A stretch of 64,000 bases of DNA from Antedon mediterranea (Eukaryota > Echinodermata > Crinoidea > Comatulida > Antedonidae): contig NC_092676.1 of assembly GCF_964355755.1 (NCBI RefSeq), positions 6,058,288 to 6,122,287 of the forward strand, written 5' to 3'. This document shows, one piece after another, positions 1 to 64,000 of this stretch. Numbering within the stretch: the stretch's first letter is position 1; each line of letters starts with the position of its first letter. The position numbers and the translations under genes are program-made. Below the pieces are notes generated by a model. The model did not search any database. It worked only from the letters and a program-made list of their open reading frames with translations, and was not told where the DNA came from.

Positions 1-331
1 GTGGTGGGAATTGAACTAAACTTCAGCCTGAACTTCAGTGATAAACCTTTATTAAAAGGAGACTAGATAGCCGCTGCAAAAGATCATCCCGAACGTGTAC
101 GTCCCCTTATTGTGGGTTCTTTTATTGACTTACTTTGTATTGGTACAATAAGCTGTGGAATGACCGGAAGTACTTTATTATTGTTATGTTCTAGTAGGTC
201 ACTGATACCCTTGCGTGCAAAGAAGTCGTATGGGTGTTCTGTTTCACACAAGCCATCGAATAATAGCGGTAGATAATGATGGAAGTCTAGTCGCTCTATT
301 TCAATCTAAAAATCAGGTTTACTATAATCTT

Positions 332-477
332 ATGCCTTGTCTACACAACTTTATGTCAAAAATGTGATATGCCCATATATGGATGATGATTTCATCATAC
401 ACTACCATTTTTGGTCATGTGCACATCACACTTTTGTTGTACGTCAAATTAGTTAGATAGTGTGGACAGAGCTTTAT
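332..477. mobile_element. MITE-A copy 1
   Basis: Short palindromic element. Its ends resemble the family terminus AAGCTCTGTCTACACTATC and its inverse, and the interior carries the family words GTGATRTGCCCATATATGG and CACATCACACTTTT. The left end is degenerate. There is no coding capacity. The same family recurs at nine other places in the window. Confidence 0.8.
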
Positions 478-1565
478 TGAAACATATTTCAAGTTGTAAG
501 TGGACATTTCATATTTGTATACGGTATAGGCTATTATTACAAAGCTACTAAACAATAATACGAAATTATAATTCTAGACAAACAGGTGTAAGGTACAATC
601 CGGATGAAGGGGATGGGGAGCGAGCTCGATGTGTGACGTGCAGGTGAGATAGTCAACAATTCAATAAGAAACATTACATAAAGTGGTAAAGCAGAATATG
701 TGATCTTTATCTTTTAGGCCTAGCCTAGGCCTAAACCTAGTCCTCTAACCCAAATCGCGTTAATAATTAAGTTCGACCATAGAGAATACAATTTTTAAGG
801 CTAGTTTCTAGCAAAAAAAAAATTGATAGTCTCGGCCGGACACCCGAACCTTTAGGCTAGGCCTAGAAAGAAAAGTTCAGATCTTACGTTCCACGCGATT
901 TTGTTCCCTTTGGAATCATGAGTCAAAGTGATCGGAAAGTCTCCACGATTGTAAAATTTCCGAAACAAATTGGATGATTTAGCTTCTCTTTCTTGAAACG
1001 CACCAGCCTGAGGTGGACCTCCACCGGTGATCTAATAGACAAGAAAATCATAATTATAATAATTAATGCTTCCTGCCACCAAAGCCAAGAAATTAGGCCT
1101 ATAGGGCCTACACGTGAACCCTGTCACCTGACGTTGTGTTGCTATCATAATCATAATGAACAATTTGAATTAAGCCGTCTGGTCCTATAAATGATTGTGC
1201 GGGTGCATTTTTCACACTGACAATGAAATACAAACAGCCTGGTGGTGGCAAAATGATCAGCCAACCACAATATTTAATCTATAAGTACGTTAGCATATTT
1301 AAGAGGGGTCCTATGCCTACCTGTTTAACTCCAAACATCGAGACAATTATTAATTTGCGTAATTTTAAGTGCGTAAATTTTCTTCGATAAATATTCGAAC
1401 CATATCCAACTAGCTCTATGTCGCGGAACACTTTTCGATTGGTGGAATGTTTCGAACGCGCACAATTTCTTTCAATACTGCCCTCGCTAGATTCACTGGT
1501 TATGGGTGGAGTAAATAACAAATCCTTGATATGGTTGAGTGGATAATTGTCGACCTTGCTCGGGG

Positions 1566-1853
1566 TCAAAAGATACACATGAATAATTTAGGAAAGTTGT
1601 AAATGTGTCGGAAATAATATTTTTGCTTGATAGAAATGGCGAAAATTTGTGAATTTTGCAATATGAATACTTCATCCATGGCCGTATCTGTTATGCTCAT
1701 CAATTGTTTTGAAATTTCAGAATATTGTGCTTGTTTTTGCATCTGATTTGGTAAGTTGCCAGACGACGATAACGATTGCTCTTGCACAACCACGCAAGCC
1801 CCGAGTATCGGACTGGGAATCGTACGTGGCCAATTCTTCAGTTCACAGATCAA
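1566..1853 (-). other. Possible coding exon on the minus strand (unrecognised)
   Basis: An open frame of about 95 codons whose middle part (around 1665-1750) reads as a polar, helix-like peptide, followed by a GTATTC that could be a splice donor. I recognise no family. The frame starts with TTG rather than ATG, so if real it would be an internal exon or use the ATG near 1746. It could be chance. It lies upstream of IBTK in the opposite direction, so a divergent neighbour is conceivable. Confidence 0.12.
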
Positions 1854-2218
1854 ACATGAAAGAAGTGCTAGCCTAGTGTAGTGTTACTGTTATTTATGCA
1901 GGTCTAAGGTCTACGTCTACTTTTTTCCACAATACATAGTAATAATATTGGCGCCATAATATTTTCATTCGTGCCATACATACTGTAAAAAGTAACAGTT
2001 CACCACCAGTTTATCTTTTAAATATAAAAATAAAAAGATGATCAGATTGAATTTAAGTTAAAAAAAAAACTAGCTAGTTAACTAGGCTAGTGTAGTGTAC
2101 TAGGTAGTTATAGTCTCTCTGAGTCTAGTAGGCCATAGTTAGACCAGACAATTAAAGAGAGAAATTAATTATCAATTAACTTCACTGGTAATTTCACTAC
2201 TGGAGCCACTCAATCGAG

Positions 2219-2560
2219 CGAGTGAGTGGCCGAGCGGTTAAGACAGTGGAACCGTAATTACGTAGCCATAACATCGGCAAGGGTTCGAGGCTCACTCGCT
2301 CCATGGTTCTGGTGGTAGAACAAGTCTTCTCGGATACGGACTATAAACCGTAGGTCCAGTGTACACATAGCTCATGTGCACTTTAAAGAACCTAGTACAT
2401 CTTTTGAGACGTGTAGGGGGTTACCCCGGTGTACTAGTCCACACAAACACAGCCACTGTCACACACAGCCACTGTGCAAATTGGTCTGGACTCACTCGCT
2501 TCACAAAGTGCTATAGTCTTCAAGTCTGAAGTTTGCACTAAATTGGAAGAAGAAGAAGGT
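2219..2560 (+). mobile_element. tRNA-derived SINE, full-length copy
   Basis: The head resembles a class II (Leu/Ser-type) tRNA. The A box TGGCCGAGCGG is at 2227 and the B box GGTTCGAGGC at 2282. A shared body follows, with the words GTGCACTTTAAAGAACCTAG and GGGGTTACCCCGGTGTACTAG, and the tail is a short GAA-rich run. Two further copies lie in IBTK introns (3352-3515 and 5048-5300), which establishes a dispersed family. The A and B boxes would form an internal RNA polymerase III promoter. I did not determine the SINE superfamily. Confidence 0.85.
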
Positions 2561-2708
2561 TAAAATTAGTCTATGCATAGGTGCCTATTTTATGCCTAAT
2601 TCTATTTTTGCATTAATTTATACACTTTCTAATATGATATAGGATAACCAATAATGTTTACCTTAGTTAAACATTTTTGCATTTAATTTAATAATTTATT
2701 TTTCAGAC

Positions 2709-2963
2709 TTCTGATTTGCAATTATGGATGCCTGAATATTAAAAAATGATAATGGCAGGCTGGGGCCTGTAAATACCCAGACTTGGTTCTGTAGAAAGCT
2801 GAGCCTAGAACTCAGGGAGTAACTCGGAAGAAAAGATGCACATAATTTTTTAGACATTAGCTGATGTGCCTTTAAAGAATCTTACACAAATTTGTGGGTG
2901 CCCTGTATTTTTTTATGACTGTTGGATTGACTATAACAAGGTTGAAGTAACCAAGACTATAAA
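2709..2963 (+). other. IBTK: Probable IBTK 5' UTR segment
   Basis: A TTTTTCAG at 2701-2708 would be a good splice acceptor, and no other coding exon precedes the ATG at 2964. The stretch contains several short upstream ATGs that are closed quickly. It is therefore more likely an untranslated exon part or proximal promoter than coding. No TATA or initiator was identified. Confidence 0.3.
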
Positions 2964-3293
2964 ATGGAAGTATTTGGCAAGAAAGCAGGATGTTCAGCAT
3001 ATTGTCGTTGCACAGAGCACGCTGACGACATAATTGCTGTGATCACACGTGGTACAACTCACCAAATCAAAGTGTTCATTGAAGCATGTTGTTCAAATGG
3101 AGCACAAGTATCGGACGTATTTGGTCGTAATGCGTTGCATATGGCCGCATCATGCGGCAAAGTGGATGTTGTTGATTGGTTGATAACTGAGAAACACATA
3201 GAACTAAAGTCAAGAGATTTAGAATCAGGTTGGACCGCTCTACACCGTAGCCTGTTCTATGGGCAGATAAACAGTGCAGTTTTGTTAGCTCGT
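2964..3293 (+). CDS. IBTK: IBTK coding exon 1 (ankyrin repeats)
   Basis: Starts at ATG in the context ATAAAATGG and ends in phase 0 at CGT before a GTGAGT donor. It encodes residues 1-110, including [16 protein letters not shown] and [16 protein letters not shown], the IBTK ankyrin signatures. Confidence 0.9.
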
Positions 3294-6200
3294 GTGAGTG
3301 TTCTTATGTGAAGATTCTCAAATATTAATATTACATTGCTGACAATAGTTCGCTCCATGGTTCTGGTGGTAGAACGAGTCTTCTCGGATGAGGACTATAA
3401 ACCATAGGTCCAGTGTATACATCTATCCCATGTGCACTTTAAAGAACCTAGTTCATCTTTCGAGACAACTAGGGGTTACCCCGGTGTACTAGTACACACA
3501 AAGGCACTGTCACTCATCAAGAGGGCCCCTTGATCAGCATATGCTGTTTAAGGTCATCCTCTATAAATAAAGTAAAAAAATAAATAAAACAAGTTTTAGA
3601 GAAACAATCAATGCATCGGCCCAGATCAGACATCAGAGTTTTTTCTGTATGATGACTAAGTCTACTGCCGGTTCGTCTACTGTACATACAGTTACTAAAT
3701 AGTGCAATGCTAGTATTATCCATTCATTATTTGTATATTAATTTATTTCATTTTTGATCACCAGCATGGCTCAAACTTGTACAAACAAGATATTGAAGGT
3801 CTAACACCACTAGATCTTGTGATGAAGGACCAACCTAGCTATGTTGAGTATAATGCCTCTGGGCCAACTGAGTGCTACACCTGGGGAGCTAATACAAACT
3901 TTACCCTGGGACATAGTAATCAGCACTCAAGGAAGCACCCAGAGGTGGTGGAGGAACTTGTTAAGAAGGGGCTTAGCATTAAACAGGTGAGAAGATACAA
4001 TGTGGATTTTCTTTCATTTATCATTTCAAACATTTATCCATCATTTGAGTATTTCTTCCATTTATGTGCCTCCATCCATTCTTTCATTCATTTATTCATT
4101 CATTCATGCATTGGTCAATGCATGTATTCATTCATCCTTCCATGCATTTATTCGCCTATCATCCATCCTTCAATTCATCCATCCTTCCATTCATCCTTTC
4201 ATACATACATTCATCCATCCTTCCAATCATCCATCCATGAATTTATCCTTCCTTGCATTTATCTATTCATCCTTGCATTCATCCTTCCTTGCATTCATCC
4301 ATCCTTCCATTCATCCTTCCATTCATCCTTCCTTGCATTCATCCATCCTTGCATTCATCCATCCTTGCATTTATTCTTTCTTGCATTCATCCTTCCTTTC
4401 ATCCATCCATCCATCCATCCTTCCATTCATCCATCCTTCCATTCATCCATCCATCCATTCATCCATCCATCCATCCTTTCATTCATTCATCCATCCATCC
4501 TTTCATTCATTTATCCATCCATCCTTTCATTCATTTATCTATCCATCTTTCATTAATCCATCCATGCATTTATTCACCTACCATTCATCCTTCCAAGCAT
4601 TTATTCATTCATCCTCCGATTACTGCCCAAGTGTAAATTACAGCACTTGGTCTGATTTACATAATTTATTTCAAGGTTGTTATGTGCAAGTTCCACACTA
4701 TTCTTTTAACACACTGTGGTAAAGTGTTTACGTGCGGACATGGCCAAGGTGGAAGGCTTGGACTCGGAGATGAAAATACCTATCTTGTACCTCATCAGAT
4801 TGAAGGCTTCGGTAACTTGAAATGCACTCAGATCGCAGCAGGCAGAGATCACATCGTTTTTCTCTGTGAAGGGTTAGTTTTCAGAAAATGGAATTAAAAA
4901 TGGTTTAACTTATTTTTTACCAATAAAACACATACCGAATACCAGACTTCCTGAAAAAGCAGATATATTAGGCCAGCTTAATCAAAGCTGTATTTCTATG
5001 TTGAAATTATTTTTATTCTCTATTAATAAGTGTAATACATAGTTGTGCGAGTGAGTGGCCAAGCAGTTAAGACAGTGGAACCGTAATTACTTAGCCATAA
5101 CATTGGCAAGTGTTTAAGGCTCACTTGCTCCATGGTTCTGGTAGTAGTCTCGGATAAGGACTAAAGGCTGTGGGTCCAGTGTACACATCTAGCTTATGTG
5201 CACTTTAAAGAACCTAGTACAACTTTCGAGACGAGTAGGGGGTTACACCGGTGTGGTGTACTTTTACATCACAGCCACTGATCATAACTGGGCCCAGTCT
5301 TTGACTGAAGAGGTTACACAGTATAAATAAATTTAAAAAAATTATTAGATAAAATAATTTTTTTAAATAATAATACACTGTTTTATTTTGTTTTTACCTA
5401 GTGGTATTGTCTATACTTGTGGACAGAATGACTATCATCAGTTAGGATTGTCACTTGGTATCACATGTCATGTTCCTAAGCCAATTTCACTAAAGAGTCT
5501 CAAAGGCAAGCTAGTAGTGGGCGTGGCTGCTGGCAGGTTTCATACTGTACTTTACACTAATGATGCTGTATATACATTTGGGCTCAATGCTGGTCAGTTA
5601 GGTAAGAAGAAGTGAATGCATACTCCAAGCTAAGAAATACACTCCATGTGGTAGAGGGGGCTATAATATGATATTGTATACTGTAGTAGTACTGTACTGT
5701 AGAAGTACATACCTTCTATGCAATGAAATACACTCCATGTGGTAGAGGGGGCTATAATATGATATTGTATACTGTAGTAGTACTGTACTGTAGAAGTACA
5801 TACCTTCTATACAATGAAATACACTCCATGTGGTAGAGGGGGCTATAGTAAAAAAGTATTATACAATACTTTTACAATACAATTACAAGCAATAAATACA
5901 ATAATATAACTCTGCACTATCAAACTTTATGAACAAATGTTCATATCTGGACATGATGATGTCATATCACTACCATATTTGGGAATATTACTACCATATT
6001 TGGGCACATCACACTTTTTTGTCAAACTAGTTTGATAGTGACAGAACGAAATACACTCCATGCAAAAGAAGGTGGTCGAGTATGAATATATTATGAGGGT
6101 GCTATAGTATGAGTAGAGCTCATCGAAAATAAGTGTTCTCACTTTTGTTTTAGGCCACCCTAAAGATGATAAATACCAGTTAAACCCACGTCAAGTAACA

Positions 6201-9200
6201 ACCTTACATCATAAAGATTTCCATATCTGTGCCCTTGCAACCAGCGATGCGGCTACAATTTGTGCCACAACGAAGGGCGATATTTATGCTTTGCATGAAT
6301 ACCAGTGCAGAAAGATTGCCTCTAAGTAAGACTACAGTTATTTCATTTTACATGACCGTAGAGAGAGTTTAGACAAAGTTCCCAGCCAAAAATATCGTGA
6401 GACTTTATAACCTAACCAAACAGAGCATGATATTAATATAGTAATGGGTATATTATGCACTTTCCAGAATATGGCATAGGCTGTGTTTGGACGTAAAATC
6501 AGTTACATTGAGAGCTAAATCAGTGATTGTTGGGACGATGCAAAATGTGTAAGCTCAAAAAAATTACCCAGCAAGGTCATATTTCATGCATAATTTTACA
6601 CTAGTAATGTCAAATTGCTCCTTATCTTGTGGTTAATCAGCTTGTGGTTTAAGGTGTAATTGAACAATCCACCTCATGAAGTGGGTTTTTGAAACAGCTG
6701 GATTATCTCAAAATGTACACCACACGCATAAATTGTTACGTCAGAACGGCTCATACAGTATGCTGATAATATAAAGATACCGGAGTTCTTTGAGTTTTTC
6801 TCATGACAAAACAATTCCACTCTCAAAGACTGTTTATGTTGTTATGGTTTTCAGATGTTTAAACATTAAACAATTAGCAGTCATTGGTGGTCATTTAGAC
6901 TCTGATGTCGAACAGACAATGTTACAAAAACAGGGCGGAGAGGAATTACAAGTGGTAGCACTGAATGCATCAGGCACAGTAAGTTTAATTGATCATGCAG
7001 ACATTGTGTATTGACCAAAAAGATTGCCTCCTACCATAGGATTATAATGCAATATAAGTACAAATAAATATAAAGCATAAAAGGAAAATAATAATAAAAA
7101 TAGATAAAGAAATAAAATAATATAAGAAATAAATCCAAACAATCAAAACTAAAATCAGCTGTGAATACTGCCACCACATCAACTAGTTCCGTGATAATCA
7201 ACATGATGATTGTGGGAACTCAAAACGAAAAAGATTAAGACAGATTAAACCTTGTTGAATGCAGCCTAGATTCTAGGCCTTCTCCTAGTAGTTAAGTAAT
7301 GTATATTTGTGTACACTGGACTATATCTAATATGCACTATGTACTACTTCACAAGGTGTCCCAGGCTGTGTAGTGCCCTTTCCCCTATTCTTCTGAATAG
7401 TGCTATCTTAAAAAATGAATGAATAAAAATATTACAGAGTGAATAAGATGTAATATTATTATGAGGTAACAGCAGAGTAAAAAGAAAGAAGCAAAGTATT
7501 TAAGAAAATGGAACCAATACGCCTTTTTCACGAAATGGAAGACATTTTCAATCGATGACAAACAATGCTGTGCAACAGAGCGTAACCAACAGAAATAACA
7601 TAGCGTTTTCAGGGGATTTTTAAGGACACCATGTTAATTAAAAAATCGTAACTCTTGAACGGAGGATCGTATGAGAAAAAAAAATTACTGTAAAATGTTC
7701 TTAAAACATTTGCCTACATCACTGTGTGATTAAAAAAAATTAGAAATTTTTTTTTCACTGCTTAAAATCCATTGAAAAAAACATCACAGTGTATAAGCAT
7801 ATAGGCGTTTGTCACTGTCGTTTTTTCATGGTGCAGTCGCGGCGCCTATGCTTATACACTGTGGTGTTTTTTTCGATGGAATTTAAGCAGTGAAAACAAT
7901 TTTTCAAATTTTTTTCAATCACACAGTTTATGTAGGCTAATCTTTTAAGAACATTTTACTGTAAAAATTTTGTCCATACGACTGTCCGTTGAGGAGTTAC
8001 GAATTTTTAACTAACTTGTCCTCCGAAAATAGGCTGAAAACGCTATGTTCTTTCTGTTGGTTACGCTTCGTTGCACGGCATTGTTTGTCATCGATCGAAG
8101 ATGTCTTCCGTTTCGTGGAAAAGGCGTATTGTAATTAGAGCATATAACAGAAAATTAAGGTCATAGTTCATATATTTTAACTTTCGCATTCCATTTTCCT
8201 GCTCTTAGGTTTTTGTTTGGAAATTGTCTAACAGATGTCTGAAGAGATGTGTGTGGGATGTTAAAAGCCAGCTGTTTGTGTCTGATATTGCTATTAATAA
8301 ACATGGCATCATCATGTGTACCACACAAGGTCAAGGCTTTCTTGGGTTCATGTCAAAGACAGGTCACCAAATAAGAGGTACAGAAAAGTATATTTTGTTA
8401 TTGTTTGTTATGAATACTCTATTATTTTATTGAAATTATAATCATTTTTTAGTTAATGTAAAGCTCAAATAGTTGACAAATGTGATGTGCCAAAATATTT
8501 CTTTTATTTTATTTATTCAGGTATAAAAACAAAATTACTGTACAATTTACATAACAATAACAAAATTCCACAAAAATGAATTAAAAGGTACAATATCACT
8601 CTGTAACTCGGTATGGTATTGATATGTAGTTGGCTCTCTAGTTTAATTTATAACCTCTTTACTACACACACAGAATGAGAGTTGATAATAAGTGTATATG
8701 TAGTTGGCTCTCTAGTTTAATTTATAACCTCTTTGCTACACACAAAGAATGAGAGTTGATAATAAGTGTATAATGTAGTTTGCTCTCTAGTTTAATTTAT
8801 AACCTCTTTGCTACACACACAAAATGAGAGTTGATAATAAGTGTATATGTAGTTGGCTCTCTAGTTTAATTTATAACCTCTTTGCTACACACACAAAATG
8901 AGAGTTGATAATAAGTGTATATGTAGTTGGCTCTCTAGTTTAATTTATAGCCTCTTTGCTACACACACACAGAATGAGAGTTGATAATAAGTGTATATGC
9001 AGTTGGCTCTCTAGTTTAATTTATAGCCTCTTTGCTCCACACAAAGAATGAGAGTTGATAATAAGTGTATATGTAGGTTGGCTCTCTAGTTTAATTTATA
9101 ACCTCTTTGCTACACACACAAAATGAGAGTTGATAATAAGTGTATATGTAGTTGGCTCTCTAGTTTAATTTATAACCTCTTTGCTACACACACAAAGAAT

Positions 9201-12200
9201 GAGAGTTGATAATAAGTGTATATGTAGTTAGCTTTCTAGTTTAATTTATAACCTCTTTGCTCAACACACAGAATGAGAGTTGATAATAAGTGTATATGTA
9301 GTTGGCTCTCTAGTTTAATTTATAACCTCTTTGCTCAACACACAGAATGAGAGTTGATAATAAGTGTATATGTAGTTGGCTCTCTAGTTTAATTTATAAC
9401 CTCTTTGCTACACACACAGAATGAGAGTTGATAATAAGTGTATATGTAGTTGGCTCTCTAGTTTAATTTATAACCTCTTTGCTCAACACACAGAATCAGA
9501 CTTGATAATAAGTGTATATGTAGTTGGCTCTCTAGTTTAATTTATAACCTCTTTGCTACACACACACAGAATGAGAGTTGATAATAAGTGTATATGTAGT
9601 TGGCTCTCTAGTTTAATTTAAAGCCTCTTTGCTCAACACACAGAATGAGAGTTGATAATAAGTGTATATGTAGTTGGCTCTCTAGTTTAATTTATAACCT
9701 CTTTGCTCCACACAAAGAATGAGAGTTGATAATATAAGTGTATATGTAGTTGGCTCTCTAGTTTAATTTATAACCTCTTTGCTTACACACAAAGAATGAG
9801 AGTTGATAATAACTGTATATGTAGTTGGCTCTCTAGTTTAATTTATAGCCTCTTTGCTCCACACAAAGAATGAGAGTTGATAATAAGTGTATATGTAGTT
9901 AGCTTTCTAGTTTAATTTATAACCTCTTTGCTCAACACACAGAATGAGAGTTGATAATAAGTGTATATGTAGTTGGCTCTCTAGTTTAATTTATAACCTC
10001 TTTGCTCAACACACAGAATGAGAGTTGATAATAAGTGTATATGTAGTTGGCTCTCTAGTTTAATTTATAACCTCTTTGCTACACACACAGAATGAGAGTT
10101 GATAATAAGTGTATATGTAGTTGGCTCTCTAGTTTAATTTATAACCTCTTTGCTCAACACACAGAATCAGACTTGATAATAAGTGTATATGTAGTTGGCT
10201 CTCTAGTTTAATTTATAACCTCTTTGCTACACACACACAGAATGAGAGTTGATAATAAGTGTATATGTAGTTGGCTCTCTAGTTTAATTTAAAGCCTCTT
10301 TGCTCAACACACAGAATGAGAGTTGATAATAAGTGTATATGTAGTTGGCTCTCTAGTTTAATTTATAACCTCTTTGCTCCACACAAAGAATGAGAGTTGA
10401 TAATATAAGTGTATATGTAGTTGGCTCTCTAGTTTAATTTATAACCTCTTTGCTTACACACAAAGAATGAGAGTTGATAATAACTGTATATGTAGTTGGC
10501 TCTCTAGTTTAATTTATAGCCTCTTTGCTCCACACAAAGAATGAGAGTTGATAATAAGTGTATATGTAGTTGGCTCTCTAGTTTAATTTATAGCCTCTTT
10601 GCTCAACACAAAGACTGAGAGTTTCATAATAATTGTACATTAACAATTAAAAATGTATTCTATTTTTCATCCAATCCAGATGTAAAACCCAAAACACCTA
10701 CATCAACAACTCCAGATGCGTTTTCCGTTGCCGTGAGAGCGAAACACGTTGATAGGGAAGAAGTTGAACTAGTACACTTAGAGAGGATTCCATTTATACA
10801 TAGGGGTGTTCATGTTGCCTGTGATAAATCTGGCAAAAATTATGCTTTTCTGCAATCTGACCCTAAAACAAGGTATGACAATAACGTTGTATTTCCAAAA
10901 TGATTGGGATAAATTGCACCTTTGTCGAGAGATGAAAAATCAACTTAAAATATCCTAAATTATCAGGAGACTTGAAATATATGTAAATCTTTATATATTG
11001 TAGCTTGGTTGAAATTCCTCTTGTAAGAGCATCAGTACAGTTAAAAGAGTTTGCGGCCCTCTTCAAAGAAGTTAGCTCATGTGATAACATACATGATGTG
11101 ATACTGAAGGTAAGTTCACTGACCTTTGGTTTATCTATTATTTCTCTACCTATGGATTTTACTGACTTAAGATTCAATCAATATGTCACACACAAGCTTG
11201 AACCCATACCTCTCACATGCAAGTCTGATCCCCTACCATTATGCCATATAACTCACTAAATGATAACATGATTTTAACACATTTTTTTTTAAAGATTGGT
11301 GCAAGACAATGGCCTGCTCACAAGTACATCCTCTCAGCCCGATCAGAATATTTCAAAAAATTATTTTTCGAAGAAGCCAGAGAAAGAAAAGATTGTGAAG
11401 ATCCGACTGACATTGAAAACTTGATGCCAAAACCAGTAGAGGTCGTCGCTGTCGGTGACATGATCACGGCTCCAATACTGGATCTCCTGCTGCAGTTTAT
11501 CTATGAGGATGAGTGCGATTTATTTAAACCTGGATTTAAATTTGAAAGTGGCAAACAAAATGCAGTTAATTATGGAAAGTCTGATAACTCTCAAGAAATC
11601 ACGATCAATGTTAAACAATCTGCTTATGCTGTGAATCAAGAACTGATTAAAGCAGGGAAGGGAAAGAAAACAGATGGAAGGAAGCAGAAAGGAGGGAAAA
11701 AACAAAAGAATCAAACAAACGAAGTGAAAGATGATTTGATGTTAGCAGTTAAATTGGTTCAAAATGCTGCAAAACAATTCAAAGTGCTGCGGTTAACACA
11801 AAGGTAATTTTTTAGCCTTGTTCTATGTTAAGCTCTGTCTTCACTATCAAACTAGTTTGACAAGAAAAGTGTGATGTGCCCACATGTGATCACATTTTGT
11901 TTTCACATAAAGTTTGATGGTGTAGACAGAGCTTTAGATATCTTAGAACGGTGCCTTGGTAGTAAAATACTGTATCTCAATTATTTTCAAACTCATTGCC
12001 ATTTCAGATTGGAAGGGGTTAAAGTTCAAAATGATCAGCTGCAGAATTTGAAGAAGAGCAGTAAAAAGCCTAATTACAATAGAAACCAGTGCTCATACCT
12101 ATCAGATGTCAGCCTTGAAGCAGAAGATGGCACCACCTTCAGGTGTCATAAATCTGTATTGGTGGCTAGACTGGAATACTTCCATAGTATGTTAGCAAGT

Positions 12201-15200
12201 GGATGGATAGAGGTATTAATTATTTACAATTTCTCTTTGGAGCAATAATACTGTAGTGCAACACCAAATACCACACTACATTATAAGCAAAAGCAACATC
12301 CATCCTAAAGCTTATTTTAAAGGCCAGGTGCAGGCAAAACATTTCTATTGATCATACATTCCAATAATTATCGATCTATAGTTTGTAGAAAATAAGCACT
12401 TATCAGTGGGGGATAGTTCAAATTACACAGTAAAATCTCTATTCTTTTGTACACAAATTTTGTAAATAGAGAGGCATTTTAAAAAGCTATGAAAAACAAA
12501 CGGTGTGGTAAAAATGTTATCAGATTACTAAATATAGGTAATATAACTTGAATATTACATTTCTGGATTTTTATTCAACTTCAGATTTTTATTTTCATGC
12601 TATAGCAAAAATTATCCACCGTATATCCACCATCTTTTTTTTCACCTTCTAGGGAGTCACTAGACATGCTATTACATTAGGTTAACTACCTAACTACTGA
12701 AAAAAGTCTTCCTGGTTTTTATGGAAGAATTTTTGCCAAATTTTGTATTTGACCATATTAAGGGAAATTCATGTTTTTTCGTCTTGATTTCTTTTACAAA
12801 TATTTTATTTATGTACAATTAACCAGATATTATATTTAAAATTAATGCCTGTACCTCAGCTTTAAGGTCTTCCACCCAGCAATATTTCAACATAGCAAAC
12901 AAAACCATGTGCTGTATTCTGAAAATGATCCTTGTATGCAAAAGCATTTTTATCGCAAAACCAGCAAACAAATCTGAGTAGAGTTGTGGCTTAGTGGTTA
13001 TGATACTTGGCTACCAATCCAATGGTCGTGGGTTCTAGTCTTGTCATGTCAGGATTTTTTCGAATGACAAATTATAACTCCGCTCCCAAAGACTTGTAAT
13101 AAGACTTTGTTTATGTAGAGCATCTTGTGTATATGTTTGTCTTGTGAACAGGATTGCCACCTTTAAGAAGGATAGTGAATGAATTCGCTTATGGTTATCC
13201 TTGGCAATTTGCCTAACCATTACAATTTTCAGTTCTTCAACAGCAGAAACAAGAAGAATATCATTTTATTGTCTGGTTCTTCTTTGCAGACTTCCAGTAA
13301 AACAGCATTGAAGCTGCCAATGCCCAGCAAAGCTCTTTCCATTATTCTTGACTATCTGTATACGGATGAAGCAGCCAGATTGAGAGATTGCCACGACATT
13401 GAGTTTCTATGTAACCTGCTTACAGTTGTGGACCAGTTGCTGATTACACGACTCAAAGAGCTTTGCGAGGTTGCCATAACAAACCTCAGTAAGCCATTTA
13501 CTGTCTCTTTTTTTTTATCATTTATCATTAATTGTTAGATTTGTTTCATTACATGCACTGTCTATGACCAAGTATAATCCCACCTCCTAGCTTAACATAC
13601 ATTCAGACACAAGATTAATATGGTAAATGTCATCGTTACATGACATCTCAATATAAATCAACTGCCAAAGTTTACTTCAATGTCATAGCCTAGGGCATTC
13701 CTGCATGGTGTGTCTAGTGCTATTTTATAGATGGCTATATAGTAGACTTTGAAAAATCATTTCCAGATTGTCTCCTTACTATGTAACCAATATAATATAA
13801 GAGCTCTTTGTATTATTAATTTTTGCTTATTTTCCATGCACATTATTTTAAAAATATTATTTTTAATGAAGAACACACAATTTTATCTTCTTTATTAAAC
13901 TGATTTTCCTGTTGCAGTCTCTCTGAAGAATGCAGCTGAGCTTTTAGAGTTTTCAACCATTTACCAAGCTGACCAGCTTAAGAGAACTTGTCAACAGTTT
14001 ATAAGTCTAAACTTATCAGTCATGATAGAGTCCCAAGCTTTAGACGTTCTCAGTATATCCGTCATGGATGACCTCACAAGGTCTTATAAAGAAATGGTGA
14101 ATATATCTTTTTTTACTATCTCTGCAAGGACAAGCTATCAATAAGAATACCGTAAATGAATTTTTCCAGTATTGTTCAACGAAGTATGATATTATTATTA
14201 TTATTATTTATTGCCAAAAACCAGTTACAAACATACAAAAACACTGAAACTAAGGGAGTAGGCAGGAACCTAAAGGTGAACCCAATCACTATAACAAGAG
14301 TTCAGGTTCCGTACTCCCAAAGTAACAACAATGAATAAACTATCTATCAAAAATTATATTACAAATAGACGAATCAACATTGTCAATATAAAACAAAAGT
14401 TTATGTAAATGATATCTGTAGTAGTCATACAGATGTACTGTTTATTACAGTAATATTTTTGTGTAAGATAGTTAAGAAGTGCTTAAGTAAAAGTTGAAAC
14501 CAATTCTTTTTATCTTATGCAATGGAAATAGGTATAACATATATTTGCTTAGATTATTTTGAAAACCGCCTTAAGCAAAATCATTGACTTAAAACAAAAT
14601 TAAGATTAAGTTAATCTGACCCTGATGTCAGTAAATCTGACCTCCTGATGTCAGTAAATCAGACCCCCTGAGATCAGTAAATCTTACCCCTAATGTCAGT
14701 AAATCTGACCCCTGATGTAAGTAAATCTGACCCCTGATGTAAGTAAATCTGATCCTTGATGTAAGTAAATCTGACCCCTGATGTCAGTAAATCTGACCCC
14801 TGATGTAAGTAAATCTGACCCCTGATGTAAGTAAATCTGATCCTTGATGTCAGTAAATCTGACCCCTGATGTCAGTAAATCTGACCCCTGGATGTAAGTA
14901 AATCTGACCCCTGATGTCAGTCAATGGTAGTCGTTCCTTCCAGTTTGTTGAAGTAGGAAATTCTTTGCAGATACCATCAATGTCAAGAAGAGTCATAACT
15001 CCATACTCAGACTGTCCTGACATCAGTCTAATCGATGAACATCCACGATCCGATGAAGAGATCAGTCCAGATACGCCTGATAAAAATTCTGAACATCATC
15101 AAGATTTAACGCATGAACAAGCAGCACGAAAGGCCAAAGCACGTAGACGTGCGAGAAGATCAAGTGCACGGAAGTTAAGTTGTTCTGTTAGTTCTATTGA

Positions 15201-18200
15201 AGAGAAATACGAGGGTGAGGATAAAACGAGGAGCAGTATTTGTGAAGATGGTGGTGCCGATCAGAACGCGGCAGGAAGAATGGCTAGCTCACCAGTTGCG
15301 ATATCATCAGTGACTGACCCTCAAAAAGTTGATAAAAATGTAAGTTTTATTCTTTTGACTTTGATTATCTTTGTGTATAGTATTGTAAATGCTTATGTTA
15401 TTTCCATTGGATCTCATCAAGGTCTACCATGTGTGATGTATGTGTTATTGTTTTTATTGTAAAATAATAAATTGAATTGAATTGAATCGGTACAGCAATT
15501 TTTGTTGATACTTTCCACATCAGAGGGAAACCTAACATATAATTTGTGTTTCTTAAACTCATGTATCAATTTTTATAGGTACATCCATTGTACAAATCGA
15601 ATTGAACATTAATATTCTTATTAACAGCTTGTTATTTACATTACACCTGTCACAATTCTTTAATTCATTTTTTTTTATGTGTGAAAAATTAATTTGTGAA
15701 TTGTTTCAAAGGAAATTATTGTATTGGCATTTGTAGCAATAGACAAATTAGTTCAAATTTATTTCTCAAAATTTGTTTCAGACAATAAACAGTCCAAAAT
15801 ATAATTTTCTTAATAATTTGACTAATTTTGCTTCATTTATGGTATAAAAAAAGTATTGTTCCTTAGAATTTCATTCATAATTGAATTTTATTTTAGTTTT
15901 GGTCTGACCAACTTCCAATAATCGGAAGCCTAGTTCTAATTGAATTTTTAAAATAGTTTAGACATTTGATTTAATAAAGTTAAAGTCTGCCATTTACATT
16001 ATTAAAACGTCTGTGTTAGAGCATTGACTCCTGAGCTTATTATGGTTGACAGACAAAATAAGTAATATTAACAAATTTATAATGAAAAATCAAAGAATTT
16101 AAACAATTTTTATTCATTAAATTGTTGTTAGTAACAATCAAGTTATATACGGTAGTCATTAATATTTATTCTCTTTTACACATTAACTATTTTTAAGTGA
16201 ATTTTTATATTATAGGAGAATGTACAAAAAATAGACTTAAGTGGTTTTGAATATCATGACGGTGGAGGGGATGCTAAGCCCAGTAAAGAATATATAAAAA
16301 TACCTGACACTGAACTGAAGCCAGGCATGTGGGGCTGGAAGAGGTAATAATCCCCCTTTTAATTTAGTAACTTGTAGATTGAATAGCCTACTGTATAATT
16401 AGAGGTCGTATTCAAGTAACATTTAAAGCTATACTATCAAACTTTAAGTGAGAAAAACATGTGATGTGCCCATATATGGACATGATGATATCATTTCACT
16501 ACCACATTAAAGCATATCATTACCATATTTAGGCACATCACACTTTTTAGTCAAAGTAGTTTGATAGTGTAGACAGGGCTTTAGTCTTGCATCAAGTAGT
16601 CCCGCCAAAGGATATAATGTCCAAAACCCTTTGTGCCCCTTGTAACCATTTACTGATGTAACTGGAAACAAGAAATCCATCTGCTAAAACTACACCACTG
16701 ACTTAGTTAACTAGCTAGCTTGTACATGTCATAGATTTAGATTTTGTGTTAACTAGCCCAGTTGGAACCTGGTACCAATTACCACTAGCCAAGAAGGAAT
16801 TATAAGTTGGCTGCCTATGTTTTTAACAAATATTTAGTGTAAATCAAACTCTAATATATAAAAACCTTATACTGTAATACCATATAATATTTTCCCAGGT
16901 ACCTGGTGCAGAATTAAGCTAAACCTTGAGCAAGCAACCTTATAATCAGTCATGTACATTAATAATATTCTTTTTACTTTATTCTGTTAGCCCTCCACAG
17001 AGAGAAAATCAAGCCAGTTTATATGGATTAAGAGGGATTATGCATGCCCAATCAAAGAGTACACCAGCACTTAGAAAGACACCAGTAAAGGCTGGTATGT
17101 CATCTGGAAAGAAATCACAGAAGCAGAAAAAGAAGGAGCTATTGATGATGTCACAGAAGGAAGAAGTGACTTTCCAAGAAGACATAGCACATGACCCTGT
17201 GGTGTCACCATGGTATATAATTCTTCATTCACACCATATCAGTCGAACAAACCTACAGTAGGATTGTTGGACCAATGCAATTTCCCCTCGGCAAACTGTA
17301 ATGCCCACGCAATACAATTCATTTATGGAGAATGGCCAAGCTAGTGTAGTCCAATGTAAAAAGTTTAAGTGTTATACCTTAAACTTGACGTAGTCACAGA
17401 GATTTGACCAGACTGAACTACTTAGTTAGTTGGCCTGAAAAAGTTTGAGAGCAAATGAGATTTAATTGCTAATTGTTTTTTATTTAAAAGGGGAAAAGAA
17501 GTTGGAAGTGCACCTATTAAGTCTTTTAGAGAACTTCTTTGTGATGAGGAAAAGGGTAAACCTGTTAACAAAACCGTGTCTATGGCAAACTCACCACTAT
17601 CATCATCTTCAGTGCGAGGAACTGAAATTCTCAGGCAAGTCAAAATCATAGAAAAAAATCAATAATATAGCTATGTATGATGTATTGACATCTGTCACCA
17701 TACCCTGCCAACAAAAAACCTGTGGCCCCCTCAGTTTCCAAAGTTGGCATATGCTCAAGAAAAGGACTGTAAACAGTAAAGTTACCGATTGTTTATACAT
17801 TATATCAATGAGGGTAAGCCATTGCAACCCAAGAAAGTGTCCACTTAATAGGGATGTCCCCTTTATAGAGGATGACCATAGTGTTAAAACATATAAAATA
17901 CCCTTTATTTGTTTCACACGAAAGTGTCTCCTTAATAGGGCTGTCCCAAAGAAGGAGTTGTACTATAATTAAATTTAAATTGACGTTTGTCTTATTTCAG
18001 TTGGGGACTTGTAAGAAGACCAAAGCCAGATCTACAGGTTGATACACAGGTTTCAACGTCTCCTACACCTGAGCCTACAAAGTAAGCAACCTTATTTCTT
18101 AAGCCTGTTATCCTGTCGACGTTATTCGACGCTATCGTCGTTGATCGTTAACAGTTCAACGACGATCGTTTGAAAACGATCAAGTTGAAATGATAACGAT

Positions 18201-19298
18201 AGTGAGTACCTTTTCCTGTAAATCGTTAACATTTCAATGTTTACGTAGAAGATCCCCCATTATTGTTGACGATAGCGTCGACGTTAGTCGACGCTATCGT
18301 CGACAGGAAAACAGGCTTTACCTGATGTTTTTAGTATATACTTTTCAATTGACATCCAGCCACCAGAACTGTGCACTGTGACGGTCATAGGAAACATTTA
18401 TATAGCATTTTCTAGTGTTTAAGAACCTCTATTTCCTTGGCGCACAAGATGGAATAGCCTGATTTCTAAACTTAAGGATAGTCACATGCAGTAACAGACT
18501 GTGGTAAATAGACTCTTAGCCTTCACATTGTTTTTATCTCCATATGTTAGCCCTTGGTTGGCCAGATCTCCACAGTCTCCAGAAGATAATGCACTCCGGT
18601 TCTCTGAGATCCTTGAATCAGAGGTACAACATGAGTTAAACTTGGATAAATCGTTGCGAAAGTCATTTTCTCTCATTCAGGTATGTGCTATCATTATACT
18701 TCTGTTTTTACGCACTTCTATCCGAACTGCTGTAGGTTGTAATTGGAAAAGTTAATAATTATGATCTTTGATATTTGCATGTACACCAAGTCTTGTACTG
18801 GATATTGTAGATTACAATAGCACTTTAGAATATTTTGTTGTTTGTGCCCTGTTCAATTAGAACAGTCAATTTTTCAAAGAATAAATTATTATATATGTCT
18901 TTAGTTTTAAGTGTGCACCTATATCACATATGACGCCTGTATCATTGTAAGTTTGGCCTAAGAGGCCTATGATACATGCGTCATATGTGGTACATATGTG
19001 ACACTGTATCACAGGGTTGGCCTGTGATACTCTAGAAATTATAGATACAGTATCAAAAATCAGCTAAAGTGTGACAGGGTATGTCACACAAGATGTTCTA
19101 TTACCATGGGACCAACATTGTTAACTTAAATGCAATAAGACATTTTCTCTTTGACCTTTCTTATTTAAGATTGAAGATCGAGCTGTTCAAGAGCTACTTC
19201 TGCACTACAAAGCAGCAGATAATGCAGATGAGGTCATTACCGTAGAAAGAGTGTCAAAGGTCATTGCAGTACCAGTTTGGAAGAAAGAGAAGAGGTGA
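2964..19298 (+). CDS. IBTK: IBTK orthologue (inhibitor of Bruton tyrosine kinase), 20 coding exons
   Basis: Joining 20 exons in consistent phase gives 4008 nt, or 1335 residues plus stop, close to the roughly 1350 residues of the vertebrate protein. Domain order matches IBTK. Ankyrin repeats lie at about residues 50-135 (motif [14 protein letters not shown], then [13 protein letters not shown]). RCC1 repeats lie at about 140-320 ([24 protein letters not shown]). The first BTB domain is about 563-675 ([17 protein letters not shown]) and carries a Lys-rich insert. The second BTB is about 770-870 ([17 protein letters not shown]). The conserved RRVITPY motif follows near 940, with a low-complexity serine/lysine region and a C-terminal [10 protein letters not shown] segment. 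In vertebrates IBTK binds the kinase BTK and also acts as a CUL3 ubiquitin-ligase substrate adaptor. BTB-CUL3 binding is likely conserved, while a BTK role here is inference. The ATG is the first in frame before the ankyrin region. The coding sequence shows no frameshift or stop. Confidence 0.95.
3352..3515 (+). mobile_element. SINE copy, 5'-truncated, in IBTK intron 1
   Basis: Matches the body of the full SINE at 2219-2560 from CGCTCCATGGTTCTGGTGG onward, including the words GTGCACTTTAAAGAACCTAG and GGGGTTACCCCGGTGTACTAG. The tRNA-like head is missing. Confidence 0.85.
3765..3986 (+). CDS. IBTK: IBTK coding exon 2 (end of ankyrin, start of RCC1 region)
   Basis: The acceptor is ATCACCAG before CATGGCTC and the donor is AACAG before GTGAGA. 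It encodes about residues 111-184, including [15 protein letters not shown] and [13 protein letters not shown]. The exon begins and ends in phase 0. Confidence 0.92.
4060..4622 (+). repeat. CATT/CATC microsatellite in IBTK intron 2
   Basis: Imperfect tetranucleotide tract of CATT, CATC and CTTC units. It gives apparent open frames of His, Pro, Ser, Phe and Ile in all forward frames, but these are artefacts of the repeat inside an intron. Confidence 0.95.
4676..4872 (+). CDS. IBTK: IBTK coding exon 3 (RCC1 repeat)
   Basis: The acceptor is TATTTCAAG before GTTGTTATG and the donor is GAAGG before GTTAGT. It encodes [11 protein letters not shown] followed by the RCC1 core [15 protein letters not shown] and ends in phase 2. 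Confidence 0.9.
5048..5300 (+). mobile_element. SINE copy in IBTK intron 3
   Basis: Second copy carrying the tRNA-like head (GAGTGAGTGGCCAAGCAGTT) and the family body. The B box is mutated to GTGTTTAAGGC, so the copy is probably transcriptionally dead. Confidence 0.85.
5402..5601 (+). CDS. IBTK: IBTK coding exon 4 (RCC1 repeat)
   Basis: The acceptor is TTTACCTAG before TGGTATTG and the donor is GTTAG before GTAAGA. It encodes [17 protein letters not shown] and [20 protein letters not shown], both RCC1-type blades. It begins in phase 2 and ends in phase 1. Confidence 0.92.
5635..5850 (+). repeat. 91-bp tandem repeat, about 2.4 copies
   Basis: The word AAATACACTCCATGTGGTAG starts at 5635, 5726 and 5817, giving a 91-bp period with almost identical copies. 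A further fragment (GAAATACACTCCATG) follows MITE-A copy 2 near 6047, which suggests the MITE landed in or beside the array. Confidence 0.9.
5910..6047. mobile_element. MITE-A copy 2, in IBTK intron 4
   Basis: Shows CTGCACTATCAAACTTTATG at the left and CAAACTAGTTTGATAGTG at the right, with internal ATCACTACCATATTTGGG repeats. The outermost termini are degenerate. Confidence 0.8.
6154..6325 (+). CDS. IBTK: IBTK coding exon 5
   Basis: The acceptor is TTTTGTTTTAG before GCCACCC and the donor is TCTAA before GTAAGA. It encodes [20 protein letters not shown] and [20 protein letters not shown], matching the IBTK region after the RCC1 repeats. It begins in phase 1 and ends in phase 2. Confidence 0.92.
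6855..6978 (+). CDS. IBTK: IBTK coding exon 6
   Basis: The acceptor is GGTTTTCAG before ATGTTTAA and the donor is GGCACA before GTAAGT. It encodes [20 protein letters not shown] and [15 protein letters not shown]. It begins in phase 2 and ends in phase 0. Confidence 0.88.
7290..7432 (+). repeat. Possible LINE/SINE 3' tail
   Basis: A short segment ending in an AATGAATGAATA run, a form typical of retrotransposon 3' ends. No reverse transcriptase sequence is attached and the assignment is tentative. Confidence 0.25.
7515..8131. mobile_element. 617-bp fold-back element in IBTK intron 6
   Basis: Two arms of about 300 bp form one long imperfect palindrome. The ends CAATACGCCTTTTTCACGAA and TTCGTGGAAAAGGCGTATTG are complementary. 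Internal words such as GACAAACAATGC and CATAGCGTTTTC recur inverted. It encodes no protein and would fold into a very long hairpin in the IBTK pre-mRNA. Confidence 0.85.
8209..8377 (+). CDS. IBTK: IBTK coding exon 7
   Basis: The acceptor is CCTGCTCTTAG before GTTTTTG and the donor is TAAGAG before GTACAG. It encodes [18 protein letters not shown] and [20 protein letters not shown], matching the IBTK stretch before the first BTB domain. It ends in phase 1. Confidence 0.9.
8625..10640 (+). repeat. 74-75-bp minisatellite, about 27 copies, in IBTK intron 7
   Basis: The unit opens with TAGTTGGCTCTCTAGTTTAA and runs through CCTCTTTGCT, a variable ACACAC stretch and GAATGAGAGTTGATAATAAG. Units vary mainly in the ACACAC/CAACAC/CCACAC block. 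The array fills most of the intron, and diagnostic variants recur at a constant 671-bp offset. Confidence 0.97.
10680..10872 (+). CDS. IBTK: IBTK coding exon 8
   Basis: The acceptor is CATCCAATCCAG before ATGTAAAAC and the donor is ACAAG before GTATGA. It encodes [18 protein letters not shown] and [11 protein letters not shown], the latter strongly conserved in IBTK. It begins in phase 1 and ends in phase 2. Confidence 0.92.
11004..11109 (+). CDS. IBTK: IBTK coding exon 9 (start of first BTB)
   Basis: The acceptor is TATTGTAG before CTTGGTTG and the donor is CTGAAG before GTAAGT. It encodes [17 protein letters not shown] and DNIHDVILK, where the BTB fold begins. It ends in phase 0. Confidence 0.92.
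11295..11803 (+). CDS. IBTK: IBTK coding exon 10 (first BTB with Lys-rich insert)
   Basis: The acceptor is TTTTTAAAG before ATTGGTGC and the donor is ACAAAG before GTAATT. It encodes [20 protein letters not shown] and [14 protein letters not shown], then a polar region with [18 protein letters not shown] that separates the two BTB domains. It is the longest exon and ends in phase 2. Confidence 0.93.
11830..11935. mobile_element. MITE-A copy 3, in IBTK intron 10
   Basis: A short internally deleted copy. AAGCTCTGTCTTCACTATC begins it and GTGTAGACAGAGCTTT ends it. Only the GTGATGTGCCCACATG core remains between the arms. Confidence 0.85.
12008..12212 (+). CDS. IBTK: IBTK coding exon 11 (start of second BTB)
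   Basis: The acceptor is GCCATTTCAG before ATTGGAAG and the donor is ATAGAG before GTATTA. It encodes [17 protein letters not shown] and [20 protein letters not shown], a very conserved BTB segment. It ends in phase 0. Confidence 0.94.
12320..12862. mobile_element. MITE-C copy 1, in IBTK intron 11
   Basis: A 543-bp element with terminal inverted repeats AAGGCCAGGTGCAGGCA and TGCCTGTACCTCAGCTT, flanked on each side by TA. A second copy in the opposite orientation lies at 36120-36693 and shares the interior. It has no coding capacity, so it is a non-autonomous DNA transposon. Confidence 0.88.
12977..13182 (+). mobile_element. Second type of tRNA-derived SINE, in IBTK intron 11
   Basis: The tRNA-like head has A box TGGCTTAGTGG (12986) and B box GGTTCTAGTC (13031) with a plausible anticodon arm between. 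About 130 bp of unrelated body follow, ending in GTGAATGAAT. It is unrelated to the SINE at 2219. Confidence 0.65.
13290..13488 (+). CDS. IBTK: IBTK coding exon 12 (second BTB)
   Basis: The acceptor is CTTCTTTGCAG before ACTTCCAG and the donor is CCTCA before GTAAGC. It encodes [18 protein letters not shown] and [18 protein letters not shown], the C-terminal half of the BTB fold. It begins in phase 0 and ends in phase 1. Confidence 0.94.
13918..14096 (+). CDS. IBTK: IBTK coding exon 13
   Basis: The acceptor is TCCTGTTGCAG before TCTCTCTG and the donor is GAAATG before GTGAAT. It encodes the helical [20 protein letters not shown] and [19 protein letters not shown], a BACK-like region after the second BTB. 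It ends in phase 0. Confidence 0.92.
14185..14340 (+). repeat. ATT microsatellite and adjoining dispersed-repeat-like sequence
   Basis: An ATT trinucleotide run is followed by TTTATTGCCAAAAACCAGTT, a layout seen where a retroposon tail expands into a microsatellite. The open frame across it lies in an intron and has no domain. Confidence 0.4.
14616..14925 (+). repeat. 22-bp minisatellite in IBTK intron 13
   Basis: About 14 head-to-tail units of CTGACCCCTGATGTAAGTAA plus two bases, with a GTCAGTAAAT variant. The array ends about 45 bp before the acceptor of exon 14. Confidence 0.95.
14971..15339 (+). CDS. IBTK: IBTK coding exon 14
   Basis: The acceptor is ATTCTTTGCAG before ATACCATC and the donor is AAAAAT before GTAAGT. 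It encodes [19 protein letters not shown], conserved in IBTK, then an Arg/Lys/Ser-rich disordered stretch ([17 protein letters not shown]). An upstream in-frame ATG at 14914 lies in the intron and is not a start. It begins and ends in phase 0. Confidence 0.93.
15400..15487 (+). repeat. Retroposon 3' tail with GAATT repeats
   Basis: The segment ends in TAAATTGAATTGAATTGAAT, typical of LINE or SINE 3' ends. No reverse transcriptase fragment is adjacent. Confidence 0.35.
16216..16343 (+). CDS. IBTK: IBTK coding exon 15
   Basis: The acceptor is TATATTATAG before GAGAATG and the donor is GGAAGAG before GTAATA. It encodes [17 protein letters not shown] and [14 protein letters not shown]. It continues the frame from exon 14 in phase 0 and ends in phase 2. 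The acceptor has a weak pyrimidine tract. Confidence 0.85.
16426..16585. mobile_element. MITE-A copy 4, in IBTK intron 15
   Basis: TA-flanked element beginning AAGCTATACTATCAAACTTT and ending GTTTGATAGTGTAGACAGGG. The interior carries GTGATGTGCCCATATATGG and two CACTACCATATTT-type units. Confidence 0.88.
16991..17212 (+). CDS. IBTK: IBTK coding exon 16
   Basis: The acceptor is TATTCTGTTAG before CCCTCCAC and the donor is CACCATG before GTATAT. It encodes [20 protein letters not shown] and [19 protein letters not shown], matching the basic segment of the IBTK C-terminal third. It begins and ends in phase 2. Confidence 0.9.
17491..17634 (+). CDS. IBTK: IBTK coding exon 17, with GC splice donor
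   Basis: The acceptor is TATTTAAAAG before GGGAAAAG. It encodes [20 protein letters not shown], corresponding to the conserved KSFRDFL motif. The exon ends TCAG followed by GCAAGT, a GC-AG intron with an otherwise perfect donor consensus. This boundary is the one that keeps exon 18 in frame. Confidence 0.88.
17790..17965. repeat. Dispersed repeat fragment with GTGTCC/TTAATAGGG words
   Basis: Contains AAGTGTCCACTTAATAGGG and GTCTCCTTAATAGGG, words that recur at 19440-19590, 35125-35275 and 38445-38640. This marks an old dispersed family. No coding sequence. Confidence 0.5.
18001..18081 (+). CDS. IBTK: IBTK coding exon 18
   Basis: The acceptor is TGTCTTATTTCAG before TTGGGGAC and the donor is CTACAAA before GTAAGC. 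A short 81-bp exon encoding [19 protein letters not shown]. It begins and ends in phase 2. Confidence 0.88.
18101..18318. mobile_element. MITE-D, palindromic CpG-rich element in IBTK intron 18
   Basis: The ends AAGCCTGTTATCCTGTCGAC and GTCGACAGGAAAACAGGCTT are inverted copies. The interior repeats ATCGTTAAC, CGACGATCG and CGACGCTATCG in both orientations. It sits between TTA and TA and is unusually CpG-rich for its surroundings. Confidence 0.8.
18551..18680 (+). CDS. IBTK: IBTK coding exon 19
   Basis: The acceptor is CATATGTTAG before CCCTTGG and the donor is CATTCAG before GTATGT. It encodes [20 protein letters not shown] and [11 protein letters not shown], corresponding to the NPWL and LALIQ motifs of vertebrate IBTK. 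It ends in phase 0. Confidence 0.92.
18918..18996. repeat. Inverted repeat in IBTK intron 19
   Basis: CACATATGACGCCTGTATCAT and its near-complement ATGATACATGCGTCATATGTG are separated by about 20 bp, giving a hairpin of about 21 bp. Probably an eroded MITE. Confidence 0.6.
19170..19298 (+). CDS. IBTK: IBTK terminal coding exon 20
   Basis: The acceptor is CTTATTTAAG before ATTGAAG, and the reading frame ends at TGA. It encodes [13 protein letters not shown] and [18 protein letters not shown], matching the conserved end of IBTK (IEEHAIQDLL, VPMWNK). Confidence 0.93.
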   Translation: MEDRAVQELLLHYKAADNADEVITVERVSKVIAVPVWKKEKR

Positions 19299-19389
19299 CA
19301 GTACCACATATAATCTTCAGGATTCACTAGTTAAGTACCGTAGTATTCTCATATCATACAGAAAAAAATATTTGAATTTTAAATAATTT

Positions 19390-19395
19390 AATAAA
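19390..19395 (+). terminator. IBTK: Candidate IBTK poly(A) signal
   Basis: The first AATAAA after the stop codon, about 90 bp downstream. A T-rich stretch follows. Longer 3' UTR forms cannot be excluded. Confidence 0.5.
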
Positions 19396-19399
19396 GCAT

Positions 19400-20770
19400 A
19401 AATATTCATTTTAGGTAATTAGACAGTACAACCCTTCCTTTGAAGACTACTGAAGAAACACCTCTATTAACGGGACATTTAATACATGTTTTACTAATTA
19501 ACATTGACTAACCCTTATTTAGAGGACATTCCTATTAAGGTGAAACTTTGTTCAGTCCTGAAGGTGTCCCCTTATTAAAGGTCTTAATGTGTATTTTAAA
19601 AGACTTACTCATTCAGTAATTATAGAAACATTTGATATCAAATAGAAAAAAATGTCAAAATTATTTCATATCAGAATAAGTTTCAAACTTATTCTTAGAC
19701 ACTGATTTAAAAATTATTTTTAGTAAAAGTATTATTTTCAGTAGATGTGTTAGCGACCAAATTAATAGTGACATTATTTGCATTCATGTCACAGATAAGG
19801 TAATTCAATGAAAAATGATTCGACAGAAGTAAAGCACTGGTTCAAAGGTCAAACATTACCTATCACTAGTTCCCACTCTTTCTGTATAAAATGTCACCAA
19901 AGTTGTCACAATCGTCTGCTGAGTGCCGATAGAGGGCTCTTGTGTTATCAGAGTTGTCTGTTAGCAGGAAAATCATGTTAATTGAAATTGATAGTTTATT
20001 TTTCACGTACTGATTTTGTGTTTAAAAAGTGATTCATGTTTAGAGTGACATTGAATATTATTATTTTACAAAGAAAAACACTTTAAGCTAAGTGTAGTAA
20101 AGTTAATTTTATTAAAAATATATTTCAGTACCGGTAATATTAATTTTTTTTTTTGTTGGTAAAGCTCAAATTGAAGATTTTTAAAACTTTAATAGAGTAA
20201 TACTGAAGAAAACTGTTTTACTTTTAAAAACACACTTTTTTTGTGAAGGATAATATATTTATGTTAATACATTTTTCCTAATTTATTTCAGTAATTTAAG
20301 AATATAAGTTTTGTTAAACTTCAAAATGAATGTGAAGTTTAATTGAAAAATTGCTAATAATTTACATAAGATAAAATATATTCCAATAAATTTGTTTTAA
20401 TGGAATGAAAAATGAACGAATTTTTTGTTTTTTTTTAATATATAGGTGTATATTAAAATACAACGTAACATGAATATTTAGAAAAATATTTATGGGAATT
20501 TTATGATATCAGTATTAGCTTAAACTGCATTTCATAATAACTACCGTATATGAGAAGTACTGTATCGTATGAACCTAAGTTAATTTTACTTTTAAAAACT
20601 ACTATAGTACTATATTTTGCTACAGTATAAAGTGCCTAGACACATGTTGCTGTTATGAGTCAATGTACTTGACTGGATGTGCTAATTATTATTTTGTTTT
20701 AATTTATTTTATTGTAAATCAATAATTTAAATTAGAAGTCTTAATTAAAACTGTTAATATAATAGATTAT
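19400..20770. other. Intergenic DNA downstream of IBTK
   Basis: Very AT-rich. It includes a dispersed-repeat fragment (19440-19590: CTCTATTAACGGGACATTT, GTGTCCCCTTATTAAAGG). No open frame or RNA gene is supported. Confidence 0.6.
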
Positions 20771-20773
20771 ATT

Positions 20774-20908
20774 AGAGATATACTGCCCGTTCCCCAAATT
20801 ATTGTATTTATTTTTTTAATAGTCCATTTTAATGTCCCATAACAATTCACTTTGACCATAAACTGGATCAGAAACAAATTATAGAATTAAATTTTACTGC
20901 TTAATTTG
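20774..20908. mobile_element. MITE-E fragment
   Basis: Shares the interior words CATTTTAATGTCCCATAA, CACTTTGACCA and AACAAATTAT with the full MITE-E at 32335-32692. It lacks both intact ends and directly abuts MITE-A copy 5. Confidence 0.55.
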
Positions 20909-20917
20909 TCTATATTT

Positions 20918-21112
20918 GTCTACACTATCAAACTGGTTTGAAAAAAAAGTGTGATGTGCCCAAATATGGTAGTCATATTCCCAAATATGGTAAGTCATAT
21001 TCCCAAATATGGTAGTGATATTCCCAAATATGATAGTGATATGACATCATGTCCATATATGGGTACATCACATTTTTGTTGTCACAAAGTTTGATAGTGT
21101 AGAGACCGAGCT
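20918..21112. mobile_element. MITE-A copy 5
   Basis: TTGTCTACACTATCAAACTGG at the left and AAAGTTTGATAGTGTAGAGA at the right. The interior has four tandem units of TCCCAAATATGGTAGTGATA, more than other copies, showing internal expansion. Confidence 0.88.
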
Positions 21113-21119
21113 CAAGTGA

Positions 21120-22228
21120 AATCATTATTTTTCTTGGAAGTAAATAAAATAAGTATTTTAAGAATTATTTGTGATTAGATTTCAGCAATAAACTATGAAA
21201 GTACTTAAAGCAATGTATAAATAATAAATGTATTGACTATCAATTGTAAATAATTCTTTTAATGCAGTAAAAAAAATGTCTTCCCAAAAATAAAAACATA
21301 CTAAACTCAAGAAATCATCTGAAAAATCTACAAAAGTATCCTTTAGTTTTTCCAAAAAGTTTGTAACTTGTATGTAATTAAATTTAATTCGAATAGCCTG
21401 TAACGTTGATAAAGTCTAAAATACCGTATGATTTTGTTCATGATAATTCTTTTTGGCGACGTGACACAACAAAAAAAGATAAAGATTCAACAGATTGTAA
21501 AACATCTTTGATAAGAAGAATTCCCCCAAGAGAGAAAAACTGAACAAGCTAATAATTGTTGTGTAAGTATCAACAGAATATTTTTTCTAGGTTAAGATTC
21601 ATATATAGTATTACTATCATACCTTGATTTTACAGTATGTTTAAAAATGATACCGTAGGGTGATCATCTTAGTGCCTGACTAATGCGACATTAGCTTACT
21701 TTTTTAAGCCAAGTCTCTTGAATGTTACTTTGCCCTTTTACAAGTTGTTGCATAATCTCCGAACATAACTTGAAATGAACCTGATTAAAATAGACATTAT
21801 GGGCGACCGCTCTTTGTCCATTGGGAACATACTCAGTCGTTTGAACTTTCCGTCCAGTACATTACAAAATATATACATTACTATGCCAATGTTTACATTT
21901 AAAGCAATATGCATTTATAATTATTAAATAAAAAAGCTACTTCTATTATTAATTTAGGTCCTACCTTTCTTCTTATCTCCACCCCTACCACATCATACAG
22001 GTAATACAGTAGTATCTGGTTGGCCAATTGTCTAAAATATAATCTTGCGCATGCGTAATTTATTCATAAACTTTATTTGTGACGTACACCCTACCAGCAG
22101 CCAGAGAGAGCAGACGATCTGGCTGATCGAGTGATTTCGACACGTGATACACACAAACACATTCCGCGTGCGTGTCTAGTCTGAATATTAACGACGTCAA
22201 ATCGACAAATCAAAGTTAACAAATTTAA
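21120..22228. other. Intergenic; GC-richer segment before a possible first exon
   Basis: AT-rich to about 22070, then a segment with CAGCAGCCAGAGAGAGC, ACACGTGAT and TTCCGCGTGCGTGTC that could be a promoter or 5' UTR for the small open segment at 22229. No TATA box was assigned. Confidence 0.3.
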
Positions 22229-22298
22229 ATGTTTAAGCCAAATAAGAAGTATAGGCCTAGTGGATTTATTTCCCCAACAACGAAATCAATGAAGCGTC
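22229..22298 (+). CDS. Possible orphan first coding exon
   Basis: An ATG opens 23 codons of basic, polar peptide (MFKPNKKYRPSGFISPTTK, then SMKR) and stops at a perfect GTAAGT donor in phase 1. Composition and splice signal look like a real first coding exon. I recognise no family and find no second exon before the next promoter at 24933. The gene may continue beyond that point, be degenerate, or be a chance reading. Confidence 0.3.
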
Positions 22299-22339
22299 GT
22301 AAGTGTGTTATGCATATCTTATGGTTATGAACAATGCAA

Positions 22340-22960
22340 ACAAACAACTAAAGGAGCACAACAACTAGGCTAGGCCTAGGCCGTAGCTAGGCTTATTAGC
22401 CTCACTCAGTCTAATTAAAGTCTAGCCTAGTATAGGCTCCCAGGCCTACCTAGACCTAGTAGTAGTAGTAGGCCTACCTATCTTTTATACGCCCGTTCCT
22501 AGACACCAATGTAGCCCAACTACTAGTACTAGCTATCAATTAAGCCGAAAAGCCTACCGATTATAAATATTATTTAATTGATATATAGACCAGCGCTATT
22601 TTAAAGGCTAGTGTAGATAGGCCTAGCCTAGCTAGGCCTAGGTACTACTAATACTCTACTACTAGTTAGTAGTAGGCCTAGGCTAGTAATAGTATATACT
22701 ATAGTACTAGGCTAGACCTAGTAGTGGCAGCTATCTACCATCTAGGCCTAGATAGATTTATATAGGCACGTAAAAGTAGCCTTACTTATGCCTGTGCCTA
22801 GCTAGTGTAGGCTAATAAAATATGTGTGTACTATCTCTCTACTCTATCTAGAGTTGGTAGTACTATAGGCTAGGAGGTATGCCTAGGCTATATTGGAGCC
22901 ACGGGAGGCCTGATGCTAGGCTAACTAGGCTAGTAGTAGTCAGTACTAGGCTTACTTGGT
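22340..22960. repeat. Low-complexity tract dense in TAGGCCTAG words
   Basis: Dozens of overlapping CTAGGCCTAG, TAGTAGTAGTAGGCC and ACTAGTAC words on both strands give a quasi-palindromic tract. The open frame through part of it has no domain. Confidence 0.7.
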
Positions 22961-24524
22961 ATTGCACTAGGCCAGGTGTAGGCAGAGTGAAAATTATAAT
23001 AAATGTTTATTTATATTTAGAACATGCGCACTTTATAAATAATAATAAGTCTCTTTTTTTTTACGCGGACCTTATTTTTGACCGGTGTGCTTTTTTGGTC
23101 AGTTACATCAGTAGTCTGAGGATCCGCGTGTCTGCTATTATTTAGTAGGCCTAGTGTCTTGTTGAATTCATCTGGGAGGGAAAATTTTAAATGTTTTGAC
23201 AAAGTTACATATTTAATCATCGTCAAGTTGTGAATTTCAAATTAACTAAAGTGAAAGTCAGACAGACCTTTGTCCAATACAGTACTTTTAAATACTTCAT
23301 TTAATGACAACTATGTTTGCATGTAAATTGCTGATAAGGTTACTTAACTGTTGTTAATAGTTAAATGTCCATTGAAATAATACTACTATATATTACAATG
23401 CCATAACAATAATCCTTTGCTTACAATATTCCAAAAGCCGTGTGGATCTGCAAGATTCTAAAATTATTATTTTTTAAATGATGGTGCCTCCTGTCCTCTT
23501 TTAAATTAATAACGTTATTTATATTAAAACCTCATTATATAACTAATCCTGAAAATTTTTTTTCCATCAAATTATAGTAGGAACTTAATGTACAGTAAAG
23601 TATTGTATATTGTTCAGTTACTTGTCACGCTTGTTCAAATCGCAATCATAACAGTACGTACATTTCTATGCGAGAAAATCTATTCTAGGCCTATATAATA
23701 ATAAAATCACCGTTATTATTTGATTTTTAACACTTAAAACTCGTTCAATTAGTTGTCTTTCACGATAAATAATACCTAAAAGTAACAAAAAGAGAGGCTA
23801 ATTAAGACTGTTTTAAGACTCTTTCGAGTATAGGCTTTAATTTTTTATTTAATTTTTAAGACCGCTTTATAGGCCTACAGGTTACACCGCGGTATAGCAA
23901 TGGTCTATAATAAATTGTAATTTAAACATTATTACAATACCCTCTTTATTTCATCAGAGATACAGGTATATAAGAGGTATATCCAAATAAAATTACCACC
24001 CAGAATGACACCCCTTAGCCTAGATAACCCTTCCGACCTAGCCTAGTAAGCAGTATGTGAGTGACTTAAATCAATAAATTAAAGCAATTAATATTGAAAT
24101 GTTGATATTTTTTATTAATTATATACAAAGCGCACCTGCTTCAACTAATTAAATATTTATTGTAGTAAGTACGGTATTATTTGTTAATCGTAACAGATAC
24201 TGTAGCATATTATTATTATTACCTCTTTGCTTTTCATGTTTACTTAATAACCCATTCCATACGGAATCCAATTGATCAAATGTGTACTATTTCCTAATGC
24301 TATAATAATCATAATTTTTTTCCGCGGATACTGTTATTTTTTTTTTATCAAGTTCCTTTTTTGTCTAACCCTTCCTTCTGTTTTTCTCCCTTTTTGCTTA
24401 ATCTTGGATTTTGTATTGTCTTTTTGAAACGTACATTGTCATTAGTAACGTATCATTTGTGTATTTTTACAATGTGTTTATCTCTAGCCAAGTTAGCTTT
24501 CCCTAAGTCTGTAGTTGTTATGTT
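22961..24524. other. Intergenic AT-rich DNA, nothing supported
   Basis: Scattered homopolymer runs and short non-conserved frames. No gene, RNA or clear element was seen. Confidence 0.5.
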
Positions 24525-24640
24525 AGTCCACCAGTCGGCGTTCCGATTTTTTGTCTAAATTGTGAGCTCAAATATTATACGTATGAAACGCCATAAGTGC
24601 CAAATCTTTTTACTAATTTCGGTCTAAGAACATGCACTAT
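24525..24640 (+). repeat. Dispersed ~110-bp repeat, copy 1
   Basis: The word series CCAGTCGGCGTTCCGATTTTT, GAGCTCAAATATTATACGTATG, ACGCCATAAGTGCCAAAT, TTACTAATTT recurs at 53431-53565 (+) and 58213-58330 (-). This defines a dispersed family of unknown class. Confidence 0.7.
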
Positions 24641-24932
24641 CCTATTGTAAGCGTTTTATAGTGTTCAAGAAGAATTTGTAATGGCGACGGTCAGATGTTT
24701 GCCTACCTATTGTTCGTACCTTTTTTGTGTCAACATCGTAGTATAAATAATTGCTTATTTTTTAATTAATCATATCAAAGCTTCCCAAATGATTGATTAG
24801 ATATTATTTTGGATACATTTATCAGTAAATATTTATTTTCTTAATTAATTAATTAATTTAAAAAAGAGAGATATTGCTGATCTTTGTTAAAACAAGGCCT
24901 GGTAAAAACCCCACCTGGCGTGTTGTAGGCTC

Positions 24933-24964
24933 TATAAAAGTAGACCCGTCTAGATCAGTCTTCA
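24933..24964 (+). promoter_or_regulatory. Core promoter of the proline/arginine-rich repeat gene
   Basis: A TATAAAAG box at 24933-24940 is followed by initiator-like TCAGTC (A at 24957) and TTCACAG (A at 24964), 24-31 bp downstream. A spliced leader exon begins right after. The compact TATA promoter suggests strong, tissue-restricted or inducible expression, but this is inference. Confidence 0.65.
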
Positions 24965-25022
24965 CAGCATACTTGCCGGTTACTACGAACGGTTTCATCT
25001 ACACATAACTACGAATAGTAAG
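24960..25022 (+). other. Non-coding exon 1 of the proline/arginine-rich repeat gene
   Basis: About 60 nt from the initiator to GTAAG, followed by a GTAAGTTT donor at 25023. The matching acceptor TTTTCTTCAACAG ends at 25792, seven bases before the ATG. The exon contains no ATG. Confidence 0.6.
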
Positions 25023-25130
25023 GTAAGTTTTTTTTATTATTATTATTTACTAATCAGTAGTAGGCCTATGTGAACAATTGAGCAAATTTACAAGAGTTAA
25101 CAAAAATCGCCGCAACCAAGATTGAACTAA

Positions 25131-25390
25131 TGCTTGGTTCCCACTAGGACACAACGCAAGGACGTAAGCGCAACGCAAGTCATTTGACCTAATTATTCGA
25201 ATTGTCGCTTGTCTTTGGTTAACTCGCTTACGTTGCTACGCCCTTGCCTTTCGTATTCGGAGTCAGAAGCAAGCTTAAGTTGCCCACTAATCACGACGAG
25301 ATGGATTATCCGAACTAGTTGCTTGTGATTGGTCAACTCACATGCGTTGCGCCTACGTACTGTAGTTGCGTTACGTCCAATCTTTAAACT
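25131..25390. mobile_element. MITE-B, degenerate copies in the 5' UTR intron
   Basis: GCTTGGTTCCCACTAGGACA begins it. AACGCAAGGACGTAAGCG and inverted words such as GCTTGTGATTGGTCAACTC and TTGCGTTACGTCC follow. At least one full palindrome and a second half are present, both eroded. Confidence 0.65.
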
Positions 25391-25799
25391 CGTTGCAGGA
25401 TGCTACACCCGATTATCTGTATTGTATTTCCAGATACAGTAGTCATTAGTTATTTAATTATAGAAAAGGCATTTAAATTACCGGCTGGGAAATAAAACAC
25501 AATAATTGTGGTTTGTTTCCTAAGCTTTTTACCATTAATTCTTGTTATACGTTAGTAAAATTGTATGCAAAGATTATTACTGATTGGTGACTTGTTATAC
25601 AGAGTTAGGGTTAAATAAGCCACAGTAGGCCTACCATTCACACTTGGTACATACGGAACGGAAGACTGCGCCCATTTGTTATGTAGGGTATATCATGTCT
25701 AAATTGAAGCAGCCCATTACAAAATAATACCGATCATATATCGGGTGATTGTGTACAACATATAGTTATATTTGTATTATTTTCTTCAACAGAAAGGCA

Positions 25800-27569
25800 A
25801 TGATGAACAAGATATTACTGGCGTTACTTCCATTCTTGGCTATAAGCTGTGCCTTTTATATCAATGCAGACAATTCTGGACCACTTCGTCCCATTCCAGG
25901 AGGACCATGTCGTCCATCATCTGAAGGACCACGACCAGAAGAGCCTGCCGTAGAGACGAAGCGTCAAGAACCCGAACGACCAGAAGGCCCAGAAGAACCA
26001 CGTGATGATACCGATAGACCACGCCCACCAAGACCTAATCCCGATGGACGACCACGTCCTGCCAATTCCGGAGAAGAGCCTGCCGTAGAGACAAAGCGTC
26101 AAGAACCCGAACGACCAGAAGGCAGTACAGAAGAGCAACGTGGTGATGGCGATAGACCACGCCCACCAAGACCTAATCCCGATGGACGACCACGTCCTGC
26201 CAATTCCAGAGAAGAGCCTGCCGAAGAGACGAAGCGTCAAGAACCCGAACGACCAGCAGGCAGTACAGAAGAGCAACGTGGTGATGGCGATAGACCACGC
26301 CCACCAAGACCTAATCCCGATGGACGACCACGTCCTGCCAATTCAAGAGAAGAGCCTGCCGAAGAGACGAAGCGTCAAGAACCCGAACGACCAGAAGGCA
26401 GTACAGAAGAGCAACGTGGTGATGGCGATAGACCACGCCCACCAAGACCTAATCCCGATGGACGACCACGTCCTGCCAATTCCAGAGAAGAGCCTGCCGA
26501 AGAGACGAAGCGTCAAGAACCCGAACGACCAGCAGGCAGTACAGAAGAGCAACGTGGTGATGGCGATAGACCACGCCCACCAAGACCTAATCCCGATGGA
26601 CGACCACGTCCTGCCAATTCCAGAGAAGAGCCTGCCGAAGAGACGAAGCGTCAAGAACCCGAACGACCAGAAGGCAGTACAGAAGAGCAACGTGGTGATG
26701 GCGATAGACCACGCCCACCAAGACCTAATCCCGATGGACGACCACGTCCTGCCAATTCCAGAGAAGAGCCTGCCGAAGAGACGAAGCGTCAAGAACCCGA
26801 ACGACCAGAAGGCCCAGAAGAACCACGTGATGATACCGATAGACCACGCCCACCAAGACCTAATCCCGATGGACGACCATGTCCTGCCAATTCCGGAGAA
26901 GAGCCTGCCGTAGAGACAAAGCGTCAAGAACCCGAACGACCAGAAGGCAGTACAGAAGAGCAACGTGGTGATGGCGATAGACCACGCCCACCAAGACCTA
27001 ATCCCGATGGACGACCACGTCCTGCCAATTCCAGAGAAGAGCCTGCCGAAGAGACGAAGCGTCAAGAACCCGAACGACCAGAAGGCCCAGAAGAACCACG
27101 TGATGATACCGATAGACCACGCCCACCAAGACCTAATCCCGATGGACGACCACGTCCTGCCAATTCCGGAGAAGAGCCTGCCGTAGAGATGAAACGTCAA
27201 GAACCCGAACGACCAGAAGGCCCAGAAGAACCACGTGATGATACCGATAGACCACGCCCACCAAGACCTAATCCCGATGGACGACCACGTCCTGCCAATT
27301 CCAGAGAAGAGCCTGCCGTAGAGACAAAGCGTCAAGAACCCGAACAACCAGCAGGCAGTACAGAAGAGCAACGTGGTGATGGCGATAGACCACGCCCACC
27401 AAGACCTAATCCCGATGGACGACCACGTCCTGCCAATTCCAGAGAAGAGCCTGCCGAAGAGACGAAGCGTCAAGAACCCGAACGACCAGAAGGCCCAGAA
27501 GAACCACGTGATGATACCGATAGACCACGTCGACCAAGACCTAATCCTGATGAACGTCCTGAAATTTAA
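25800..27569 (+). CDS. Secreted Pro/Arg/Glu-rich tandem-repeat protein (589 aa), multicopy peptide-precursor-like
   Basis: The ATG pair MM follows a splice acceptor, so upstream codons belong to the intron. Residues 1-18 or 1-23 form a signal peptide (MMNKILLALLPFLAISCA). A short lead (GPLRPIPGGPCRPSSEGPRP) precedes twelve repeats from residue 47 to the end. Long units are 46 residues and short units 45, the last truncated. Each runs EEPAEETKRQEPERPEG, then either STEEQRGDGD or PEEPRDDTD, then RPRPPRPNPDGRPRPANSR. Repeats lack aromatic residues and nearly all aliphatics, so the chain should be disordered. Each unit pairs an acidic half with a cationic Pro-Arg half and has a dibasic KR before Gln, a convertase-type site. 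This resembles multicopy antimicrobial or neuropeptide precursors, or salivary proline-rich proteins. No named family was recognised. Repeats are nearly identical at DNA level, so frames on both strands stay open; those are shadows. Confidence 0.85.
   Translation: MMNKILLALLPFLAISCAFYINADNSGPLRPIPGGPCRPSSEGPRPEEPAVETKRQEPERPEGPEEPRDDTDRPRPPRPNPDGRPRPANSGEEPAVETKRQEPERPEGSTEEQRGDGDRPRPPRPNPDGRPRPANSREEPAEETKRQEPERPAGSTEEQRGDGDRPRPPRPNPDGRPRPANSREEPAEETKRQEPERPEGSTEEQRGDGDRPRPPRPNPDGRPRPANSREEPAEETKRQEPERPAGSTEEQRGDGDRPRPPRPNPDGRPRPANSREEPAEETKRQEPERPEGSTEEQRGDGDRPRPPRPNPDGRPRPANSREEPAEETKRQEPERPEGPEEPRDDTDRPRPPRPNPDGRPCPANSGEEPAVETKRQEPERPEGSTEEQRGDGDRPRPPRPNPDGRPRPANSREEPAEETKRQEPERPEGPEEPRDDTDRPRPPRPNPDGRPRPANSGEEPAVEMKRQEPERPEGPEEPRDDTDRPRPPRPNPDGRPRPANSREEPAVETKRQEPEQPAGSTEEQRGDGDRPRPPRPNPDGRPRPANSREEPAEETKRQEPERPEGPEEPRDDTDRPRRPRPNPDERPEI
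25938..27566 (+). repeat. 135/138-bp coding minisatellite, 12 units
   Basis: Two unit types in order short, five long, short, long, short, short, long, short. All lengths are multiples of three. Units 3-4 and 5-6 form an identical PAG/PEG pair, pointing to a 276-bp duplication. The short type mostly ends ANSG, and every internal unit after a short one begins EEPAVE. Confidence 0.95.
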
Positions 27570-27602
27570 ATTAAAATTGATGTAAAATGATTTGATAATG
27601 AT

Positions 27603-27608
27603 AATAAA
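27603..27608 (+). terminator. Poly(A) signal of the repeat-protein gene
   Basis: AATAAA 33 bp after the stop codon. The 3' UTR is therefore very short, which fits a compact, highly expressed secretory gene. Confidence 0.75.
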
Positions 27609-27609
27609 G

Positions 27610-28500
27610 CACAGTCATTTAATCAATTAATTTAATCAATAAATTACCTTACATATATTATTAATTTAGTTATTATTTGTTTTTGACGTAATGTCTATTC
27701 AATTAAATAAATGACGCAAACGTATATTTTACTGTATTCTTTGATTCAATATTAGAGAGCTTTCAATTTTGTGACGACCTAGAATTGACTGTGTTACTAA
27801 GGAAATCTATCAACAGGATGCTGAGAGCTCAGGAGATCAAAGGGTTTTTCTGCAGTGGCTGCGACACAATCAGTTTCACGCCCCTTAATAGGCACCGCGG
27901 AGAATATGCACATAGTACAGTACTGTTGGTATTTGTCGCAGCCAGACATAAGATCAATGGACTGTTACGAGTTCCTATATTGACAAGGCGAGCTTAGTGT
28001 CCTGTTTTAGATTGCCTCTGTTGATCCCCGTAACTTTAACGATCGACAATAAAAAATGTCCGGAAATCATGATATTCTATCCCTTATTCGGTATTTCCAA
28101 AATAATTCAAATCAGTAACTCGGTAAATCAGAAGGTACGTCACTATACGCGCGCTAATTTGATGACCAATCACAAACGACAGTTAAATGAATCGTCGTTT
28201 GTAATAAACGTACGCGTGTCTTTGTCTTGTGATAACCAAGCTGAATGTATGGAATGTAGTCCTGGCAAAAATTAACTATGACTGATGAATTGGGTTTAGA
28301 ATTATTATGGTATCTGAATTCTTACGACAATCGCGTTTCATAGTTGTTCATTAACTTCATGCAATGTATGAAAGACAGGTGTCCATGTTTAAGCATTGAC
28401 ATGGATGATGTAGAGGTAACATGTGTACATTTGGCAGTCAGTAACTCGAAGTCATTGTGAGTTAGTAAACCGCTAATATGCCTATATCGCTACTATCAGC
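27610..28500. other. Intergenic, nothing supported
   Basis: Short open frames (about 70-90 codons) show no domain, and I see no RNA gene or repeat of note. Confidence 0.5.
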
Positions 28501-28502
28501 CC

Positions 28503-28615
28503 AAAGCTCTGTCTACATTATCAAACTTTATGTGACATTGGGCACATCACTACCATAGTTGGGCACATCACACTTTTTTTGTCAAACTGGTTTGATAGTG
28601 CAGCCAGAGCTTTAG
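28503..28615. mobile_element. MITE-A copy 6
   Basis: A short copy with well-kept ends: AAGCTCTGTCTACATTATC at the left and GATAGTGCAGCCAGAGCTT before TA at the right. The interior is reduced to GGGCACATCACTACCATAG. Confidence 0.88.
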
Positions 28616-28619
28616 ACTC

Positions 28620-30450
28620 ATTGTGCCATTAAAAATAATGTTTAAAGGCATTAATTTAGCATGTTGTTTTTTGGTGCTCTAGCTCTACAATCATTATTTA
28701 GTTCCACTGGCCATCAGTTCATTATCGTTTAGAAGTCTTTCTGAATACACCACCTTTTTCCCCTAAAGATCCCGTTTATGCTTAGTTATTTAACCGGGTA
28801 ATTGTGGTGGGACCCGGGTAAAAACTAAGCCCGAAACATCTTCACTGTTATGTTGAAACCTAACAGAGTTAAGGGCTTGTTGAATAATCATCTTAATAAT
28901 TGTTGATGTGGACGAGGAATAGGCCCTAATATGTACGTCTGAACGTGTGGGTTAAGGAAATTACCAAGACATAATATTTGGCAGCAAATTAAAAATTGGA
29001 ATTAGACAAATCCGGAACTAATAATCGTCGTCACACCGGCGTTTTACAAATAGTTGGAACATTTCGCGACTCGACACGTAGTGACGCGTCCGGAACGTGT
29101 ATAATTAATATACTTACACGTGGGAAACGGTGGGAGAAGAAGCGTTATGTCTCCCATTAGGAAAAGTTGAGCCAAAAAAGGGAAGAAAAATATGATAATC
29201 GCATTTGCAGATCACGAGTACAATACATTTCACTTTCTCTTTTAAAACCACAAAGCATATACCATCACTGTAATAACAACAATAACAATTATTTTGATGC
29301 GAAAGACACATTGGTTTACTAATGAAAATGCTTATGAAAATGCTTATTGATTGATTGATCACTTTAGGCCTATTTCAGTATAAAAATTCCATATATACAA
29401 CAACCAATACAAAACGGAAGATCACACTTAAATAGAAAATAACTAAAATTTCTCGCCATTAATAAAGAGATTTGAAGATCGTAACAGATAGTTCGTAGTA
29501 CACTACCTACCTAACAAGATCATTTTCATTATTCAAAACTCTTATAAACCGATGCACTTGCAGGCATTCACTTGCGGACTTTATCTGATAGAAGACGTAA
29601 TCTATGCTATAAGTTTGCTCTGAATTGTTCAAAAAGTATTAATTTTGGAAAATGGTGAAGAATGTAAGTAACATGAAACTAAGACGTGTAAAGTATCAAC
29701 AACCCAAATGCAGGGTTGAAAGATATAGAAAATGTGCAATACCATACCTTACCTCGTTTATAAATGAATAATCATTATTATGTATCACCGAATATTCAGC
29801 GCAGTTTTTTGTTTCCTTTAATTCAATATTTTTAATGTCTATGTTAGTCTTATTGGTCCTTTTAGGTGTTTTTTTTAAATTTACTATTTTAAGCTAAACT
29901 TTTATAATGTTCCTGTATAGTTGGTGTCTATTGCATGCATCCTTTTTTAAATATTATTACCATTGGTTTTATACTTTTATACAAATTTTAATATTGAGAA
30001 TATGTAAATGTCTTTGTAATTCAGCTAAGGCTGTGATGACGATATTGAAATAAATGAAATGAAAAAAAAGATGGAATTCTCCTCTTGGCAAACATGTTAC
30101 TATAGCATTATGCTTAGGTAAGCCTAGCAACAATCTCAATGAGTTGGATCTTCCCCATTTAACACAAAACTGTTGCTGTGTTATGGGTCTCTGAAATCTG
30201 AAATAACGAGAAATAAACGATGTTGTGGTATTATTTATTTGGAGTTGACTGCCAAGCCTATATATCTCCATTTCAAATAAAAGAATCCTTAGTAAAAACC
30301 GTTTAGCTGCTTCCTGACGGTGGGAGACGCATTATTGTCTCCCATTAAGAAAAGTTGAGCCAACAAGAGGGAGAAAAATATGATAATCGTTTAGCTGCTC
30401 CCTCAGTTTTCTAATCTTTAAATGTTTGTTTACACATATTATGCCTACAC
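28620..30450. other. Intergenic with a duplicated short repeat
   Basis: The word series GTCTCCCATTAGGAAAAGTTG, GAGCCAA, AGAAAAATATGATAATCG at 29150-29200 recurs at 30335-30388, marking a small dispersed family. No gene supported. Confidence 0.5.
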
Positions 30451-30455
30451 CTTAA

Positions 30456-30640
30456 AGCTTGGTTCCCACTATAACGTAACGCAGGGACGTAAACGCAACG
30501 CAAGCGTGTTGACCAATCACAAGCGAAGTTATAGACAGTAAAGCTTGGTTCCCACTAGAACGTAACGCAAGGACGTAAACGCAACGCAAGCGTTTTAAAG
30601 CTTGGTTCCCACTAGAGCGTAACGCAAGGGCAACCAAACT
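30456..30640 (+). mobile_element. Three head-to-tail MITE-B left ends
   Basis: AAGCTTGGTTCCCACTA occurs three times in the same orientation (about 30458, 30543, 30600). Each is followed by AACGTAACGCA-type sequence and preceded by TA or AA. The right ends are missing. The pattern looks like nested or truncated insertions. Confidence 0.8.
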
Positions 30641-31266
30641 TCTATCCACGCTTTATGCGAAATTAGACTACATATATATTTATGTTTATCTATATTTATG
30701 TCTAAGTTAAGCCAGCACATCGGCTTCCCTTAAATTTAGGTTACACACCATCTTGACTTGGTCAAACAAAGAATGAATAAAATATAATCAATCATCTTCA
30801 AGTGCAGGTCGCTAACATTTCTATGCTTTTCAAAATGTTGTCTGATATGCAAATGATTCATCTCTGACAGGTGGCGATATGTATTTTGCATAATTTCAAC
30901 AAAAGCACACGTGTAAATCATTCGTAGAATCGACGGCGTTACACAAGTGTAGTTAATTAATCAACACCAGTTAATATTACGTTTGAATATAAGTAGGCCC
31001 TCTAATTCACACTGAAAGAAAATAAATCATAATTATAAACATTGTCATACTCGGAATTAAAAATGTCTTATTTGAGATATGCGATCATTCAAGATAGACC
31101 GCTAACCCACAACCCTTTAATATCTCCCCACCTCAATTGTTTCAGTAACAGCTGAACTATTGTTTTTAATGGTTTAATCTAAATTTTCTTGGTTGTTTTT
31201 TTTTTAAAGAAAAGTGTAGGCATATAAATAAGACGATTAATAACCTGGAAATGGCTACGCCCACTA

Positions 31267-31338
31267 AAGGCCAATTTACACAGACGAGCGGTAAACGGTA
31301 ATAACAATATAGAATCTATGTTATTCCATTTATAGACC

Positions 31339-31384
<46 letters not shown>

Positions 31385-31477
31385 TTAGACCATTTATTTA
31401 CACACAACAGGATAAATACAGATTCTACGTGGGACAAGCGGTTTTCAGCCTACCGTTCGTCTGTGTAAATTGGACTT
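31267..31477. mobile_element. MITE-F with GATA microsatellite inside
   Basis: The ends AAGGCCAATTTACACAGACG and CGTCTGTGTAAATTGGACTT are inverted copies. A GATA run of about 12 units (31339-31385) sits in the middle. The left flank is TA. Confidence 0.75.
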
Positions 31478-31641
31478 ATAGGAGATAACCCTCATTTCGG
31501 TCATCCCATTCATTAGGCCTATACTTCGATGTACAAATATACAATGGACAAAAACAATAACATTCCTTTTCAGAGCTCTTTAATGTATTTTCAATAACGT
31601 ATGAAGTTTGGTTGCCAATTGGACGCAACGCACTGATCGTA

Positions 31642-31818
31642 AAGCTTGGTTCCCACTAGCGACGCAACACAAGGACGTAACGCAATGCAAGCGAATTGAC
31701 CAATCACAAGCGATGGCTTATTCGCTTGTGATTACTGTCTATAACTTCGCTTGTCATTGGTTAAAACGCTTGCGTTGCGTTTACGTCCTTGCGTTACGTT
31801 CTAGTGGGAACCAAGCTT
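31642..31818. mobile_element. MITE-B copy, TA-flanked
   Basis: A 177-bp palindrome with ends AAGCTTGGTTCCCACTAG and CTAGTGGGAACCAAGCTT, flanked by TA on both sides. The inner part includes ACCAATCACAAGCGATGG and TAACTTCGCTTG. Confidence 0.92.
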
Positions 31819-31868
31819 TAGTGAGTTGGCCAATCACAAGCGGCATTTCGGACTATTCATCGCGTCTA

Positions 31869-32049
31869 AAGCTTGGTTCCCACTAGAACGTAACGCAAGG
31901 ACGTAAACGCAACGCAAGCGTTTTAACCAATGATAAGCGAAGTTATAGACAGTTAGCAATCACAAGCGAATAAGCCATCGCTTGTGATTGGTCAATTCAC
32001 TTGCATTGCGTTACGTCCTTGTGTTGCGTCGCTAGTGGGAACCACGCTT
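31869..32049. mobile_element. MITE-B copy in opposite orientation
   Basis: The interior is the reverse complement of the copy at 31642-31818, which lies only about 50 bp upstream. The right end has lost one T (ACCACGCTTA). Confidence 0.9.
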
Positions 32050-32334
32050 AAGTGGGTCAAATAATTTCCGGTGTGATTATTCCTTGCTTGTGTTTCGTCC
32101 AATACAAGTGGGAAAAAGTTTATGGAAACCCACCCACACGTCATAGAAGATAAAAATGTGAGATTGCCCCCTCTATTGTTTGTATGTTGATCAAGTTGGT
32201 GATGACACTCGGGAAGGTTACATGAATCGAATACTGTACATATAAAATAATTATACATTAACCTTTAATTAAAAAAAATTATATTAGCTTAAATTAGGCT
32301 ATACTCTACTACAACACAATACTGATTTACTTTA

Positions 32335-32692
32335 AAGATGTATTATTTTCCCCCTGAAAAAAAAGTTATTTAAATTTTTTTTGCTGAATATGCCATTTTA
32401 ATGTCACATAATACATTAATAGTTATCTACTTTGACCAAAAATTAGATCGAAAAACAAATTATTTACCTGAAAAATGTAAATTTAAGAAAAAAAATAGTC
32501 AAATTGGCTGCCAGCCAATGGATTTTTGGTTGAATTTAACCATTTATTATGTTATTTTATAAGTGAAAACATAATTTTTTCTGGTTTTTTTTTTCTACGC
32601 ATAGTGATTCACTTAAAACTACAAAATAACCTATTGAAAGTCTGATTTAATTAATCTTCATTTTTTCATGTTTTTGGGGGACAATACATATT
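32335..32692. mobile_element. MITE-E copy 1
   Basis: A 358-bp element flanked by TA. The ends AAGATGTATTATTTTCCCCC and GGGGGACAATACATATT are inverted repeats, and the interior is AT-rich and non-coding. A related copy lies at 51576-51913. Confidence 0.85.
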
Positions 32693-33144
32693 TAAGTAAC
32701 GTACCAGCTAGTGATAAACAATGTGTTGCTTTGGTTACCTGGTGATAGACCCGATAGACACTTCGCTGCTTTTGGTAAGCCCCTCAGACAAATCCAGGTA
32801 TTGCGTTTATAATTAAGAGTTCGTGCCAATGGTAATTGTACTGTGATTTTCCTATCTTGTCTACATATATACCTTTGGTTAAAACCTCATAGATGTTATC
32901 TGCTGCCCACCGCTTTTCAAGACTGATTCACATCCGACCACCTGATCCTTGTTTGCCATTTTCCAATGTGTTTAATTTTATTTTTTTAACAACGTTGTGG
33001 TTTGGAAAGCCTTGATTAAATTAAATTTAATAAAATATTTATTTTGAAACTGTTTTTTTTTTTTATTTTCGAGTAAATCCTTTTAAAAGATCGATTACTT
33101 TATTATTATAATGTAATTAATGCATTTCGAAAATATGGCCATTA

Positions 33145-33325
33145 AAGCTTGATTCCCACTAGAACTTAACGCAAGGACGTAAACGCAACGCAAGCGGTTT
33201 AACCAATGACAAGCGAAGTTATAGACAGTTAGCAATCACAAGCGAATAAGCCATCGCTTGTGATTGGTAAATTCACTTGCGTTGCGTTACGTCCTTGTGT
33301 TGCATCGCTAGTGGGAACCACGCTT
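33145..33325. mobile_element. MITE-B copy, TA-flanked
   Basis: A 181-bp palindrome beginning AAGCTTGATTCCCACTAG and ending CTAGTGGGAACCACGCTT, with TA on each side. The interior matches the copy at 31869. Confidence 0.92.
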
Positions 33326-33431
33326 TATTTGATCTTACCGTAAAAATGTAACTACGTATGCGTACCCCGTTTAATTTGTTTAGGGTATACTCGAATCAGA
33401 TAAATATATATTTAAACACAAATCATTTTTA

Positions 33432-33580
33432 AAGCTTGGTTCCCACTAGCACGCAAAGCAAAGTAAGCCGCAATTAATTTGACCAATCACAAACGATGGA
33501 TTTTCTGAACTGTCGCTTGCCATTGGTCACCTCGCTTGCGTTGCGGTTACATTGTCTTGTGTCTCTAGTGTGAACCATTG
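33432..33580. mobile_element. MITE-B copy, diverged
   Basis: AAGCTTGGTTCCCACTAGCA at the left and TCTAGTGTGAACCATTG at the right. The interior has ACCAATCACAAACGATGG and an inverted CGCTTGCGTTGCGG. Confidence 0.85.
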
Positions 33581-34169
33581 TTTGGTCTTAAAAAACTGAT
33601 GATGGTAATTATAATAACTTATAACAATGAATCTCAAAATAATTTTATCGAATGCGAATGTAAGCTTCATTTAGCTTATATACTAAGAGGGGGATTATAA
33701 TACTTGGCTCTGTAGACGTCTAGCCATCCACGCATACGGTAATTTATATTAACAACATTTTGTTGTAATATTTTTTTTACGTTTAATTATTAAATTCTGT
33801 AAACCACACAATCGCTTACTGTATGTATTTGCAAAAGTGCTACATTTATACATTAAATTGTATTATTTAATGTTTATTTTATTTGATTTCTCCTACGTGA
33901 ACTTTGTCTCCGTGTGGGAATATCCAGACGCACAGTACCGTAATTCCAAAAGTATCGAGATTAACCTTTCGCCCCATCGCATTCCTACACATATTACCGT
34001 ACATCTTCCCTCAGTAGTCCACTTGAAGAGGTTTTCCACAAACCTTTTTTGTTTATTTCAGTTTTAAAAGACATGGAACTGAGAAGTGAAAAGTTCAATG
34101 AATCAACTGCTTACGACTTGCAAATGGGTTGTACTATTCGCGTCACGTGATATTATGATTTACAGTAGT

Positions 34170-34647
34170 TAATAGTAAACTAACGGGCCTTCGCGGTTGA
34201 AACTAAGCAACAGTTATTCTTTTCTAGAGTCAGTGATAGGCTGAGTTCCGTTCCTTTATGGACTATAAACTCGAATCAGTGGTGTTATAACCAACGCATA
34301 TTTGGACTCGGGAATAAAACGGCATTGTTTTCTAAAGAGGATAAAGCGATTAAGAGGATTTTTATAAAGAACAGATTGATATAAAACGTTGGATGCGTAT
34401 CATCTTATTCGATTAACGAATAGTGTTATATGTATGTTTTTGTGTTGAGGATTATCACATTTGTCTCTTTATACGGATAGCCTTTTTGTTGAAGTTGTTT
34501 CGCCTCTTTAATTAACCACCAGATTTTTTCTCCTCGAAATATCTGACGGTTTTTGGGCGTAGCTCGCAGTGTTCCTTTCAACGCACCACGTTTTGGCCTA
34601 CCTATTACTAGACGGTATCATAACTTATATCATTAACAGCTTTTAGA
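34170..34647 (+). promoter_or_regulatory. Presumed promoter and 5' UTR of the STAR-family gene
   Basis: Sequence before the ATG has mixed composition with short upstream open frames, and no clear TATA or acceptor was assigned. The region should hold the transcription start because the next exon is a first coding exon. The start itself is not located. Confidence 0.35.
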
Positions 34648-34801
34648 ATGTCTACGTCGGAGGGTGAAGAACCAGTGCCACCACCAGGACCTCAGCATAA
34701 TGCCCAATACTTAAAGGAGCTTTACAGTGATCAGACAGTCTTCAAATTGCAGCCTACACTTAAATCGTATTTTCATCATATAGAAAGATTACTAGATGAA
34801 G
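34648..34801 (+). CDS. First coding exon of a Quaking/HOW-type STAR RNA-binding protein (partial gene)
   Basis: ATG opens 51 codons plus one base, then GTGAGT. The peptide has a Pro-rich start (GEEPVPPPGPQHN) and then a QUA1-type segment, NAQYLKELYSDQTVF and LKSYFHHIERLLDE. In Quaking and HOW the homologous segment (YL.QL.....L..., HLERLLDEEI) forms the QUA1 dimerisation helices, and exon 1 ends at the same LLDE. The phase-1 end lets the next exon complete the second Glu. STAR proteins use QUA1-KH-QUA2 to bind ACUAAY-type RNA and control splicing and mRNA stability. The KH and QUA2 exons are not in the window. Which STAR subfamily member this is remains uncertain. Confidence 0.7.
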
Positions 34802-35124
34802 GTGAGTTAATAATATGTTTATTTTGTTTTTTCTTACGTTTTGCGTCGATTTCGCCAACAAATAATCGCGTTTTTTTTGTCAGAGAACTTACTTTTTTAC
34901 GACAAATCCACAAATCCAAAACTGGAGCTTTTACGTCGACAGAAAACTAGCCTACTACTATTCTTTGACAATTTTACCACGAAATGTTACCACGTCGATA
35001 GCATAGTCAGTTGGATAACTGTGTTCCATTCTACTCTTACTGTATGCTATATTACTTAGCGTAGGCCAATATTTAGTATTGGTTATCATCAGCAGTGGAC
35101 TATAAATACGAAGCCTCTGGAATT

Positions 35125-35275
35125 TGTACAGTAGAACCCATATATTGAGGAGACACCTTCGGGACACCACACCAGTGTCCCCTTATATAAGGATGACACG
35201 TCCGGGACCGTAGTGTTAAAACATTTTCCCCTCTGATGGCGTCCCAAAGGTGGTTTTCTACACAGACAGGACTCT
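35125..35275. repeat. Dispersed repeat (GTGTCCCCTTATATAAGGATGA type)
   Basis: Shares words such as GTGTCCCCTTAT, ATGACACGTC and TAGTGTTAAAACAT with segments at 17790-17965 and 19440-19590. Non-coding. Confidence 0.5.
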
Positions 35276-35954
35276 ATATGGAAAATCCACCACTCACGGT
35301 GGTGTATAATAATATGACTATCATACGAAGTATTCTTCTTAAAAAGATCTCGGGGTTAGGCATACTTTCTCTTCTATTTACATGAAGACCTGTAGGCCCA
35401 TTATTATGTATCGGTAAATGTACCTTACCTACAGCGTTGGCTTGCAGGGGGTACTGGAAGACTGCAGGACTGTATCAATTGCCTTGAAGATATAATTCGT
35501 ATCTCTCGCTATAAGCAAACATCTTCTTCTGGATGGAGGAATCCTATTTGTTAGCACACACTGAAAAAGTGTAATAAGCAATTTGTTTCGGAGGGAATAG
35601 AAACTATAAAGTTATAAAACTCAATATGTTTTCTCTCAAGTATATATATAATATGTAATTGTTTCCACTAGCCCTACTACTAGAACTAAGTTAAGATTCG
35701 AACAAGTGCAGAATAACATAGTTCAGGATAGCAGTTAATTGTATTCTGATGCGTTCAAGGCTTACATCAGTCAAATCAATTTCCTACCATTTGGCCTATG
35801 TCATGCCGACTGTCAAGTGTGACTTAAGTTAATTGAAATCGTAGAAGCACTGAACAAGGCAATCGACCATAATGACTTGATCCTCACTCAGGTGATTTAT
35901 TTGGAAAATAAGAGTAGATATTTTAAGGTTATTTTTACAAAGAGCTTAATAATT

Positions 35955-36117
35955 TTTGATAGAGGTACTGTATCTTAGTTTTAATAGAGGTATCACTATC
36001 TTTGATTTTAATAGAAAGATCGTAGTTTATAATAGAGATATCTTAGTTTTTAGTATAGAGAGATATCTTAGTTTTTAATAGAAATATCTTAGTTTATAAT
36101 AGAGATATCTTTGATCT
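35955..36117 (+). repeat. ATAGAGATATCTTAGTTTTA minisatellite, left part
   Basis: About 20-bp degenerate units of ATAGAGATATCTTAGTTTTA. The array is interrupted by MITE-C and continues after it. Confidence 0.8.
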
Positions 36118-36119
36118 TA

Positions 36120-36693
36120 AAGCTCAGGTACAGGCATGAATTTTAAAGATAATATCTGGTTAATTGTACATAAATCAAATATTTGTAACAGAAATCAACA
36201 TGAATTTCCCTTAATATGATCAAATACAAAATTTGGCAAAATTCTGCCATAAAAACCAGGAAGACTTTTTTTCAGTAGTTAGTAGTTTAACCTAATGTAA
36301 TAACATGTCTGGTGACTCCCTAGAAGGTGAAAAAAGATGGTGGATATACGGTGGATAATTTTTGCTATAGTATGTAAATAAAAATCTGAAGTTGAATAAA
36401 ACTACCAGAAATGTAAAATTCAAGTTATACAGTATTACCTATATTTAGTCATCTGATAACATTTTTTACCACACCGTTTATTTTTTATAGCTTTTTAAAA
36501 TGACTCTCTATTTACAAAATTTGTGTACAAAAGAATAGAGATTTTACTGTGTAATTTGAACTATAAGAAAGTGCTTATTTTCAACAAGCTTGTGTAACAC
36601 AAATAAAATCCCAACAATTATGAAACAGAAACTATAGATCGATAATTATTGGAATGTATGATCAATAGAAATTTTTTGCCCGCACCTGGCCTT
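36120..36693. mobile_element. MITE-C copy 2, inserted in a minisatellite
   Basis: A 574-bp element with ends AAGCTCAGGTACAGGCA and GCACCTGGCCTT, flanked by TA. It is in the opposite orientation to the copy at 12320-12862 and shares its interior (GGTTAATTGTACATAAA, ATGGTGGATATACGGTGG). Confidence 0.9.
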
Positions 36694-36695
36694 TA

Positions 36696-36835
36696 ATAGG
36701 GAGATGTTTTAGATTGTTAGTATATATCTTAGTTTTGGATAGAGAGATTCTAAGATTTTAATAGAGATATCTTAGTTTAGAGATCCTATTTTAAGATAAA
36801 AGTATCTTAGTTTTAATAGAGTTTACCTTAGTTTT
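36696..36835 (+). repeat. ATAGAGATATCTTAGTTTTA minisatellite, right part
   Basis: The same unit as at 35955-36117, resuming immediately after the TA that follows MITE-C. Confidence 0.75.
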
Positions 36836-36892
36836 CAACTTTTTTCTTATACTAGATATATTTATAATTCATATTTATTTGTTTTTTTAAAC

Positions 36893-36992
36893 AGTAGCTC
36901 AATGGTTGCATAGGGGTTATTTCGCGGGTGCGGCGCACAAAGCATTTCGTTTGCGTACTGGTACTGGTTCAAATAACCGTCTCACAGAGACA
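36893..36992 (+). repeat. Possible tRNA-derived sequence
   Basis: The A-box-like TAGCTCAATGG and B-box-like GGTTCAAATAA are about 70 bp apart, with a GC-rich interior (TTCGCGGGTGCGGCGCAC). No stable cloverleaf was found by eye. Confidence 0.3.
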
Positions 36993-38044
36993 TCTGGTAG
37001 CCATTGACTTGAAGTTGGCATTTGGATGTGTTACTTTTAAATGTAGGCCTACAGTATGAGAGTGACTACTACCAAATTACACAGTCACAAAACAACTTAT
37101 AAAACAGTTCATATATACAGTTAAAACATTGCTGGGAATTATAAATTTCTGTTGAAGCAGGCTCTAATGAAGTTGCATCTAGTAAGTTGACTTTGTTGTA
37201 CAACTCTATCAAGTACTGATGGTATCTTCCGACCTCTGTATTCCAAAATAATCCCTACATGAAATAATTAAATAAGAATAAGAAAATTGGGTTTAAATAG
37301 TATACTATCTATGAAACTTGTTTTTAACTTACTAAATACACAGTATAGTAGTTCCGTAAATATGGAAAGTATAATAATTATTCAATTTTACAAATAAATA
37401 AAGAAATGCTGTAGAAATAAAGAAATACAATATCTGTACATTTTCAAGGAACTTGCATCGTCTGGTCAGCACATGTTTAAACATAATTAATATGATTTTC
37501 CTCCTAAGAGTGTGCTTAGTCATAGAGTTCTTAGAGTTGATTTGATTTGATTTGGAATTGAACATAAATACAAATCATGTAACTTATTTAATAATTCTCT
37601 ACGATAGAGCTCTTGTTTTGATGCTTTGACATTGTACAGACTCGTGCTTCAGTGCGATATCCCAGTTGTCCGACTGTTGTGAGTTTTAGTATTTAACCGG
37701 CCTATTTAATGTCCTAAAGTGTGCGAGTTGACAAAATGTGCTTAAAGTGTTTCAAGTGTACGAATGTCAGATGACTTGTGTGCGACGTATACCCTCTTTT
37801 GATGCCCCCAGCTTTACGATTAGTGTTTATACTCTATGAGTAATTATTGTTACATCATCATTTGTTTTTTTTATATCAACACAGACTTGTTATGAGAGAA
37901 TATACACTCCTACCTATATAAACATACATTGCAACTATTTAAAGAAACATGGCAAATTGCCCTTAATTTTGTTAGAGAAATTAAAGCTTATTACAATATT
38001 AACTAATATTGTTTTGAAATGTCAATTAGAAAATCTGCGAGACA

Positions 38045-38112
38045 AAAACAAAATCGGTGAAACCGAGACTCGAACTCGAATTCTTCTGGTTGCTTATTAT
38101 TAGACCACTAAA
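38045..38112 (-). repeat. tRNA-Glu-like pseudogene or SINE head
   Basis: On the minus strand GTGGTCTAATAAT resembles an A box and GTTCGAGTCTCGG a B box, spaced as in a tRNA. The D and anticodon arms are damaged and the acceptor stem is not closed, so it is unlikely to be a functional tRNA. Confidence 0.4.
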
Positions 38113-38444
38113 GGAATATACAGTAACCATGACTACATGCTAGTATACAGAATGAAGTTTACATTATAAATCTAATTGTCATGTTCCTTCGATTTGATTT
38201 CTTCGTTCTAAAAAAAATGATTTTAATAGAGGTCGTCAAAGCATATAAATTTAATTCATTTTTTATTGGTCCCAGCGTAACAAGAGAATTTTGATTTATA
38301 TCTGATTAAAATGTATACATAAAATTTGTTTTATTACAGTTTTATGCAGGGAGTTGTGTTTTACAACTCCCTGGTTTTATGCGTTTAATATTCTAATATA
38401 GTACAATGCAGTTATTATACTATGATTACGGATTGAATAATTGA

Positions 38445-38640
38445 ATAGAGCCGGCCTCTAATAACGGTACACCTTTGGGACCCAACCCAAAGTTAGTCAA
38501 ACCCCCTACAAAAGGTTTCTCTTAAACTGGGTTGAATTTAAAACGTTATATCACCCCTTCATGGGAAATTGCGCTTTTATAGGGGACGTCAGTAACTATA
38601 ACCCCTCCGCTGGGACACCCCTTTATGACGGTACGGTACT
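38445..38640. repeat. Dispersed repeat (CCTTTGGGACC / GGGACACCCCTTTATGAC)
   Basis: Word composition is like the segments at 19440 and 35125 (paired GGGAC and CCTCTAATA-type motifs). Non-coding and diverged. Confidence 0.4.
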
Positions 38641-40468
38641 GTATTATAAACCTATTTTAAAACCGCAACTATATATTTTCAATAAAATATATGTTTGAAA
38701 TGATATAAACCAAGCAAATTGTAAACAATGGTTATGTAGAATGACTAACACAATTTAAAGCATTATCACGGTACCGTTGACCCAGAGGGCGAGCTGTCAA
38801 CAATTTACTCTCACTTCCGGCTCCCAGAGCCAAAAAACAAGTGGTACGCTGAAGAAACAAGGTCAGCGTATCTTGTCATGGACGCTCACTAAAGTTGTTC
38901 AATTTAAAAAACTTAGTCATAAATAATTAATTATTCATTCATGCGAATATCCCAAAATAGTAAGGTTGAATTATTTAACGGACCTTGTTATCCCGGAATA
39001 TACTAGAATCCACCCTTTTTGTTGACAATTTTTTATATACATACATACAATACATTATTTCGCCGTGTTTGAAGTATATAAACTTATAGTGGTTTTATAG
39101 GCTATTAACTTAGCAGCTTACTGAAATAATAGACCAAACATCAATCTATCAATCAGTATAAGATTTGTTATTTTCTCAATAAAATACGAAATACTTTTGG
39201 TCTTCTTCTTCAGAATAGTAAAATGTAATTCTTTCATCTGTTTCCGTCCGTTCATTTTACTTTATTCATTTTGTTGCTCTCTTTCTCGTTTTCCACATTG
39301 TTAGTTACCATCACCTAATTAGTAAGTTTTGCTAGTACAGTAGGCCTAGTAGCCCAACACGAGTATTCTCCCAACTTTGTCTTATACAGAGATGCATTTT
39401 TCTTTTTTAATTGAAAGCATACATATCATACTAACTATCGTATAAAATGAAATTCTATTTATAGCAAAATAATTCCATAGGAACATTAGAAATGTCTACC
39501 GATTTAAAAAGTATATGTAGAAGTGTTGCCTTCGAGGATTAAAATAATTTCCATGGAAAAAAAGTTTCATAGTCAAAGAATTTACAAAGGTTACTTTTTT
39601 ATCGAGTGTGTTTATATAGGAACCAACGTTTACCCAGCCACTGGCGAGACGTATACGGTATTTTAAGTAGTATTCACTATTTTAAAAACCTGATAAACCT
39701 GAGATAATTTCATTAAAAACTAGTTCATCAGAATATAAATTTGTAAAAACATAAATTTAACGTTTCTAACAGAACGGTATCCTGTGTAATCATTCATCCG
39801 TGACAAAGCGTTGATGCCGTTTTGACACCCGCGTGTACAAATGTTGAGATGATCATCCGTGCGTGACCAAGCGAGCATTCGTGAGCGCGCGCGTCCGGAT
39901 GTCGATGAAACTGTTTATCTATGCGCGCGCGTCGTTTAATCTGAGAAAAATTTTCAAAAAATGGTAATAGGCCTAGTCATATGAGAACAATTATACCCAG
40001 TGCCTTCTAACCATAAAATATGTACAAAATTGACGTATGAGGTATGTCGTCCCCTTGTGGTTGTTGGTAACATTCTTTCTAATTAAGTGGTTTGTTGCTG
40101 AACTATTAACCCGAACGTTTAATCACCTGAAATTTTAAAAAGACGTGTCGTCATCAGATATTTATTGAATTTCCTTCGCAATTAAAAAAAAGTTTTTTAT
40201 AGGGCCTAATGAAACAGGCAATCACAATCACAGACTGAGATCGACGAGAAACTCCGGTATGGAAAGCGGTTAAATGTTAAATATAATAAGTTTTTTGTAG
40301 GCCTGTAAAAGATAGAACAACAACGTAAGAATAATAGTACTAAGAAAATGTATTATGTTTTGATCATATAAATGGATCCTATATTCAGAATACTCAGCGG
40401 TAAAGATAAAACAAATTCAACGCGTTTCAAATATGGTAGTTATGTTCTGTGAAACTAATAATTCAACA

Positions 40469-40617
40469 GTCAATAGGTGGTATCTGAAAAACTATAGCAA
40501 GTCATAAACGTTGCTGTCTGCATAAATGCTGTACTTTAACACGTCGTACACTGTCCTGTAGTATGCAGACAGCAACGTTTATGACTTGCTATAGTTTTTC
40601 AGATACCACCTATTGAC
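40469..40617. repeat. Perfect 56-bp inverted repeat with 37-bp loop
   Basis: The left arm begins GTCAATAGGTGGTATCTG and ends GTTGCTGTCTGCATA, and the right arm is its exact complement with no mismatch across 56 bp. It lies in otherwise ordinary AT-rich DNA. Confidence 0.95.
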
Positions 40618-41384
40618 AGTAGCAGAATTGGGTGGTATCTTACAGCAGAGGTGTTTATTTAGAGCAGATTGGCCGACCAACAAAAAATAAAGAATAATTA
40701 GTTATACGACAATGATGATATTTAATCAAGAAGATACAAGACACAGCACAAAAAGTACATCTGGATATAATAAACGAAAACATCATAATAAAAAAGAAAA
40801 CATCGTGCTATCAAAATTTGATCTAAAAAACTGTCTACTTTAGTTTCCTGATTGTTGAAAAATACAATATGTTACATTTTTTATTTTATGGTATTGACGT
40901 CTAACAACTTTTTTTAATGTTACATTGCATGTTTTAAGATAAACATCGGAAAATAGAAAATTTCCTTTAAAATTAAAGATTACTCCAATTGAGGTCATAG
41001 ATAAACTAACAGTTAATTAAATTGAAGTAGAGAGAGCAAAGATTGATAAGGCCATTAACCCCCTAGGTCAAAAGTTGTTAACACGAAGGAAACCTGATGA
41101 AAATGTTGCCTGCAACAGTTGTTGCACTTTAATACTTATCTTAACCGTCTTTTTACTCCCCCTTATTGGCTTTCGTGGTTAACCACCACCTTTATCCATT
41201 CAATGCCATCGATTTTCTTACCTCTCTCTTTATCTTTCTTCTTTCTTCTCTTTTTTTTTCTTTTAAAACATTCATTCCGGATAAATACTTGTATAGGGTT
41301 TCTATTTTCCCCCAAATTTGACATTTTATATTTTTTTAAACATTTTTTATTGTATTTTCTGTTTGATCAATTTCCATGCTGAAA

Positions 41385-41518
41385 TCTCTGTCTACACTAT
41401 CAAACTTTATGTGACAAAAAATGTGATGTGTGCCCATATGGACCTGATGATGTCATATCACTACCATATTTAAGCATATCACACACCTTTTTTTCAGGTA
41501 AAGTTTGAAAGAGGCTTT
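41385..41518. mobile_element. MITE-A copy 7
   Basis: The left end TCTGTCTACACTATCAAAC is intact. The right end is degraded (AAAGTTTGAAAGAGGCTTTG). The interior holds ATGTGATGTGTGCCCATATG. Confidence 0.8.
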
Positions 41519-41939
41519 GCAGATCATCCTACTTGTTTTCTGCTGCATTTTTGTTATAACCAGTAAAAGATAAACATAGTAAATAATTATCTAATAGTTA
41601 CAGTGTAGTTTATTAAACTTAGTTAGGCATTTACAATACTAGAGCCAATAGTATCGGGCACTTGCAGTATTTATAGTTTTTCCGTATAGTAACATTAAAC
41701 AAGAATGGATCAATCCAAACTCAAATTTATTAGACAGAAGACTGTCGAATCACGTTGATATACTTTCTCAAATTGTGTTTACCATTTAATTTGTTTATTT
41801 ATACTATATTGCTTGGATATGCAGTGAGAATGGTTAATAAACATTTAAGAAACTCAGGCATAATTAACTCGAATAACTGAGAGAAAATAGTAAGCATGCG
41901 TATTCTGTATAAATGTGTCCGGCTTCCATTCTTTTACCA

Positions 41940-42140
41940 AAAGTCAATCGATGTATATGGCGCGCCATTACTTGAATAACTGACAGCTTGGTGCGCCATA
42001 GATGTATATTGACCACCGAAACGCCAAAGTATAATTATAACGCGCTAAACTGCCATTTATTTGTAGTACAGAGATATATAGTTTTTATAGATATATATAT
42101 CATCAGAGAAAATGACATCTTGGCGCGCCATACACGTTGA
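41940..42140. other. Segment with repeated GGCGCGCCA sites
   Basis: TGGCGCGCCAT occurs at the two ends, with related GGTGCGCCAT and AACGCGCTAA between, in AT-rich surroundings. It may be an eroded palindromic element. Confidence 0.3.
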
Positions 42141-42149
42141 ACAAACGAG

Positions 42150-45100
42150 TTAAATTCAATTGTAATATGTCTATTTGTGTGGTTGTTGGAAACATTTTAA
42201 AATTGAATAGATTTACTTTTCATCGTTTGTAATCCTTGTTGTCCAAAGGAAGTTATGAATCAACAAGTTTTGAGAGGGATTTAATTTGATTTGATAGTTA
42301 AACAAGTGCAGGTCAGTAAGAAAAAAAATGTCAGTAAAAAAGATTCAATAGATTTGCACACGAGCACGATCTTGAAACTTGAACAGTATAGCAAGAATTA
42401 TTATATTTTATGATTATTGTAGTTTTTTAATTCATTTTTCCCTACACCATTTGTTTTAATGTGTATAGCAGAACATACTGTATATTCAGATATTGATTTG
42501 GTTTTGCTCACTATCTAGCTGTTTTTAACATAGAAACCGCGGTCCCCATAGAGATCTGGTTTGATGTGTAGCAGCATCATTATTTTTGGATGAATAAAGA
42601 AAGAAAGAAAGATATGTGCATTTCGCTATACTTGGGCGAAAATGTTCAGTGATGGTTTTTTTTTGCTTATACTTATAGCGTTTAAAAGCTTTACTTTTGA
42701 AAGTATGATTTAGAAGTGCCTGACAGCTCTTGAAAAAAGGCAGATAAGAAAAATGTGCGACTTATTTTAGATCATACACACTTATTCATAAGGGTCTGGG
42801 GAATACATTATGTGGTTTAGTACCTGACTAGAATCGGATGAGGTACAACCTTAATATGAAAACCACGACAACATTACGTCATTAGAATAAAATAAACTTA
42901 CATGATCGTCTGTTTCTCGAGTGTTCATCAGCCAGTTTGTCAATTATTGAATGACTGGTAACTTTCGATTTATCCGCTTGTAATAAGAAGGTTTTCTCGG
43001 GTATAATGATAATATTGAAACAAGTCTCAGCCTGTGTCTGAATTAGCTAGCATATGCTTAATATAATAATGAGGAGAAACTGGCATACAGTGAGTAACAA
43101 TATCAGTTTAGAATATTTCTCGTAGAATAGATTAGAAGCCGTTTCTCGGTACTGTATTTCAATATGTACTGATCAAGGAAAATTCTGTGATACAGCATCT
43201 CATGTTTTCACGCTGCTGCTCTGGCCAGCTACGCTCCATGAGGACTACTCATTCATAAGTTAAATCAAGCAGCAGTTATATAAGGCCGACAGTTTTGCGA
43301 CTAAACTCGACTATAATTTGTAGATCCCAGTTGCTGGACCCAAAAAACGTCTGGGAAAAGATAGTCTATGAGGGCTCATGGTTGAACGATTTTGGATTCT
43401 CGCCCTTTGATTGGTTGACGCGAATCAACAGATTGTGGAAGATTTTCTCACTTGTACCACCATGAAGTAACGTTGTCTCTAGAGGGTATTCAGTTGCATG
43501 TCTGTTGAGTTCAAAATTGACCATTTTTAAATGGGCATGTGATTCATAATTGAAGAACTATTTTTGATTTGTATGTATTTCTGCGATTAAAGGAGACCTT
43601 TTTTAAAAAATAAATATATCTGAGGAAAGAACAATGATTAATTTTAAAATGTCGAGCAGAGTTTTTTGTAAGAAATATTTCTTGTTCATATTGTATTATT
43701 ATATTGTAGACTCAAAGTAACCTAACCCGTAAACTATCCTCCATTATAAAAGCATCACATGTGATTCATGTGACACTGTATTGCATAATTGCCCTTGATA
43801 CTGGTGTGGAGAAACAGTGTACAGAGAACCGGGCGCAGCAGCATCGAGCAGACTGAATTCAAACAGGCCTGACAAAACATCAGCTTTTCAGACGTTCTTT
43901 TGTATTGTTTTTAACAATTAATATTCCCATTGAATAGTAATAGTACGTAAGCCTAATTGTACTATACCTGAAATGTCTAGTCTAACTCATGTTAATTAAT
44001 TGTCTGTAGCAACGGACCTGATCGGTTACCGTCGTCTTCCGCTGCACCACGGGACTCAAATCTCCGACAACCGCCGAGACAGTTTATCTCCGCTTTATGT
44101 CAACATGGATTTCCACAATTTACACTAGAAAGAGCGTTACTGCTCTCAATAACCGACAGACAGACATTTCGTTAGTCAAAGATAATACACACTTTACGTT
44201 TGTGATGTTGATTGAATGTTCCGTAAACGGCCGTCGGCTTTATTAAGTGACTCACATATCTTTCTACGACCTTTCAGAATGACGAGGCTCAAAATTGCTT
44301 TATTACATGATTGTGTGCCAACGCGTCAACGATGTCTTAAAACGCACTCATTCACAATTGGCTTTAAATTAATCAAATGAGGTAATTTTATAGTGGTAAT
44401 ATACTGTGCGAGTGTAACAATTTAAATAATTTTTATGAATAGGCAATATCTACACAAAATTGGTGTATATGTGTGTAAAACCACTTTAGAAATGTGGATA
44501 TTGAGAACGCGCTCGTGTGTCAGATGATTAGCGCATGTTTAAAAACCGTACGAGTTTGAAAAACGCGTTGTTGCGTCAGATTATGACGCGTTTGTGTTAC
44601 TGATGGTATACAGTAAAACCTACGTACTCCTAATCATTAATTATTTTCCTCATTTCTGAATCTTGATCCATAAGGTTAACCAGGCCGTTTGATTTCATAA
44701 CGGTTGCCCTTGGCACATATAATTCGGTCACATGCATTTAGCCTTGATACAATTATTAGATAACATAATTACATCCATACAATTTAGAAAATTGTTCTTT
44801 TTATACAAATAACAAGACGACATTCGGAATGATGGTTAATGCGATCAACATTATTAGCTGAAGTCCAACATTTTCTTCTCGCGTTGAATTTTAAGTTGAG
44901 CTAAATTAATCCGTTTTAACAAAATTACCTATATTTTGGATTAGATATAGAGATAGGCCTATTAAAAGATTATTAAGATATTAGCTCAAGTACAACATTT
45001 TCTTTAAGTTGAGCTGAATTAATCCGTTTTAATTACAGACCAAATTATCTATAGTTTGGATTAGATTTAGGGATATAAAGATGGATAATCAGACCAATAA

Positions 45101-45970
45101 GTTTAGTCAGTATACTAGATATTATTCCAACATCTCGATTTCTTCTTCTTGCGTTGACATTTAAGTGGAGCTAAATTAATCCGTTTGTATCGTCATAATT
45201 ATGATAGATAATTCACATATACAAAGATGACAGTGATCCATACGAAGATGAATGAACCGACCGATAAGCTAAGTAACAACATTGATAAGTTAATATTCTT
45301 CCACCATCTCAATTTCTTTTTCTCGAGTTAACTCGAATAAAGTGGTGTCAAATGTCACTGACACCTTTTTGACTGGATCTGCGTATAGATACAATAAACA
45401 CACGTTTCGTTTCCATGGCAATGTCTAGTGTTGTTATATATGATTTACATTAACGCAATGTGAAGATTTTGGACGATAATGTGTTTCTTTACTTTCCACA
45501 GTTTTCCATTACGGTCCATTTCGGTTGCTATACTTTCTCTTCCTTATACAGTATTTCCTTCTCAGAATAGATCTAATCTAATTAATATATATGTAAATAA
45601 TTAGCGGACTAGTCTGCGACGAAACATGTTTCATGTAAACGTCTATTAGAATATTTATCCTCTGTAGGGAAGGTGTGTTCATACTCGAAACATGGATTAG
45701 AATATAGATTTGTTTTCTTCTCCTCGGGAATATTAATTCCATTCAAATTATTCATAGTCTATTCTTGGCAAAATATTCCCAGTGCGCCGCCTTGTTACAG
45801 AGAACCATTATTATGTAGACATCAGTTAATCATTTTATATGTAAAGTTTCTGTTGAATCATGTCAAAATTATGCTGCAGTTACTGCAGTAATATCAAAGA
45901 ATGTAAATGCATAGGTAACATAAACATTAAGGGATTTTTTAACCGTGTGGACCTATGGAATCAAATATAT
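42150..45970. other. Long stretch without recognised genes
   Basis: AT-rich, with small GC-richer patches near 43800-44110. Three diverged copies of a TTGAGCTAAATTAATCCGTTT-type segment lie near 44900, 45010 and 45165, showing a local duplication. No coding exon recognised. Confidence 0.45.
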
Positions 45971-45976
45971 TATATA

Positions 45977-46056
45977 TATCGTTTCAAATTAATTAATTAA
46001 ATTTCAGTATATCACCAGGCGGTTTAGAATTAATGTTCTTTGCCTGCTGTGTTTAT
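45977..46056 (+). repeat. 80-bp direct repeat, copy 1
   Basis: TATCGTTTCAAATTAATTAA through CTGCTGTGTTTAT, matched almost perfectly by the copy at 46330-46409. The two flank about 270 bp holding a tRNA-like sequence. Confidence 0.92.
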
Positions 46057-46225
46057 CTATATTATAAAAGTATCTCTTCGGAGATCCCGCCTCGTGAATA
46101 AAAATATTGAAAGATGAGGGCGTATCAATTTGATCTCTGTTGCGCGTGCGTACAACTGAGGACTAGTTGTGTTCCAATCGTACCACGCCGAGAAAAGGGT
46201 CGTTATCCGATCGAGTTAAAGAACA

Positions 46226-46298
46226 ATACCATGGTCTAATGGTTAGGACATCTGCATATCAAGCAGGCGGTCCCAGTTCGAGCCTCGGTTGGGGCGAC
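46226..46298 (+). repeat. tRNA-Glu-like sequence between the direct repeats
   Basis: A box TGGTCTAATGG, an anticodon stem TCTGC/GCAGG with a 7-nt loop, and B box AGTTCGAGCCT are present. The T stem has one mismatch. The 3' acceptor side TTGGGGC has no partner at the 5' side, so this is a pseudogene or SINE head rather than a working tRNA. Confidence 0.55.
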
Positions 46299-46329
46299 TT
46301 TTTCTCATTCTCAAAGATTTCCTCATCTT

Positions 46330-46409
46330 TATCGTTTCAAATTAATTAATTAAATATCAGTATATCACCAGGCGGTTTAGAATTAATGTTCTTTGCCTGC
46401 TGTGTTTAT
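46330..46409 (+). repeat. 80-bp direct repeat, copy 2
   Basis: Second copy, offset 353 bp from the first. A hammerhead-like motif follows 15 bp downstream. Confidence 0.92.
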
Positions 46410-46424
46410 ATATATATACTTGCA

Positions 46425-46460
46425 CTGATGAAGGGCTAGTGTTGCCCGAAAGCTCTGCTA
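46425..46460 (+). ncRNA. Hammerhead-ribozyme-like motif
   Basis: CTGATGA (46425-46431), a 4-bp stem GGGC/GCCC with 7-nt loop, GAAA (46448-46451) and a 3-bp stem AGC/GCT with a TCT loop follow in hammerhead order, ending in TA. One extra A sits between CTGATGA and stem II, and stem I does not pair, so activity is doubtful. Minimal hammerheads with short stem III are known from Penelope-like elements and related retroposons. Confidence 0.35.
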
Positions 46461-46581
46461 ACTTTTCTGGTTGTTTACTTTATCGTTTTGATTTAGCTTT
46501 TCCCTTTTTTTTTGTATCTCCATTGAGATCCAGCCACTGATACCCACAGCATTATCATTTTTTCAGTAATTTGCCTTTGGA

Positions 46582-46582
46582 T

Positions 46583-46620
<38 letters not shown>

Positions 46621-46621
46621 C
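46582..46621. repeat. AT dinucleotide and poly(T) run
   Basis: TATATATATATATATA followed by about 16 T. Simple sequence. Confidence 0.9.
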
Positions 46622-46729
46622 AAAATCATAGATCCATTGCAACCAATAAAGAGCTGAAATTAGGCCTGCATAAACACATTTAGAATATTTTCTAAAAATT
46701 ATTAACTTGAAAATGTTTAACATTTTTAG

Positions 46730-46778
46730 TCGACTCTACAGCTCACTATGTCGGTCGGTCGGTTGGTCGGTAAACACT
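46730..46778 (+). repeat. Dispersed repeat with GTCG units, copy 1
   Basis: GACTCTACAGCTCACTATGTC is followed by GGTCGGTCGGTTGGTCGG. The same arrangement recurs at 62490-62545. Confidence 0.7.
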
Positions 46779-48168
46779 AACTTGAAGCCATGTATGTATG
46801 TTGTACCCTTTATTCTAATTCTTCTTGATTGCTTCTATATTTAAATAAAACCTGTTCAACGAAACACTAATTTCTGAAGCATCCATCTCTCAACATTAAG
46901 CCAGTTGGAAATACAAATAAACTCAGAATGGGGTCAAAAAAGCAAACATTGGTTGCAGTATAGTTTGTGAGAGAATATGATCATTACACTTGCGCGGATA
47001 ATCCAACTCGTTCTGTTGACGAGTTCAAGTCTAATTTAGTGATTAAATTGATAATAGTGCCTAATTTGAGTGTTCTACAACCCAGGTTGAACAGTTTATG
47101 TTGAAAAAAAAACACTTATATATTCATGAGATTGTTTATTTATTGACATCTTAAGATGTTATGTAATTGGACTGACTTGAAAACAAAATTTAAAATTTAA
47201 TTTGTTAAAGATAAAGCAATCAATTAGTAAATACGGTACGATGGTTTTGGTTTAACATGTACTGTAAAGCAAGCAACTGATAACTATCGATATGATCTGG
47301 TCGCCACATCAAAAAGGTTCTATTTTTTTATGAACACTCAATGCCATGTAAATAGAATTATTGATGACAAAAAAACATCACGTGTTTTTAAAATGATTTT
47401 TCGTGTCATGTGGTGTCGGTTTTACAGTGTTTCACTTCCCTTGGGAAACAGTTTCAACCTGTTTCTTCATGTATAGAAACTAGTAAACAATATATTCAGT
47501 ATTGGAAATCTTCATTTATTATAGAATTGGAAATTCTTCGTTCATTTTTTTAACTCTTTGGTCATCTTTCTGCTTCTTTTTTTGTTCGAAGGGTCAAGGG
47601 TCAGCCAAGACCAATTTACTGTAATTTTATTATTAGAGTAATTTTTATTTGAATTTGAAAAAAATAATGTTTATAATATAAACCCTATGGCACTGATTAT
47701 AGAACTTGGAAATCCTTCGTGGTTTAGCCTACTGGAACTTGCTTTTGGTCATCTTTTTTTCTCGAAGAGTCAAGGGTCAACCAAGACAAATTTACTGTAA
47801 TTTTATTTTTAAATAAATTGTATTTGAATTTGAAAAAATAACAAAATAAAGCATGTCTCTCTATGACAAGTTACTGCACTTACTTTTACAATCGTTGTAC
47901 TTTATATTACCATCGACAACAACACAGCCTAATTCTAAGTTTTACTATTAATTTAAAATTATAAATATTCCCGCCAGTGGAATTAAATGCAGACGGCGGT
48001 ATGTTATAACATTGTCTGCCACCACTCATCATCCCAAAAACACATTTTCTGTCTGGTCGTATATTAATAATAATCTCTGTCTCCCTTCTGACAACGGTAA
48101 ACACTTTGTATTACTTTGTGTTTCTTTAATTTAACCTGCTCTACTTTAATATGTTAAGTTTACGACAT

Positions 48169-48646
48169 GTGAGTAACGAGTGCATCTTTTGACACGTAAT
48201 TTATTAAATGCACTTGCTCTAAAGTTATTTCATATCTTGTCTGAGATAACTTAAGTGGAAACGATGCGCATTGTAGTTTAAAATAGTACACAGCATTAGG
48301 GCAAGTACGTGTGTCAAAGGTCACTTTGTGAGTAACGAGTGCATCTTTTGACACGTAATTTATTAAATGCACTTGCTCTAAAGTTATTTCATATCTTGTC
48401 TGAGATAACTTAAATGGAAACGATGCGCCTTGTAGTTAAAAAAAGTACACAGCATTAGGGCAAGTGCGCGTGTCAAAGGTCACTCACTTTGTGAGTAATG
48501 AGTGCATCTTTTGACACGTAATTATTAAATGCACTTGCTCTAAAGTTATTTCATATCTTGTCTGAGATAACTTAAGTGGAAACGATGCGCATTGTGGTTA
48601 AACATAGTACACAACATTAGGGCAAGTGCGCGTGTCAAAGGTCACT
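48169..48646 (+). repeat. ~160-bp tandem repeat, three copies
   Basis: GTGAGTAACGAGTGCATCTT starts at 48169, 48328 and, with one change, 48491. Each unit contains TTTGACACG and an inverted CGTGTGTCAAAGG, so a unit is itself partly palindromic. Confidence 0.95.
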
Positions 48647-49769
48647 TTTTTTAGTTCAATGCTCTTCAATCGGTTTAACTTGATCTGCGTTCAAACGTGT
48701 CGTATATAATGTTACGATAGATATACAGTAACTTTAAAACCTATCGGAGTTGTTATATCGGAGATCGGAGGTAAGAGGGTGTGGTGGCTACTTTACACGG
48801 ATATACATTTGAGACCTATCAGAGTTATAGTACATCGGTGGTATCAACGAGAACTTACGTCGGATATAACTATGATATGATTCGGATCGGCTTAAAAGCG
48901 TTCCGCACGCTTAATTCTAGTACGTGTGAACACATGTATATATAATTTATACACGAGAAGGTCGCTTTATGAAATAAATAGATGAAATGTAAGTTGACGA
49001 CATACAGCGTTGACATTATATTATACTACACTGCACTTTATTAATGGACCATTGCCTATTGTCATTAATATATAATGTATACATGAAATATTCAATTATA
49101 CCCTGCGTAATGATCCATCTTCAGGAATAATGTCCCTTTTTTCAAATAAATTTAATTTAATGCAGTGACCTGTCGTGTGAATACGTGTTTTAATACACTA
49201 TTGTAAAAGTACGAGAACCTCGTAGGACCTATTATTACTACACAGTCCAAATTTCGATTTCTTCTTGTCTAATCCCTGTAAAACAGTTTGTACAAATTAC
49301 ATTGGATATTCAGGCGGTGTTTGTACGTTTCCCAATTACTGTGTCCTTTGATGCCTACACCGACTAATGGATTGGTAAATGAAAGCAGGAACAGTGAGAA
49401 AATGAAAAGTATTGAATATTGAAACGAATTCATAATATAAAGTATTCGACCGAAACGACGAATTAAATTCAACTTTTGTATTAACATTAATAAATCCAAA
49501 CATTCATAATTTAATTCATGATAACAATAGGAAGTAATATTTATTGATATAAATAAAATAATAACACTTATTTTATTACATTAGGCCAATGGCACAAGAT
49601 GCGAGAAAGGTAGCCAGGCAGCACACCAGATAAAAATATGAATGTTTAATGAAAAATATATCACCTGCGCAACTATAGTGGCTTAATTGCAACCATTATT
49701 TTACCTAAAAGGCGCTCAATACCTACAAAATTGTACTTACATGCGAATAATGTTGTTATACAGTATAAT

Positions 49770-49805
49770 CATAGAGATATTATAGTGAACTATAATATCT
49801 CTATG
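49770..49805. repeat. 16-bp perfect hairpin
   Basis: CATAGAGATATTATAG, a TGAA loop and the exact complement. Flanking TATA/ATCAT extends it weakly. Confidence 0.9.
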
Positions 49806-49809
49806 GTAT

Positions 49810-50570
49810 AATGAATTGAATATGAATGAAGTATAATAAATAAAATTATCACACCCGCAAATAGTGCCTTTATTGCGGCTGTGATGCGTGTCCTTACCCG
49901 CGTTCCATACCTATATATTTTTCCAGCGCTTATATAAAGAAAAAAAACTTGATTGCACAATATTACAGGTTAATGGTGTTAAAGAATCTAAAAATATAAT
50001 GTGAAATAGAAATGTTGACACGGGATATAAAGTTGTAGTTTATCAAGGACTCGAGTACTCATAATAAATTGGCGGTCATCAAGACATCAAGAGATATCAA
50101 GCCATCCGTTAAGTCCAAATGCTTGATCATGATGGTACTTAATTGACGTTTCCTTCTAACTAATTCCGTTGAGACAAAAGTGTGTAAAACGAATTTACTA
50201 AATACATTCAGTTCAATATATATAATGCATTGCAATATTAGTGTTGATCACCATACACAAATTCGAATTCATTTGTTAATATCATCAGAGGATGGAGTCG
50301 GTGATTTGTTGCACAATTTAACTCAATCTTTTTTGATAAACGAATTATTTCCGTTGTAGTTTCAATCAGTTTTTGGTTTTTCTCAATGTTGTATAATCTT
50401 GTTCCGTTACACATGTTTTTAGTTTAGGTAGGCATACTAAACTAGAGTAATAAACATGGCAGCCGCTTTAACTGTAACATATTTACATTTGTGTATTTAA
50501 TTGATGAATGTGTATATCCAGTTTTAATTACTCGCTTTTCTAATACTCTGTCGGAAACTACAAGTGAACA
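49810..50570. other. AT-rich DNA, nothing supported
   Basis: No open frame with a domain and no clear repeat family member seen. Confidence 0.5.
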
Positions 50571-50576
50571 CAGTCT

Positions 50577-50735
50577 AAAGCTTTGTCTACACTATCAAAC
50601 TTTATGTGACAACAAAATGTGATTTGCCCGTATATGGACATCATGATGTCATATCACTATATTACCATATTTAAGCATACCACTACCATACTTTGGCACA
50701 TCACTACCATATTTGGGCATATCACACCCGTTTTC
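50577..50735. mobile_element. MITE-A copy 8, right end lost
   Basis: Begins AAGCTTTGTCTACACTATC and runs through three CACTACCATA-type units to GGGCATATCACACCCG, where homology stops before the right terminus. Confidence 0.85.
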
Positions 50736-51575
50736 CACTCTATACGAATATATTTACTATTTGCCTGAATCGAACATTCCTGAGTTTTGATTGGTTGCGC
50801 AAAAAGTTATGAATTAAAAACTAGATTTTTTTGATTTTTTTTTCTAAGGAATTATTACAGGCATAACAATATCATTTGTTGTTATGTTATTAGGTATTTG
50901 TTGACTAGCTTTCCATTTCTGAAATTTGGCCCTCCAATTTCTGTAGGTAATCTCTACTAAGACGAAAGTTCAATATTGCACAGAAAAGTGCTCTGAAGGA
51001 AATACAGTTCAACGAATGTTGCGAAGTAAATTAACGGATAAATTGCTATCAACACGTTCGCAACACATTTCAAAAATTGTTTTTATAATATACAGTGTTT
51101 GACATTCTCCCTCGGGAACAATAAAACTAGGCTATGTAGTCACTCGGAGTTAATATATTTTGGCAAATGCACTTTTACGTTTAGTCTGTGTACTTTTCTA
51201 CACTTCTACAACCTGTAATTGTTATTTTAAAATTAATTAATGATGTTGTTTGTACATTTAGCTTGCTCTACAAACAGAATATACTGTCTTAAATTAATAG
51301 GCACTTGATATACAATTTTCATTTAACCTACCCAAATATTTTTTTTATATCAAGGATTATTCATTAGTTATCGATGAGTCATACAAGCGTAGGATGGTTT
51401 TCAACAAAAGATAAGTTTACTAGTGAAAAGTTATCTTCTATACTATCACTATGAATATGAAGGTGCATGATCTGAGAGAGTCTAAAAGTGGGACTTAAAA
51501 TGCCTAACTTAGGTGTGGAAGATAATGAAGGCTGGTCACTTCGCCCATTTTGGCACCCTGATTATTTGAGATTTA

Positions 51576-51913
51576 AAGAGGTAATGTCCCCCCAAAAAGC
51601 ATGCAAAAATGACGAATAATTAAATCAGACTTTGAATAGGTTATTTTGTAGTTTTAATAAAGTTAATCACTTCCGTAGAAAAAAAAAAACGAAAAAAATG
51701 TTTTCAATTATAAAATGACATAATAAATCGTTAAATTCAACCGACAATCCATGCCAGCTAATTTTACTATTTTTGCTTTAGATTAGAGTTTTTTCAGATA
51801 AATAAATTTGGTTTAGATCGAATTTTTGGTCAAAGTGAATAACTATTATGTGAAAAGGACATATTCAACAAAAAAAATTGTAAAAATTATTTTTCAGGGG
51901 GACAATACATCTT
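51576..51913. mobile_element. MITE-E copy 2
   Basis: A 338-bp TA-flanked element with ends AAGAGGTAATGTCCCCCC and GGGGGACAATACATCTT. It is in reverse orientation relative to the copy at 32335. The open frame that starts inside it and runs on to 52272 has no domain. Confidence 0.87.
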
Positions 51914-52279
51914 TAACTTTTATAAGCTCTTACCGGGGCATAAGGGGTATTAGTATTGTTTTGAAGCAGCAGGGACGAGGCTTGAACATAAACTCCCTGT
52001 TTTCGAGTCAGTTCGATAGGAATCGGTGTGTACTGTGTTATGTTCTACATTCCTCCAACTGTTTGTTTACCTCACCTCTGACCCCAAGCCTACCCACATA
52101 TTTTCTCAGAAGGCATCGTATGGGCTTACCTTGTCAAACATCCGCAAGTTTATTTTGTTTCTCTATAATTTATCTCCGTCGTTTTGATTTAATGGTAAAT
52201 TTAACGATTGTAGGCCTACCCGTACAGGGTCGACCGTTTGGTCACTTGGGCCGGAGGTCGATCAGTGAGTGACTCCCAT

Positions 52280-53430
52280 AAAACATCGAATACTTTCATA
52301 ATTTTATATACGTATTTGATTGACAAGTTATCATATAATATTCTTGATTCATCAAAGGGAATCTTTCTGACAATTTTATGAATTAATAGCAATCATTTTT
52401 GTTTCAATTTTCAACGTCTTTTCTATTGCCAGTTTCATATTATACAAAACACATAAACAGGCCTATACTATATCGATTGTATTACAACTGTCAGTTTTTC
52501 TAAGTAGGCCCGGAATTCTGAAATTTGCAAAAGAATGAATTCATTTATACTCTGAAAACCGGTATATTTCTTTTATATTTGTTGTTTGAACCTGTACGTA
52601 TTTGTTTTCATTTAATTTTAATTTGAAGGACACTGAACATATTTTAAAAGATGTTCAAAATTAACATGTCAATATAAATTACCGAAATTGTCTTGTGTTT
52701 TACATAACCGGTTAAATTATATTTTGAAATAGACCTCGTTGAATGTAAGCTGACCTATTTCTAACATTAAATGTGCGTTGTTTGTTTATAAAAATCTAAT
52801 GTTAAAATGTCAAGCGAGTGTTTTTATAAAACAAAAGTGTACATAATAGCTTTAACGTGCATCTATTCGACACTCAACAGTGAAATGTTTATAAATCTCT
52901 CGCACTCACAATTGCAATGAATAAATCTGAAGTTAATAAATAATATAACTGGAATTTAATAAGTTACCAAACACACAGGTATGTAAAGAGCTTTCCGTGT
53001 GGTTGTTTTTTTTTTGTTTTTTTTTTTTTTTAAGTATTTCGCTAATTATGGAATGAATTTGAGTTAACAAAATAAGAAAGAAAAAATGTTTTAAGGCTAC
53101 ACGCAGTAATTGCACAACTATCCTGCGTATGCTAATCTATATCAATTTTCAGTCATTCCTATAACAACAATTTCATTGGCTATATGCGTGCAATATAGAA
53201 GGGCAAGGAGTGGCATTTTGAACAAGGAAACGATTGAGATGATCTATCGTGCCAGTTCCATTCGTAACGTATTTTAAATTGTCCTTCGAGTTTACTAATT
53301 AATAACCTTTAATGTTTTTTAAATATAGGCCTATACAGTATAGGAAACGATATATAATTCCTCCCAAAATATCATTATACCATAGATTGTTGCACCTCTA
53401 TCTAGACTTGCCCCAAGTCTGTGTTTATTG
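52280..53430. other. AT-rich DNA, nothing supported
   Basis: No gene or structured repeat seen apart from a poly(T) stretch near 53010. Confidence 0.5.
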
Positions 53431-53565
53431 TCTTTCCCAGTCGACGTTTCGATTTTTGTCTGAAAATATGAGTTTACAAGCTCAAGTAGTATACGTATGG
53501 AACGCCATGTGCGCCAAATATGTATCTTTACTAATACAGTTATTAAGTCAAAACTCCGTCTAGAA
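53431..53565 (+). repeat. Dispersed ~110-bp repeat, copy 2
   Basis: CCCAGTCGACGTTTCGATTTTTG, ATACGTATGGAACGCCATG and GCCAAATATGTATCTTTACT align with the copies at 24525 and 58213. Confidence 0.7.
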
Positions 53566-54985
53566 CCCAGACTACACCTATATCGTTTAATATATAAATG
53601 ATAATAAAATACAATGAAAATACAATGAAAATACAATGGAAATATAGAACATTAAATGAAAATCAACACTTCATTTTACTATTTATTATTTAGAACCCCT
53701 TTTCAAAATCTTTATCCGCCACTGTCTACAATAACACACAAAATACATGTTATCATTTTTTGATAGATTTTATTAACTTTTACATAGTCGTCAAAACAGG
53801 AAGATTCTGACAAGAATTAAAACTCGATTGACAGTTCTGAGTGTTATTTTGTTATTAATGGAGATATGGATGAATGCATGGAATCATTTATAGTCGACAT
53901 TAAATTATTTTCCCATAAATTCTGGGAAGTGGTCAGTCAAACGTTTGTCTGTGGTTCAATCAAATGCTGAATGTTATATATGGTCACGTTGGCTTGATCA
54001 TAATGATATTTGTAAGACCACAAAAAAAGTCTTTCTATAAAGTTAAATCAAAATAATAGTAAATAAAAACTAAATGCAAAGAATGCTGTCAGCGTGGATC
54101 AACTAACTCGTCACGGGGCCGAGTTAAAATCTAACCATGGATAACAGTTTTTAAAAACTTTGCTAATTCAAAGACAAGCCATGCTACGGAAATTCAACAA
54201 AACATCGACAAAAAAAATTATTATTCCTTGCCAGATTTCTTCTGGTATTTTAATAGTTGTTTTTGATGATGTAGACAATTTATCTCACAGTATAATGTGT
54301 TTGTTCCCATCAAAAGTACCTCATTAAAGAAGAATCTTTAATTTAAATTAGAAACAACGCCTATATAACGTTGTGCGTAATCACCATCCTTTAAAAATAT
54401 ATTTTTTGGTACACCTTTTTAGTACTGTATTACACATTTCCAATACTGTTTTCTTCCCTGGTACCCGGCCCTCTTTTCTCTTTCTGCCATTCACAAGATT
54501 TGCTTTATTTGGCCCTCCGAGTCTTATTTATATCAAGGTATTGTACTTTTTTGCTTAAAAAATGCAAGAGAAATAGAGGTTTACTTTATTTTTAATTTTG
54601 AGTCGATGCTTTGGTTTTTTTAGTTGGGAGTGTCGTCAGTAAACGTTTCTATTTAAACGTTTCTGCTATTTCAGCAGTAAGCCACCAGGTATTCCCATAA
54701 TGTTTTTTCTAACCTGTGTATACTATTTTATTCTTTCATCACGTGCCACAGAGATTCGATTACGTTAGATAGTCACAAAGGAGCACTTTCTTTAGTTTAA
54801 ATTTAAAATATTGATAGATTTAAAATTAATTTATTTCTCAAATAACACAGATGGTTACATCATTGTAGGTAAAATAACAAAACGGTAGGCCTGGTAGGAA
54901 TTATAAAAGAACAGCAGACTCTTTGTTTAAAAATAACTGGTAATAAATAACTAGTAAATTGCCCCTGGGAGGGAGTTATGTTCAG
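53566..54985. other. AT-rich DNA, nothing supported
   Basis: Short domain-free frames only. Confidence 0.5.
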
Positions 54986-54989
54986 TTGC

Positions 54990-55602
54990 TTGCATACCTG
55001 CACATTACTTATTAATTGCGAATTGAATACACTGCTTGCGCATTACATCATGCGCGTATTATATACCTGCGCAGTACATATTTACGTGTTCTATCGCTGC
55101 GCATTACATATCTACGAGTTGCATAACACATGTGCATTGCATATCCGCGTATCTATACTCATTAGATACATATATTTGCGCATTACATATCTCATGCTTG
55201 TAGCATATTTGCGCATTAGATATCTGCGCATTACATATCTGCTTATAACATGTTATTTTCGAATTACATAATTATCTGCACATTACATATCTGCTTATAA
55301 CATATTTGCGTATTACATAAATATCTGCGCATTACATAAATATCTGCGCATTACATAATATCTGCGCGTTACATAAATATCTGCGCGTTACATAAATATC
55401 TGCGCATTACATAAATATCTGCGCATTACATAAATATCTGTGCATTACATAATTATCTGCGCATTACATAAATATCTGCGCGTTACATAAATATTTGCGC
55501 ATAACATAAATATCTGCGCATTACATAAATATCTGCGCATTACATAAATATCTGCGCGTTACATAAATATCTGCGCATTACATAAATATCTGCGCATTAC
55601 AT
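54990..55602 (+). repeat. 19-bp TGCGCA minisatellite
   Basis: The core from about 55265 consists of roughly 15-18 units of ATATCTGCGCATTACATAA, 19 bp each. The upstream part (from 54990) holds older, diverged versions (CTGCGCATTACAT with varied spacing). The palindromic TGCGCA carries a CpG in nearly every unit. Confidence 0.95.
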
Positions 55603-55619
55603 AAATCTATGCATACATA

Positions 55620-58210
55620 CTTAATAAATACACATTACATTATATACGCATTCACATACTTGCGCATGGCATTGTATTCAAATGACTTTTTAAATTAGCA
55701 AAATATGTTCTGTGTTATCAAACATCAAATATACACAATACTAGTAGGCCTATATTGCAAAATATGGTTATGGGTTGCTGGGGAAAATAGCCCCTATGAG
55801 GTGTGGGGATAAGAAACGAGAAGAAACCGACCGCAGGGCCAGAGAAACGAAAATGTCCCTGTAGCCAACCTCCGCCTCTTGCTTCCTAAACATAATTGCA
55901 GGCCTGCAGTATCAATGACGATAAAACATTGATTCAAACAGCTACATTTGGAGTATAAAGAACATGATTTACGGCTGACCACCTTTGCTACGCTTTCTTC
56001 TTCTGAAGCAAGTCTGTGACGTGTTATGTTCACGCGATAGTAATAAATCCTGCCACATAGCACATTTCTTAATGATTAATTTGTAACGAAATATTGCCTT
56101 ATAAGATCATAGAAAATTCATTATTGAATGTTGCGTTTTTTAACATAATATTTACGGAATACCGCAGTAACACGAACACAAATATGAAACGTCAAACGAA
56201 CCAATTAAATATCAATGGTTTCTAACACCTTGTGTCATTTATGGAACGCAAAAAAACGACAAATAGACGCTGCATATTATTTATTATTGTTATTAATGAT
56301 TGTATCCAATTATGACTTAAGTTAATCTAATTATTACTTAGGCCAAATCGCCCATAATTATCTTATGTAATTGGTAAGGGCCCCTGCATCATCATCTATG
56401 ATCTAGTAATTTACTTTTCTTTTCTTTTCTGACTAAGAGGCTTTATAACGGAGCTGTGTACATATTTGTATTTAAATAGTATGCCAAGTTAATACATTTA
56501 TGTGTGGGAAATGTGCATGTGATTCGGACCTTTGACAGAGCGTTTTTAAATTAGCATTAGTTAGTACAGACTTGGATGCATTCCGAGTCACTGTCCGTCC
56601 GTTCAAACACGTGACGTTCAACATCTTCTTGATATTGGCTATCGATGTATGTTGAATCTTGCTTGTTGAGACTCTTCTATGAAAAAAATGACACGAGGCG
56701 GTCAGTGCCAAGTGTACTGTTTGATTAAGAATTGTTACTTTCCTGTATATTATTGATAGCACTTTCCTGTGCAGTTTATCTTTATTACGTCGTACAAGCG
56801 TTCAGATACTACGTACATGCGTCACAATATCGATGTAACTGGAAAAACGCGTTAAAGTTAAATGTACGAAACATGGTACAAGCGTTTCGACTATTATATA
56901 GTATCCACGAGTAGTGAACTTAATCAGAATGCATTATAGTTAGTTCGACGTATTTTTATACTAATTTATTAAATCACGTGATATTGTATTTGTTCAGCTT
57001 TTTTTTTATCAGTCATTCTTGTTTATTTTACCTATAAAACTACACCGTAGGCCTAAGTACACTGTATAGTATTTCCCAAAAGAGCAGTGCCTAGGCTTAC
57101 TTTATTCGGTCAATGAAATACCGTAAATACTGCGCGCTCTAATACTTGCTTGTTTTTTATAAGAAGCAAAACAAAAGTTAACTCGAGCGTGTTACCAAAT
57201 AAGGCAAAGTTAATGGTTCTTCTTAATGTGAGGTCATAGTTCAACCGTTATTGACTTTCCGTTCTGACACTGACCACTGCATTTATAAGATTATTACAGT
57301 TATTTAGATGATAATCAATCGTCATTTAATTAATGACTCGTCGCTTTCTTCTTCTTATCTATACTGTCGGCCTCTGTAGTACGTCTAATGAAACAGGACA
57401 TAACGAAAGCAATAGTATTAGGCCTACTGGTCTTTGACAGTTCTTCTGGTTTGGGTTTTTGCCATTCGAAAAGTTTGATTTTTCTACATCCTCTTGAGGG
57501 CGTTAGCACACCGAATGCATTAGGTGTGTGACGTAGCCAATGCATGGATATGGAAAGCCAAATCCTCCAAAAATACAATAACGAGATTACGCCAAACAAA
57601 TCACACAGCATTTTTTTATACGAATTGATTATTCATGAATTGAATGTATTTTGTATTTTGGCGAATTCGGCTTTCCATAGTTAAAATAGGGAAAGCCAAA
57701 TTGGCGAATTTAGAAGATTGATTAGTTTTTACATAATTCTATCAGAGCATGCCCTTCCTTTTAATACTTTGTTAATGCTTGCCATATGTTTTATAAACAC
57801 ATGTATATATTTTTTGCTTAGTTAAATTTACTGTATTGGTAATATAAAACATTCTTGATTTAAAACCAGTTTAAAATATTGATTTATTGCATCCCTTTCG
57901 TGTTCCCCTTAGTCCACGTGTTTTATGTTCTAGGTTCTATTAAGTACACGGCCACCAGTGATTTGATTATTAAAACAAGGACGTTGTATTTCCAAGGATA
58001 GACTTCAGAGTTTATTACGAACACACTGAATTTGAAGTTGAATTATTTTTGTTCATGAGATGGCATGTAGGCCTTGTATTAGTATAGGTATCTATATAAA
58101 TACTTAGGCACACTAAACATGCACTTATGTACGTATTCATCGAGAGGAGAGCTACTAAAGGGTGGTTGTTGGTTATCTGTCGTCTCGCGTCGCATAGTAC
58201 TGTAGTCTAG
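55620..58210. other. Stretch without recognised genes
   Basis: Several frames of 60-96 codons on both strands show no domain or convincing splice sites. No RNA gene seen. Confidence 0.45.
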
Positions 58211-58212
58211 TT

Positions 58213-58330
58213 TCTAGACAAAAATTAGTAAAAAGATAAATATTTTGGCACATATGGCGTCTCATACGTATAATATTCGAGCTCACATTTTTTCATACAA
58301 AAATCGAAACGCCGACTGGTGGACTAGCAT
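58213..58330 (-). repeat. Dispersed ~110-bp repeat, copy 3
   Basis: Reverse-complement copy: CCACCAGTCGGCGTTTCGAT, GAGCTCGAATATTATACGTA, GACGCCATATGTGCCAAA, TTTTACTAATTTTTGTCTAG. Confidence 0.75.
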
Positions 58331-61300
58331 AAAAAGGCAATACATTATAGAATTGGGGAAAATCTAGTCGCATAGAAGTGTAGTACTGTACCAGGGTACG
58401 AAGTTTTAGAGTGAGATTATATTAAAATTTTATTTTTAGTAACAATTGAATTGATTAATCTCTCGTACGTTTATAGCTTACATTGGGGTGGGATTATACT
58501 CGAGCATTATTGTATAACGCGCGATTTAAACTTAACACGTAAAACACGTGCGCATGCACGAAGCTGGATCATCAAGGATGTACTACTGCTGTACAACCTT
58601 GTCACATGAGCTCGAGTAAATATTAATAATTATCATTTCCATTGACTTCATGCAATGCCTATTTGGCAAGAGTATATGGCAAAACGTGTCGATAATTTCA
58701 AGTTCCGTTTTGTATAAATCCACTTATTATCAAGAAAATCTGGACATTTTAATAGAAACATAAAAAGTAGCTACTAACTTAGTTTAGTCCTAGTCATTAG
58801 AATTTTTTTTTTCAATTTTGAACGTACGTTAATGTGTTTGTGTGCTGATACGAGTATAAGAGCATGTTTTAACATTATAAATGTATTTACAGTTGTGTCT
58901 GAGTGATAGGGGTTAATAAACTGAGACATCACCTAGTTCTGATATCCTACAAAAAATGTTTGTAGAAGAAGAATATAGATTCTACCTTTCAGCGTGTCTA
59001 CCAAACATACTCTAGAACTATACGTCAAATATGCTATTTTTACCTACCAAAATTGTTCATATTATGTTTCAAATTACTGCTGCGAGCAGATCTGGGGACA
59101 TAAACACACATTCAAACAAAAATTATTTAAGGGGCAACAGCTTTGAAGCAAAGGGAGGGGGATCTAAATTCAGATACATATTCTTCGTAATGTCTGGTAT
59201 ACTAATAATATAGCCATGACACTACTCGACATCGTAAATTGAACTTTTGGATTTAGTGTATGCCTACAGGGCAAAAACAAATTATATATGATGATGACCG
59301 AGACAGATTAGCGTCTCGAATATATTAGATGCTGATGATTGCAATGGTGCGACAGAGGAGAGGTGGAAGTATCCAGAACGTTGTTTGTTGCCGCAGCGAA
59401 CCGTACGGTACTATTCTATGGGCGCATATGCTGATTATGGCGCCCCATACTATATTCGATTGATTGATGATTGATTTTCACCATATTTTTTTTCCTGGTC
59501 ACAGCATTGCACTGAAAAAAAAAAAGGCTGCTATTTTCATGCAAACATGCTATAGGCCTTTTTGTAATTAGTGTACGCATTAAATTTGGTGTCAATTTTT
59601 TTACAATGTAAGTTTTCATTAGCCCTATTGAAACATGTTGTTTAAAAAAATGACGGAAAACTGTAATTTTGAAATAGGGGTCTATTGGTGATAGGCCTAC
59701 TGTGTAATTGACAGCATAAATGTTGGAAAACACTGTCACGAAAGGCATTATAAAGAAGGAAATTAACTTAATTGTTGGCCTTGGTATGGGAGAGTCAACT
59801 AAGGTGACAATCGATGTTATACAGTACAGAGTTTCATCATGAACTATATTTCATTCTTTGTTGTGTAACAAGGCCGTGATGGGCTGATAGGGGGAATTTT
59901 ACATTTCATATACGCGAGTAGGCCTACCACATTTACTGCTGGTTCTAAGAGAAAGTTTGTTTTTTCCCATTACAACGCGTTTTATAATTACTGGTTTCCG
60001 TTACAGATCGTATTTTGAAACGAGACCGAGACGCATTAAACACAACATTGTTTACGTAAACACAATGATATGTGGGCGGAATATCAAGACAATAAAGAGT
60101 TTATAATTATTTTAAACAATACACCGAATGTCTAGTGTATTTATGAATTTACACAACAAAGAAAATGTCTCTAAAATATCCCCCGTCAGAAAATATCGTC
60201 TATAAATTTGTACCTTGGTGGTTTCGTATTCCGTCGTAACAACCCTCCTCAGCTACACAGTCTAGACTTCTCCATTTTATGAACCACAAACCGGGAAAAA
60301 GGTTAGAACGCGAGTCAAAGTTTCCGACACCCAGGTGCCTAGTATATGTACCTGGTGATGAATAGATTGTTTGTATTATAATGCGAAAGAAAATAACTCA
60401 TTTTCTCCGTAGATCTAACAATCGTCAATAAATAATTCTACCGATTCTCAGTGCTGTCTCAACATACGACAATATTTGTCAAGTGTATCAGTGGACAATT
60501 CCATAAATACAGCATCACATGTGATACACATGTATGACGTAAGGCTGGGTTAGTAATAGTTTGTTTCCAATTTTGTAAGCCGAATTTATTACCCTGTCCC
60601 ATGTTAAATGTCAATGCACTTTATTCATTATGATTGAAATTGCCGAACAAACATGGCTAAGGCATGATTGAAATAAAAGCTGTCAAAATATTAATAAAAC
60701 ACAAATTAAAATCTAAAAAATAAAGAAAATGAAATGACAAAAAAAAAAGAAAATAACTCTACGTTATTATTATTAAGGTCATCCATCGTGTTCTGTCGAA
60801 TATTTACAATAAGCATATACATCAGAAAATCTTAGTTTAAGCTATTATGCCTATAATATAAAAATGTTAGTTTCACTTAACTACTTTTGGAACCGCATGA
60901 CGGTATTTCAATATTTACTTTAAATTAAAGAAATTATCGTATTTATTAATACGATTGAAAATCATTCAATTACTTTAAACATTACACGTTAAAATCGATT
61001 ATTATGGTTTTATCATTATAGTTCGTCGATATTTGGTACAAACTGAGAAAGATGGTTAAATATCACCATTTAAAAAAAAAAATATTTTTGTAAATTCAAT
61101 ATTTCACACTAGGGCTCCATTTTTAGTTTGTCGAAAAAGTAGCAAATCGTATTGGAAAGTTTCTTAATTAATAATTAAAATTAATCATTCTTGGACGTGA
61201 CAATAACAATTGTTTTGTCCTACAAAGAGAACAGTTATGAAAAACAGGTTAGCATTGAAGGAAGAAAAAGTAAATTCATAGGCATTGTCTTTATGCATTG

Positions 61301-62480
61301 TCAATAGTGACAAAGACAAATTGTAACAGTATTGTAATGTCTTTACACAATTTGTTGGTTCAGCCAATGTTTTTGATCAATGTACACTATTTGTCAGGTA
61401 AAATGAGTGCTTTAGACATGCAAACATTCTTAGGTAATTGTCTTGGACATTTCCTTTGACGGTTTTAAACGTTTGTTGTGGTTCTTTCCCTACCGTCACT
61501 GACAGGAAGTCACTCTAGGACGCGCGCGTATACAAAATAAATCCACTTACAGTCTAGTATTCCGTTAATCTAACAGTGACCATTATTCTATTACGATCTT
61601 TGTGACGTATAAGGTGATTGAGAACGTGTGGTTTCCCCTGGGGTGAACGTAAAGCAAGTCAGGAAATGAAGAGAATGATAGGGAAAAAAGTGAAAGGATT
61701 CGCAGAACAAAGTTGACAATAACTAAACATAGTATTTGACTTATATTAATAGTAATTTTAGCATAAAAATGATTAAGTTGCGGGTTTTCCAATGCTTATA
61801 CTTTTAATTTAAATACGAAAATAAAGAGGCCTTTTTTCTCTATCCTTTGATGTTATTTTTATAGTGGTTTCAGCCTCAAATGTTTTACATTGTCTTTTCT
61901 CTAAAATAGGTCTAAATATCTCTGTTGTTTACATCGTCCTTGTGTACACATTTTAATGTATATAGGTCTTTAGTCACAGTTTAGGACATCCCTGTTCAAG
62001 AAACAAAGATACCTTCTCGTAAACGAATGAAGGACATTTACGTTTTGACACGTCACGGACGACTCCTATTGTTGGGGACACTCTTTGTAGGTTCCTACGG
62101 TGTCCCCTCTAGGTGTTCTACAATAGGCTACTATTGCAAGATAGAGACACCCTACCCCCTGTTATCGGTAGTGCACACAGCCTCTCCTGTGTTTATAGGT
62201 TTTTATCACATGGCCAACCCATATTTTAACCGAAACTTGGTTGAATTCGGAATGTTCCGTGTCTCCCCCCCCCCCTTCCCATAGGCGTACCGTATTACTT
62301 TGCTTACTTCTGCCACCAGTGTATTGACACAGAAATAAACAAAGTGATTGGCTGCTTGTTCGGCGGCTGGTCTGGTTTCATCGTGATTTTTATTTGTCTC
62401 AAATTATTATAGTTTTTATGTTTTTTATTCTGATATAAGTTTAATTCTCAATCGCATGTTTTACATCCGTTTTCAGTCGC
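58331..62480. other. Stretch without recognised genes
   Basis: AT-rich with simple runs, including a poly(C) run at 62264-62275. No supported exon, RNA gene or complete transposon. Confidence 0.45.
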
Positions 62481-62489
62481 GTGGACGCG

Positions 62490-62545
62490 ACTCTATAGTT
62501 CACTATGTCGGTCGGTCTGTCGGTCTGTCTGTCGGTCCGGTATCA
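62490..62545 (+). repeat. Dispersed repeat with GTCG units, copy 2
   Basis: CGACTCTATAGTTCACTATGT followed by GTCGGTCGGTCTGTCGG, matching the copy at 46730. Confidence 0.7.
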
Positions 62546-63161
62546 CTATGCATTTTAGCACGCGACTTATGGCTGTTGGCCTTGTTATGTTCTTATGTTA
62601 ACGAATCGTGTAAAAATGCCATATTAGTAGATTGTACTTGAACGTTACTTGTTCGTTTCCCTTTAGCCTTATGATCTTATTAAGTTATTCCTGGGTGCAT
62701 TGTGGGACTACTTTTACGTCATAATGTTGTTGAGTCAACGATATTTTTATTTTCATACATTTTTCTGTCATCATATTAACAAAATAATATTTATTTTAAA
62801 TGTGTTAATAACTTAATAGGATTGAGATTTGGTGACTGTCATTTAATAATTTTGTATATAAGAACATTAAATAAAAATTACTTTTATCTTACCGTCAACC
62901 TTAGACACGCGGTCACACGGGACAAAAGTGAAGTCAACTCAATTTAAATCATGAGTTACAATATGAACAAAAATATAGAATCAAAAGTGATTTTTACATA
63001 TATTTATATAATGCAAGTTATTCATTATTAATTTAGATTATTAGCGATTAATTAAATAAGTAACCTAGTACCTGTTGATTGGAGAAAATGAACATTTATA
63101 TTACGGGACTATTTTTTATGTGGAAATAAAGTAGGAATATGTGGTTATCATTCCAGAACTA

Positions 63162-63329
63162 AAGCTCTTTCTACACTATCAAACTTTATGTGACATCAAA
63201 ATGTGATGTGCCCATATATGGAAGTGATGATGTCATATCACTACCATTATTTGGGCGTATCACTACCATATTTGGGCCCATCACATTTTTTTTGTCAAAC
63301 TAGTTTAATAGTGTAGACAGAGCTAGCTT
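63162..63329. mobile_element. MITE-A copy 9
   Basis: TA-flanked at the left; AAGCTCTTTCTACACTATC begins it and AATAGTGTAGACAGAGCTAG ends it, with a small duplication of the terminal AGCT. Confidence 0.9.
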
Positions 63330-63425
63330 TAAGCTACATTCACACGTCACAAAAAAGCAAGAGTTTTTAGCTAGGCGATGTGAAATGGTATATACTGTGT
63401 ATTGAGAAGGATTGCTGTAGGCCTA

Positions 63426-63577
63426 CAGCTCTGTCTACACGATCAAACAAGTTTGACAAAAATGTGTGATGTGCCTAAATATGGTAGTGATATGCTTAAA
63501 TATCGTAGTTATATGACATCATTATATCCATATACAGTATGATGACCACATAAAGTTTGATAGTGTAGACAGAGCTT
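63426..63577. mobile_element. MITE-A copy 10
   Basis: AGCTCTGTCTACACGATCAAAC at the left and GATAGTGTAGACAGAGCTT before TA at the right. It lies about 100 bp from copy 9, in the opposite orientation. Confidence 0.9.
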
Positions 63578-64000
63578 TAGTTTCCTTTATGATTAATAAG
63601 CCTATTTTTTAATTCCCTTTACACACGACTTGCCAATTACAAGATTTGAAACAAAGAAAATCGTTAGGGATCATGTAAACATTATCCTACTGTAATTACT
63701 GCGGTAACTACATTTACTGGAATAATGCATGCCTTTAGTTTGTTTAATAGCAGAAGTCTGGCAGCCGATACAACAATCAGATTTCCTCAAAAAAGCCCTA
63801 AATAATTGCATAGACAGGTTAAAGAGTAAACAAAATTTAGTTACTGCAGTAACTGCAGTATAAAAGAATGATTTTGTAGTGAGTATTTAACATTTTAAGC
63901 ATGGCACAGTGCCAGAATTTGAAGCTAAGAGTAAGACCCACACAAACAAGCAAGGGAACCCAGCTACAATGTCCCTATCTTATAATCTTCTTGCTGATTT

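Follow-up and report, generated by a model that had tools for sequence, protein, structure and literature searches.

Vertebrate salivary proline-rich proteins are secreted and disordered, consist of Pro-rich tandem repeats and are sometimes cut at basic sites. In echinoderms, among which crinoids are the sister group of all other living forms, sperm-activating peptides such as asterosap and speract come from multicopy precursors, and in the insect apidaecins the spacers between peptides are trimmed by an enzyme rule of X-Pro/X-Ala dipeptide steps. Asterosap, a component of the egg jelly, binds a receptor guanylate cyclase of the sperm (PMC9265791). Apidaecin polyproteins carry peptides that are separated by motifs like RREAEPEAEP and have the conserved C-terminal sequence PRPPHPRL (PMC11549390). 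Proline-rich antimicrobial peptides (PrAMPs) are delimited by antimicrobial activity, a net charge of at least +1, a proline content of at least 25% and DnaK or the 70S ribosome as target, and 'echinoderm' and 'sea urchin' each occur zero times in the text of the review that gives these criteria (PMC11678341). Echinoderm precursors of the TRH type hold, in one chain, many Gln-started (pyroglutamyl) copies of tetrapeptide amides, pQxxx-NH2 (PMC4772807, PMC5627052), and the predicted crinoid precursors, for which no homologues in other echinoderms are reported, are defined by dibasic-bounded sequences after a signal peptide, with an optional C-terminal Gly for amidation in several (PMC9793003).

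Here we compare with these systems a locus of the crinoid Antedon mediterranea within a 64-kb window (the whole stretch of DNA that was analysed, in whose numbering all positions are given unless stated otherwise), where crinoids gain a repeat protein that has apparently not been described before. Our favoured reading, to which we assign a probability of roughly 0.47, is a secreted, disordered, charge-patterned tandem-repeat protein that would act in bulk, with cutting at its KR sites possible; secretion, disorder, bulk role, cutting and function are what we infer from the letters of the gene. Searches of literature text with its motif strings returned a sole match, an unrelated antibody epitope of a sponge IRF, and neither a Pfam family nor a PDB sequence was found for the protein at E≤1.

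Structure of the gene

The intact ORF at 25800-27569 on the plus strand encodes 589 aa plus stop, without internal stop, in a single coding exon. On its own an open frame is weak evidence, because repeats can leave other frames open as well, and here the minus strand has one of 423 aa across the array. Upstream lies a candidate TATA box, TATAAAAG (24933-24940, plus strand), the sole plus-strand copy in 23400-25800, with an Inr-like TCAGTCT at 24955, 22 bp beyond it; this spacing is rather short, as typical TATA-Inr distances are longer. Sequence reading places a candidate exon 1, 5'UTR only and ending in AAG before GTAAGT, at 24957-25022 (plus strand), followed by a candidate intron at 25023-25792 (plus strand) with donor GTAAGT and acceptor TTTTCTTCAACAG, ending at 25792; the intron houses one copy of a dispersed inverted-repeat element. 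The predicted 5'UTR is 72 nt long and contains no ATG. An AATAAA polyadenylation signal follows the frame at 27603-27608 (plus strand), with more copies at 27638 and 27706. Taken together, the ORF and the predicted promoter, 5'UTR intron and polyadenylation signal make it credible that this is a gene, its coding sequence lying in a single exon.

Within the animal's own genome (354 Mb, 18 contigs) a single locus was found: two protein searches gave 6 and 4 matches, all here, and a DNA search gave six pieces, again all at this locus. These paralogue counts are lower bounds and the DNA search skips simple repeats, so that diverged relatives could be missed.

Anatomy of the repeat protein

The protein begins with a signal-peptide-like N-terminus, MMNKILLALLPFLAISCAFYINAD (25800-25871, plus strand), in which a clear hydrophobic core can be recognized by eye from the translation; a secreted product with a signal peptide, as proposed by the earlier sequence-only reading, is therefore probable on this visual judgement. 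A lead-in of 22 translated residues, NSGPLRPIPGGPCRPSSEGPRP (25872-25937, plus strand), precedes twelve units of 45/46 aa, EEPA(E/V)ETKRQEPERP...RPRPPRPNPDGRPRPANS(R/G), which occupy 25938-27566 (plus strand), the last being only 41 aa long. Unit starts fall at residues 47-549 with a spacing of 45 or 46 aa, so that, this shortened last unit aside, the units differ in length by just 3 bp. Tandem Repeats Finder reports a period of 138 bp, 11.8 copies and 93% matches over 25937-27556, well beyond chance.

Every unit runs from an acidic arm, EEPAEET, through KR and Q to a second acidic arm (EPERPEGSTEEQRGDGD in type B units, EPERPEGPEEPRDDTD in type A units) and a Pro/Arg arm, RPRPPRPNPDGRPRPANS, followed by R or G. 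The twelve near-identical units with acidic segment, KR and cationic stretch that the sequence-only reading had described are borne out by the ORF, Tandem Repeats Finder and the KR count, yet its assignment of the same two segments to each unit is exact in part of the array only. The first arm reads EEPAEET in 7/12 units, EEPAVET in 4/12 and EEPAVEM in one, and the Pro/Arg stretch RPRPPRPNPDGRPRPANSR is exact in 8/12, the exceptions being units 1 and 9, which end in ANSG, unit 7, with RPCPANSG, and unit 12, shortened to RPRRPRPNPDERPEI. Aromatic residues, two F and one Y, all lie ahead of the repeats, which as stated earlier hold none. In unit 7 (26763-26897) a CGT to TGT change puts a lone Cys into RPCPANS, a possible source of an unpaired thiol within the repeats.

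The KR pair occurs in all twelve units and is followed by Q in each. All lysines of the protein fall within these pairs (12/12), except one in the N-terminal MMNK, and the one additional dibasic is an RR in unit 12. The residue preceding KR is T in eleven units and M in one, never Gly. KR was present in 20.0% of 200,000 circular shuffles of a single unit, and in 2.7% it was the sole dibasic. The pattern looks as if meant for processing, judged from the sequence, and counts against a bulk role; because all units descend from one, however, its regularity amounts to one modest observation and not to twelve.

Predicted fragments and charge

Cutting at KR would give 11 Gln-started peptides of 43-44 aa with net charges of -3 to -6, plus a 32-aa fragment from the C-terminus with a net charge of -4; the whole protein has a net charge of -27. 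The core from DRPRP to NSR carries a net charge of +4, in agreement with the earlier estimate, and is 35% Pro, with two Asp and without Leu, Ile, Tyr or His, but no dibasic site bounds it. The claim of a cationic-peptide precursor is not supported by this count, as the sole dibasic common to all units would release acidic peptides; the charge, the place of the cut site and the missing pharmacophore led us to drop it as the leading view. Proline makes up 22.7% of a type B example peptide and 27.9% of a type A example, and in a count of the two types of KR-bounded peptide, residues of the FWYILMVC class number 0 and 1.

From residue 25 onwards f+ is 0.21, f- is 0.25 and the mean scaled hydropathy is 0.23. 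In a charge-hydropathy plot these values lie well within the disordered region, as a disordered strong polyampholyte should. Over 10-residue windows the net charge ranges from -3 to +2 within one unit.

A predicted multicopy peptide precursor in the same genome

We searched the genome for four peptides of the predicted crinoid precursors, and two of them are encoded letter for letter: GLFPTGGMDPLGASYFT between DKR and GKR (locus L016) and GHPKSNFILMP between RR and GRR (locus L017). The other two gave no genome match at E≤10 (PMC9793003 for all four), and the eleutherozoan luqin pattern KFMRWGKR gave none, which agrees with a crinoid but is weak evidence. A COX1 search of the genome likewise gave no match. 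Two tektin exons have their best hits in chains of PDB entry 8snb, a sea-urchin sperm structure (282 bits, with 153 for the next chain, and 235, with 144). Together these results point to a crinoid, probably a feather star close to Antedon. The first peptide belongs to a PCNP4-like precursor (L016 340-1725, minus strand; G000:C3 about 158201-159238) with one GLFPTGGMDPLGASYFT-GKR and 16 tandem units of the AFPGSGGMDTLGNGYFT-GKR type. As the published text gives AmedPCNP4 a single such peptide (PMC9793003), either the gene is multicopy in this genome or the published transcript is collapsed or different. Like the repeat protein, this precursor has near-identical tandem units in a homogenised array, each with one KR; it differs in its GKR amidation signal (16/16 units), in its 17-aa peptides with Phe, Tyr, Met and Leu and in the selection described below.

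Variation between the units

Units 1-11 require a minimum of 12 nonsynonymous and 5 synonymous changes, which gives an omega of 0.77 (0.25-2.81 as 95% interval; p = 0.58 against neutral). Without codon column 18, which lies beside the indel, the counts are 10 and 4 and omega is 0.82 (0.24-3.58); with all 12 units they are 18 and 10, and omega is 0.58 (0.25-1.41; p against neutral 0.19). Purifying selection was thus not detected between the repeat units, an array that is young and offers few changes. In contrast, the 16 PCNP4-like units, with 7 nonsynonymous and 19 synonymous changes and an omega of 0.11 (0.04-0.28; p against neutral 1e-7), are under strong purifying selection; this yardstick precursor is itself predicted from its layout, with the signal-peptide exon not located.

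The two arrays differ by Fisher's test (p = 0.011 with units 1-11, 0.009 once column 18 is dropped and 0.007 with all 12), on small counts and with omega intervals that just touch (0.25 versus 0.28), and exchange between units can shift changes in blocks. In pairwise comparisons pN and pS each equal 0.05 in the repeat array and are 0.028 and 0.320 in the PCNP4-like array, the latter being the older of the two (pS 0.32 versus 0.05). Comparing unit constraint with that of a predicted precursor encoded in the same genome is an inexpensive way to tell candidate multicopy peptide precursors from look-alike repeat proteins. By a codon-table count, 9/14 amino-acid variants among the 12 units alter charge, so charge is not tightly kept, which weakens the case for a bulk role and strengthens that for an unselected frame.

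Possible functions

We favour a bulk polyampholyte. Units that bind a receptor, or that attack the ribosome, would be expected to stay under constraint and to carry residues for the binding, and neither was seen. The alternation of acidic arms with a Pro/Arg arm in each unit would make the chain a strong polyampholyte nearly without hydrophobic side chains, which may act through composition and length, as hydrated mucus, extracellular matrix or secretory-granule content, with the opposite charge blocks perhaps driving self-association. A convertase of the regulated pathway may cut the single KR of each unit, giving pieces of about 44 residues that start with Gln, possibly as pyroglutamate. The manner of action would be like that of salivary proline-rich proteins, and a mucosal or salivary-type role, which the sequence-only reading had also raised, comes close to our own; the likeness is one of style only, as the repeat protein is Arg- and Glu-rich and an echinoderm gene with no Pfam family at E≤1.

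The best of the alternatives, though in our view an unlikely one, is a precursor holding many copies of one specific signalling peptide, a neuropeptide or an egg-coat sperm-activating peptide, in which a convertase would use the 12 KR sites to free 11 near-identical 43-44-aa Gln or pyroglutamyl peptides for a receptor. The succession of signal-like start, lead-in, KR, unit and KR, with Gln after every pair, fits such a precursor, and dibasic-bounded sequences after a signal peptide are the feature by which the crinoid precursors were predicted (PMC9793003); here KR is present in 12/12 units, behind a signal-like start. Echinoderm TRH-type precursors share with it the many Gln-started copies in one chain, yet their products are tetrapeptide amides, whereas the pieces predicted here are 43-44 aa long and carry no amidation Gly (PMC4772807, PMC5627052). 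That Gly, optional in the crinoid precursors (PMC9793003), precedes none of the KR sites (T in 11, M in one), which leaves no amide; the peptides would also be almost without hydrophobic residues, no constraint between units was detected, unlike in the PCNP4-like array, and the protein is not among PCNP1-20 as described in the section text of PMC9793003. Should cutting at the KR sites indeed take place, the product would be an unusual, large and hydrophobic-free peptide.

A related idea, which we consider quite improbable, is that crinoids make multicopy, KR-processed, pyroglutamyl polyampholyte peptides, a kind that our searches did not encounter, which would serve either in host defence, as zwitterionic peptides, or in signalling, from the egg coat or as a secretory signal. 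In its host-defence form the acidic arms would mask the RPRPPRP core until a second cut; this core resembles bovine Bac7, which has RPRPPR, and that match may have been the source of the antimicrobial impression given earlier.

Of similarly low probability is a lineage-specific orphan frame, an expanded minisatellite with little or no selected function. The neutral-like variation between units and the share of variants that alter charge speak for it, as do the other open frames across the array, the single locus found and the lack of Pfam or PDB relatives at E≤1. The signal-like N-terminus, the plausible promoter, splice and polyadenylation signals, the ATG-free predicted 5'UTR and unit lengths that vary by only 3 bp, the shortened last unit aside, stand against it.

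Apidaecin-type polyproteins share with the repeat protein tandem Pro/Arg segments, acidic Glu/Pro spacers and a basic pair per unit (PMC11549390), but here acidic residues separate the basic pair from the cationic core on both sides and the released pieces would be acidic. The likeness drawn in the sequence-only reading gives way at further points: the protein has no PRPPHPRL end, with no His anywhere and no Leu in any unit, the X-P/X-A register of the spacer breaks down from the outset (QE, PE, RP, EG), and the units lack detectable purifying selection. A proline-rich antimicrobial polyprotein, in which cationic RPRPPRPNPDGRPRPANSR-like peptides would be freed from acidic spacers to act on bacteria, is therefore very unlikely: the Pro content and charge of the core, the resemblance to the RREAEPEAEP-spaced apidaecin layout (PMC11549390) and a conceivable monobasic cut after ANSR in 8/11 full units are outweighed, since none of the 11 KR-bounded peptides reaches the net charge of at least +1 of PrAMPs (PMC11678341), the core that would reach it has no common dibasic excision site and contains two Asp but no Leu, Ile, Tyr or His, and the Arg after ANS is missing in 3/11 full units.

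Surroundings of the gene

Eight neighbouring ORFs were scanned against Pfam, and a family was assigned in five. To the left these are ankyrin, RCC1 and two BTB, an order that we take to be that of IBtk; to the right, a STAR-dimer segment like that of quaking scores 24.7 bits, under the curated 26.3. The 64-kb window contains no RNA families at gathering score and no tRNAs. A 74-bp satellite of 27 copies (8622-10637) lies within the IBtk-like gene, a 19-bp array of ATAAATATCTGCGCATTAC (16.3 copies) occupies 55297-55606, and short arrays with 21-bp units of the ATATCACTACCATATTTGGGA kind are scattered over six places on either strand (5964, 16492, 20959, 50663, 63236 and 63466). MITE-like dispersed elements were examined in two stretches, 25136-25371 and 30547-33550, where their inverted repeats reach up to 95 nt with 97% complementarity, and their GGTTCCCACTAG motif is present in nine exact copies in the window, six on the plus and three on the minus strand.
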